51,131 nucleotides of DNA from Cyanobium sp. PLM2.Bin73 (GTDB lineage Bacteria > Cyanobacteriota > Cyanobacteriia > PCC-6307 > Cyanobiaceae): NCBI GenBank assembly GCA_007694915.1, contig REEV01000039.1, positions 1-51,131 of the forward strand, read 5' to 3'. The notes under the pieces were generated by a model. That model saw only the letters and a list, made by a program, of their open reading frames with translations, did no database searches and was not told where the DNA came from. Position 1 is the stretch's first letter; each line of letters starts with the position of its first letter. The position numbers were made by a program, and so were the translations under genes. This document shows, one piece after another, positions 1 through 51,131 of the stretch.

Positions 1-667
1 CAAAGAGGCGTCGATTCTTGCTGCAAGCGGCTGGGCGCTCATGGCTGTCTTTCTGATCACAGTGGTGGCCTCATCACTGCCTTTACAGCTCACCAACCCG
101 GCCTGGGGCTCTGGTCTTTCGCGCCTGATCGTCGATGCCGCGTCGCTGCCGCTGGTGGGGTTGTGCCTGATCCGCTACAGCGTCCATCTCCAGAGCCTCA
201 ACCCCAACGTCCAAGAGGACAGGCTCCGGCGCGTCAAGCTGCGCATCAGCCGGGTTGCGGGAGCCGGCAGCATCGCTCTGGCGTTGCTGGCGGTGTGGCA
301 GGTGGCGCTGTTCGCGCAGGCCCTGCCTGGCCTTGAACGGCAGTTCAGCGCGGCCAGAGGCGAGGTGACGCAGCGCTCTGATGCGGTCTTGCAAGCACTC
401 AGCGGGGCGTTGCCGGAGCAGATTCAGCAGGGCTGGGAGCAGCTCCAGCGCGTCAGCCCCCAGGCCTCGCCATTGATGGCTCCCTCCATCGAGGAGCAGC
501 GGGAGGAGTTGCGCAGCCGCGCCCAGGCCGAGAGCAAAGAGGCGTTCACCACCTTGAAACAGCAGGCCGGTGCCGCCCGTTTCCAGCTCGGCCGCGATCT
601 GCTGCGGGTGCTGCTGGTGGCGCTGATCTATGCCTGGGCCTTTCGTGCGTTCGTGCGCAACCGCTGA
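1..667 (+). CDS. HpsJ-like cyanoexosortase-associated membrane protein (5' partial)
   Basis: The reading frame is open from base 2 (Lys-Glu-Ala-Ser-Ile...) through the first ATG at 41, so the true start probably lies left of the window. The visible part has two N-terminal hydrophobic segments (about residues 1-18 and 26-44 from the ATG at 41), a third around residues 70-90, a long charged, probably coiled periplasmic stretch, and a last membrane helix at the C-terminus (LLRVLLVALIYAWAFRAF). This layout resembles the HpsJ family, which travels with cyanoexosortases and hormogonium-type polysaccharide genes. Its stop overlaps the exosortase start (TGATG at 665-669), implying translational coupling. 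The family name rests on topology and context. The molecular role is not known. Confidence 0.6.
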   Translation, partial: KEASILAASGWALMAVFLITVVASSLPLQLTNPAWGSGLSRLIVDAASLPLVGLCLIRYSVHLQSLNPNVQEDRLRRVKLRISRVAGAGSIALALLAVWQVALFAQALPGLERQFSAARGEVTQRSDAVLQALSGALPEQIQQGWEQLQRVSPQASPLMAPSIEEQREELRSRAQAESKEAFTTLKQQAGAARFQLGRDLLRVLLVALIYAWAFRAFVRNR

Positions 668-1566
668 TGCCATCCCGGCTGCCGCTGCCCGCTCCGCTCA
701 CCCGTTGGGGATCGCCCCAGCAATGGCGTGCGCTGATCCGTCGCCACAGCAGCAATCGGCGCTCACTGTGGCTGCTGCTTGCCGCGCTGCTGTTCGGCTG
801 GAATACAGCCGTGTTGGGGCTGGCCGGTGTGGCCCCCGACACCCAGGTGCTCAACCTGCTGCTGTGGTTCGGCTGCCTGATCGCGCTGGAAGACCGCCTC
901 GCTGAGCTCTGGCCCCGTCCGTCGCGCGCCTCGTTGCTGGCCGGCACCCTGCTGCTCACGCTCACCCTCTGGCGCGGTGACTTCAGCACCATGGGGCAGG
1001 ACCGCATCTTTTATCTGTTTCTGCCGCTGCTGGTGTTGGGCCTGGCCCTGCTCAACCAACCCTTCCGGAGCCTGCGCCTCTTCATCGTGCCCCTGGTGAT
1101 CAGCCTGCTGCTGCCGATCACCAGGGTGCTGTTTGCCACCCACCCGGTGATCATCCCGCTCACCACCGTGCTCACCTGGCTCACCCTCATGGCTCTGGGC
1201 TTCTCTGCGGAGATGAGCGGAGCTGAGATTGCCCTGGGGAGAAGCGGGGTGGAGGTTGGCGGCAACTGCACCGGCATCGACCAGATCATCTTCACGCTCT
1301 CGGTGGCGTTGATCTTCCTGATGGTGTTCCCGCTGCGCCGCTGGCTGCACCGCTGGCTGGTCCTGATGGTGGCAGTGGTCGGCGCCGTGCTGGTGAATGT
1401 GGTGCGGATCACGATCCTGGCGTTGTTGGTGGATCTGCCGGAAAAGAGCGGCATGCCTGCCTTTGCGTTCTTTCACGACTCGATGGGAGGGTTGCTGTTC
1501 TCCATCGTCTCGGTGGCGGTGATGGGTTGGTGCCACACCGCCCTGATCGATCGGGAGCTGGCCTGA
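667..1566 (+). CDS. Cyanoexosortase (exosortase-family transpeptidase)
   Basis: A polytopic membrane protein of 299 residues with about eight hydrophobic helices. The exosortase Cys-Arg-His triad is visible: Cys201 in GGNCTGID, Arg247 in VNVVRITI and His270 in FFHDSMGG, each at a helix edge as expected. Exosortases process secreted proteins carrying a PEP-CTERM-type C-terminal anchor and are thought to hand them to exopolysaccharide or the cell surface. The gene sits between an HpsJ-like protein (4-nt stop/start overlap) and an exosortase-associated protein (start immediately after this stop), so the three form one operon. Cyanoexosortases fall into subclasses A, B and C and I cannot assign one by eye. 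No PEP-CTERM substrate is encoded in this window. Confidence 0.85.
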   Translation: MPSRLPLPAPLTRWGSPQQWRALIRRHSSNRRSLWLLLAALLFGWNTAVLGLAGVAPDTQVLNLLLWFGCLIALEDRLAELWPRPSRASLLAGTLLLTLTLWRGDFSTMGQDRIFYLFLPLLVLGLALLNQPFRSLRLFIVPLVISLLLPITRVLFATHPVIIPLTTVLTWLTLMALGFSAEMSGAEIALGRSGVEVGGNCTGIDQIIFTLSVALIFLMVFPLRRWLHRWLVLMVAVVGAVLVNVVRITILALLVDLPEKSGMPAFAFFHDSMGGLLFSIVSVAVMGWCHTALIDRELA

Positions 1567-2202
1567 GTGAGCACCCCATCCCGCAGGCTGCAGCGCCGGG
1601 TGTTGATGGCGTTGAGCGGCATTGCCGTGGTGGGCCTGCTGCGCCCTGTGCTGCTGCCGCGCCAGCCGCAGCTGCCGCAGCTGCCGGCTGTGCTGGCGTT
1701 GGATGGCGACTGGCAGCTGCAGAGCGATCCAGCTGCCCACCGCCGGCGCCGCAGCCATCCGCCCTGGCGGCCGGTGGCAGTGGGCCCCACCTACAGCGTG
1801 GTGGGGTCTTCAGGGGAGCGGCTGTTGCTCACCCCGCTGGCCAGCTGGCGCCTCAAGGGCTTCGATCCAGAGGCGGCCGTGCGCGGCATGGCTGGCCTGG
1901 AGCGCAGCACGGCCAGCGCTGAAACGGGTGCCGAGCTGCAGCAACGCTGCCTCACCCCGCAGGGGGAACTGGCTGACGGGGGCGAGGAGCTGCGGGAGCT
2001 GCTGAAACGCAAAGATCCGAAGTTCTTCTCCACGCCGTACCGCAGCATCAAGAGGATGGTGCTGCCACCCCAGCCTCGCAGCGTCGCCTGTGTGCTGCTC
2101 ACCACAGAATCGGCGGCTCTGCTGAGCGGCTCGAGCGCCTCTGGCCGGTTGGTTGAGCAGCTCAGTTCAGAGCTGATCTGGCCATCAGTTCGTGATGAAT
2201 GA
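1567..2202 (+). CDS. Cyanoexosortase system-associated protein
   Basis: A protein of 211 residues with a GTG start that follows the exosortase TGA with no gap. It has one N-terminal hydrophobic segment (residues 14-30) that would anchor it with the rest in the periplasm. The body contains a WQL motif after the anchor, a YSVVGSSGERLLLTPLASW stretch, a Cys in QQRCLTP and a second Cys in SVACVLL. Size, topology and position fit the EpsI-like accessory proteins that accompany exosortases in cyanobacteria. Those proteins are thought to help the exosortase or polymer export, but no biochemical activity is established. The assignment is from context plus overall shape. Confidence 0.65.
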   Translation: MSTPSRRLQRRVLMALSGIAVVGLLRPVLLPRQPQLPQLPAVLALDGDWQLQSDPAAHRRRRSHPPWRPVAVGPTYSVVGSSGERLLLTPLASWRLKGFDPEAAVRGMAGLERSTASAETGAELQQRCLTPQGELADGGEELRELLKRKDPKFFSTPYRSIKRMVLPPQPRSVACVLLTTESAALLSGSSASGRLVEQLSSELIWPSVRDE

Positions 2203-2261
2203 AAGCTCGAGACGACCAATTGTTGTCACCGTTGTGCAGGATTTGGATCCAGCGTGGTCAA

Positions 2262-3449
2262 TCAGGCGGCTATGGTGAAATGACTATTCGCAGCCTCTTT
2301 GATCAACTCTGATAGTCCTACAACATCACTATCTTCGCCAGCGCAGCTGAATCTGAGGTAGCCCTCCCCTCTGGATCCGAAGTAACTGCCAGGCGTGCAT
2401 GCAATGCCTGCTGATTCTAACAGATGAAAAGCAAAATCTTCAGAATTGCTGTGTGCATTCTTAATTAAAGGGAAAATATACATCGATCCTTGCGGTATCT
2501 GGCAATCAAAAAATCCAGATGCTGTTAGCTCTTGGGCCAATTTAATCTGTCGTTGTCTGAATGTGGAATAAATCTTTTCGGTGACATCTGGCGGAACACC
2601 AAGGGCCGCCCGAGCGGCGTCCTGAATGAAGCCGGGCACGCATGCAGCCACCGACGAATTTATTAGTGTAATTCTCTCAGATACATCGCAAGGGGCAATG
2701 GCCACGCCTATCCTCCAGCCAGTCATGGCAAAAGTCTTGCTAAAACTGTTGATTAGGATGACGCGTTCCTTGCATTCGTCGAGGGTTGCTGGGGAGCTAA
2801 AGCTTGAGTTTGCGCAATAGATCATCCTGGCATAAACTTCATCTGAAATCAGGTAGAGGTCGTTTTCCAGGGCAATATCGTAGATGCTTTGGATTTCCAT
2901 GGGGGACCACACTGTGCCCAAGGGATTAGACGGCGAGTTTATAAGAACTGCTCGGGTTCTAGGGTTGATTAGACTTTTGATCGTGCTTAGATTGGGGGAA
3001 AAGTTGTTAGCAGGTTCTAAGTCGTACAATACTGGAACTGCCCCGGCCAGGGTTGCCGCCGATAGGTATGTGGGGAAATAGGGATTTGGAAGCAGGATTT
3101 CCCCTCCAGGCTCGCATATCGCTCGGATTGTGTAGAAGATTGCAGCATTGGCCCCTGTGGTTACGGTTAACTGGTCGATATCAGGTCGAAAGCCGCGGGA
3201 TAAGCTGGTTGTGGCTTGGACAGCCTCTAGAAAATCTTGCTGCCCGCGTGCTGGTGTGTAATGTGTATTACCTGATTGAAGTGAACGAATCGCGGCATCA
3301 GTAATTTCCTGCGGTGTATCGATATCTGGATCGCCCAGTTCAAAATGTCTGACACTTCTACCCTGCTTTTCGAGTTCTCGAGCTCTTGCAAAAATTTGAA
3401 ATGATGGTTGGCCCGTTAAGCCTTTGAGATGCGGAGAGAGTTTTGGCAT
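2262..3449 (-). CDS. PLP-dependent aminotransferase, class I/II (AspB-like)
   Basis: A fold-type I aminotransferase of 395 residues. Visible landmarks are ELGDPDIDTP near the N-terminus, NSPSNPLGTVW (substrate and PLP contacts), SDEVYARMIY (PLP-ring Asp), and SFSKTFAMTGWRIG with the Schiff-base lysine. The C-terminal Arg that binds the substrate carboxylate is in GYLRFSC. The exact amino donor cannot be told; aspartate- or alanine-type substrates are usual in this group. The gene is clearly AT-richer than its neighbours (for example 2461-2520 is only about a third G+C) and uses many AT-ending codons. It is convergent with the exosortase operon and preceded by a repeat-rich spacer. These facts suggest horizontal acquisition, perhaps with a role in sugar or amino-acid supply for surface polymers. 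Confidence 0.85.
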   Translation of the reverse strand: MPKLSPHLKGLTGQPSFQIFARARELEKQGRSVRHFELGDPDIDTPQEITDAAIRSLQSGNTHYTPARGQQDFLEAVQATTSLSRGFRPDIDQLTVTTGANAAIFYTIRAICEPGGEILLPNPYFPTYLSAATLAGAVPVLYDLEPANNFSPNLSTIKSLINPRTRAVLINSPSNPLGTVWSPMEIQSIYDIALENDLYLISDEVYARMIYCANSSFSSPATLDECKERVILINSFSKTFAMTGWRIGVAIAPCDVSERITLINSSVAACVPGFIQDAARAALGVPPDVTEKIYSTFRQRQIKLAQELTASGFFDCQIPQGSMYIFPLIKNAHSNSEDFAFHLLESAGIACTPGSYFGSRGEGYLRFSCAGEDSDVVGLSELIKEAANSHFTIAA

Positions 3450-3530
3450 GATCTCAAGCGTAAGGGTAGTAAAGCTCTTGATTCACGCTGTTAATTAATA
3501 AATACTGGGAATCTGGAATAAGGGAGTCCC

Positions 3531-3548
3531 TGCGACAGCGATGTCGCA
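3531..3548. promoter_or_regulatory. Perfect inverted repeat, possible operator
   Basis: TGCGACA and TGTCGCA flank a GCGA spacer, a perfect 7-bp dyad. It lies about 80 bp upstream of the minus-strand aminotransferase start and has no T-run, so an operator is more likely than a terminator. The binding protein is unknown. Confidence 0.35.
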
Positions 3549-3684
3549 ACCTAGGCGGCCCCTCGGAAGCCACGCGTCCAACTTGACTGAAAAAAGGGTT
3601 AGCGTTTGGTGTATGCCGCATCAGGCGTCCATTCCTAGCGCGCGGCTCGATTAACGGGCTCGATTGATCTGCTCGTTTGAACCT

Positions 3685-3708
3685 GGGTTGTCAGGTGGGT
3701 TGTCAGGT
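3685..3708. repeat. 12-bp tandem duplication
   Basis: GGGTTGTCAGGT occurs twice head to tail with no spacer. Function unknown. It belongs to a set of short spacer duplications found across the window. Confidence 0.8.
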
Positions 3709-3777
3709 CGCCGCTGCCGCAGGCCTGGCCAGGGTTCATCCCTCCATGGGTTGAGCAGGAGCTGATCACCCGGCTGA

Positions 3778-4236
3778 TCACCCCAGCAACAAGCCGCTTT
3801 CGCTGCCGCTGCTGGCCTCGCTGCTCACCAGATCGAACAGCAGATCCTCAATGCTGACTTGTTCCAAGGCCATCTGGCGAGCTCGCTCGAGCCGGTTCTG
3901 AAGAGCCCGGGTAACCTGATCGGCCGGACCATCCTTAACGCTGTTTTCGCTGTCTCTCACATCTCCTTGGCTCTGTTTTCGCATCGGTTCGCCCAGCCCC
4001 GTCAACACGGTTGCCACCGAAATCTCCCCAGCTGGTCGCGCCAGTCGGAACCCACCCAGTCGCCCTCGCCTCGCGTGCAGAACTCCAGCGCGCCGAAGGC
4101 GCAGGAGTAGCAGTTCCAGCATCGGCTCCGGCAGCTGCTGGGCCGTGGCCAGGGCATGGGTGGAGCGCCAGGCCTGCGGTTCCCGCGCCAGCTCCAGCAG
4201 GGCCTTCAGGGCGTGGCTGGCCTGGCGCGAGAGCAT
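3778..4236 (-). CDS. Rrf2-family transcriptional regulator
   Basis: A protein of 152 residues with an N-terminal winged helix: LSRQASHALKALLELA, then the recognition region LPEPMLELLLLRLRRAGVLHARRGRLGGFRLARP typical of Rrf2 proteins (the wing carries a GxxGGFxLA motif). A dimerisation helix follows at about residues 108-130. There is no cysteine anywhere in the protein, so it cannot bind an iron-sulfur cluster as IscR or NsrR do; it must respond to another signal or a partner protein, as CymR does. It begins 3 bp after the UbiD-family stop on the same strand, so the two are very likely co-transcribed. The C-terminus is Ser/Glu-rich and probably disordered. The target genes are unknown. Confidence 0.75.
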   Translation of the reverse strand: MLSRQASHALKALLELAREPQAWRSTHALATAQQLPEPMLELLLLRLRRAGVLHARRGRLGGFRLARPAGEISVATVLTGLGEPMRKQSQGDVRDSENSVKDGPADQVTRALQNRLERARQMALEQVSIEDLLFDLVSSEASSGSESGLLLG

Positions 4237-4239
4237 CGC

Positions 4240-5814
4240 TCAGCGGGTGGCCAGGGCCTCGGCCCTCACCACGCCGGCCAGCCGCTCCAGCACGTGCTCG
4301 AGGGTGTAGCCGAACAGGGCCGGATCCGGGGGTTCGCGGCCGATATCGGCCAGCCCCAGCTCGGCCCAGCGCCCATCGATGCGATCTTCAAGCTCCGCCG
4401 GCCGCAGCAGCGGTTCGCCCCAGGGGTGGCGCTTCTCCGGGCCCACCTTGGTGGTGGCGTCGATCGCCAGCCGGCCGCCGAGGCCCAGGCGTTCGCTGGC
4501 GAAATCGAGGGTGTCGAAGGGGGTGTTCTCCAGCACGAACAGATCCCGCTGGGGGTCCACCAGGGCGCTGATCGCCCAGATCACCTGGCGCGGGTCGCGG
4601 ATGTTGATGGCCTTGTCGACCACCACCACGAACTTGGTGTAGGTGAACTGGGGCAGGGCGCTCCAGAAGGCCATCGCCGCGCGCCTGGCCTGGCCCGGGT
4701 AGGCCTTGTCGATGGCGATCACCGCCAGCTTGTAGCTGAGGCCTTCCATCGGCAGGAAGAAATCCACGATCTCCGGGATCTGCTGGCGCAGGATCGGCGT
4801 GTAGATGCGGTTGAGGGCGATCGCCAGCATCGCATCCTCCTTCGGCGGCCGGCCGCTGAAGGTGGTGAAGTAGATCGGATCGCGCCGCTGGGTGACGCAC
4901 TGGAAGCGCACCAGGGGTGATTCCTCGATGCCGCCGTAGAAGCCCATGTGGTCGCCGAAGGGACCATCGGCGAGCTCCTCGCCGGGGGTGATCGTGCCCT
5001 CCAGCACCACCTCGCTGTGGCTGGGCACCTCCAGGTTCACCGTTTTGCACTTGGCCAGCCGCACGCCCTCACCGGCGTAGAGGCCGGCGAACAGCCATTC
5101 GCTCAGCTGCACCGGGATCGGCGTCGCCGCCGCCAGCACCAGCAGCGGGTGCACGCCGATGGCGATGGCGATCTCCAGCTTCTTGCCCATCGCCGCCGCC
5201 TTGCGCAGGTGGCGGGCGCCGCCGCGCACGCTCAGCCAATGCACGGTCATCGTGTTGATGCTCTGCTGCTGCAGCCGGTACACGCCCACGTTGGGCGTGC
5301 CGGTTTCGGGGTCTTTGGTGATCACCAGCCCCAGGGTGATGATCCGGCCGCCATCGCCGGGCCAGGGGCGCAGCAGCGGCAGCGCATCGAGGTTCACCGC
5401 CTCCCCCTTGAACACCTGCTGCCGGCAGGGGGGGGTGAGATCCAGATCCGGCTTGGCCTTGAGCACATCGAGGAGCACCGAGCCGAAGCGCACCGCCTCA
5501 CGGGCCCCCTTGGGCGGCCGGGGCTGCTGCAGCAACGCCAGCCGCTCCCCCAGGGCCTCCAGCTCCTCGGGCCGCTCCATGCCCAGGCTCCAGAGCACCC
5601 GCTCCTGGGTGCCCATCAGGTTGATCGCCACCGGCATCGAGGAGCCGATCACGTTCTCGAACAGCAGCGCCGGACCGCCGGCGGCCAGCACCCGGTCGGC
5701 GATCGCCGCCAGCTCCAGGTCGGGGTCCACCGGAGCGCTGATGCGCCGCAGCCGGCCCCGCTCCTCGAGCAGCTTGAGGAAGCGGCGCAGGTCACGGCCG
5801 TGCTTGATCGCCAA
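4240..5814 (-). CDS. UbiD-family (prenylated-FMN) decarboxylase
   Basis: A protein of 524 residues, normal for UbiD. It begins [18 protein letters not shown] and contains ALLFENV, the [20 protein letters not shown] stretch, and [10 protein letters not shown] around residue 285, all characteristic of the family. UbiD enzymes decarboxylate aromatic or alpha,beta-unsaturated acids with prenylated FMN made by UbiX. In cyanobacteria the candidate substrate is 4-hydroxybenzoate or a derivative on the plastoquinone route, but the fold does not prove this. The start is TTG at 5814, chosen because the conserved N-terminus begins there. It is divergent from comB (90-bp spacer) and followed 3 bp later by the Rrf2 regulator. 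No UbiX gene is in this window. Confidence 0.88.
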
Positions 5815-5904
5815 GGGCTTGTGGGCTTGCGAGCGTCCCGGTCACTGTGGCGCAGGGCATCGGGGAGTGCTGACACACTGATCCGGCTTCCAGGGCGCGA
5901 CCCC

Positions 5905-6660
5905 GTGCAGATCTTCTACTTCCACACCTCCGAGGCCGTTCCGCCCGTCACCCCGCCCGGCGCTGGGGGCCCGGATGCGGCCGTGGTGATCGACGTTCTG
6001 CGGGCCACCACCACGATCGCCTGGGCACTGCACAACGGCGCCGAGGCCATCGAGGCCTTCGCCGACCTTCAGGTGCTGGAGGCCGCCGCTGACGCCTGGC
6101 CCGCCGAGCGGCGCCTGCGCGCCGGCGAGCGTGGCGGCCAACGGCTCGCGGGCTACGACCTGGGCAATTCCCCTCTGGCGGTTACCCCCGAGCGCGTGGG
6201 CGGCAAGCGCATCTTCATGAGCACCACCAACGGCACCCGCTCCCTGGCGGCGGTGCGGGAGGTGCCGCTGCTGCTCACCGCCTGCCTGCCCAACCGAACG
6301 GCGGTGGCTCGGCGGTTGCTGGAGCAAGGCTGCCAGCGCGTGTGGGTGGTGGGCAGCGGCTGGGAGGGGGCCTACTCCCTGGAGGACAGCCTGGCCGCCG
6401 GCGCCCTGGCCTCCGCCCTCTGTGAGCTCGCCGTGGCCCCCCACGGGGAGGTGCAGTTCGGCAACGACGAGATGCTGGCCGCCCTGGCCCTCTGGCAGCA
6501 GTGGCGCCAGGACCCGGAGACCTGTCTGCGGGTGGCCAGCCACGGCCAGCGGCTGATCGGGCTGGGTGATCACGATGCCGATCTGGCCTGCTGCAGCGCA
6601 GTGGACACCCTCCAGGTGGTTCCCGAGCAGAGGGAGAGCGGGGTGCTTCGGGCCGGCTGA
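5905..6660 (+). CDS. comB: 2-phosphosulfolactate phosphatase family (ComB)
   Basis: A protein of 251 residues. The GTG start at 5905 gives [14 protein letters not shown]; the frame is open far upstream, but that part is antisense to ubiD. Family landmarks are [16 protein letters not shown] (about residues 30-45), STTNGTRSL (about 107-115), [14 protein letters not shown] and [10 protein letters not shown]. ComB hydrolyses 2-phospho-3-sulfolactate with Mg2+ in coenzyme M synthesis. Cyanobacteria make no coenzyme M, so the substrate here may be sulfolactate-related or different. The gene is divergent from ubiD and followed by the nitrilase gene after 39 bp, which has its own TACACT -10-like element. 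Confidence 0.88.
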
Positions 6661-6672
6661 GGTCAGCTCCGA

Positions 6673-6678
6673 TACACT
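6673..6678 (+). promoter_or_regulatory. Candidate -10 element upstream of the nitrilase gene
   Basis: TACACT lies 21 bp before the GTG at 6700, fitting a sigma-70-like -10 with a short leader. No clear -35 is seen, as is common in picocyanobacteria. Confidence 0.3.
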
Positions 6679-6699
6679 TCGCCGGTCTGATCCGTCGAT

Positions 6700-7530
6700 G
6701 TGGTGAGCAGCTATCTGGCGGCAGCTGTGCAGCTCACCAGCACGCCCGACCCCGACGCCAATTTCGCCGCCGCGGAGGAACAGATCGAGCTGGCCGCCCG
6801 CCGTGGCGCTGAACTGGTGGGCCTGCCGGAGAACTTCGCCTTCATGGGGGAGGACGAGCTGCGCCTGCAGCTCGCCCCGGAGCTGGCTGAGCGCTGCAGC
6901 CGTTTCCTGGTGACGATGGCCCGGCGCTACCAGGTGACCCTGCTGGGCGGCGGCTTCCCGGTGCCGGCCGGGGAGGGCCTCACCCTCAACCGTGCGGAGC
7001 TGGTGGGCACGGAGGGCCAGCTGCTTGCCCGCTACGACAAGATCCACCTGTTCGATGTGAACTTGCCTGACGGCGATACCTACCGGGAGTCGTCCACGGT
7101 GCAGCCCGGCCTGGAGCTGCCACCGGTGGTCACCGTGCCCGGGCTGGGGCCCATCGGCCTGTCGATCTGCTACGACGTGCGCTTCCCGGAGCTCTACCGG
7201 CATCTGGCCCGCGAAGGTGCCGATGTGCTGATGGTGCCCGCCGCCTTCACGGCCTTCACCGGCAAGGACCACTGGCAGGTGCTGCTCCAGGCCCGGGCGA
7301 TCGAGAACACGGCCTACGTGGTGGCGCCGGCTCAGACCGGCCTGCACTACGCCCGGCGCCAGACCCACGGCCATGCCCTGGTGATCGATCCCTGGGGCAC
7401 GGTGCTGGCCGATGCCGGCGTGGCGCCAGGTCTGGCGGTGGCGCCGATCGACCCCCGCCACAGCCAGCGGGTGCGGGCCCAGATGCCCAGTCTCCAGCAC
7501 CGCAGGCCCGCCCTGTTCGCCACCCGCTGA
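6700..7530 (+). CDS. Carbon-nitrogen hydrolase (nitrilase superfamily, Nit-like)
   Basis: A protein of 276 residues with the full Glu-Lys-Cys triad: Glu44 in GLPENFAF, Lys114 in YDKIHLFDV and Cys157 in SICYDVRFPELYR. The LHYARRQTHGHALVIDPWG stretch is typical of the Nit1/Nit2 omega-amidase branch, whose bacterial members repair deaminated glutathione or hydrolyse omega-amides of oxo-acids. The exact substrate is not proved. The start is GTG-GTG at 6700/6703. An ATG at 6698 is out of frame. The stop overlaps the amidase start (TGATG at 7528-7532), so the two genes are translationally coupled. Confidence 0.85.
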   Translation: MVSSYLAAAVQLTSTPDPDANFAAAEEQIELAARRGAELVGLPENFAFMGEDELRLQLAPELAERCSRFLVTMARRYQVTLLGGGFPVPAGEGLTLNRAELVGTEGQLLARYDKIHLFDVNLPDGDTYRESSTVQPGLELPPVVTVPGLGPIGLSICYDVRFPELYRHLAREGADVLMVPAAFTAFTGKDHWQVLLQARAIENTAYVVAPAQTGLHYARRQTHGHALVIDPWGTVLADAGVAPGLAVAPIDPRHSQRVRAQMPSLQHRRPALFATR

Positions 7531-8630
7531 TGGGGCCGCTGCGGCGCTGGATCGGATTGCCCTGGCTGAGCTGGCGGGGGCTGCTGGTGCTGGCCCTGCT
7601 GCTGGCCGATCTGCCCGCCCTGGCCTCCAGCCTGGCCGCCTGGCGGATCTCGCGTCAGGGGGTGCTGGAGCTGCGCACCAGCCCCGATGTGTCGCTGCAG
7701 GCCTTCTACGAAGCCGGCCAGGCCGGCCAGGGGCCCCGGGTATGGATTGACTTCCCCGGGGCCCCCCAACGAGCCCGTTCGATCCGCGGCAGCGGTGCCA
7801 TCCGCGAGGTGCGCATCGGCCAGCCCACGCCAAACACCACCCGGCTGGTGCTGGAGTTCGTGCCCGGCACCCGCCTCGACCCCCGCAGCCTGCGGCTGGT
7901 GGGCACCGCCCGTGACCGCTGGCGCATGGAGTTCGGCGGTCTCCAGCGGCCGGTGCTCCTGGGCCTCGGCGAGGGCAATCTGGAGGCTCCCAGCAGCTGG
8001 GTCGCCGCCCCCCGCACCGGCACCGCCTTTCCCACCGCCAGTGCCCCGCTTTCGCCCGACGGCCTGCCGGTGGTGCCCCGGGGTCGCCACCGGGTGGTGA
8101 TCGATCCCGGTCACGGTGGACCCGATCCCGGTGCGATCGGTATTGGCGGCCTGCGCGAGAAAGACGTGGTACTCGATGTGTCGCTGCAGGTGGCGCGGCT
8201 GCTGCAGGCCCAGGGCGTGCAGGTCACCCTCACCCGCAGCAGCGACATCGACCTTGACCTGCCGCCGCGGGTGTCGATCGCCAACCGCTCCGGCGCCGAT
8301 GCCTTTGTGAGCATCCATGCCAATGCCCTGAGCATGGCCCGGCCGGACGTGAATGGGGTGGAAACCTTCCACTTCGCCGGCGGCCGCTCCCAGGTGCTCG
8401 CCGGTGCCCTGCAGCGCCGGATGATGGCCATCTCTGGCGGCACTCCAAACCGGGGAGTGAAGCAGGGACGCTTCTTCGTGATCCGCCGCACCGTGATGCC
8501 GGCGGCGCTGGTGGAGATGGGCTTCGTCACCGGTGCCATCGATGCCCCCCGGCTGGCCAACCCCGACTTCCGGCGGCGCATGGCCCTGGCGATCGCCGCC
8601 GGCACCCTCGATTTTCTCGGGGGCCGCTGA
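7530..8630 (+). CDS. amiC: N-acetylmuramoyl-L-alanine amidase (AmiC type, AMIN domain)
   Basis: A protein of 366 residues. An N-terminal hydrophobic signal (about residues 14-32) is followed by an AMIN domain (about 35-135, beta-rich with ARSIRGSGAIREVRIGQ) that targets peptidoglycan, then a catalytic amidase_3 domain from about residue 188 (VVIDPGHGGPDPGAIG). Zinc ligands are the His in PGHGG, the Glu in LREKDVVLD and the His in VSIHANAL; the catalytic Glu is in ALVEMGFVTG. It cleaves the bond between muramic acid and the stem peptide in cell separation. It starts inside the nitrilase stop codon and murI follows with no gap, forming a cell-wall operon. Confidence 0.92.
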   Translation: MGPLRRWIGLPWLSWRGLLVLALLLADLPALASSLAAWRISRQGVLELRTSPDVSLQAFYEAGQAGQGPRVWIDFPGAPQRARSIRGSGAIREVRIGQPTPNTTRLVLEFVPGTRLDPRSLRLVGTARDRWRMEFGGLQRPVLLGLGEGNLEAPSSWVAAPRTGTAFPTASAPLSPDGLPVVPRGRHRVVIDPGHGGPDPGAIGIGGLREKDVVLDVSLQVARLLQAQGVQVTLTRSSDIDLDLPPRVSIANRSGADAFVSIHANALSMARPDVNGVETFHFAGGRSQVLAGALQRRMMAISGGTPNRGVKQGRFFVIRRTVMPAALVEMGFVTGAIDAPRLANPDFRRRMALAIAAGTLDFLGGR

Positions 8631-9458
<828 letters not shown>

Positions 9459-9481
9459 GATCGCGCCGCAGAGGAGGTGAT

Positions 9482-10453
9482 GTGGCAACGGTTGCTGAGC
9501 TGCTCCAGCCAGTGGAGGCCGATCTCGATGCCCTGCTGGCCGACCTGCGCAGCCTGATCGGAGCTGGCCATCCGATCCTCCAGGCGGCCGCCGAGCACCT
9601 GTTCGCCGCCGGTGGTAAACGGCTGCGCCCCGGCATCGTGCTGCTGTTGTCCCGGGCCGTTTCGCCCGATGGTGAACTCACGGCCCGGCACCGGCGCCTG
9701 GCCGAGATCACCGAGATGATCCACACCGCATCCCTGGTGCACGACGACGTGGTGGATGAGGCCGCCACCCGCCGCGGTGTCGATACCGTGCACAGCCGCT
9801 TCAATCACCGCGTGGCGGTGCTGGCCGGAGATTTCCTGTTCGCCCAGGCCAGCTGGCATCTGGCCAATCTCGACGACCTGGACGTGGTGAAGCTGCTCAG
9901 CCGCGTGATCATGGATCTGGCTGACGGCGAAGTGAAGCAGGGTCTGTTCCGCTACGACACCGGCCAGAGCTTCGAAACCTATCTGGAGAAGAGCTACTGC
10001 AAAACCGCCTCCCTGATCGCCAACAGTGCCCGGGCCGCCGGGGTGCTCTCCGCTCTGCCCGCAGAGCGCCTGGATGCCCTGCATCGCTTCGGCCGCCAGC
10101 TGGGCCTGGCCTTCCAGGTGGTGGACGACATTCTCGATTTCACCGGCAGCGACCAGCAGCTCGGCAAACCCGCCGCCAGTGATCTGGCCTCTGGCTATCT
10201 CACGGCTCCTGCGCTCTATGCCCTCGAAGAACGCCCTGCCCTGGCCGGGTTGATCGAGCGGGAGTTCAGCCAGGAGGGAGATCTCGAGCAGGCCCTGGCC
10301 CTGGTGCGCGGCTGCGAGGCCATCCCGCGCTCCCGCGCCTTGGCCGAGCGCTTCGCCCGCGAGGCGGCCGAGGCCATCGACTGGCTGCCTCCCTCCGAGC
10401 CCCGCAGCGCCCTGCGCGCCCTGCCCGACTTCGTGCTCAGCCGCCTCTACTGA
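9482..10453 (+). CDS. sds: Solanesyl diphosphate synthase (plastoquinone side chain)
   Basis: A protein of 323 residues. The GTG at 9482 is chosen because a strong ribosome-binding site precedes it and the protein then starts VATVAELLQPVEADL; the frame is open upstream but overlaps murI. It is a trans-prenyltransferase with both aspartate-rich motifs, HDDVVDEAATRRG (about residues 86-98) and VVDDILDFTG (about 213-222), plus GGKRLRPG for substrate binding. In cyanobacteria this enzyme makes the C45 tail of plastoquinone. Small residues before the first motif (MIHTASLVHDD) fit a long-chain product. The end is 4 bp from the convergent HAD gene. Confidence 0.92.
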   Translation: MATVAELLQPVEADLDALLADLRSLIGAGHPILQAAAEHLFAAGGKRLRPGIVLLLSRAVSPDGELTARHRRLAEITEMIHTASLVHDDVVDEAATRRGVDTVHSRFNHRVAVLAGDFLFAQASWHLANLDDLDVVKLLSRVIMDLADGEVKQGLFRYDTGQSFETYLEKSYCKTASLIANSARAAGVLSALPAERLDALHRFGRQLGLAFQVVDDILDFTGSDQQLGKPAASDLASGYLTAPALYALEERPALAGLIEREFSQEGDLEQALALVRGCEAIPRSRALAERFAREAAEAIDWLPPSEPRSALRALPDFVLSRLY

Positions 10454-10457
10454 GGCC

Positions 10458-11114
10458 TCAGCCCAGCTCCACGTCCCACAGCGAATGCAGGCGGCGGCTG
10501 CCAGTGGGAAACCCCTGCCCGTCGTTACCCTCCGCCAACAGCACCATCACCTGGCAGCCGGCGGCAGCGGCGGCGGTAGCACCCGCCTGTGAATCCTCGA
10601 AGGCCCAGCAGTGTTCTGGGGTCGCTCCCAGCCGCTGGGCGGCCAGCAGGAAGGGATCGGGGGCCGGCTTGCCGGCCCTGAGTTCCGGCTCATCGCCGTG
10701 GATGCGCACGGCGATGGCCTCCAGCCAGGGGTGGGGAGCACTCTTGAGCGCCACCGAGGCCCGGGCGCTGCTGGTGACCAGAGCCATCGGGATGGCCAGG
10801 TCGCGGCAGCGCTGTAGCAGTTCCGGCGCCCCGTCGATGGCGGGCGACTGCACCAGCAGGGCTTCGGCGATGGGCTGGCGCACCGCCAGCAGCTCCTCCA
10901 CCGACGGCGCCTGGCCCTGATGCTCGCCGATCCAGGCGCGCACCTGCTGGGCGCAGTCGATCCGCCGCCGCCCGCGCAGCTTCAGCAGCTCGGCCTCGCA
11001 CAGGTCCCGGCCGAAGTGCCGGGCCGCCTGCCGCCAGGCCCTGGCATGGAGGGGTTCGGTGTCGAGCAGCAGCCCATCGAGGTCGAACAGACAGGCGGCA
11101 GGACGGTGCATCAC
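10458..11114 (-). CDS. HAD-superfamily hydrolase, subfamily IA
   Basis: A protein of 218 residues with the HAD motifs in order: nucleophile DLDGLLLDTEP (motif I, residues 11-21), VTSSAR (motif II), the lysine in RAGKPAPDPFLLAA (motif III) and FEDSQAGATAA (motif IV). The four-helix cap between motifs I and II is that of the beta-phosphoglucomutase/phosphoglycolate-phosphatase-like group. The substrate cannot be assigned from sequence. Met-Met at the start leaves two possible initiators. It is convergent with sds and lies 39 bp downstream of the small unknown gene on the same strand. Confidence 0.85.
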   Translation of the reverse strand: MMHRPAACLFDLDGLLLDTEPLHARAWRQAARHFGRDLCEAELLKLRGRRRIDCAQQVRAWIGEHQGQAPSVEELLAVRQPIAEALLVQSPAIDGAPELLQRCRDLAIPMALVTSSARASVALKSAPHPWLEAIAVRIHGDEPELRAGKPAPDPFLLAAQRLGATPEHCWAFEDSQAGATAAAAAGCQVMVLLAEGNDGQGFPTGSRRLHSLWDVELG

Positions 11115-11153
11115 CCCATCCTCCCAGTCAGTGGCACCAGCTCGTCCAGCTGC

Positions 11154-11546
11154 TCAATCCAGGCGCTCGACGCTGAAGCGCTCGGGCCTGCCGCAGGCTT
11201 CGCGATGGCGCCAGCTCCAGCGGCTCCAGAGCGTGAGGAAGAGCTGGCAGCCCTCGGGCCCGGGCGCCACGCCCAGCTCTGGCCACTTGTTCCACAGCAC
11301 CGGCCGCTCTGCGCTGGGCCGGCGGGCCGTCCAGGCCGCCAGTTCGCTGCGGTGCAGGATCGGCCTGCCGTCGTAGCGGAACAGCAGCGGGCCTTCGACA
11401 ACCGCGGGATCGGCGAGCCGGAACCACACCTTCTTGCTGCGCTGCAGAACCCAGAACCGCCAGCAGCGGCCCCGCACCGGCCTGCCGTCGGGGCGGCTGT
11501 ACACCAGCCCGCGGGCGCTGGCGGCATCCCTGCTGCTGCGGTTCAC
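11154..11546 (-). CDS. Conserved-looking hypothetical protein
   Basis: A protein of 130 residues from a GTG at 11546 ([20 protein letters not shown]). It is rich in Trp and Arg ([37 protein letters not shown]) with no signal peptide or membrane segment. I do not recognise a family. The start is almost back to back with the acs gene (a possible acs ATG at 11548), so the two share a divergent promoter region that must overlap their coding ends. The opposite strand also has long open frames, but only this one has a sensible mixed composition. Confidence 0.55.
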
Positions 11547-11571
11547 AATGGGGTTCCCTGCCCCCGCCACG

Positions 11572-13551
11572 ATGCCTGAGGCCACGATCGAGTCTGTGCT
11601 CCACGAAGGGCGGCTCTTTCCGCCACCGGCTGAGCTGGCCAGCGGCGCCCGCATCGGCTCGATGGAGGCCTACAGGGAGCTGTACCGCCAGGCCGAGGCC
11701 GACCCCGATGGGTTCTGGGGGGATCTGGCCCGCCGCGAGCTGCACTGGTTCGAGCCCTTCCACACGGTGCTCGACTGGAGCAATCCGCCCTTTGCCCGCT
11801 GGTTTGAAGGCGGCACCACCAACCTCAGCTTCAACTGCCTCGATCGTCATCTCGATGGGCCCCGCGCCGACAAGACGGCCCTGATCTGGGAGGGTGAACC
11901 CGGCGACACCCGCACCTTCAGCTACCGCCAGCTGCACGCCGCCGTGTGCCAGGCGGCCAATGCCCTCAAGGCCCTCGGCGTCGGCAAGGGCGACCTGGTG
12001 GCCCTCTACATGCCGATGGTGCCGGAGGCGGCGATTGCCATGCTGGCCTGCGCCCGCATCGGAGCTCCCCACTCGGTGGTGTTCGGGGGCTTCTCAGCCG
12101 ATGCCCTGCGCGACCGCCTCAACGACGGCGCCGCCAAGGCGGTGATCACGGCCGACGGCGGCTTCCGCAAGGACAAGCCGGTGCCCCTCAAGCCGGCGGT
12201 GGATGAGGCCCTCAGCACCAAGGGTGGTGCCCCCAGCGTGGAGCATGTGCTGGTGGTGCGGCGTCTCGATGGCGCCGGCGGCGACTGCGCCATGGAGCAG
12301 GGGCGCGACCGCTGGTGGCATGAGCTGGTGGACGGCCAGAGCGCTGAGTGCCCGGCCGAGCCGATGGCCAGCGAAGACCGGCTGTTCGTGCTCTACACCT
12401 CCGGCTCCACCGGCAAGCCCAAGGGGGTGGTGCACACCACCGCCGGCTACAACCTCTGGGCCCATGTCACCTTCCAGTGGATCTTCGACATCCGTGACGA
12501 CGACATCCACTGGTGCACCGCCGATGTGGGCTGGATCACCGGCCACAGCTACATCGTCTACGGGCCCCTCTCCAACGGGGCCACCACCGTGATGTACGAG
12601 GGGGCGCCGCGGGCCTCCAACCCGGGTGCCTTCTGGGAGGTGGTGCAGAAGCACGCCGTGACCATCTTCTACACCGCGCCCACAGCGATCCGGGCGTTCA
12701 TGAAGAGCGGCAGCGAGGTGCCAGGCCGCTACGACATGAGCAGCCTGCGCATCCTCGGCAGCGTGGGGGAGCCGATCAATCCCGAGGCCTGGATGTGGTA
12801 CCGGGAGGTGATCGGCGGCAACCGTTGCCCGGTGGTGGACACCTGGTGGCAGACCGAGACCGGCGGCGTGATGATCAGCCCGCTGCCGGGGGCCACGCCC
12901 ACCAAGCCGGGCTCCTGCACCCTGCCCCTGCCGGGCATTGCCGCCGACATCGTCGATCACGACGGCAACTCCCAGCCCGCCGATGCCGGCGGCTACCTGG
13001 CCGTGCGGCGCCCCTGGCCGGGGATGATGCGCACCGTGCACGGCGATCCGGAGCGCTTCCGGCGCAGCTACTGGGAGGAGGTGCGCCCCGCCGATGGCTC
13101 CCACCTCTACTTCGCCGGCGACGGAGCCCGCCGCGACGCTGACGGCTACTTCTGGGTGATGGGCCGGGTCGACGACGTCATCTCTGTGTCCGGCCACCGC
13201 CTGGGCACGATGGAGATCGAGAGCGCCCTGGTGAGCCACCCTGCCGTGGCCGAGGCCGCGGTGGTGGGCCGTCCCGACGAGATCAAGGGGGAGGCGGTGG
13301 TGGCCTTCGTCACCCTGGAGGCCGGGCGCCAGGGCGACGATGGCCTGATGGCCGAGTTGCGCGGCCATGTGGGCAAGGAGATCGGACCGATCGCCAAACC
13401 CGATGTCATCCGCTTCTCCGACGCCCTACCCAAGACCCGCAGCGGCAAGATCATGCGCCGCATCCTGCGCTCGCTGGCGGCGGGCGAGGAGGTGAGCGGC
13501 GACACCAGCACCCTGGAAGACCGTTCGGTGCTCGATCAGCTGCGCGTCTGA
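11572..13551 (+). CDS. acs: Acetyl-CoA synthetase (AMP-forming)
   Basis: A protein of 659 residues, close to the usual 650. The start is ATG at 11572 ([13 protein letters not shown]), with an in-frame ATG at 11548 as alternative. ANL-superfamily motifs are present: [15 protein letters not shown] (P-loop-like, about residues 274-288), [11 protein letters not shown] (acetate and AMP pocket, with the Trp that selects small acids), [20 protein letters not shown] (hinge region) and [10 protein letters not shown] with the acetylation-prone catalytic lysine near residue 625. It activates acetate to acetyl-CoA. Its 3' end overlaps the convergent DUF1350 gene by 16 bp. Confidence 0.96.
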
Positions 13552-14282
13552 CCCTCGCCCCAGTCGAGGATCAGTGCGCCCAGGCGCTCGATGCGGCGTT
13601 GCCGGGACGGATCATCGGCCCACTCCCCCAGCAGCTGGCGCCTCAGCCCGCCACTGGCCGGGCTGAGGTGGTCACCCGGCAGCTCCTCAAGATCGCTGGC
13701 GTCGTCAGGCCGGGCCTGCAGCACGCCCAGCAGGCGGCTGCTCTGGTCGATGCCGTCGCGGTTGAAGCGCACCAGCAGGTTGTGGGGCTGGCGGTAGCTG
13801 GCGCCCACCTGGCGCAGGGTTTCCTCCGGTGAGGGGCTGAACTCGCTGCGGAAACGCAGCTGCTGGCCCAGTTCGGCCAGCAGGGGAATGGAGCGCTCGG
13901 CTGAAAAGTTGTTGAAGCTCAGTGACACCAGCCCGCGGCTGCTGCGGCCGCCGTCGGGGGCCAGCAACTGCAGCTTGCAGCCCAGGCTGTGGCCTAGCCG
14001 CAGGGGCGCACCGGGGGGCAGGGCATCCATCTCCGCCAGGGCCTGGCGCTGGCGACGAAAGCGCCGCCAGGCGGCGTTGGCCTGGGCCTGATGGTCGAAG
14101 CCCGGCACATAGCTCCAGGCATGCACGCGCCAGCCCCGCTGGGCCACGGCCTCCAGCAGCCGCCGGTAACTCAGCTGGGGATTGCTGGCCAGGTAGCTGC
14201 CACCGATGAACTCAACCAGACCCCGGGCGCGGCCTGGGGGTTCGAGCAGCCAGAGGTCGTCCTGCTGCCGCCAGCGCGCCAT
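13536..14282 (-). CDS. DUF1350 family protein, alpha/beta-hydrolase-like
   Basis: A protein of 248 residues from the ATG at 14282 ([17 protein letters not shown]); the longer open frame upstream is antisense shadow. The pattern [25 protein letters not shown] near residues 22-46 and [12 protein letters not shown] (a GHSxG-like nucleophile elbow, about residue 103) match the DUF1350 family shared by cyanobacteria and plastids, which has an alpha/beta-hydrolase fold. The substrate is unknown. The gene is 11 bp downstream of the peroxiredoxin gene on the same strand and ends inside acs. Confidence 0.75.
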
Positions 14283-14293
14283 GGCCGCGCCGC

Positions 14294-14755
14294 TCAGGCC
14301 TGCAGCTGGCGCAGGGCTTCGATCGCCTCGCGGCGATGGGCCGGCCCATCCAGCAGGTTGTTGAACACGTGGCGGATCACGCCGGAGCTGTCGATCACGT
14401 AGGTGACCCGCCCCGGCAGCAGGCCCAGCACGGCCGGCACACCGAAGGCCTTGCGCAGGCCGTTGCCCCGGTCCACCAGCAGCGGGAAGGGCAGGTTGTG
14501 GCGGGCCGCGAAACGCTGGTGGCTGGCGGCGTCGTCGCCGCTCACGCCCCACACCTCGGCGCCCATGGCCTGGAGGTCGGCGTAGCTGTCGCGGAAGGCA
14601 CAGGCCTCCATCGTGCAGCCCGGTGTGTCGTCCTTCGGATAGAAGAACAGCACCAGGGCCTTGCCCTCCAGCTGGTCGCTGCGGCGCTCGCTGCCGCTCT
14701 GATCAGGAAGGGCGATGGGCGGGGCCTTGTCGCCGGCGGCGAGCGCTCGGGCCAT
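14294..14755 (-). CDS. Thioredoxin-dependent peroxiredoxin (BCP/PrxQ type)
   Basis: A protein of 153 residues from the ATG at 14755 (MARALAAGDKAPPIALPDQ). It has the atypical two-Cys PrxQ signature with peroxidatic Cys47 and resolving Cys52 five residues apart in DDTPGCTMEACAFRD. A typical GVSGDDAASHQRFA segment and the catalytic Arg in PGRVTYVID follow. It reduces hydrogen peroxide and lipid peroxides at the expense of thioredoxin in the cytoplasm, possibly near thylakoids. It is divergent from the exonuclease gene and forms a likely operon with the DUF1350 gene. Confidence 0.92.
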   Translation of the reverse strand: MARALAAGDKAPPIALPDQSGSERRSDQLEGKALVLFFYPKDDTPGCTMEACAFRDSYADLQAMGAEVWGVSGDDAASHQRFAARHNLPFPLLVDRGNGLRKAFGVPAVLGLLPGRVTYVIDSSGVIRHVFNNLLDGPAHRREAIEALRQLQA

Positions 14756-14817
14756 GGCAGCGGGGGCGTGTGACGAAACCCTACTTGCCTGAACTGGGAC
14801 GATGGGAGGCAGTGAGC

Positions 14818-15687
14818 GTGCCGGTTGTGAGTGAGTCTTCCTCCCAGCAGCCCACCCCGTGGCAACAGCCCGACCTGCTGGCGCTGATCGCATCCCAGCC
14901 CCCGCCGGACCCTCCCGCCGATGCCCCGCCCGCCGTGCCGGCAGCGCCGGATTCACCCCCGCCGCCGCCGGAAGCCCCGCGCCGCTTCCCGGCCACCCTG
15001 CTGATCCTCGACACCGAAACCACGGCGCTCGATCCAGCCCAGGGCCGTTGCATCGAAGTGGGCGCGATCCTCTTTGCCGTGCCCGAGCGGGCCGTGCTCA
15101 GCCAGGTGTCGTTTCTGCTGCCGGTGGACGCCAACCCCGCCGAGGCCATCAACGCCATCCCCGCCGCCGTGAGCCGCCTGCGCCAGCCCTGGCAGGCTGG
15201 TCTGCAGTGTTTCAGCGCCATGCTGGCGGCGGCGGACGCGGTGCTGGCCCACAACGCGGCCTTCGATCGCCAGTGGTTCGGCATCGATCCCCTGCCGCCG
15301 GTGGCCAAGCCGTGGATCTGCTCGATGGAGGACATCCGCTGGCCAGCGGCCCTGCGGCTGAAGTCGAATCCCGCCGTCAAGGACCTTGCCCTGGCCCACG
15401 GGGTGCCCGTGTGGGCCGCCCACCGCGCCCTCACCGACTGCATCTATCTGGCCCAGGTGCTGGAGCGCTGCCACGACCTCGAGGTGTTGCTGCAGGCCGC
15501 CCTGGAGCCCCGCCACACCTACCGCGCCCTGGTGTCCTACGCCGAGCGTCACAAGGCCCGCGAGGCCGGCTTCCGCTGGAATCAGCCCGTGGCGGGAGCC
15601 TGGAGCCGTCGCCTCAGCGAGGAGGAGGCCCGCGCCCTTCCCTTCGCGGTGGAACTGGTGGACGCGGGCGCAGCGCTGGCTGCCTGA
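14818..15687 (+). CDS. DEDDh 3'-5' exonuclease (DNA polymerase III epsilon-like)
   Basis: About 289 residues. Several GTG codons could start it (14812, 14818, 14827); 14818 has the best spacing to GGGAGG at 14804-14809. A Pro/Ala/Ser-rich, probably disordered N-terminal tail of about 55 residues precedes the exonuclease domain. Catalytic residues are visible: LLILDTETTALD (Asp and Glu of ExoI), AHNAAFDRQWF (ExoII Asp) and WAAHRALTDC (ExoIII His and Asp). It may be a proofreading or RNase T-like enzyme. A standalone domain like this cannot be assigned to the replisome without more evidence. It is divergent from prxQ. Confidence 0.85.
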   Translation: MPVVSESSSQQPTPWQQPDLLALIASQPPPDPPADAPPAVPAAPDSPPPPPEAPRRFPATLLILDTETTALDPAQGRCIEVGAILFAVPERAVLSQVSFLLPVDANPAEAINAIPAAVSRLRQPWQAGLQCFSAMLAAADAVLAHNAAFDRQWFGIDPLPPVAKPWICSMEDIRWPAALRLKSNPAVKDLALAHGVPVWAAHRALTDCIYLAQVLERCHDLEVLLQAALEPRHTYRALVSYAERHKAREAGFRWNQPVAGAWSRRLSEEEARALPFAVELVDAGAALAA

Positions 15688-15720
15688 TCGCGCCACCTGA
15701 TCGCGCCGGGACAGGCCGAC

Positions 15721-15752
15721 AAAAAAACCGGCGGGCCTGGAGGCCTGCCGGC
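15721..15752 (-). terminator. Intrinsic terminator after tRNA-Pro
   Basis: Read on the minus strand, an 11-12 bp GC-rich stem (CCGGCAGGCCT paired with AGGCCCGCCGG, one A-C mismatch, 2-nt loop) is followed by seven T residues at 15727-15721. It lies about 60 bp beyond the tRNA 3' end and is the clearest terminator in the window. It may also work for the convergent exonuclease gene. Confidence 0.85.
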
Positions 15753-15778
15753 GAACAATGGCCAGCTGACTGGCCTGG

Positions 15779-15808
15779 AACCGAGGTGACCGGAACCGAG
15801 GTAACCGG
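15779..15808. repeat. 15-bp tandem duplication next to the tRNA 3' end
   Basis: AACCGAGGTGACCGG is followed directly by AACCGAGGTAACCGG (one mismatch), ending 2 bp before the tRNA-Pro 3' end. A small perfect dyad GGCCAG-CTGA-CTGGCC lies at 15760-15775. No integrase or attachment-site structure is visible. Confidence 0.75.
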
Positions 15809-15810
15809 AA

Positions 15811-15884
15811 TCGGAGCGGCGGGATTTGAACCCACGACCCCCACTACCCCAAAGTGGTGCGCTACCAAGCTGCGCTACGCCCCG
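15811..15884 (-). tRNA. tRNA-Pro (anticodon GGG)
   Basis: A 74-nt cloverleaf on the minus strand: acceptor CGGGGCG with CGCTCCG (one G-T pair), D-stem GCGC/GCGC, anticodon stem CCACT/AGTGG with loop TTGGGGT (U33, anticodon GGG, G37), T-stem GTGGG/CCCGC with loop TTCAAAT, and discriminator A. The 3' CCA is not encoded, as is usual in cyanobacteria. GGG reads the CCC/CCU proline codons that dominate in this GC-rich genome. Confidence 0.95.
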
Positions 15885-15905
15885 GTGGACACCGGCAAAC
15901 GCAAG

Positions 15906-16226
15906 CTACCACAGTGCTTTGCGGCGGCGCAGCCGGCGCAGCAGCCGGCGTTGGAGCTGCTCACGGCCTTCCCTGGCGTAGGCGGGCAGCCGCAGGTCGT
16001 GGGCCAGCAGGCGCAACTCCGCCAGGCCCATGCCCGCCAGGCGCAGTTCCGGCACCTGCTGCCAGGCATCCTCCCCATCGGGCAGGGTGATGCCGTCGTG
16101 CTCCCCTCCCCAGCGCCCCAGGGCCCCGTCCGCCATCCACTCCGGCACCAGCACCACCAGCACCGCCAGCAGGCCATAGAGCTCCACCAGGCCGCGGGGC
16201 AGCGGATGGCGCGGGGAGCCGCTCAC
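15906..16226 (-). CDS. Small protein with one membrane helix, unknown function
   Basis: 106 residues from a GTG at 16226 (MSGSPRHPLPRG). One hydrophobic helix (GLVELYGLLAVLVVLVPEWM, about residues 12-31) is followed by an acidic stretch and a C-terminal basic helical region (LRLLAHDLRLPAYAREGREQ, then an Arg-rich end) that resembles a SAP/HeH-like DNA-binding helix pair, though this is only a visual likeness. The start overlaps the preceding 60-residue gene's stop by 4 bp (GTGA), so the two are translationally coupled. Confidence 0.65.
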   Translation of the reverse strand: MSGSPRHPLPRGLVELYGLLAVLVVLVPEWMADGALGRWGGEHDGITLPDGEDAWQQVPELRLAGMGLAELRLLAHDLRLPAYAREGREQLQRRLLRRLRRRKALW

Positions 16227-16405
16227 ACCGCCAGAGCCCGCGAGCCTGGAGGCGGCCCCGGGTTCAGCACTGAGGGGCCGTCCCGCCATTGGAGGGGCGG
16301 CTCGGGCCGGGGCTGCAGCCGCACGGTCCAGAACACCAGGGCGAAGCACAGCGCGATGGTGGTGAACAGGGCGACCAGCACCATCCGGTCGGGCAGGGGG
16401 TTCAT
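16223..16405 (-). CDS. Short single-pass membrane protein, unknown function
   Basis: 60 residues from the ATG at 16405 (MNPLPDRMVLVALF). One N-terminal transmembrane helix (about residues 8-27) is followed by a Pro-rich tail (LQPRPEPPLQWRDGPS). It lies 8 bp after the 103-residue secreted protein gene and overlaps the next gene by GTGA. Small size and coupling suggest a real gene. I do not recognise a family. Confidence 0.55.
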   Translation of the reverse strand: MNPLPDRMVLVALFTTIALCFALVFWTVRLQPRPEPPLQWRDGPSVLNPGPPPGSRALAV

Positions 16406-16413
16406 GGCGATCC

Positions 16414-16725
16414 TCAGACCCGTTCGGTGCGGGTGCACTGAATCCGGCTGGGCAGCTGCTCGATGGTGAGCATGTCGCCCTGCAGGATCAGGGTCATGCG
16501 GGGGTTGGTGTAGCGCAGGCCGGGCAGGGGGGAATCATCCCGGAAGGCCGTGGTGCGAAAGCGGCCACTGATCAGCGAGGCCTGGGCGTTGTTGCGCTCC
16601 AGCTGCACCCGTCCCAGCCGGGGACAGAGGAAGCTGTCGCGGCTGTCGTAGTGCTCCCACCAGGGGGAGGCCTGGACCAGCAGGCTGGCTGTGAGCAGCA
16701 GCAGGTGGGGGACCGGACCGGCCAT
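16414..16725 (-). CDS. Small secreted protein, weakly MliC-like
   Basis: 103 residues with an N-terminal hydrophobic signal (MAGPVPHLLLLTASLLVQA, cleavage likely after VQA). The mature part has two cysteines (in SFLCPRL and RIQCTRT) about 60 residues apart, and its end, LRYTNPRMTLILQGDMLTIE then the second Cys, resembles the MliC/PliC lysozyme-inhibitor pattern (Tyr, hydrophobic strand, GD, Cys). That likeness is a guess from spacing. It lies 25 bp after msrA and 8 bp before the 60-residue gene on the same strand. Confidence 0.55.
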   Translation of the reverse strand: MAGPVPHLLLLTASLLVQASPWWEHYDSRDSFLCPRLGRVQLERNNAQASLISGRFRTTAFRDDSPLPGLRYTNPRMTLILQGDMLTIEQLPSRIQCTRTERV

Positions 16726-16750
16726 GGCGCTCAGATCGGCTGCGGGCAGC

Positions 16751-17503
16751 TCAGGTGGTGGAGGGGGAGGCCAGGCGGATCGGGGCGTTGTCGCCGCGCA
16801 GAACGCAGTGGCTCACCGACCAGTCGTAGCAGTCCCACACCCGGGGGTCCAGGCGGTAGTGGGCGCCGGCGAAATCGCCCAGCCGCCGGCCACTGGGCTG
16901 GGCGGAGCAGTAAGGGCGGCTGCCGGGCTTGGCCAGGTATTGCTGGTGGTAGGGCTCCGCAAACCAGAACTGCCGGCTGCTGCCGATCTCGGTGGTGATG
17001 GGGCCGTAGCCCGCCTCGTTGAGCACATTCTGGTAGGCCTGGCGGCTGGCCTCGGCCTGGGCCAGAAGGGCCGGGTCGTCCACGTAGATGGCGGAGCGGT
17101 ACTGGGAGCCGCGGTCGTTGCCCTGGCCATCCCCCTGGGTGGGGTCGTGGCATTCCCAGAACAGCTTGAGCAGGTCGCTGAAGTCGATCAGGGCCTGATC
17201 CCACACCACCCGCACCACCTCGGCATGACCCGTGCGGCCGGAGCACACCTGCTGGTAGCTGGGCCGCTCGAGCTGGCCGCCGGCGTAGCCCACGGCCGTG
17301 GTGAGCACACCGGGGAGACGCCAGAAGCCCTTTTCCGCCCCCCAGAAGCAGCCGCAGCCGAACAGGGCTTCGGCCTGGCCGGCCCCGGGCGCCAGGGTGA
17401 TGGGCGTGCCGAGCAGCACATGCCGCGGCCCTTCGCCGTCAGCCTGGGCCAGACCTGATCCGTCGGCGCCGGCGGCCCGGCTTCCAAACACCCCTCCAAA
17501 CAC
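16751..17503 (-). CDS. msrA: Peptide-methionine (S)-S-oxide reductase
   Basis: 250 residues. The catalytic GCGCFWGAEKGFW has the nucleophile in GCFWG (Cys52). TTAVGYAGGQLERPSYQQV, GHAEVVRVVWD and QYRSAIYVDD are standard MsrA stretches. Recycling cysteines are probably those in VWDCYDWSVSHC. The enzyme repairs S-methionine sulfoxide using thioredoxin. The start is uncertain: a 12-bp near-duplication (TCCAAACAC at 17483 and 17495 on the plus strand) creates two in-frame GTG starts at 17503 and 17491, and the first 45 residues are poorly conserved in type. It leads a minus-strand cluster of three small genes. Confidence 0.93.
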   Translation of the reverse strand: MFGGVFGSRAAGADGSGLAQADGEGPRHVLLGTPITLAPGAGQAEALFGCGCFWGAEKGFWRLPGVLTTAVGYAGGQLERPSYQQVCSGRTGHAEVVRVVWDQALIDFSDLLKLFWECHDPTQGDGQGNDRGSQYRSAIYVDDPALLAQAEASRQAYQNVLNEAGYGPITTEIGSSRQFWFAEPYHQQYLAKPGSRPYCSAQPSGRRLGDFAGAHYRLDPRVWDCYDWSVSHCVLRGDNAPIRLASPSTT

Positions 17504-17575
17504 GTCGTTCGTGCAGCTGGATGCAGCGTAGGCAGCCTGCAGTCACCAGCGAGGCCTGGAGGTGCGGCCCTGCCG

Positions 17576-19333
17576 TCAGGCCCCGCTGCGCAGCTCTTGC
17601 CCCACCTGCTCCCGCGCCCACAGGCGCCGGTAGGTGCCCGGCAGGGCCAGCAGCTCGTCGTGGCTGCCCTGCTGCACCAGCCGGCCCTGTTCCAGTACCA
17701 GCACCCGGTCGCAGGCGGCGGCTGCCGAGAGCTGGTGGCTGATCATCAGCACCGTGCGGCCCTGGTCTCCCTGGCCGCGGATCGTGCGCAGGATCTGGGC
17801 GGCGGTGGTGTTGTCGACACTGGCCAGGGCATCGTCGAGCACCAGCAGCGGTGCGTTCACGAGCATGGCCCGGGCCAGGGCCGTGCGTTGGCGCTGGCCA
17901 CCGCTGAGGGTGATACCCCGCTCGCCCACCAGGGTCTGGTAGCCGTCGGGGAAGCCGCGGATGTCGTCCTCCAGCCGCGCCTCGGTGGCCACGGCCTCCA
18001 CGGTCTCGAGGGGAGCTTCGGGCTCGCCGTAGCGCAGGTTGTCGGCCAGGGTGGCGGTGAACAGGTAGCCCTCCTGGGGTACCAGGGCCACCTGCCGGCG
18101 CAGGTCCTTCAGGCGCATCCGGGTGATGTCGACTCCATCGAGCCAGAGCTGGGCTGGGTCGATCTCCACCATCCGGCCCAGGGCCCGGGCCAGGGTGGTC
18201 TTGCCGCAGCCCACCGGGCCCACCACCGCCACCAGCTCGCCAGGCTGGACCTGGAAGGTCACATCCACCAGGGCGGGGCGCGGGGCGTCCGGGTAGCGCA
18301 CGGTGAGCCCGCGGGCCTCGATGGCACCACGGGGCCGGCGGGCCGGCGGCTGGGGATCGGCCGGCGACACGATCAGCGGCTGGCGGCGCAGCAGCTGCTC
18401 CACCCGGTCGAGGCTCACCTGTCCGGTCTGGAAGGTGTTGAGGGTGAAGCCGAGCAGGGCGGTGGGGAACACCAGCCGCTCCACGAACAGGATCAGGGCC
18501 ACCAGATCACCGATGCTCAGTCGTCCGCTCTCCAGCTGGCCGCTGCCCAGGGCTAGCAACAGCAGCAGGCTGATGGAGGAGATGCCCTCCAGCAGGGGAA
18601 ACAGGGTGCTGCGGGTGCGGGCCAGGCCCAGGGCCGCGTCGCGGTACACCCGGTTGCGGCCTGCGAACGCGGCCTGCTCGATGCTCTCCTGGCCATAGAT
18701 CTTGATGGCGCTGATCCCGGAGAGGTCTTCCTGAATCAGGTCGCTCAACCCGGCCAGCGCCTCCTGCTGCCGGCGCTGCTGGCGCATCATCCGGCCGCCG
18801 AACAGGCGCACGGTGATCAGCATCAGCGGGTAGAGCCCCACGGCCGCCAGGGTCAGCCAGGGGTCGATGCTGAGCATCGCCGGCAGGGTGAGGGCGTAGG
18901 CCAGGGCGGTGTTGGTGAGGCTGAGCACGGCAAAGCCCAGCAGCCGGCGCACGTTCTCCACATCACTGGTTGCCCGGCTGATCACCTCGCCGCTGCCGGT
19001 GCTCTGCACCCAGCCCGGTTCCTGGCGCAGCACGTGATCGAAGATCTGCTGCTTGAGATCGGCCTCAACCTTCCGGCCCACACCGAACACCAGCAGCCGC
19101 GAGAGCAGCCGCATGGAGCCCATCACCGTGGCCAGCGCCGCCAGCAGCAGGGCCATCAGCAGCACGTCGCCCAGCTCGAAGCCCTCCTGCAGGTCGTCGA
19201 TCACCCGCCGCACCAGCAGGGGGATGCTGACGCCGAGCAGGTTCACCACCACCAGCGCCGCCACCCCCTGCAGCACCGTGCGGCGGTGTGGGCGCAGGTA
19301 GCGCAGGATCAGATCGGCACGCAGGGCCGCCAC
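17576..19333 (-). CDS. ABC exporter, fused permease and ATPase (MsbA/MdlB-like)
   Basis: A half-transporter of 585 residues. Six membrane helices lie in about residues 15-290, then a nucleotide-binding domain: Walker A GPVGCGKTT (about residue 373), Q-loop LVPQEGYLF, signature LSGGQRQR, Walker B LLVLDDALASVD and H-loop ISHQLS. The residue after the Walker B Asp is Asp instead of the usual catalytic Glu, as in the degenerate sites of heterodimeric exporters such as YheI/BmrC. It may therefore pair with a second half-transporter that is not in this window. Candidate substrates are lipids or drugs. The gene is divergent from DUF3288 (49-bp spacer). Confidence 0.9.
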   Translation of the reverse strand: MAALRADLILRYLRPHRRTVLQGVAALVVVNLLGVSIPLLVRRVIDDLQEGFELGDVLLMALLLAALATVMGSMRLLSRLLVFGVGRKVEADLKQQIFDHVLRQEPGWVQSTGSGEVISRATSDVENVRRLLGFAVLSLTNTALAYALTLPAMLSIDPWLTLAAVGLYPLMLITVRLFGGRMMRQQRRQQEALAGLSDLIQEDLSGISAIKIYGQESIEQAAFAGRNRVYRDAALGLARTRSTLFPLLEGISSISLLLLLALGSGQLESGRLSIGDLVALILFVERLVFPTALLGFTLNTFQTGQVSLDRVEQLLRRQPLIVSPADPQPPARRPRGAIEARGLTVRYPDAPRPALVDVTFQVQPGELVAVVGPVGCGKTTLARALGRMVEIDPAQLWLDGVDITRMRLKDLRRQVALVPQEGYLFTATLADNLRYGEPEAPLETVEAVATEARLEDDIRGFPDGYQTLVGERGITLSGGQRQRTALARAMLVNAPLLVLDDALASVDNTTAAQILRTIRGQGDQGRTVLMISHQLSAAAACDRVLVLEQGRLVQQGSHDELLALPGTYRRLWAREQVGQELRSGA

Positions 19334-19382
19334 GCCGCCAGGTCGAAGATGGGCCCAACCTAGGGATTGTCCCTACCCCGCC

Positions 19383-19745
19383 ATGGCTCCACCCACCGCC
19401 TCCGGCTTAGGTTCCGGCGACCCGCGCGAAGGCAGCGGCGCCGCCCAGGAGCAGAGCCACCCCCTCCATGCCCTCGATCGGGTGGTGGTCGATCGCCTGC
19501 TGGCGGCGGAGACCCCCGCCGATGAGCACCTGGTGGACGCGGCCCGGTTGCTGATGCGCTACCAGGGCTTTCCTGGCGCCCGCGACCTCCAGGACGATCT
19601 GGCCAAGGTGTTGCGGCTCTGGGGCCTGAGCCGGGAGGCTCTGCAGCAGCGCACCAGGGCGATCTGGGCCAGCGGGTTCCGTCCGGCCCCGTCCGGTGGC
19701 GAGGCCGTGGGGTCGGGCTTCGACACCACCGCTCAGGACAATTGA
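19383..19745 (+). CDS. DUF3288 family protein
   Basis: 120 residues. The central core (HPLHALDRVVVDRLLA, LVDAARLLMRYQGFPGARDL, then QDDLAKVLRLWGL) matches the cyanobacterial DUF3288 family of small soluble helical proteins with no known function. The N-terminal 25 and C-terminal 20 residues are low-complexity. The gene is followed by a strong terminator-like hairpin before trpD, so it is probably monocistronic. Confidence 0.75.
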   Translation: MAPPTASGLGSGDPREGSGAAQEQSHPLHALDRVVVDRLLAAETPADEHLVDAARLLMRYQGFPGARDLQDDLAKVLRLWGLSREALQQRTRAIWASGFRPAPSGGEAVGSGFDTTAQDN

Positions 19746-19852
19746 GCCTGGCGGGCTCTGACCTGTCTGTTGTTTCGATCACCCAGCCCGGTGGGCCCCA
19801 TCAGTGCTGGTGCGCCCATTCCAGGGGATAGTGGAAAGGTCCCCATCACCCG

Positions 19853-19882
19853 GCCCGGTGTGCCCTGCACCCGGGCTTTTTT
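19853..19882 (+). terminator. Intrinsic terminator or attenuator before trpD
   Basis: GCCCGGTG pairs with CA(C)CCGGGC (8-bp stem with one bulged C, loop TGCCCTG), followed by six T residues at 19877-19882. It ends 36 bp before the trpD ATG. An overlapping dyad, CACC with GGTG at 19847-19860, would exclude it, as in an attenuator. The leader shows no Trp-rich peptide, so simple termination of the upstream gene is the plain reading. Confidence 0.65.
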
Positions 19883-19918
19883 CTGCTCTTTTCATCTCCA
19901 GCTCCCCAGTTCCTCGCC

Positions 19919-20962
19919 ATGGTCACTCCGTCGGCGGCACCCGCCCTGCTCGAGCAGCTCCTGCGCGGCGAGTCGCTCAGCTCCGAGCAGGCCACCACCT
20001 TGATGCAGGCGTGGCTGGAGGAGGAGATTCCCCCGGTGCTCACCGGCGCCCTGCTGGCCGCGCTGCGGGCCAAGGGTGTCAGCGCCGAGGAGCTGGCGGC
20101 CATGGCCGGCGTGCTGCGGGCCGCCTGCCCCCTGCCCGGTGAGCGTCCCGCCCTGCCGCTGGTGGACACCTGCGGCACCGGTGGCGACGGGGCCGACAGT
20201 TTCAACATCTCCACCGCCGTGGCCTTCGTGGCAGCCGCCTGCGGGGTGCATGTGGCCAAGCACGGCAACCGCAGCGCCAGCGGCCGGGTGGGCTCGGCCG
20301 ATGTGCTGGAGGCGCTCGGGATCAACCTCAAGACCCCCCAGGAGCAGGTGGTCGCCGCCCTGCCCCAGGTGGGTGTCACCTTTCTGTTCGCCCCCGGCTG
20401 GCACCCGGCCCTGGTCGGTCTGGCCCCCCTGCGCCGGTCCCTGGGGGTGCGCACTGTGTTCAACCTGCTCGGGCCCCTGGTGAATCCGCTCCAGCCCGAG
20501 GCCCAGGTGCTGGGGGTGGCCCAGTCCGACCTGCTCGATCCGATGGCCGGAGCCCTGGCCCGCCTGGGCCTGCGCCGGGCGGTGGTGGTGCATGGGGCAG
20601 GCGGACTCGATGAGGCCTCCCTGGAGGGCAGCAACCAGCTGCGCCTGGTGGAGAACGGCGCGGTGAGCAGCCAGGAGCTGGATCCGCAGGCCCTGGGGCT
20701 GTCGGCGGCCCCGATCACGGCCCTGGCCGGCGGCGATCTGGCCGCCAACCGCGCCATCCTCGAAGCGGTGCTCCAGGGCGCGGGCAGTGAGGCCCAGCGC
20801 GACGTGGTCGCCCTGAACACGGCCCTGGTGCTCTGGGCCGCCGGTGCCAGCGACAGCATCGCCTCAGGCCATGCCCAGGCAGCCGCGGCCCTGGCGGCCG
20901 GCACCCCCTGGCAGAAACTGCTGCAGTTGCGCACAGCATTGCCCGGGCCTGTTGGGGGATGA
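19919..20962 (+). CDS. trpD: Anthranilate phosphoribosyltransferase
   Basis: 347 residues, normal length. The PRPP-binding [18 protein letters not shown] (about residues 83-100), [17 protein letters not shown] and [18 protein letters not shown] are diagnostic. It transfers phosphoribose to anthranilate, the second step of tryptophan synthesis. The start ATG at 19919 lies just beyond a terminator-like hairpin, which leaves only 36 nt of leader if transcription begins after it. carA follows after 25 bp on the same strand, so the two are likely co-transcribed. Confidence 0.96.
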
Positions 20963-20987
20963 TCGGGGCGCTGCTGCTCCCGGTGCC

Positions 20988-22115
20988 GTGACCACCCCCG
21001 CCCTGCTGATGCTGGCCGATGGCACCCTGCTGCGCGGCGAAGCCTTCGGCGCCGTCGGCACGGCCATCGGCGAGGTGGTGTTCAACACCGGCATGACCGG
21101 CTACCAGGAGGTGATGACCGATCCCAGTTACTCCGGTCAGCTGGTGACCTTCACCTATCCCGAACTGGGCAACACCGGCGTCAACAGCGCCGATCTGGAG
21201 GCCCCCAGCCCCCATGTGCGCGGCGTCATCTCCCGCGAGCTGTCGCCGGTGAGCAGCAACTGGCGCGCCGAGGGCGACCTGGATCGCTGGCTGGCCGAGA
21301 ACGGCGTGGTGGGCATCCGCGGCGTCGACACCCGCGCCCTGGTGCGCCATCTGCGTGAGGGGGGCGCGATCAATGGCGCCATCAGCAGCGATGGGGCCAC
21401 GCCCGCCGCGCTGCTGGAGCAGGTGCGCGCCGCTCCCTCGATGGAGGGACTCAACCTGGCCGCCCGGGTGAGCACGGCCGAGCCCTACAGCTGGGGTGAG
21501 CCCTGCAGCGTCGCCTTCGACACGCGGCTGCAGCAGCGGCCCGAGCAGCCCTACCGGGTGGTGGCGATCGATTTCGGCATCAAGCGGGCGATTCTCGACC
21601 GGCTCGTGGCCCACGGTTGCAGCGTCACCGTGCTGCCCGCCGATTCCAGCCTCGCCGACGTGCTCAGCCACAGCCCGGAGGGCGTGTTCCTCTCCAACGG
21701 CCCGGGGGATCCGGCCGCGGTGAGCTCCGGCATCGCCCTGGTGAAGGATCTGCTCAGCCAGCAGCAGCTGCCCCTGTTCGGCATCTGCATGGGCCACCAG
21801 ATCCTGGGCCTGGCCCTGGGGGGCCGCAGCTTCAAGCTCCCCTACGGCCATCGCGGCCTCAACCACCCCTGCGGCAGCCCCGGCCAGGTGGAGATCACCA
21901 GCCAGAACCACGGCTTCGCCATCGCTGCCGAGTCTTTGCCCGCCGATCGGGTGCGGATCACCCACCGCAACCTCAACGACCACACCGTGGCCGCCCTGGA
22001 GCTGCTCCACCAGCCGGTGTTCGGGGTGCAGTACCACCCGGAGGCCAGTCCAGGCCCCCATGACGCCGACCATCACTTCGCCCGCTTCGCGGCCCTGATG
22101 GCGGCGCGCCGTTGA
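20988..22115 (+). CDS. carA: Carbamoyl-phosphate synthase small (glutaminase) subunit
   Basis: 375 residues from the GTG at 20988 ([20 protein letters not shown]); the open frame extends upstream but there overlaps trpD. The N-terminal CPSase domain has [19 protein letters not shown]. The class I glutaminase domain has the nucleophile Cys267 in [12 protein letters not shown] and the His/Glu pair in [11 protein letters not shown]. It supplies ammonia to CarB for arginine and pyrimidine synthesis. carB is not in this window. Co-transcription with trpD is likely from the 25-bp spacing. Confidence 0.96.
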
Positions 22116-22136
22116 GCCGAACGCCGCACCCATCCC

Positions 22137-22142
22137 TACACT
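22137..22142 (+). promoter_or_regulatory. Candidate -10 element for the STAS gene
   Basis: TACACT lies 21 bp downstream of the carA stop and about 26 bp upstream of the GAGGA Shine-Dalgarno at 22163-22167. No -35 is obvious. Confidence 0.3.
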
Positions 22143-22175
22143 CCCCGCATTCGATCAGCAACGAGGACAACGGCC

Positions 22176-22538
22176 ATCACCGACCTGCAGCGACTCACGG
22201 TGTCCCTGCGCGGGGGATTCGAGCAGCAGGCTCACTGCCAGCTGTTCCGCTTCACCGGCCAGCTGGACGCCTATTCCGACAAACAGTTCGGCGAGTTCAT
22301 CGCCGCCCACCGCAGCACAGCCCAGCCGCTGCTCATCGACCTGTCGCACATCGACTTCATCGACTCCTCAGGGCTGGGTGCTCTGGTGCAGCTGGCCAAG
22401 CAGTGCAGTGCCGATGGCCAGAATTTCGCGCTGGCGGGTAACGCCCGGGTGGTACAGACGGTGAAGCTGGTGCGCCTGGAGGAGTTCCTGCACCTGCAGC
22501 CCGACCTCAACAGTGCCCTCGCCAGCCTCGCCCCCTGA
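22176..22538 (+). CDS. STAS-domain anti-sigma-factor antagonist, probable ATC start
   Basis: 112 residues if started at the GTG at 22200, 120 if started at ATC 22176 (ITDLQRLTVSLRGG). The STAS fold is clear: FRFTGQLDAYSDKQFGEF, LLIDLSHIDFIDSSGLGALV with the phosphorylatable Ser, and NARVVQTVKLVRLEEFL. Such proteins bind an anti-sigma factor or switch kinase and are controlled by Ser phosphorylation. The GTG at 22200 has no Shine-Dalgarno, whereas GAGGA at 22163-22167 is 8 nt before the ATC, and no ATG, GTG or TTG lies in frame upstream. The 3' end overlaps the mini-RNase III start by 26 bp. Confidence 0.82.
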   Translation: MTDLQRLTVSLRGGFEQQAHCQLFRFTGQLDAYSDKQFGEFIAAHRSTAQPLLIDLSHIDFIDSSGLGALVQLAKQCSADGQNFALAGNARVVQTVKLVRLEEFLHLQPDLNSALASLAP

Positions 22539-22890
22539 GCTGGGTCCTCAGCAGCTCGCCTGGCTGGGGGATGCGGTGTGGGAGCTCCATCAGCGACTCC
22601 GCCACTGCGCCGCACCGGCCCGTCCCCGCGATCTGCACCGCCAGGTGGTGGCGGCCGTGCGCGCCGAGGCCCAGGCCCGGGCCCTGGGCCGGCTGGAGGG
22701 ACTGCTGCGGGAGGATGAACGCGATCTTGTGCGCCGCGGCCGCAACCGGGCCGGACGGAGCCCCCGAAGTGCCGATCCGGCCACCTATGGCCAGGCGACT
22801 GGCTTTGAAACCCTGCTGGGCTGGCTGTTCCTCCATGACCAGCCGCGGTTGGATGAACTGCTAGATCACTTGCAGGACACCGATCCATAA
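22513..22890 (+). CDS. mrnC: Mini-ribonuclease III
   Basis: 125 residues. LAWLGDAVWELHQRLR (residues 15-30) carries the catalytic Asp of the RNase III fold, and TGFETLLGWLFLHDQPRL contains the second acidic cluster (Glu). There is no double-stranded-RNA-binding domain, which defines Mini-III. In Bacillus this enzyme matures 23S rRNA ends, and cyanobacterial homologues act on 23S rRNA and tRNA-related precursors. It starts with GTG inside the STAS gene and ends 12 bp before rlmB, a 23S rRNA methyltransferase, so the two make a coherent rRNA-processing unit. Confidence 0.85.
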   Translation: MPSPASPPELGPQQLAWLGDAVWELHQRLRHCAAPARPRDLHRQVVAAVRAEAQARALGRLEGLLREDERDLVRRGRNRAGRSPRSADPATYGQATGFETLLGWLFLHDQPRLDELLDHLQDTDP

Positions 22891-22902
22891 GCGCAGCACG
22901 CC

Positions 22903-24579
22903 ATGAGCCCTCGATTCGAACGCCGTCCCGACAAGCGGACGGGAGCGGCGGGCGGGCGTTCGGCGCGCCCGGGCCCGCCCGCCAGGCCCTACAGCCGCGA
23001 CCGCCGGAGCGAATCCGGCAGCCGCGGCGATCGCGACCGCCCGGGCCGCTCTCGGGGTGAGTGGACTGATCGCGGCCCAGAGCGCGGCGGGCCAAGAGGG
23101 GTGGAGCGCAGCGGTGAGGGGGCCTGGTCCTCAGCCCGCCGTGTCGGCTCGGCCCGTCCGGAAACCCGCCGGTTCGACCGCAGCCGCCGCGATGGCGCCC
23201 GCCCTGAGGGGCCCCGAGCGGGTGCTGGACGCGCCGGTGTCGCGCGCCCCGGTGCTGGGCGAGCTGACCGTCCCCGTCCGGAACGGGCGCGACCGACGCT
23301 GCTCCGGCGGGAGAGCGCTGCAGCTCCGGCGGCCGCCACCCCTGAGGCCGAGCGCCTCGGCCAGCCCGCCCCCAGTGATGACCTGGTGTGGGGTCGCCAC
23401 GCCGCCCTAGCGGTGCTGGAGAGCGGCCGGCCGGTGCATCGCATCTGGTGCACCACCGAGCTGCGCTTCAGCCCGAAGTTTCTGCAGCAGCTGCGGGAGG
23501 CCAAGGCCTCCGGCGTGCTGGTGGAGGAGGTCACCTGGGCGCGGCTGGGCCAGCTCACCGCCGGCGCCGTGCACCAGGGCATCGTGCTGCAGACCGCAGC
23601 CGCCGACACCCTCGATCTCGACAGCCTGATCGAGGGCTGTGGCGGCATCGGGGAGGCGCCGCTGCTGATGGCCCTCGACAGCATCACCGACCCCCACAAC
23701 CTGGGAGCGATCGCCCGCAGCGCCGAGGCCCTCGGTGCCCACGGCCTCGTGCTGCCCCAGCGCCGCAGCGCCGGACTCACCGGCTCGGTGGCCAAGGTGG
23801 CCGCCGGCGCCCTGGAACACCTGCCGGTGGCCCGGGTGGTGAACCTCAACCGCGCCCTCGAACGCCTCAAGCAGGAGGGCTACCGGGTGGTGGGGCTGGC
23901 CTCCGAGGGCAGCGTCAGCCTCGAGCAGGCCGATCTCGACGGCCCCCTGGTGATCGTGACCGGATCGGAAGGGGATGGCCTCTCGATGCTCACCCGCCGC
24001 CACTGCGACCAGCTGGTGAGCATTCCCCTTCGCGGGGCCACACCGAGTCTCAATGCTTCCGTGGCCTCGGCGCTGCTCCTCTACGAGGTGGCCCGCCGTG
24101 GATGGATGCATGGGCTGCGTGGCGGTGATCCGGCGCCACGGCTGCTGCGTCCCCAGCTGCCCGCCCCGCCCCCGTCAGCGTTGCCCGCGGCTCCTGGTCC
24201 CGACCAGATCGCCGAGCCCGTCGGCGACCCCGATCAGCGTCCCGACGCCATGACGACACCCCCGGTCTCCGCCGGGGATCCGGAGCAGGCGGAGGTTTGG
24301 GAGCCCGCGCCGGCAATGGCGGAACCCGAGAGCGCCGCGCCGCTGGCAGCGGCGCCCGAGACGTTCGCGGAGACGGAAGCTGAAGCGAACACACCTGAAG
24401 CAAACACAGCTGTAGCGAGCACAGCTGAGCTGAACACCGAGGACAGCGATGCGGCGCTTGCAGCGTCGCCTGTGTCCGCACCCCAGCCCTCGCCCGACGC
24501 CCAGCCGTCTGAGGACCCGGCACCAGCCAGCGTGCCGGCCTTTTCGGGTGACGTGGATCTGGGCTCGTTGCAGCTGTGA
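22903..24579 (+). CDS. rlmB: 23S rRNA (guanosine-2'-O-)-methyltransferase, TrmH/SpoU family
   Basis: 558 residues, more than twice the catalytic core. Residues 1-155 are an Arg/Gly/Ser-rich disordered tail. An RNA-binding substrate domain begins at DLVWGRHAALAVLESG (about residue 158). The SPOUT methyltransferase runs from LDSITDPHNLGAIARSAEAL (motif 1, about 258) through IVTGSEGDGLS (motif 2) to PSLNASVASALLLYE (motif 3, about 396). Residues 410-558 form an Ala/Pro/Glu-rich acidic tail with four 15-bp repeats. It methylates a loop guanosine of 23S rRNA. The tails suggest ribosome or RNA tethering, which is inference. Confidence 0.9.
   Translation: MSPRFERRPDKRTGAAGGRSARPGPPARPYSRDRRSESGSRGDRDRPGRSRGEWTDRGPERGGPRGVERSGEGAWSSARRVGSARPETRRFDRSRRDGARPEGPRAGAGRAGVARPGAGRADRPRPERARPTLLRRESAAAPAAATPEAERLGQPAPSDDLVWGRHAALAVLESGRPVHRIWCTTELRFSPKFLQQLREAKASGVLVEEVTWARLGQLTAGAVHQGIVLQTAAADTLDLDSLIEGCGGIGEAPLLMALDSITDPHNLGAIARSAEALGAHGLVLPQRRSAGLTGSVAKVAAGALEHLPVARVVNLNRALERLKQEGYRVVGLASEGSVSLEQADLDGPLVIVTGSEGDGLSMLTRRHCDQLVSIPLRGATPSLNASVASALLLYEVARRGWMHGLRGGDPAPRLLRPQLPAPPPSALPAAPGPDQIAEPVGDPDQRPDAMTTPPVSAGDPEQAEVWEPAPAMAEPESAAPLAAAPETFAETEAEANTPEANTAVASTAELNTEDSDAALAASPVSAPQPSPDAQPSEDPAPASVPAFSGDVDLGSLQL
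24382..24441 (+). repeat. Four in-frame 15-bp repeats in the rlmB tail
   Basis: Units at 24382, 24397, 24412 and 24427 encode EANTP, EANTA, VASTA and ELNTE. Their A-rich composition differs from the rest of the gene. A replication-slippage origin is likely. Confidence 0.8.
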
Positions 24580-24628
24580 TCCCGGTGCCGGCAGGCGGGC
24601 ACAATGGGGCAGTGCTCCCCCCTCCGGC

Positions 24629-24868
24629 ATGAACCCCCTGCTCTGGCCCGTGCGCGGCAGCGCCAATGCCCTGGGTCTGGCCTGGTGGGCGCGGGTGCGC
24701 ACCAGCGATCCCGACGTCACCTACTGGTTCGGTCCCTACGTGCGCCGCAGCAGCCTCGAGCGGGAGCTGACGGCCTTCCTCGACGACCTGCGCGCCGAGG
24801 AGCCCCGGGAGCTCGAGCACAGCCTGCTGCGCACCCGCCGCGGCGAGCCCCTCACCGAGACCGACTGA
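24629..24868 (+). CDS. DUF1816 family protein
   Basis: 79 residues from the ATG at 24629 (MNPLLWPVRGSANALGLAWW). The core LAWWARVRTSDPDVTYWFGPY followed by a helical LERELTAFLDDLRAEEPRELEHSLLRTRRGEPLT is the DUF1816 pattern, a small domain related to the CpcD linker-type proteins of cyanobacteria. It may bind a phycobilisome or related complex, but no role is shown here. It has its own short upstream spacer with a CACAAT element at 24600-24605. Confidence 0.72.
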   Translation: MNPLLWPVRGSANALGLAWWARVRTSDPDVTYWFGPYVRRSSLERELTAFLDDLRAEEPRELEHSLLRTRRGEPLTETD

Positions 24869-24934
24869 GCGCCCTCCGAGCGACCCGGCGGCTGCTGGCT
24901 GATAGCGTCCCAGCCGAGTGGGAAGCGGTTGGGC

Positions 24935-26455
24935 ATGGGCATCGCTGAATGGCGCGGTCGGCTGGAGCGCGGCGAGATGTCGGCCCGGGAGCTCACCGAC
25001 CGCTGCCTGGCGCGCATCGAGGCGGTGGATGACACCGTCCACGCCTTCCTGGAAGTGACCGCCGAGCGGGCCCGCGCCGATGCCGAGCGCATCGACGCGG
25101 CCCGGGCGGCCGGTGAAACCCTGCCGCCGCTGGCCGGGGTGCCGCTGGCGATCAAGGACAACCTCTGCACCCGCGGCATCCGCACCACCTGCTCCAGCCG
25201 CATGCTGGAGACCTTCGTGCCCCCCTACGAGAGCACCGTCACCGAGCGCCTGTGGCAGGCCGGTGCGGTGCTGCTGGGCAAGACCAACCTCGATGAGTTC
25301 GCCATGGGCAGCTCCACCGAGACCTCCGCCTTCGGCCCCAGCCGCAACCCCTGGAATCCCGCCACCGTGCCCGGCGGCAGTTCCGGGGGCAGTGCCGCCG
25401 CCGTGGCCGCCGGTGAGTGCCTGGGCTCCCTGGGCTCCGACACGGGCGGTTCGATCCGCCAGCCGGCCAGTTTCTGCGGCGTGGTGGGACTCAAGCCCAC
25501 CTACGGCCGCGTCAGCCGCTGGGGTCTGGTCGCCTTCGCCAGCTCCCTCGATCAGGTGGGGCCGTTCAGCGGTTCGGTGGCCGATGCCGCCGAGCTCCTG
25601 CAGGTGATCGCCGGCGCCGACCCGCGCGATGCCACCTGCCTCACGGCGACGGTGCCCGATTACCGCGCCGCCCTGCAGCAGCCGGTGGCGGGCCTGCGGG
25701 TGGGCATCGTGCGCGAGTGCTTCGAGGCGGACGGCCTGGCCCCGGAGGTGAAGGCGGCGGTGCTGGCCGCTGCCGAGCAGCTGCAGGCCCTGGGCTGTGA
25801 ACTGGTGGACGTGAGCTGTCCCCGCTTCAACGACGGCATCGCCACCTACTACGTGATTGCCCCCTCGGAGGCCTCCGCCAACCTGGCCCGCTACGACGGG
25901 GTGAAATACGGCTACCGCGCTGGCCTCAACGACAACGGTGGTGCCGGAGCCGGCGCCAGCCTGGCCGAGATCACGGCCCGCAGCCGCGCCGAGGGCTTCG
26001 GCGATGAGGTGCAGCGGCGCATCCTGATCGGCACCTACGCCCTCTCCGCCGGCTATGTGGATGCCTACTACAAGAAGGCCCAGCAGGTGCGCACCCTGAT
26101 TCGGCGCGACTTCGATCGCGCCTTTGAGTCGGTGGACGTGCTGCTCACCCCCACCTCCCCCACCACCGCCTTCGGCTTCGGCGCCCACAGCAACGACCCG
26201 CTGGCGATGTACCTGGCGGATCTGCTCACCATCCCGGCGAACATGGCCGGCCTGCCGGCGATCTCCCTGCCCTGCGGCTTCGACAGCCAGGGCCTGCCGA
26301 TCGGCCTGCAGCTGATCGCCGGTGTGCTGGAGGAACCCACGCTGCTGCGGGTGGCCCACCACTACGAAACCTCTGCCCGGGTGATGGACAGCCGCCCGCC
26401 GGCCGATCTGGTGCCCACTGTCCCCCTGGTGCCCTCCGCTCCCCTGGTGCCCTGA
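24935..26455 (+). CDS. gatA: Glutamyl-tRNA(Gln) amidotransferase subunit A
   Basis: 506 residues from the ATG at 24935 (an in-frame TTG at 24929 is possible). The amidase catalytic triad is visible: Lys in [11 protein letters not shown], cis-Ser in [14 protein letters not shown] and nucleophile Ser in [13 protein letters not shown]. GatCAB converts Glu-tRNA(Gln) to Gln-tRNA(Gln). The last 14 residues ([14 protein letters not shown]) are an odd repetitive tail produced by a 13-bp direct repeat at 26423 and 26441. A perfect 30-bp palindrome begins 16 bp after the stop. GatB and GatC are not in the window. Confidence 0.96.
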
Positions 26456-26470
26456 TCCCGCTCGTTGTGC

Positions 26471-26500
26471 ACCGTGCACACCAGATCTGGTGTGCACGGT
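26471..26500. repeat. Perfect 30-bp palindrome between gatA and dnaE
   Basis: Half-site ACCGTGCACACCAGA is followed immediately by its exact reverse complement, giving 15-bp arms with no loop. It has no T-run, so it is not a standard terminator. It sits 16 bp after the gatA stop and 48 bp before the dnaE TTG start. It could be a dimer-binding operator or a hairpin in the dnaE leader. Confidence 0.9.
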
Positions 26501-26547
26501 CCTAGCCTGCACGCCACTCCAGCTGGGCGCCGCGGCCGCCCCGAGAC

Positions 26548-30087
<3,540 letters not shown>

Positions 30088-30845
30088 GCTGGGGCACCAG
30101 GCGCTTGGACACCAGCATTGCGCAGAGCACGCCCACCAGCGCCGCCGCCAGCACATCCGAGGGGTAGTGGGCGCCACTGGCCACCCGCGTGAAGCCGCAG
30201 CCCAGGGCCATCAGCACGGCCGGCCAGCGCAACTCCGGATAGAGCAGGCCAAGGGCCGCACTGCCGGCAAAGGCCACGGCGGCATGGGAGCTGGGCAGTC
30301 CCAGGCCGCTGGTGCTCCAGGGCCGCTCCAGCCAGGAGCGGAACAGGTAGGCATCGAGATCCGAGGGCCGCTCCCGCCGCACCACCAGCTTGAGGGCTTC
30401 GGCCACCAGACCGCCCGCCAGCGGCGAGAGCAGCAGCACGCCCACCCGCTCCAGGGTGCCGTCCAACTTCCGCCGCACCCGCCGCCATTCCAGAAGCCCG
30501 GCGGTGAAGGCGATGCCCAGCCACAGCCAGAGGCTGCCCCACACCCTCAGCAACAGCAGCAGATCGCTCTTGGGTGGCTTGCCAGACCAGAGCAGCAGCT
30601 GGAGCAGGGGCCGGTCCAGGGCCAGCACGAGCAACAGCCCAAGGGCGAGGCCCGCCGGGAGCAAGGCACGGGAGCAGATGGGCCTGCGCTGTGCCACGGA
30701 CAGGGCATGCCGATGCCCGAATTATCAGTGCCGCTGGCTGACGGCCTCTGTCATCTGCGCGTCATGGCGCTGTTGTCTCCGCGGCATGCCAGGCATTGAC
30801 CCTGAGGGCAGATCGGCTGCATGGTTCCCCCAACCGGCCCTGCCC

Positions 30846-32399
30846 ATGACCCGCCAGCCCCAGACCGCCACGTCCCTGTCTGCTGCTGCCTGGCATCCGG
30901 CCGACCTGCTGCTGCTGGCTCTGTTGCTGGTGGTGGGGGTGCTGCGGGTGCTGTTTCTGCTGACCAACCAGCTGGATCTGGCAGCCGATGAGATGCACTA
31001 CTGGGATTGGTCTCGTCGCCTGGACCTGGCCTACTACAGCAAGGGGCCGGTGATCGCCCTGCTGATCGCCGCCTCCACGGCACTGCTGGGTGACGGGCAG
31101 CTGGGGATCCGCATGCCGGCCGTGCTGCTGGGCGGACTGCTGCTGCTGCTCATCTATCGGCAGGCCCGCCGGCAGCTGGGCCCCTGGCCAGCCCTGGGGC
31201 TCTCCGCGGTGGTGCAACTGATGCCGATGGTGGCGGCCCTGGGGGTGGCGATGACCACCGATCCGCCGGTGCTGGTGTGCTGGGCCCTGGCGCTCAGCGC
31301 CCTGGAAGCGGCCGTGCGGCGCCGTTCGTTAGCCGGCTGGTGGCTGTTCGGGCTGGCCTGCGCCCTGGGGGTGATGACCAAGTACACCACCCTGGTGTTG
31401 CCGTTGGGACTGCTGCTCACGGCCATCGCCGTGCCCTTCTGCCGCCCCCTGCTGCGCAGCCCCGGCTTCTGGCTGGGCCAGCTGCTGGCCTGCCTGGGCC
31501 TGGTGCCGCTGCTGCTCTGGAATGCCCGCCATGGCTGGGTGAACCTGGCCCACAACCTCGGCCACCTCGGCTCCCGTGGAGCCATGGATCCCGCCCAGCT
31601 GCTGATCGGGCCGCTGGAGCTGGTGGGCGGCCAGCTGCTCCTGTTCGGTCCGCTCACCTACCCCCTTCTGGTGCTCGCCGGCGGGCTGGTGCTGCCAGCG
31701 GCCTGGCGGCGGCGCGATCCCTACCCGGTGCTGCTGGTTGCCCTGGCAGCCTTGCTCCTGGGGGTGTGCCTGCTCGTGGCGCTGCGCCGCAGCGTCTATG
31801 CCAACTGGCCCGTTCCGGCCGGGTTGATCGGCGTGTTCCTTCTGATCGAGGCCTGGCCCCTGCTCGGCCGGATCGTGCTGGCCCGCCGGCTGCTGCTGAT
31901 CGGCAGTGGCCTCAACCTGCTGGCCCTGCTGGTTGTGCACCTGCCGTTCTTCGGCGTGCGCTTCGGTCTGGCCCACCGCCAGCTGCCTACCCGGCGGCTG
32001 GTGGGCTGGAGTGCACTGGCCGGCGAACTCGAGCGCCAGCACGGGGAGGTGCTGCGCCGCTCACCGCTGCTGCTCAGCGATCGCTACACCACTGCCTCGG
32101 CCCTGGCCTACGGGCTGCGGCGTCCCCCCGGCAGTGTGGCCACCGTCGCCTTGGGTGACCGCCGCATGAACCAGTACGACCTCTGGGCCCGCCAGGACCT
32201 TCCCTCCCGCACCGGCCAGGATGCCCTGATCGTGCTGGGACCACGCAGCGATGGCCAGGCCCTGGCCCCCTTCTTCGAAAGCCTCAGCCTTCACGGCGCC
32301 CTGGAGGTGAGCGTCGGTGGCGAGTCCATTGGCCACTACCAGATCTGGCGGGGCGAGGGCTACAACGGCAAGCCTCTGCCTCAGTCGGCGCGGCGCTGA
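30846..32399 (+). CDS. GT-C family membrane glycosyltransferase (GT39/ArnT-like)
   Basis: 517 residues from the ATG at 30846 (MTRQPQTATSLSAAAWHPAD). About 11 membrane helices. The GT-C acidic pair Asp48-Glu49 is in the first periplasmic loop, LDLAADEMHYWDWSRRLDLA, followed by YYSKGPVIALLI as in PMT/ArnT proteins. These enzymes move a sugar from a polyprenyl phosphate to a lipid or protein at the outer face of the inner membrane. The C-terminal soluble part (about 400-517) has no recognised domain. The 3' end overlaps the convergent PAM68-like gene by 19 bp. Substrate unknown. Confidence 0.85.
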   Translation: MTRQPQTATSLSAAAWHPADLLLLALLLVVGVLRVLFLLTNQLDLAADEMHYWDWSRRLDLAYYSKGPVIALLIAASTALLGDGQLGIRMPAVLLGGLLLLLIYRQARRQLGPWPALGLSAVVQLMPMVAALGVAMTTDPPVLVCWALALSALEAAVRRRSLAGWWLFGLACALGVMTKYTTLVLPLGLLLTAIAVPFCRPLLRSPGFWLGQLLACLGLVPLLLWNARHGWVNLAHNLGHLGSRGAMDPAQLLIGPLELVGGQLLLFGPLTYPLLVLAGGLVLPAAWRRRDPYPVLLVALAALLLGVCLLVALRRSVYANWPVPAGLIGVFLLIEAWPLLGRIVLARRLLLIGSGLNLLALLVVHLPFFGVRFGLAHRQLPTRRLVGWSALAGELERQHGEVLRRSPLLLSDRYTTASALAYGLRRPPGSVATVALGDRRMNQYDLWARQDLPSRTGQDALIVLGPRSDGQALAPFFESLSLHGALEVSVGGESIGHYQIWRGEGYNGKPLPQSARR

Positions 32400-32827
32400 C
32401 GCATGGCGTTGATGGAGTCCTTCACTCGCCCCAGGTTGAGGCCGATCTGCTCGGCGCCGAACCAGCTGCCGCTCTGGGTTTCCCAGCTGGCGGACAGCAC
32501 GCCGTAGCTGAGGCCGAGCAGGCCCAGCAGGAAGCAGCCACCGGAGGCCAGCAGGGTGAGGCCGGGGGGGATGTCGAGCACGCCCCGGCTCACGAGCAGA
32601 TAGCTGGCCACAAACACCCCCATGCCCATCAGGGTGGGGATACCGGTGGCGATGGCGATGCGACGGGCCATGCGGTTGGCCACCGCCTCGGGGATCACCT
32701 GCTGGCGCGTTGGCGAAGGCTGCTTCCCTGACCGCTTCTGGGGCTGGTTCTGGGACTGCTTCCGTGCCAGCTTCTGCGGGCCTTTCTGCCCCCCCTGCGC
32801 GGAGGGCTGGATGCCTTTGCCGGCCAT
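32381..32827 (-). CDS. PAM68-like (DUF3464) photosystem II assembly protein
   Basis: 148 residues. A Gln/Lys-rich hydrophilic N-terminus (residues 1-45) precedes VIPEAVANRMARRIAIATGI and two transmembrane helices (about 57-80 and 88-112), then LGLSYGVLSASWETQSGSWFG and a short basic end. This is the PAM68/DUF3464 layout. PAM68 helps assemble photosystem II reaction-centre intermediates in thylakoids. The ATG follows the rpsO stop with no gap, so it is co-transcribed with rpsO, linking translation and photosystem biogenesis. Confidence 0.85.
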   Translation of the reverse strand: MAGKGIQPSAQGGQKGPQKLARKQSQNQPQKRSGKQPSPTRQQVIPEAVANRMARRIAIATGIPTLMGMGVFVASYLLVSRGVLDIPPGLTLLASGGCFLLGLLGLSYGVLSASWETQSGSWFGAEQIGLNLGRVKDSINAMRQRRAD

Positions 32828-33097
32828 TCAGCCGCGGATGCCGAGCTTGGCGATCAGCTGGCTGTGGCGCTCCGGGCTGATGCCCTTGAGGTAGCTGAGC
32901 AGCCGCTTGCGCCGGCCGATCATCTTCAGCAGCCCCTGGCGGGAGGAGAAGTCGTGCTTGTTCTGCTGCAGGTGGGTGGTGAGCTGGCTGATGCGCTCGC
33001 TCAGCATCGCCACCTGCACCTCCGCTGACCCAGTGTCGGTTCCGTGGGTCTGGTGGGTGTTGATCAGTTCCTGCTTTTTGGTGGTGGTGAGCGGCAT
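32828..33097 (-). CDS. rpsO: 30S ribosomal protein S15
   Basis: 89 residues, the standard S15 length, from the ATG at 33097 ([19 protein letters not shown]). [37 protein letters not shown] and [11 protein letters not shown] are fully conserved. It binds the central domain of 16S rRNA early in 30S assembly. The 116-bp spacer to ruvA contains a 14-bp tandem duplication that would lie in the mRNA leader, where S15 autoregulation acts in other bacteria. Confidence 0.97.
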
Positions 33098-33129
33098 GGA
33101 GAAAGAGAGGGCGAACGCGACCTGAACTG

Positions 33130-33156
33130 GATCCCGGCTCAGAGATCCCGGCTCAG
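33130..33156. repeat. 14-bp tandem duplication in the rpsO leader region
   Basis: GATCCCGGCTCAG occurs at 33130-33142 and 33144-33156 (period 14), 33-59 bp upstream of the rpsO start on the other strand. If transcribed, it could form alternative leader hairpins. Confidence 0.75.
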
Positions 33157-33213
33157 CAGTCCTGCCGGACAATGGCCCACCCTACCCCTCCACCCCCACT
33201 GGCGTCCCAGGGT

Positions 33214-33867
33214 TCAGGCGGCGGGGCGGGACAGCCAGCGCAGGCACTCGCGGATCCAGTCGTCCGCCGCCCACGGGCTCTCCCCGTCGGCCGCTTCCTG
33301 GCGGGCCACGGCCCGCAGGGCCCGGTGAATCTCCAGCACCTCGTAACCCAGTGCCGCCAGGGTCAGCTGTACCTCATCGCGGTGGTCGTCGCTGAGCTGG
33401 GGGCTCACGGGCGCCAGGGCGTCGTCGTCGTCGCTGAGGGCAAGGCCGAAGCGCTGCTGCAGACGGTTGCGCAGTTCCACCGCCAGGCGCTCGGCGGTGC
33501 GCCGTCCCACCCCCGGCGCCTGGCACAGCCGGCGCAGGTCGCTCTGCACGATCGCCTGCACCAGCTGCTGCCGCTCCAGGGTGCCCAGCAGTCCCAGGGC
33601 CAGCTGAGGCCCCACCCCGCTCACTGCCACCAGTTCGCGGAACAGGTCCCGCTCTCCCCGCTCGCTGAAGCCGTAGAGGGTCCAGCCGTCATCGCGCACG
33701 GCCTGGTGGATGTGCAGGCTGAGCCGGCTGCCCACGGCCGGCAGCTGCTGCCACTGGCGCAGGCTCACCTGCACCTCGTAGCCCACCCCCTGGCACACCA
33801 GCAGCAGGCCGCAGCGCTTGTCCTGCTGCCAGGGACCGGCCAGTTCTCCTTGCAGCCAGCCGATCAT
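33214..33867 (-). CDS. ruvA: Holliday junction branch migration protein RuvA
   Basis: 217 residues. Domain I starts MIGWLQGELAGPWQQ. The two helix-hairpin-helix motifs of domain II are LFRELVAVSGVGPQLALGLL and LCQAPGVGRRTAERLAVELR. A short acidic linker precedes the RuvB-binding domain III (about residues 150-217, LTLAALGYEVLEIHRALRAV). It assembles as a tetramer on Holliday junctions and drives branch migration with RuvB, which is not encoded here. It lies upstream of rpsO on the same strand and is divergent from the lipoprotein gene (24 bp between starts). Confidence 0.93.
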   Translation of the reverse strand: MIGWLQGELAGPWQQDKRCGLLLVCQGVGYEVQVSLRQWQQLPAVGSRLSLHIHQAVRDDGWTLYGFSERGERDLFRELVAVSGVGPQLALGLLGTLERQQLVQAIVQSDLRRLCQAPGVGRRTAERLAVELRNRLQQRFGLALSDDDDALAPVSPQLSDDHRDEVQLTLAALGYEVLEIHRALRAVARQEAADGESPWAADDWIRECLRWLSRPAA

Positions 33868-33891
33868 GGGAGCAGTTGGAACCTGCCCATC

Positions 33892-34377
33892 GTGCCCGCC
33901 CTGCGGCTCCCTGCCCAGCTCTGCCTGCCGGTTCGCCAGCCGCTGCGGCGTCTGCTGCGGCCTCTGGCCTCCGCCCTGCTGGCCCTGCTGCTGCTCCTGC
34001 CGCTCTCGGCCTGCGCCGCCAGTTCCCAGCCACCCCGGGGCGTTCTGCTCAGTGCCCTGGCCCTGCAGATCCGGATCACCCAGGGGGCGATCGCCCAGGC
34101 CCTGGAGTTGGAGCCCAGCGCCGAGGCCGCGCCGCAGGTGAGCCGCGTGCGCGTGGCCGAGCAGCAGCCGGTGAGCATCGGTGAGGCCCGGGGCCTGCGG
34201 CTGGCGGGCCAGTTCGACTGGCGCCTGAGCGGCGATCCGATCCGGGTCGACAGCCCGTTCGAGCTCTACCTGCAGCGCGGTGAGCGGGGCCAGAGCTGGC
34301 GCCTGGCCCGCCCCAGCGGCAGCCCGGACGGCAGCACCCAGGCCTGGCTCACCTATCCGCTGCCCCTCAACGACTGA
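33892..34377 (+). CDS. Putative lipoprotein, unknown function
   Basis: 161 residues from a GTG at 33892. The long N-terminal segment has a basic region (RQPLRRLLRP), a hydrophobic core (LASALLALLLLLPL) and a lipobox ending LSAC with Cys41 as the lipidation site. The mature part (ALQIRITQGAIAQALELEP, then GQFDWRLSGDPIRVDSPF and WRLARP) looks like a small beta-rich periplasmic domain. I do not recognise the family. It is divergent from ruvA and overlaps the convergent transporter gene by 25 bp. Confidence 0.65.
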   Translation: MPALRLPAQLCLPVRQPLRRLLRPLASALLALLLLLPLSACAASSQPPRGVLLSALALQIRITQGAIAQALELEPSAEAAPQVSRVRVAEQQPVSIGEARGLRLAGQFDWRLSGDPIRVDSPFELYLQRGERGQSWRLARPSGSPDGSTQAWLTYPLPLND

Positions 34378-35303
34378 GCGGCGGGGCGCTGAGGCCGGCG
34401 GCTGCTGAGGCTGATCAGGGTGGCGGCCAGCACGAGGGAGGCGCCGGCCACGGTCCAGCCATCCACCCGCTCATCGAAGATCAGCCAACCCCATAGCCCG
34501 GCAAAGCCCACCTGGGCGTAGCTGATGGCGGTGGCCTGGGCGGCCGGCAACCCCACCAGCCCGCGGGTGAGGCTCACCTGGCCGAGCTGGGTGAACACCC
34601 CCACCCCCAGCAGCCAGAGCAGCTCGGCCGGGGTGGGCAGCACCGGATTCAGCAGTACCAGGGGCAGGCTCAGGGGCACCGCCACCAGGGGGAAATAGAA
34701 CACGATCACCAGCGGATGCTCGCTGGCCGCCAGGGTGCGCACGCACACGTAGGCCACCGCCGTGAACAGGGCGCCGGTCACGGCCACCAGCACCGCCCCG
34801 GGCGGCAGGCCTCCCTCCCCCGCCAGGGCCTCCCCCGCCAGCAGCCGCGTGGGCTGGGCCACCAGCAGCACGCCGGCCCAGCCCAGGGCCACCGCCGCCA
34901 GCACCCGGCGGCCGATGCGCTCCCCCAGCACCAGCCAGGCCAGCAGGGCCGTGAAGGTGGGGTAGAGGTATTGCAGCACGGTGGCCGAGGCCAGGGGCAG
35001 GGTGCTCAGGGCCACGTAGACGCACAGCAGGGCCACGCTGCCGATGGCACCGCGCCAGACCAGCAGACCGCGCCGCTGGCCCCAGGGGCTGATCCCGGCG
35101 CGGCGCAGCAGCCACCAGCTCAGGGCGAGGCTCACCAGTGCCCGCGCCAGCACCACCTCCGCCGCCGGGATGCGGCCACCCACCTGCTTCACGCAGATGC
35201 CCATCAGCGAGAAGCTCAGGGCACTGAGCAGCATCGAGGCCACCGGGCCGCTGAAGCGGGTGGTGCCCGTGGCTGTCGTCGTCAACGCAGATCGGGGCGG
35301 CAC
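34353..35303 (-). CDS. DMT-superfamily transporter (EamA domain)
   Basis: 316 residues with ten hydrophobic helices in two EamA repeats. The first repeat ends YLYPTFTALLAWLVLGERIG and the second ends ISYAQVGFAGLWGWLIFDER, the paired E-R/G signatures of drug/metabolite transporters. Probably an exporter of amino acids or other small metabolites. Substrate unknown. It overlaps the lipoprotein gene at its 3' end and is divergent from dnaG, with a 187-bp spacer that carries the 17-bp repeat array. Confidence 0.85.
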   Translation of the reverse strand: MPPRSALTTTATGTTRFSGPVASMLLSALSFSLMGICVKQVGGRIPAAEVVLARALVSLALSWWLLRRAGISPWGQRRGLLVWRGAIGSVALLCVYVALSTLPLASATVLQYLYPTFTALLAWLVLGERIGRRVLAAVALGWAGVLLVAQPTRLLAGEALAGEGGLPPGAVLVAVTGALFTAVAYVCVRTLAASEHPLVIVFYFPLVAVPLSLPLVLLNPVLPTPAELLWLLGVGVFTQLGQVSLTRGLVGLPAAQATAISYAQVGFAGLWGWLIFDERVDGWTVAGASLVLAATLISLSSRRPQRPAAQSLRGSG

Positions 35304-35448
35304 CAGGGGCGCATGCTGGCCGATGCCCGCCCGCCGCTGGGCCGCCAGCCTGCGCCCGGCTCCGGCAGCGTCGGCTGTCCTCCCCCAGAATCAGCAGGTC
35401 GCCAGCCTCGCGCCACCGCCCCGGCTGCGGGCCGCCCGCCAGCCCTCC

Positions 35449-35499
35449 GTGACGCCATGGGCCTCCTGACACCGTGAGCCTCGTGACACCGTGAGCCTG
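35449..35499 (+). repeat. 17-bp x3 tandem array with coupled mini-ORFs at the dnaG start
   Basis: Units at 35449-35465, 35466-35482 and 35483-35499 (consensus GTGACACCGTGAGCCTC). Each holds a start codon: ATG 35457, GTG 35474 and GTG 35491. Because the period is not a multiple of three, they lie in three different frames. The first opens a six-codon ORF (MGLLTP) whose TGA overlaps the second GTG; the second opens MSLVTP whose TGA overlaps the dnaG GTG. Confidence 0.85.
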
Positions 35500-37566
35500 C
35501 CCCGCCTCCATCCCCGCACGATCGAGGCCGTCAAGGAGCGGGCCGACATCGTCGACGTGGTGGGCGAGCACGTGGTGCTCAAGAAGAAGGGGCGGGAGTT
35601 CGTGGGGCTCTGCCCCTTCCACGACGACAAGTCGCCGTCGATGACGGTGTCGCCGGCCAAGCAGTTCTATTACTGCTTCTCCTGCGGTGCCGGCGGCAAC
35701 GCCATCAAGTTCCTGATGGAACTGCAGCGCCAGAGCTTCAGCGACGTGGTGCTGGAACTGGCGCGCAAATACCAGCTGCCGGTGGAAACCGTCGACGGCC
35801 CGCAGCAGGAGCGGCTGCGCCAGCAGCTCTCGCGCCGGGAGCAGCTGCACCGCGTGCTCACCCTGGCGGCGGGCTGGTTCCGCACCCAGCTGCGCGCGCC
35901 CCAGGGAGCGGCCGCCCTGGTCTATCTGCGCGAGCAGCGACGCCTGAGCGACACCACCGTGGAGGCCTTCGAGCTCGGTTTTGCCCCCGACCGCTGGGAC
36001 GGGCTGCTGCAGCACCTCAGCCAGGCCCATGGGCTCGCTCCCGAACTGCTGGAGGCTGCCGGCCTGGTGGTGCCCCGCAAGGGAGGCGACGGTTTCTACG
36101 ACCGCTTCCGCGGCCGGGTGATGGTGCCGATCAAGGACCGCCAGGGGCGGGTGATCGGCTTCGGTGGCCGCAGCCTCGATGGCGCCGAGCCCAAGTACCT
36201 CAACTCCCCGGAGACGGAGGTGTTCGAGAAGGGCCAGCACCTGTTCGGCCTCGACCGGGCCGCCAACGCCATCCGCCGCGACGACCGGGCCGTGGTGGTG
36301 GAGGGCTACTTCGACGTGATCGCCCTCCATGCCGCCGGCATCACCAACGCCGTGGCGGCCCTGGGCACGGCCCTGAGCGGCAAGCAGATCACCCAGCTCT
36401 GCCGCTTCTGCGACAGCCGCCGGCTGATCCTCAACTTCGACAGCGATGGTGCCGGGGTGCGGGCGGCCCAGCGGGCCATCGGCGAGGTGGAGCAGCTGGC
36501 CCTGCAGGGCCAGCTGGAGTTGCGGGTGCTGCACCTGCCCGCCGGCAAGGATCCCGACGAGTTCCTCAGTGAGCACGGCGCCGGCGACTACCGCGCCCTG
36601 CTGGATCAGGCGCCGCTCTGGCTCGACTGGCAGATCGAGCAGGTGCTGGACGGCCGTGACCTGGCCCGCTCCGACCAGTTCCAGCAGGCCGTCACCGCCC
36701 TGGTGGCGCTGCTCGGCAAGCTGCCCCAGAGCGCCGTGCGCAGCCACTACCTGCAGCAGGTGGCCGAGCGGCTGTCGGGCGGCCAGGCACGCCTGGCCCT
36801 GCAGCTGGAGGACGACCTGCGCCAGCAGGTGAAGGGGGAGCGCTGGCACGGCCGCTCGCGCAAATGGGAGCAGCCCGGCGAGGCGGGGTTGCGGGAGCGG
36901 GCTGAGGCGGAGGTGCTGCGCCTCTACCTGCACTGCCCGGCCGAACGGGGCGCCATCCGCGCCGAACTGCGCCGGCGCGAGCTGGATGATTTCGCCCTCG
37001 TGCACCACCGCCAGCTCTGGGCCGCCATCTGTGCCCTGGAGGAGGACAACCTGGGTAGCGGCCGTCTGGAGGCGATCAACCGCGGTGCCGATCCCGGCCA
37101 TGGGCTGGCCGACCTCGACCTGCCGCGTCTGCTGGGGCACCAGCTGCTGGTGGAGGAGACCGCACTGCTAAGCCGGCTGACGCCCCTGCTGGAGCCCAGC
37201 GAGCTGCAGCGTCTGGCCCTGGCCCAGCCCCAGCTGCAGCTGCGCGGAGCCACCGCCACCCTGGAGCGCCAGCGCAGCCTGCGCCGCTGCCGGCATCTGC
37301 TCGATGCCTGGAGCAGCCAGCGCCTGCAGACCCTGGAGCAGTGCATCGCCACGCTGCTGGAGCCGGAAGCGGCCCAGCGCCCCGATGCCGGCGATGACAT
37401 GGAGCAGCGCATCGAGGCCCTGTTCGCCCACCTCAACGGCGATGCCCTGCGTTTTCAGGAGCTGTACTACAGCGAGCGCCGCTACCTCCAGCAGCTCGAC
37501 GGCCACCGCCGCGCCGGCCTGGCGGAGGTGGTGGCGACCGATCGTGCCTCGTCCCAACCCGCGTAG
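35491..37566 (+). CDS. dnaG: DNA primase
   Basis: 691 residues. The CHC2 zinc finger is intact: Cys41 and His44 in LCPFHDDKSPS, Cys62 and Cys65 in YYCFSCGAGGN. The TOPRIM catalytic core includes VVVEGYFDVIAL (Glu near 271) and NFDSDGAGVRAAQ (Asp pair near 316). The C-terminal helicase-binding region from about residue 460 is helical. It makes RNA primers for replication. The GTG start at 35491 is in the third unit of a tandem array and overlaps the stop of a tiny upstream ORF, so initiation may depend on coupled re-initiation. Confidence 0.95.
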   Translation: MSLPRLHPRTIEAVKERADIVDVVGEHVVLKKKGREFVGLCPFHDDKSPSMTVSPAKQFYYCFSCGAGGNAIKFLMELQRQSFSDVVLELARKYQLPVETVDGPQQERLRQQLSRREQLHRVLTLAAGWFRTQLRAPQGAAALVYLREQRRLSDTTVEAFELGFAPDRWDGLLQHLSQAHGLAPELLEAAGLVVPRKGGDGFYDRFRGRVMVPIKDRQGRVIGFGGRSLDGAEPKYLNSPETEVFEKGQHLFGLDRAANAIRRDDRAVVVEGYFDVIALHAAGITNAVAALGTALSGKQITQLCRFCDSRRLILNFDSDGAGVRAAQRAIGEVEQLALQGQLELRVLHLPAGKDPDEFLSEHGAGDYRALLDQAPLWLDWQIEQVLDGRDLARSDQFQQAVTALVALLGKLPQSAVRSHYLQQVAERLSGGQARLALQLEDDLRQQVKGERWHGRSRKWEQPGEAGLRERAEAEVLRLYLHCPAERGAIRAELRRRELDDFALVHHRQLWAAICALEEDNLGSGRLEAINRGADPGHGLADLDLPRLLGHQLLVEETALLSRLTPLLEPSELQRLALAQPQLQLRGATATLERQRSLRRCRHLLDAWSSQRLQTLEQCIATLLEPEAAQRPDAGDDMEQRIEALFAHLNGDALRFQELYYSERRYLQQLDGHRRAGLAEVVATDRASSQPA

Positions 37567-37595
37567 GGTTTGCGTGGTTCCAGGCGGCACGGCAG

Positions 37596-37847
37596 ATGGC
37601 CTTCTTCGAGGTGCTCTGGCACGGGGAGGCCATCGGTGATGGCGGTGATCTCGATGAGGCCCTGCAGGCCTACGGGTTGGTGAAACCCGAGGACGGCGAC
37701 TGGGGCACCGCCTGCGCCCGCCCCGGTGCTGATCCCTGCATCCGCCGCTACGCCTCCTTCGAGGCCTTTCTCGACAACGCCGATGAGCTGGAGTCGATTG
37801 TGGTGACGGTGGCGATGATCAATGAGGCCCTGGAGGGACTCTCCTGA
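37596..37847 (+). CDS. Small acidic protein of unknown function
   Basis: 83 residues, ATG at 37596. It starts MAFFEVLWHGEAIGDGGDLD and has two cysteines in ACARPGADPC and an acidic helical C-terminus (ASFEAFLDNADELESIVVTV). No membrane segment. Composition and codon use match the surrounding core genes, so it is probably real. It lies 29 bp after dnaG on the same strand and may share its transcript. Family not recognised. Confidence 0.6.
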   Translation: MAFFEVLWHGEAIGDGGDLDEALQAYGLVKPEDGDWGTACARPGADPCIRRYASFEAFLDNADELESIVVTVAMINEALEGLS

Positions 37848-38215
37848 GCTGGGATTACTCTTGTTGACTGATCATGTCGAGAATGGTCACGTCATCACTA
37901 CCAGGCTCTCCGCCGATACCCCAGCCCACCAGGAAGAAGGACGCCAAGTGCGCTGCGCAGATACGGTAAGAAGTAAGAACCAAAAGCGCGACTTTTGGAT
38001 GGAGTCGCAGGCTTCGGACTGGCGGATGTTTTACGCGGGCGCGGAGAATTCCTCAGGCGTGAATATCTCAGTGGCGATGACTCCAGCAACTGTGAATTAG
38101 GTTGACCGCTGCGGTTAAGCTGTTGACTGGCAAGGCGTCGTGGAAATCTCATTGTCGTCGATAGTCCGAAAGTGCGCGGAAGTACAACAGTCTAAAGCTA
38201 CTGGCAAATTCATCA
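37848..38215. other. AT-richer spacer without a supported gene
   Basis: Overlapping small ORFs exist on both strands (for example 37822-38100 plus, 37898-38152 minus), but none has a ribosome-binding site or a recognisable protein pattern. A perfect dyad CCAAAAG-CGCGA-CTTTTGG lies at 37980-37998. Base composition is lower in GC than dnaG, marking the left edge of an accessory stretch. Confidence 0.5.
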
Positions 38216-38596
38216 TCAGCCCTTCCAGTTCTCATGCTGGAATCGGATCCATATCGGCAGCTCTCGATGACGCTCCAGCTTTAGCTCGGATCTCAGATTA
38301 TTCTGAAGGTCGTCCAACAAAGGCCCCACCTCATCTTGAGTGATCCTTTTCAGCAATTGCAGCTGCTTCCTTGCTCCATATAATTGGAGCTCCGATAGGG
38401 CAGATTCTGCATTTGTGGCAACCTCCACAGGTCTTGTGGAAATTTTGGGATATGCATGGAGATCCAACAAGGCTCCGAAGGCACGAATGAGGTGCTCTAA
38501 TCGGAGGTGTCGGCGCTTGATTGCCCGATCTCTTTCTGACGACAGCAAATGCGTAACGAACCAGCCAAACAGGCCGAAGGTGGTAGTAACGATCAA
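38216..38596 (-). CDS. Small membrane-anchored protein, unknown function
   Basis: 126 residues from a TTG at 38596. The frame stays open upstream to about 38698 without a canonical start, so the N-terminus is uncertain. A single transmembrane helix (MIVTTTFGLFGWFVTHLL) is followed by a basic, Arg-rich juxtamembrane stretch (SSERDRAIKRRHLRLEHLIR) and a long amphipathic helical body that ends ELPIWIRFQHENWKG. The pattern of an N-terminal helix plus a coiled cytoplasmic tail resembles many uncharacterised small proteins in defence and accessory islands. It is AT-richer than core genes and lies downstream of the patatin gene on the same strand, about 300 bp away. Confidence 0.5.
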   Translation of the reverse strand: MIVTTTFGLFGWFVTHLLSSERDRAIKRRHLRLEHLIRAFGALLDLHAYPKISTRPVEVATNAESALSELQLYGARKQLQLLKRITQDEVGPLLDDLQNNLRSELKLERHRELPIWIRFQHENWKG

Positions 38597-38897
38597 AGGA
38601 ACACGAAGATCAGGATTGAGATTTATTATCCATGTCCGCTGATGGGTTTGTGAATGGTAGTTGCACTGATAACAATTGGACCAAGGCCAATGAATGTAGC
38701 CCTAAACGCTTCCGGTAACAGACAGAATAAAGGTTCTCAGGCGGTCCATAAGCAGGTCGCAAATCTCTAGACATGCCATGACTACATCGTATCGAATCAG
38801 CTCATCCTGTTAGCGTCAAGGTTGCGTAGCTTTTTCCGAATCATCACAATGATCGTCGATCGCCTTTGGTGAATCCTGTCACGGGGGCGCACCCACT
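38597..38897. other. AT-richer spacer between the small membrane protein and the patatin gene
   Basis: About 300 bp. The minus-strand frame of the 38216-38596 gene remains open through roughly the first 100 bp, so part of this may be its 5' coding end. The rest shows no gene, no strong dyad and no repeat that I can find. It should contain the promoter for the small membrane protein if that is not co-transcribed with the patatin gene. Confidence 0.45.
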
Positions 38898-41654
38898 TCA
38901 GCCGAGGTTATTGGTCTGCTCCCTGCATTCACTCCACCAGCTGTAGGGGAAGGGCCCACGGCTGTGCAGCCAGGGGCGCAGCAGGTCCAGTTGGGCCTGC
39001 ACGTCTTGGAGTTTCCGCAGGTTTTCGAGCAAGGGCTGGTCGATCCATCTGGGCACTTTTGTCAGCGGCTGTTCCTTCTCTTCCTTCAGCCATTCCGCGT
39101 GCGCTTTTAGCTGGCGGCACACCTCCCGGCGCAGCGCGAATGGCAGATCCAGCAGTGCCTGCTGGCAACTGGTGTCGATCACCACGCCCTGGGAGCTGAC
39201 CGGATCCGCCGTTTGCTGGCTCGTGAGTGTCCGGGCCAGCCCGTTCACCCACGACTGGCTCTGATCCAAGCAGCTGTAGTAGTACTCCAGCAGGTTGAAC
39301 ACCGTGGTGATGTAACCGGCCAGGGTGGTGATTGCTGCCGCCGGGCACATCCCTGCGTTCTGGCCGTTGCCGCCCCCGGCCTTGCCATCATGCCCCAGCC
39401 TCAGATCCAGCAAAGGCCTGCCCTTGAGCTGCTCCGCTTCGGGCCTGCGGCTGAACCACGCCCCGGGCGTCTCGACCCGTCCATCCACAATCCTGTTCGG
39501 GGTGTAGTAGCGGTAGCCCTCGATCCAGAGCGTGGTGGGCAGGTTGGTGGCCATCTCGCAGATCAGCGGGATCCAGGAGTAGTGCGTCGGCACCGGCTCA
39601 GGTGTGATCCGGCAGTTCTCCAGTACCGAGCCCTCGCAGATCTCCGGGGCCCGCAGCGCTCCCTCGAGAAGCATGCAGGTGTGTGTAAGGAGCTCGTGCA
39701 CCTGGCTGCTGCTCATCTGGCTCCTAGGTGGTTCGCTGCGGCCAGGTCCAACCCGCAGGGCCTCCCAGAGCTGGCCCCACAGCTGGGCAGCCTGGAACAG
39801 ATTCAGGTGCTCGATCAGCTTGTCCAGCTCCTGGTCGCCACGGTCACGCCTGCGGCTGCTGTCGCCATCATGGGCCGTGCCTGCTTTCCAGATCGCCAGC
39901 AGGCAGGGATGCGCTCCCGGCATCGAGGGATCCCTCTCGTCACCACAGCCCTCGCATGTCTCTTGCTGCTGCAGGATCAGGCCGGCAGCCAGATGGGCGT
40001 GGCGCACCTTCCGCATCACCGATGTCTCCCGATACACCTCCTCCTGCTCTTCGTTGAGCGCACTGAATTTCTGTACCGGCAGCGTGATCAGATCGGAGGC
40101 GTAGTCTGGGTCGGCTTCAACTCCCTGGGTGAGCTCGAAGATCATGTTGCGCACCAGGTGCGGCGTTGCCGTTGTGTCACCTCTTCGCTGCTCCTTGCGC
40201 TCGTCACGGTATTTGGTTTGCATGTAGCCGTAGGTGAGCGAGCGGGTGCGCTTCAGGTAGCCGCTGAACATCGGCACTGCCTGGCCGGCGCGCTGCACGC
40301 GCAGGTTGAAGTGCAGCGTTGCCAGCAGCTGCCAGAGATTCTGCAGCGGCGGCCAGCCGCCGATCAGCCAACCCAGCTTCAGGAGGTTGCTGAATCCCTT
40401 CATGTCTTGGCCTTGCCGCTGCTCCACAAAGACATCGGTGAAGCTGAGCACTTCCAGCGATTTTCGCAGCTGCACTTTCAGCTGCCCCTGTAGCCGGTTC
40501 GGCAGCACCAGCAGCAGCAGCCCCAGCAACAGCAGCAGAACCATCACGGTCCATTGCCGAAAAGTGATGGCGAGCCATGCCACGACTACGGCGATCAATC
40601 CATACACCAGCCAGTGCCACAGCCTGGGGGGTCGGTTGGTGGGCTCCTGCCTTGTCTGCGTGGCGTCGTAGAAGCTGAGCGAAGGCTGGATGTTGTCCAC
40701 ATCCGTGGCGATCACCACGAAACATGACGCCTGCGGCGCGACCGATGCGCGCGACCCGGATGCCTGGCGCTCCTTGTTGAGCAGTTCGCGGATGTCTTCC
40801 ACGCCGGCCAGGCCCAGATTGTCGTAGAGCCCGCCATCGAGCAGTCCCACGGCAGTCTTCCGCTCGCATACTTCCGACCCTGAAAAGGCCGCGTTTGCCT
40901 TCGCCCCCTCCTGGCCCGGGGGGAAGAAGTCGCAGGGAAACACCATCGGCTCCAGGCCAAGCGGGAACGCGTGCGAGGCCGCGACACAGTCAGCCAACCG
41001 CAGCTGCTTGCTGTAGCGGTACAACTCACGCGTTGGGTTGCGGTACGGCCCCGGCGTGAGAATCCAGCGACCCACCACAACGGCCACTTCGTTGGCACCG
41101 CTGTCTACACCGACGGCACGATGCTTCTGCAGGCCGAAGCGAAACAGATTCAGGCTGCTGATGTCGGCCGCGTTGAAGAACGCATAGTCGGGCGAGCACT
41201 GCTCGTTGTTGAGCAGGGCCCGGATCCGGTCGCTGCCCAGTAGCGCCGGCTCGCCCAGCAGCTGGCTGAACAGCCGATCGTTGGCATCGGCGGCCGCCTT
41301 GATCAGCTTCCTGTCCTGGAGCAGCCAGGACAGGTGCACGAATCCCTGCGCCATCTCCTCGGTGGAGAGATAGTGCAGGAAGGGTGTGTAAAAGCCCTCG
41401 TAGAACCAGCTATCTTCATCGCCGCTGCCCCCGTGGATCTCCGACGCCGCACCAGCTTTGGCGCAGAGATAGGCCCCAAGGGCGATGCTGCCGCCCGACA
41501 CCCCCGAGAGCACCGCTGTCTTGCCCAGCAACCCCAGATCCTTCAGCAGGGCCAGCGTTCCCAGAGAAAATAGCGCCGCCCGGTAGCCCCCGCCTGAAAA
41601 GGACAGACCCAGATAGCGCCCGCCTGGGCGGCTCTGGCTCCCAGCTGCTGACAT
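38898..41654 (-). CDS. Large patatin-like phospholipase with internal membrane segment
   Basis: 918 residues. The patatin domain has the oxyanion loop SFSGGGYRAALFSLG (residues 18-32), the nucleophile elbow SGVSGGSIALG (Ser53) and the catalytic Asp in GLLDGGLYDNLG (about residue 272). Two close hydrophobic helices follow at about 340-388 (LWHWLVYGLIAVVVAWLAI and VMVLLLLLGLLLLVLPNRL), then about 500 residues of unrecognised, mainly helical sequence. It probably cleaves membrane lipids, with the C-terminal half sensing or regulating. Flanks are AT-rich spacers with small ORFs and the gene is next to umuC on the same strand. This suggests an accessory, possibly defensive or stress role. Confidence 0.85.
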   Translation of the reverse strand: MSAAGSQSRPGGRYLGLSFSGGGYRAALFSLGTLALLKDLGLLGKTAVLSGVSGGSIALGAYLCAKAGAASEIHGGSGDEDSWFYEGFYTPFLHYLSTEEMAQGFVHLSWLLQDRKLIKAAADANDRLFSQLLGEPALLGSDRIRALLNNEQCSPDYAFFNAADISSLNLFRFGLQKHRAVGVDSGANEVAVVVGRWILTPGPYRNPTRELYRYSKQLRLADCVAASHAFPLGLEPMVFPCDFFPPGQEGAKANAAFSGSEVCERKTAVGLLDGGLYDNLGLAGVEDIRELLNKERQASGSRASVAPQASCFVVIATDVDNIQPSLSFYDATQTRQEPTNRPPRLWHWLVYGLIAVVVAWLAITFRQWTVMVLLLLLGLLLLVLPNRLQGQLKVQLRKSLEVLSFTDVFVEQRQGQDMKGFSNLLKLGWLIGGWPPLQNLWQLLATLHFNLRVQRAGQAVPMFSGYLKRTRSLTYGYMQTKYRDERKEQRRGDTTATPHLVRNMIFELTQGVEADPDYASDLITLPVQKFSALNEEQEEVYRETSVMRKVRHAHLAAGLILQQQETCEGCGDERDPSMPGAHPCLLAIWKAGTAHDGDSSRRRDRGDQELDKLIEHLNLFQAAQLWGQLWEALRVGPGRSEPPRSQMSSSQVHELLTHTCMLLEGALRAPEICEGSVLENCRITPEPVPTHYSWIPLICEMATNLPTTLWIEGYRYYTPNRIVDGRVETPGAWFSRRPEAEQLKGRPLLDLRLGHDGKAGGGNGQNAGMCPAAAITTLAGYITTVFNLLEYYYSCLDQSQSWVNGLARTLTSQQTADPVSSQGVVIDTSCQQALLDLPFALRREVCRQLKAHAEWLKEEKEQPLTKVPRWIDQPLLENLRKLQDVQAQLDLLRPWLHSRGPFPYSWWSECREQTNNLG

Positions 41655-41863
41655 GACCCTGCTGCGGTTTGAACGGCAGGCCGTTGCTGATGGCAGGGCC
41701 GCCGGCTCCCTCTCTAATCAGGGCTGCCAGATCAGGCCAGGGCGCCAACCTCCGCTCGTTACAAACTGTCTTCAGGGCTATCTTGATGCCTCGCATTTTC
41801 TGTCTTCGCGCTGTAGGTGTTGACGGGCTTTGGATGGCTGGGTTGTTTTCATCCGCACGGCAC

Positions 41864-41896
41864 AGTTGCCCATCAGTTGCCCATCGGTTGCCCATC
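41864..41896. repeat. 11-bp x3 tandem repeat downstream of umuC
   Basis: AGTTGCCCATC, AGTTGCCCATC and GGTTGCCCATC lie head to tail, ending 8 bp from the umuC stop. The surrounding 250-bp spacer (41655-41904) holds no supported gene; it includes the upstream region of the patatin gene. An 11-bp period places units on one DNA face, as in iterons or operator arrays. Confidence 0.8.
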
Positions 41897-41904
41897 CGCC
41901 CCGC

Positions 41905-43239
41905 TCAGTGCAGCGCCAGCACTGTGGGCAGATCGGCCAGGCGTGTGGTGGCGGCCCGTGACAGCTGGCCGCGCCGCATCGCCCAGGGTCTGTGCAGGCC
42001 GCAGGCGGCCCACTGCACCGTGCCGCTGCCGTAGCGGCGGTTGAGGCCATCCACCACCGCCATCAGGGCCCGGCGGCGGCGCTCCTGCTCCGGGCTCTGG
42101 GGCACCAGCAGGTGGTGCTGCAGCAGCGTCTCCGGCTGCAGCTGCTGCAGCACCACGCCGGCTTTCTGCAGGGGCTTGTGGGGGTTGAACAGGCGCTCGG
42201 CCAGGGGCAGGGCCGCCGCCAGCAGCGCGGCGCTGTCGTGGCTGGCCAGGGGCAGGGTGATGGTGGCGGCGTTGGCATAGAAGCTGGTGCCGTTGAACGG
42301 ACTGCTGCGCACGAACACGGTGAGGGCACCGGCCCGCTGGCGCTGCCGCCGCAGCTTCTCGGCGGCCCGGCAGGTGTAGGTGGCCACGGCCTCGCGCAGC
42401 TGAGGCAGGTTGTCGATCGGCCGGGAGAAGCTGCGGCTCACGCAGGTTTCGCGCTTGGCCGCCGGCAGGCGCTCCAGCGGCAGGCAGGCGATGCCGCGCA
42501 GTTCCTGCTGCAGCCGCACCCCCACCACGCCGCAGCGGTGGCGCAGCTCGCCGCTGGGCAGGTCGCGCAGGGCCCGGGCGTTGGCAACGCCGCGCAGCCG
42601 GCACCAGCGGGCCAGCCGCCGGCCGATGCCCCACACGTCCTCGATCGGCACCGCCTCCAGCCAGGGGTCGGGGTCGGCCACCGCCCCCAGATCGAACACC
42701 CCCTCACCCGCGCCCCGGCCCATCCCCTTGCCGGCGGCCTTGGCCAGCCGGTTGGCCAGCTTGGCCTGCACCTTGGTGGCGGCGATGCCCACGGCCACCG
42801 GCAGGCCCAGCCGCCGTTGCACATCGCGGCGCAGGCGCCGGCCCCAGTCGGTGAGATCGCCGCTGCCATCGCTTGCCGGGCCGGGACGGTGCAGCAGGCC
42901 GAAGGCCTCATCGATCGAATAGATCTCCAGCTCCTCCACCCACTCCTCCAGCACGCTCATCAGCCGCTGGCTCATGTCCGCGTAGAGGGCGTAGTTGGAG
43001 CTGCGCACCAGCACGCCCCGCCGCTCCAACGCATCCTTCACCTGGAACCAGGGCTGGCCCATGCGGATGCCCAGCGCCCGGGCCGCGGCGCTGCGCGAGA
43101 CGATGCAGCCGTCGTTGTTGGAGAGCACCACTAGGGGCCGGTCGATCAGGGCCGGATCCATCAGGGCCTCGCAGGAGGCATAGAAGTTGTTGCCGTCGAT
43201 CAGCACGGTGGCTTCCCGACCGCTGGCCAGGCGCGCCAT
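41905..43239 (-). CDS. umuC: DNA polymerase V catalytic subunit (Y family)
   Basis: 444 residues. Y-family motifs: TVLIDGNNFYASCEA (catalytic Asp15), LVVLSNNDGCIVSRS, and the palm YSIDEAFGLL (Asp/Glu near 108-109). VAVGIAATKVQAKLANRLAK and IPIEDVWGIGRRL-type thumb elements follow. It performs error-prone lesion bypass together with processed UmuD. It lies 31 bp after umuD, and both adjoining spacers carry short tandem repeats. Regulation is by the LexA-type box upstream of umuD. The patatin gene follows on the same strand after 250 bp. Confidence 0.95.
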   Translation of the reverse strand: MARLASGREATVLIDGNNFYASCEALMDPALIDRPLVVLSNNDGCIVSRSAAARALGIRMGQPWFQVKDALERRGVLVRSSNYALYADMSQRLMSVLEEWVEELEIYSIDEAFGLLHRPGPASDGSGDLTDWGRRLRRDVQRRLGLPVAVGIAATKVQAKLANRLAKAAGKGMGRGAGEGVFDLGAVADPDPWLEAVPIEDVWGIGRRLARWCRLRGVANARALRDLPSGELRHRCGVVGVRLQQELRGIACLPLERLPAAKRETCVSRSFSRPIDNLPQLREAVATYTCRAAEKLRRQRQRAGALTVFVRSSPFNGTSFYANAATITLPLASHDSAALLAAALPLAERLFNPHKPLQKAGVVLQQLQPETLLQHHLLVPQSPEQERRRRALMAVVDGLNRRYGSGTVQWAACGLHRPWAMRRGQLSRAATTRLADLPTVLALH

Positions 43240-43241
43240 GG

Positions 43242-43283
43242 CTCAGGAGTTGTGGTTCAGGAGTTGTGGCTCAGAGGCTGTGG
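43242..43283. repeat. 14-bp x3 tandem repeat at the umuD-umuC junction
   Basis: CTCAGGAGTTGTGG (43242-43255), TTCAGGAGTTGTGG (43256-43269) and the diverged CTCAGAGGCTGTGG (43270-43283). The last copy contains the umuD stop codon, so the spacer looks like a repeated duplication of the umuD 3' end. Confidence 0.8.
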
Positions 43284-43771
43284 ATGGCGTGGATGGCCAC
43301 ACCCCAGATGCGGCTGTCGTCGCCGTCGCCCAGCTCCAGCGGCGGGTAGGCGGGATGGGCGGCCTCCAGGCGCCAGCGGCCGCGGTGGCGGTGCAGGTGC
43401 TTGAGGGTGAAGGCCCCCTCGATCACGGCCACCACCACCAGGCCCGCCCGCGGTTCGATCGCCCGGTCCACCACCAGCAGGTCACCGTCGAGGATGCCGG
43501 CATCGCGCATCGAGTCGCCGCTCACCCGCAGGAAGAAGGTGCTGCTGGGATGGCGGATCAGCACCTCATTGAGGTCGATGCGGCCCTCCACGTAGTCGTC
43601 GGCGGGGCTGGGGAAGCCGGCCGCCACCGTGGCGCCGGCCAGGGGCAGGGGCCACCGCCGTAGCCGCTCCGCCGCCGTCAGGCCGCCCAGCAGGGTGAGC
43701 TGGGGGTCGCTGGGGCGGCGGGACAGGCCGGCGAAGGGCTCAGCGGACGGCTCAGGGGATGGGTCGGGCAT
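43271..43771 (-). CDS. umuD: UmuD-like SOS peptidase (S24 family)
   Basis: 166 residues from the ATG at 43771 (another ATG at 43783 is possible). The self-cleavage site is VAAGFPSPADDYVE (Ala51-Gly52). Catalytic Ser87 is in RVSGDSMRDAGI and Lys124 in GAFTLKHLHR, 37 residues apart, exactly as in E. coli UmuD. There is no DNA-binding domain, so it is UmuD and not LexA; the N-terminal arm is about 25 residues longer than in E. coli. After RecA-stimulated cleavage it activates UmuC. The promoter carries a LexA-type palindrome at 43805-43818. Confidence 0.92.
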   Translation of the reverse strand: MPDPSPEPSAEPFAGLSRRPSDPQLTLLGGLTAAERLRRWPLPLAGATVAAGFPSPADDYVEGRIDLNEVLIRHPSSTFFLRVSGDSMRDAGILDGDLLVVDRAIEPRAGLVVVAVIEGAFTLKHLHRHRGRWRLEAAHPAYPPLELGDGDDSRIWGVAIHAIHSL

Positions 43772-43804
43772 GACGGCGTGCATGACGGTGGACGCCCTGC
43801 AAAG

Positions 43805-43818
43805 AGTACAAACGTACT
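43805..43818. promoter_or_regulatory. LexA-type SOS box
   Basis: AGTAC-AAAC-GTACT, a perfect 5-bp dyad with a 4-bp spacer, matches the AGTAC(N4)GTACT type of cyanobacterial LexA site. It is 34 bp upstream of the umuD ATG at 43771 (22 bp from the one at 43783) and 48 bp upstream of the sdhC ATG on the other strand, so it could affect both divergent operons. Confidence 0.8.
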
Positions 43819-43866
43819 GCTTTTGTGGGGTGCCTACGATCGACTCCGGCACAGGTGCTGGAGCGG

Positions 43867-44498
43867 ATGGGGGCAGATACGGCCTGGACGGCCGCCTCGG
43901 GCCTGGTGTTGGTGCTGTTCCTGGTGCTGCACCTGGCCGGGGTGGCCCTGGCGCCCCTGGATCCCGCCACCTTCGAGGCCTATGCGGCCGGGCTGCACGG
44001 GGCCGTGTGGCTGCCGGTCGCCGAGCTGGCGCTGCTGGCGGTGGGCCTGGCCCATGCCGGCTTCAGCCTGCGCAAGCGGATCGCCAACCGCCGCGCCGGC
44101 AACCGGGCGCAGCTGGTGAGCCGGCGGGGGGAGCCACTCGCGGCCCTGGCGGCCCGCGGCCAGGCGGCTGGCGGCGTGGTGTTGCTCGGATTCCTGGCCG
44201 TGCACCTGCGGCAGCTGCGCTGGCCCCGGCCCGCCGCCGGTGGCGAGCTGGAGGCCCTGCAGGCGGTGCTGGCCCGGCCGGCGAGTGTGGTGTTGTACGT
44301 GGCGGCGGCGCTGGCGCTGGCGCTGCATCTCTTCCATGGAGGTGAGGCGGCCCACCGCAGCCTGGGGCTGCTGACGCCGGCCAACGGCCGTTCCATCCGC
44401 GCCGGCGTCCGCCTGCTGGCGGTGCTGGTGGGGGGCGGCTTTGTGGCGGTGACGCTGGCCCTGGGGCTGCCGCTGCTGCCGGCCCCCGGCGGGGTGTC

Positions 44499-44502
<4 letters not shown>
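43867..44502 (+). CDS. sdhC: Succinate dehydrogenase cytochrome b subunit (SdhC, type B)
   Basis: 211 residues from the ATG at 43867 (a GTG at 43855 is possible). Five hydrophobic helices carry histidines where a di-haem type-B anchor needs them: [46 protein letters not shown] and [19 protein letters not shown]. The Gly/Ser-His pattern and helix count fit the Bacillus/Wolinella SdhC/FrdC family. It anchors SdhAB and passes electrons to quinone. Its stop overlaps the sdhA ATG (ATGA). The upstream region is shared with umuD and contains a LexA-type box. Confidence 0.8.
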
Positions 44503-46414
<1,912 letters not shown>

Positions 46415-46418
<4 letters not shown>

Positions 46419-47161
46419 CCCCCGGATCCGGCCGCATTTCCCTCACCCTGCGCATCTGGCGCCAGGAGAACCCCGGCGCGCCAGGGGCCTTCCAGCGCTA
46501 CCGGCTGGAGGCGGTGAGCACCGACCTGTCGCTGCTGGAGGCCCTCGATCAGCTCAACGAAGGCCTGATCAGCGCCGGCGAGCGCCCCGTGACCTTCGAG
46601 CACGACTGCCGGGAGGGCATCTGCGGCAGCTGCGGCTTTCTGGTGAACGGCCAGGCCCACGGGCCCCAGGCCGCCACCAGCGTCTGCCAGCTGTATCTGC
46701 GCCAGTTCGGCGATGGCGCCACCCTCAGCCTCGAACCCTGGCGCGCCCGCGCGTTTCCGCCCATCCAGGACCTGGCGGTGGAGCGCTCCAGCCTCGATCG
46801 TCTGCTGGCGGCGGGGGGCTACTGCTCGGTGAACACCGGCCAGGCGCCGGATGCCAACGCCCTGCTGGTGGGCCAGGAGCAGGCCGCCAGCGCCTTCCAG
46901 ACAGCCACCTGCATCGGCTGCGGCGCCTGCGTGGCCAGCTGCCGCAACGCCTCCGCCAGCCTGTTCGTGGCCGCCAAGCTGGCCCACCTGGCCCAGCTGC
47001 CCCAGGGCCAGCCGGAGCGCCGCCGCCGCGCCCGGGCCATGCAGGAGCAGATGGCGGCCGAGGGCTTCGGCAGCTGCAGCAGCAATCTGGAGTGCGAGGC
47101 GGTGTGCCCCAAGCAGATCTCCGCCGACTGGATCAGCTGGATGCGGCGCGAGGGACGCTGA
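46415..47161 (+). CDS. sdhB: Succinate dehydrogenase iron-sulfur subunit
   Basis: 248 residues. The plant-type [2Fe-2S] cluster ligands are in [12 protein letters not shown] and the following VCQLY. The ferredoxin-like half has [11 protein letters not shown] and [16 protein letters not shown] for the [4Fe-4S] and [3Fe-4S] clusters. It relays electrons from SdhA flavin to the SdhC haem/quinone site. ATGA overlap with sdhA shows a true operon, and the order C-A-B is that of type-B enzymes. It ends 13 bp from the convergent SGNH hydrolase gene. Confidence 0.95.
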
Positions 47162-47174
47162 TCCGCCGCTGAGC

Positions 47175-48188
47175 TCAGGCGAGCACGCTGGCTTCGATGC
47201 CCTTCAGCCAGGTACTGGCCATGGCGTTGTAGCCCGCTGCGCTGGGGTGGATGCCGTCACTCAGCCGGCTGCCGATGGCCCTGAACTGGTCCACCACCAC
47301 ATCGAGCTCCAGGTTGTCGCCCCTGGCGCTGCGGTTGATCTGGCGCAGCAGGCCCTCGAGCCGCGCGCGGTTGGAGGCGGCCAGTTTGTTCTGCTGTTCG
47401 CCGCGGGCGTCATTGCCGCGATCACCGGAGGTCACGGCGCCGTAGCGGCGGGCCACCACCTGATTGAGGAAATCGTTGGTGCCGATCATCAGCAGCAGCA
47501 CATTGCGATCGCTGCCCTTGCCGGAGAAGTAGGTGCGGGAGATCGCCCGGCCCACGTCCTGATTGATGCCGTTGCGGAAGGGACGCCGCTGCTCGGAGCC
47601 CTGGCGCAGGGCCGCATAGGCCTCGCCGGTGATCGGATCGCGTTCACCGGCGATCAACCAGCCGCAGCGTCCCCAGTGGCGCAGCGATGAGCCGAAGGCG
47701 CCCACGAAATTGGCCTGATAGGAGCGGGCGCTGAGTTGATTGCGCAGGGGGCCGCGGGAGCCGGACTGGGCCTCGGCCGCGAAGCCGAAGGTGATCGAAT
47801 CCCCCATCGGCATGATCTTGAGGCGGCCGCGGTCGGTGATGGCGAACCGGCCACGGGCCAGGGTGTTGCTGCTGCCGCGGTCCGCCGACAGTTCGAAGCG
47901 GGCCGTCTCGCGGCCTTCCTGGCGGTAATCGGCCTGGGGCTGAAGCTGCAGCTGGCCACCTCCACGGCGGTCCAGGCGCACGGTGCCCTTCACACCGCTG
48001 CCGCTGAAGTCGTTGCCGCGAACGCCCTGGCCGCTGATCCTCCAGTGCAGCCGTTCACCACCCAGCTGCCGGGGTGCGCGGATACGGATCGTCAGCCTTC
48101 CACCTTCCGGGACGACGGAGCGGGAGAACTTGACCCGGGGGCTCACGCTGGCCGGCCGACTGCCTTGGACCGGAGCGTAGGCCGCCAT
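47175..48188 (-). CDS. SGNH/GDSL-type hydrolase with N-terminal beta domain
   Basis: 337 residues. An N-terminal region (about 15-125; VPEGGRLTIRIRAPR, GTVRLDRRGGGQLQLQP) looks like an Ig- or Calx-like beta sandwich. The hydrolase has block I MPMGDSITFGF (Ser near 128), block III MIGTNDFLNQV and block V DGIHPSAAGYNAMAS (Asp-His). Such enzymes de-acylate or de-acetylate polysaccharides or lipids. No signal peptide is obvious at the ATG at 48188. A GTG at 48146 (MSPRVKFSRSVV) would reduce the 134-bp same-strand overlap with the upstream ORF. Convergent with sdhB. Confidence 0.85.
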   Translation of the reverse strand: MAAYAPVQGSRPASVSPRVKFSRSVVPEGGRLTIRIRAPRQLGGERLHWRISGQGVRGNDFSGSGVKGTVRLDRRGGGQLQLQPQADYRQEGRETARFELSADRGSSNTLARGRFAITDRGRLKIMPMGDSITFGFAAEAQSGSRGPLRNQLSARSYQANFVGAFGSSLRHWGRCGWLIAGERDPITGEAYAALRQGSEQRRPFRNGINQDVGRAISRTYFSGKGSDRNVLLLMIGTNDFLNQVVARRYGAVTSGDRGNDARGEQQNKLAASNRARLEGLLRQINRSARGDNLELDVVVDQFRAIGSRLSDGIHPSAAGYNAMASTWLKGIEASVLA

Positions 48189-48582
48189 CGAAGTGCTGCA
48201 GGAAGCAGGCCAGGGCCATCGGGCCGCAGCGGCGCTGCCAGCCGATGGCGTGGCCGTAGTGGCGCCAGCAGCTGATCCGGGCCCTGTGGCCCTGCAGCTG
48301 GATCAGGTGGCGGTAGCGGGCCTGGCCGGCGGCGGCGGCGGCCCCTGCCGCCGGCAGGTTGGGCAGGGGGGCGAACACCGCGCTGATCTCCGCGAAGCGC
48401 AGCGGTGGTGCACCGCTGGCGCGCAATGGTGCCGCCAGCAGCGCGGCGATCCGCTCAGGTTCACCGCCTGCGGCCAGCCACCAGTGGCGCTGGCGGCGCA
48501 GCCCGCGATCGAGCAGGGAAATCAGGGCGGCAGAGGGGGCCGGACGGGCAGCGCGATCGCGGGCGGGACGAAAGCACGACAC
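48055..48582 (-). CDS. Hypothetical protein overlapping the SGNH gene
   Basis: 175 residues, ATG at 48582 (MSCFRPARDRAARPAPSAAL). A coherent stretch RGLRRQRHWWLAAGGEPERI, LRFAEISAVFAPLPNL, then RYRHLIQLQGHRARISCWRH and GPMALACFLQHFDGG looks like real protein up to about residue 132. Beyond that (Arg/Pro-rich) it overlaps the SGNH gene for 134 bp in another frame and looks unconstrained. A shorter true protein with a mutated stop, or a frameshift, is possible. No family recognised. Confidence 0.5.
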   Translation of the reverse strand: MSCFRPARDRAARPAPSAALISLLDRGLRRQRHWWLAAGGEPERIAALLAAPLRASGAPPLRFAEISAVFAPLPNLPAAGAAAAAGQARYRHLIQLQGHRARISCWRHYGHAIGWQRRCGPMALACFLQHFDGGLRSGPRQSAGQREPPGQVLPLRRPGRWKADDPYPRTPAAGW

Positions 48583-48660
48583 GGGTGGAACAGCACTGGC
48601 CGCAAACCAGTGCCACCACCGTGACCCCCATCAGCGTCACGCGCGCTGCCGCCGCCTGGC

Positions 48661-50454
<1,794 letters not shown>

Positions 50455-51131
50455 ATGCAGTGGCAATCCTGCCCAACCGAACGACTCCCTTGGATCACCC
50501 TGCGTGAACTGCTTCTGCAGGTGTTGTTCTCCCCACCACTGCTGCTGCCTCTGGTAGCCCTGGGTGCGGTGGTCCTGGCCCGCCAGTTCAAGCTCCCCCG
50601 CGCCGGTCAGATTGGTGTGGGTGTGCTGGCTCCTGCGCTCGTCAGCCTGCTCTACACACCAATGACGACTGCTCTTCTCACAGCCTGGCTGGAACATCAG
50701 CAACCGGAGGCGAAGCCTCTGCCGAACATGGGAGAAGCAGTGGTTGTGCTTGTGGGGCGTGGACCGGGCATTGCCGAGGCCACCACGCAGGCTGCAGCTC
50801 AGCGACTGCGTAGCGGTGAGGCCTTAGCGGTCTACGTGTCAGGCGATCGGCGAGCCACCGCAGAGCGCATCGAGCGGCTGGGGATTGCTCCAAACCGCAT
50901 TGCCGGCGATTCCTGCGCCCGCACAACGTGGGAAAACGCCACTCTTACTGCCAGCTGGCTGAATAAACACCACCCCGGCGCCCCGGTTTTGCTCATCACC
51001 GACCCCTGGCAGCTGCCTCGCGCCAGCCGCGCCTTTCAGCGCCAGGGCCTGCAAGTGCTGCCAGTTTCCGCAGCACCGAAAATGAATCCGGCCCAGCAGA
51101 ACCGTCTGGCCGTGAGGGAAACTGCCGGCAC
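50455..51131 (+). CDS. YdcF/ElyC-family (DUF218) membrane protein, 3' partial
   Basis: The frame opens at ATG 50455 (MQWQSCPTERLPWITLRELL) and is still open at the window end, giving 225 codons. Two N-terminal hydrophobic helices (about residues 18-42 and 52-72) anchor a DUF218 domain: VVLVGRGPGIAEATTQAA, YVSGDRRATAERIERLGI, CARTTWENATLTASWL and LLITDPWQLPRASRAFQRQG. The GDxxAxTTxEN-like and TDxxHxxRA-like motifs are those of ElyC/SanA/YdcF proteins, which affect envelope polymer assembly, though the usual His is Gln here (DPWQLPRA). No Shine-Dalgarno is obvious. Confidence 0.85.
   Translation, partial: MQWQSCPTERLPWITLRELLLQVLFSPPLLLPLVALGAVVLARQFKLPRAGQIGVGVLAPALVSLLYTPMTTALLTAWLEHQQPEAKPLPNMGEAVVVLVGRGPGIAEATTQAAAQRLRSGEALAVYVSGDRRATAERIERLGIAPNRIAGDSCARTTWENATLTASWLNKHHPGAPVLLITDPWQLPRASRAFQRQGLQVLPVSAAPKMNPAQQNRLAVRETAG

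Follow-up and report, generated by a model that had tools for sequence, protein, structure and literature searches.

Why should a perfect 30-bp palindrome stand directly in front of the gene for the replicative DNA polymerase? In the window, by which we mean the whole stretch of 51,131 nucleotides that was analysed, an inverted-repeat search found two arms of 15 nt, 26471-26485 and 26486-26500, that are 100% complementary and abut without a loop, just as a preliminary description of this DNA had read them. No other loopless perfect palindrome in these 51 kb is as long (the runner-up, at 36493-36516, has arms of 12 bp), and the number of such palindromes expected from base composition is 3.4e-4, which bears out the earlier view that chance is an unlikely source. 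The location between gatA and dnaE agrees as well, with 47 bases separating the palindrome from the TTG codon at 26548 (described earlier as 48 bp before the start). The elements of the locus are as follows.

24929-26455, plus strand: gatA, an open reading frame with the Pfam Amidase domain, on the same strand as dnaE and ending 15 bp upstream of the palindrome
26471-26500, no strand: perfect palindrome of 2 x 15 bp without a loop, from the arm match; exact half-site unique in the genome
26478-26493, no strand: NrdR-type box ACACCAGATCTGGTGT, the conserved core of the palindrome, 17.9 bits with the nrdJ-trained matrix
26503-26508, plus strand: candidate -10 element TAGCCT (TAnnnT), 9 nt past the box, with the TAnnnT placement kept in relatives
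26511-26526, no strand: weak second box ACGCCACTCCAGCTGG, its centre 33 bp downstream of that of the first, 0.4 bits
26548-30087, plus strand: dnaE, with a TTG start and Pfam DNA polymerase III alpha domains

The 13-bp direct repeat that had been reported in the 3' end of gatA is present as CCCCTGGTGCCCT, in copies that we read at 26423-26435 and 26441-26453. The stretch 26423-26453 is coding, encodes LVP repeats in the GatA tail, and does not look like a part of the operator. The second-longest loopless perfect palindrome of the window, at 36493-36516, is the 24-bp sequence CAGCTGGCCCTGCAGGGCCAGCTG. As one of several possibilities for the palindrome upstream of dnaE, the preliminary description had offered an operator at which a dimeric or tetrameric regulator would control the replicative polymerase. 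Comparison among relatives supports this suggestion well and points to NrdR as the regulator: judging from sequence comparison, the palindrome is probably an NrdR operator of the dnaE promoter. Part of the earlier emphasis has to shift, however. The perfection over 30 bp is real, but it is the 16-bp core, and not the full length, that relatives conserve.

The core was scored with a symmetric matrix of 16 columns that was seeded with the NrdR-box consensus and trained on upstream regions of nrdJ, the gene for the class II, adenosylcobalamin-dependent ribonucleotide reductase. Training was restricted to nrdJ regions, from 57 genomes, to avoid circularity at dnaE, and neither the dnaE nor the cobO regions took any part in it. 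The 57 leave out G046 (not of the family), G076 (weak match) and G001 (fragment), along with the other non-family genomes and those without a match. At 17.9 bits the core is the highest-scoring site in the window, the next reaching 12.9, and it scores 18.8 bits against the local base composition. It agrees at 12 of 16 positions with the NrdR-box consensus. Within 55 bp of the box the best-scoring partner is ACGCCACTCCAGCTGG, which is probably a decayed second box and not a convincing one. An upstream partner inside gatA was sought in the window and none was found.

Scanning for a simple sigma-70 consensus revealed no promoter site here. The TAnnnT element lies 7-9 nt past the box in 11 of the 13 genomes of the genus, our own (G000) included, and occurs 36 times at 7-9 nt beyond a box in 47 dnaE promoters. 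If 26503-26508 is the -10 element, as this placement predicts, a repressor bound to the box would cover the -35 region.

We found dnaE in 56 of 60 genomes, our own included, and in all 30 of a further chosen set, which includes one repeat. The 62 upstream regions of the family that were compared omit G024, G026, G027 and G034, which have no dnaE match, and the non-family genomes, 15 of 23 of which were fetched and scored separately. Most dnaE upstream regions retain the palindromic core. It is ACACCANATNTGGTGT-like in our genus and its GC-rich neighbours and ACACTATATGTAGTGT-like in AT-rich genomes of the Prochlorococcus type, the latter form closely resembling the NrdR-box consensus. A box of at least 9 bits stands upstream of dnaE in 49 of the 62 family genomes, as against 1 of 143 control windows taken in 29 loci from inside dnaE and from the stretch 400-900 bp upstream of it; 40 of the 62 regions reach p <=0.01 against dinucleotide shuffles. 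In 29 of the 49 boxed regions the top-scoring partner lies at 31/32 or 41/42 bp on either side, whereas shuffled flanks (n=40) placed a partner at 31/32/41/42 bp in 4.5 regions on average and in 8 at most. These spacings amount to three or four helical turns. They fit the published phase rule for NrdR boxes, the centres of which lie whole helical turns apart, commonly three, with four tolerated, as described in PMC12051234.

The box is not universal at dnaE. It stays below 9 bits in five family genomes outside genus g9 (G021, G022, G025, G029 and G063), and of 30 named family loci (L167-L195 and L227), drawn from the best 80 of 584 relatives and partly duplicating genomes already counted, 19 reach 9 bits and 11 (L184-L194) do not. 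Genomes under the names Prochlorococcus or Synechococcaceae account for the boxless regions L184 and L186-L194. G029 has no dnaE box either, and upstream of its best cobO-like match (35% identity) lies a box of 15.2 bits. Outside the family, where 300-base regions were scored, 9 bits are reached in 5 of the 15 fetched genomes and in 5 of 25 named loci from non-picocyanobacterial cyanobacteria (L197-L221), and good partners are few (G045, 11.7 and 8.6 bits at 31 bp; L200, 12.6 and 4.8 bits at 31 bp). The gene for the polymerase is thus a frequent, non-obligatory member of the box-bearing set.

What the comparison leaves to be accounted for is the length. The extension beyond the core is not explained by NrdR, and the full 30 bp are lineage-specific: of the 62 dnaE regions, only those of the close relatives G012 and G004 have the same outer arms, there as parts of 14-bp arms. 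One explanation, whose chances we consider evenly balanced, is that the operator seeded a quasi-palindrome whose template-switch correction produced the outer arms, which would be neutral. In G069 the same core sits in a perfect palindrome of 34 bp with quite different outer arms, and in the other promoters, with the four long ones excluded, the outer eight pairs match at 2.60 of 8 positions, slightly above the 2.0-2.3 or so given by chance. The apparent occurrences, on the other hand, number only two. This origin concerns the 30-bp length alone and is compatible with an NrdR operator. The perfect match over 30 bp is probably a by-product of evolution, for example through template-switch correction, or else it may strengthen a site that has lost its partner.

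Two further promoters with the box concern the supply of DNA precursors. At nrdJ, leaving aside g9 and G060, every one of the 50 genomes has its best pair spaced 31 or 32 bp apart; because the training pairs were confined to 30-33 or 40-43 bp, this spacing is not a fully blind result. Single boxes are weak in some of these pairs (for example -0.4 bits in G029, 2.1 in G012 and 3.5 in G091), and TAnnnT usually abuts the second box. Upstream of nrdJ our own genome carries two boxes 32 bp apart, GCGCTGCCACTGGTGG at 9.9 bits and ACCCCACCAGTGGCGT at 17.0 bits, with TAGGGT directly after them. The nrdJ frame itself (G000:C16:23554-26922) is a single open frame of 1170 aa that the family model matches in two stretches about 1.1 kb apart, and the split is likely to reflect an intein in the class II reductase.

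A third box, CCACCACAGGTGGTGT at G000:C101:24909-24924 (about 18.7 bits), lies upstream of a gene for a BtuR/CobO adenosyltransferase, which is followed by a dCTP deaminase gene. Adenosylcobalamin, the product of corrinoid adenosyltransferase, is the cofactor of NrdJ. Fifty-seven cobO regions were scored, leaving out G076 (distant paralogue only), G031 (fragment) and G109 (no match), and a box of at least 9 bits is present in 51 of the 53 from nrdR-bearing genomes and in none of the 4 from genomes that lack nrdR (Fisher p 4e-5 without a correction for kinship). The partner scores highest at 41/42 bp in 18 of 29 regions; in G017 and G081 its top position is 32 bp. In these 29 regions the second boxes are weak (5.5 bits or less) and overlap a conserved -10-like element, and they therefore give no independent evidence of a second box. 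The boxed adenosyltransferase and dCTP deaminase genes (L282 1083-2336, G000:C101) adjoin a Crp-family gene, probably ntcA, with a Thy1-domain (thyX) gene coming next on the opposite strand.

The regulator is encoded in the same genome. An intact nrdR at G000:C81:16384-16821 matches TIGR00244 at 4.2e-62, above the cut-off; its neighbours, judged from their translations, are psbB and a gene resembling that for ribosomal protein S1. Its product has the Zn_ribbon_NrdR and ATP-cone domains and is matched by solved NrdR chains over residues 1-144. It has R12, R17, the RRRR run at 26-29 and R37, the residues described as DNA contacts of Streptomyces coelicolor NrdR in PMC9110341. Position 15 is E in our protein and D in the S. 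coelicolor protein of the same source; a motif search over four loci found the E in three other cyanobacterial NrdRs as well.

Genomes with neither nrdR nor the boxes form a natural comparison series. With a completeness floor of 95, nrdR is absent from 4 of 151 family genomes, which span two genera: G020, G082 and G136 of genus g9, and G060. A box of at least 9 bits is found in 0 of these 4 at dnaE, at nrdJ and at cobO alike. Within g9 all 3 nrdR-bearing genomes have the cobO box and none of the 3 nrdR-lacking ones does (Fisher p 0.1); in all three of the latter it is eroded at the aligned position while the surrounding sequence can still be aligned. The g9 genomes that have nrdR lack the dnaE box in 4 of 4 cases, and the nrdJ box in all 3 with an nrdJ match, so that possession of nrdR does not force control of dnaE; since dnaE and nrdJ are boxless in the sampled g9 genomes whether or not these have nrdR, the nrdR-lacking members say little about dnaE. 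The dnaE region of a Candidatus Synechococcus spongiarum (L185, among the best 80 of 584 relatives) is similarly boxless, and our guess is that g9 is the lineage of that organism. Two less complete genomes have boxes and no nrdR match, G028 (81% complete) at dnaE and nrdJ and G024 (71% complete) at nrdJ. Incompleteness is perhaps the reason; if they truly lack nrdR, they break the rule that the box is absent without it.

A feature of our locus that fits NrdR poorly is the single box. For the E. coli protein, PMC12051234 describes a need for two boxes, with binding 530- to 1000-fold weaker when one of them is mutated. Here, then, either the strong core suffices, or another arrangement or another protein is used. 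We consider it unlikely that the operator, derived from an NrdR site, is now read by another dimeric regulator that uses single sites in this Cyanobium subclade. Several observations would suit such a takeover. The strongest primary boxes of the genus (G000, G001, G004, G005 and G012) have in-phase partners of just -5.3 to 2.1 bits; within the genus the scores of primary box and partner are anticorrelated (rho -0.84, n = 13, related genomes); and the arms are extended in G000, G004 and G012. The core is nevertheless the best match in the window to a matrix trained on nrdJ, the same genome has nrdR together with boxed nrdJ and cobO promoters, and nothing in these comparisons points to a second regulator. 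On the NrdR reading, the second box of our lineage seems to have decayed, and the first is close to ideal and lies within a longer palindrome. That such a site makes up for the decayed partner is a guess.

An RNA hairpin, acting as a gatA terminator or as a dnaE leader structure, is very improbable. The strand does fold well, at -68 kcal/mol as compared with a mean of -57.5 for shuffled sequences (z -2.96), a value that 3 of 200 shuffles equalled. An intrinsic terminator, with a GC-rich stem and a T-run, is ruled out: there is no T-run and a scan of 26300-26700 found no terminator-like site, in line with the earlier remark that the palindrome lacks a T-tract and does not resemble one. The leader hairpin of the preliminary description is likewise unlikely, since most relatives conserve the -10-like TAnnnT on the downstream side of the box, which would put the palindrome upstream of the predicted transcription start. 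Moreover, what the orthologues keep is the letters and spacing of the box, and not the length of the stem.

That the palindrome is a remnant of a dispersed or mobile repeat, left before dnaE by chance, is barely credible: CACCACATCTGGTG does occur elsewhere in some relatives, for instance near DUF2887 or Fic-domain genes (G007, G012), but the palindrome is unique in its own genome, and the position of the core before dnaE and before TAnnnT is kept across genera. A genome-wide search for the half-site, which the preliminary description had proposed, returned as exact matches only the palindrome's own two arms in the draft genome (2.72 Mb, 137 contigs), with no scattered copies. Six further matches appear at 2 mismatches, and the looser core CACYANATNTRGTG has its single place here. 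The mobile-repeat remnant suggested earlier thus finds no second copy of either sequence, and a dispersed repeat was set aside for want of multiple copies in the genome. The CACCACATCTGGTG copies lie near DUF2887/DUF4351 genes at L098 and L104 (G007) and near a Fic gene at L095 (G012).

Secondary CACYANATNTRGTG sites occur in nine relatives, among them sites inside a permease-like gene, within a frame that precedes ssb and near a nucleotide-sugar gene; judged from the translations, they look mostly unrelated and were set aside. At L102 (G017:C38:269206-269219) an NrdR-type box, with TAGGGT 4 nt later, stands just upstream of a RecQ-like helicase gene. The degenerate pattern MCMCYRSATSTGGYGK was scanned through our genome with one mismatch, using the reversed pattern as control. 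It showed no enrichment (31+27 matches versus 37+37 for the control) and is therefore unfit as a regulon finder. Five further places among its 58 matches were scored with the matrix, namely the cobO site and L277-L280. The latter reach 9.5-14.7 bits and were set aside as box pairs, no partner exceeding -2 bits at 31/32/41/42 bp. Because L277 and L279 attain 13.6-14.7 bits, the score alone is not specific genome-wide.

How might an NrdR operator act at dnaE? In the work on other bacteria presented in PMC12051234 and PMC9110341, NrdR tetramers carrying dATP and ATP bind DNA and act as repressors; the ATP-loaded protein does neither. By analogy, binding, repression and nucleotide sensing in this organism, acting through the predicted -10 element and start site, would proceed as follows. 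With ample deoxynucleotides, NrdR, through its zinc ribbon and ATP-cone, would be loaded with dATP and ATP and form a tetramer, which would bind the boxes, cover the -35 region and repress transcription. When dATP is low, the ATP-loaded protein would release the DNA, and dnaE would be transcribed along with nrdJ and cobO-dcd. Transcription of dnaE would thus fall when dNTPs are ample and rise when they are short, so that the supply of polymerase would follow that of dNTPs. The full picture, in which NrdR of picocyanobacteria has a regulon of nrdJ, cobO-dcd and dnaE and one Cyanobium lineage has exchanged the two-box dnaE operator for a single extended palindrome that NrdR reads without a partner, is one that we advance tentatively, as a doubtful but possible whole.

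If the picture is right, one dNTP sensor ties the supply of DNA precursors to that of the polymerase, and NrdR controls the replicative polymerase and the enzyme for the reductase cofactor, in addition to the reductase, in abundant phototrophs of oceans and lakes. The literature consulted treats NrdR chiefly as repressing the genes for ribonucleotide reductase. A link to replication genes such as polA is described for E. coli in PMC4898720, RegPrecise contains an NrdR collection and covers 14 cyanobacterial genomes (PMC3840689), and the freshwater cyanophage S-SRP02 reportedly has a gene most similar to one annotated as transcriptional regulator NrdR (PMC8790148). Among titles and the beginnings of abstracts we found no report that NrdR controls dnaE or cobO in a cyanobacterium, though RegPrecise may predict it. 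NrdR operators are known as a kind; as cyanobacterial targets, dnaE and cobO-dcd are apparently unreported and may have been predicted before.

Compared with the NrdR boxes in reductase promoters of E. coli, Streptomyces, Listeria and Streptococcus, the site at dnaE shares a 16-bp palindrome whose outer halves are CAC/GTG and whose centre is AT, a cognate nrdR in the genome, pairs at three or four helical turns in its relatives and, probably, overlap with the promoter. It differs in that the target is the gene for the replicative polymerase and not a reductase operon, that the box in the window is GC-rich at inner positions, and that there is one strong box, enclosed in a 30-bp palindrome. The nrdJ promoter of this genome and of the family fits the same box model and has TAnnnT as well, although there the element usually adjoins box 2, whereas at dnaE it is mostly 7-9 nt away. 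The cobO(btuR)-dcd promoter of the family shares the box and departs from the arrangement at dnaE in its weak second box, which coincides in part with the -10-like element.
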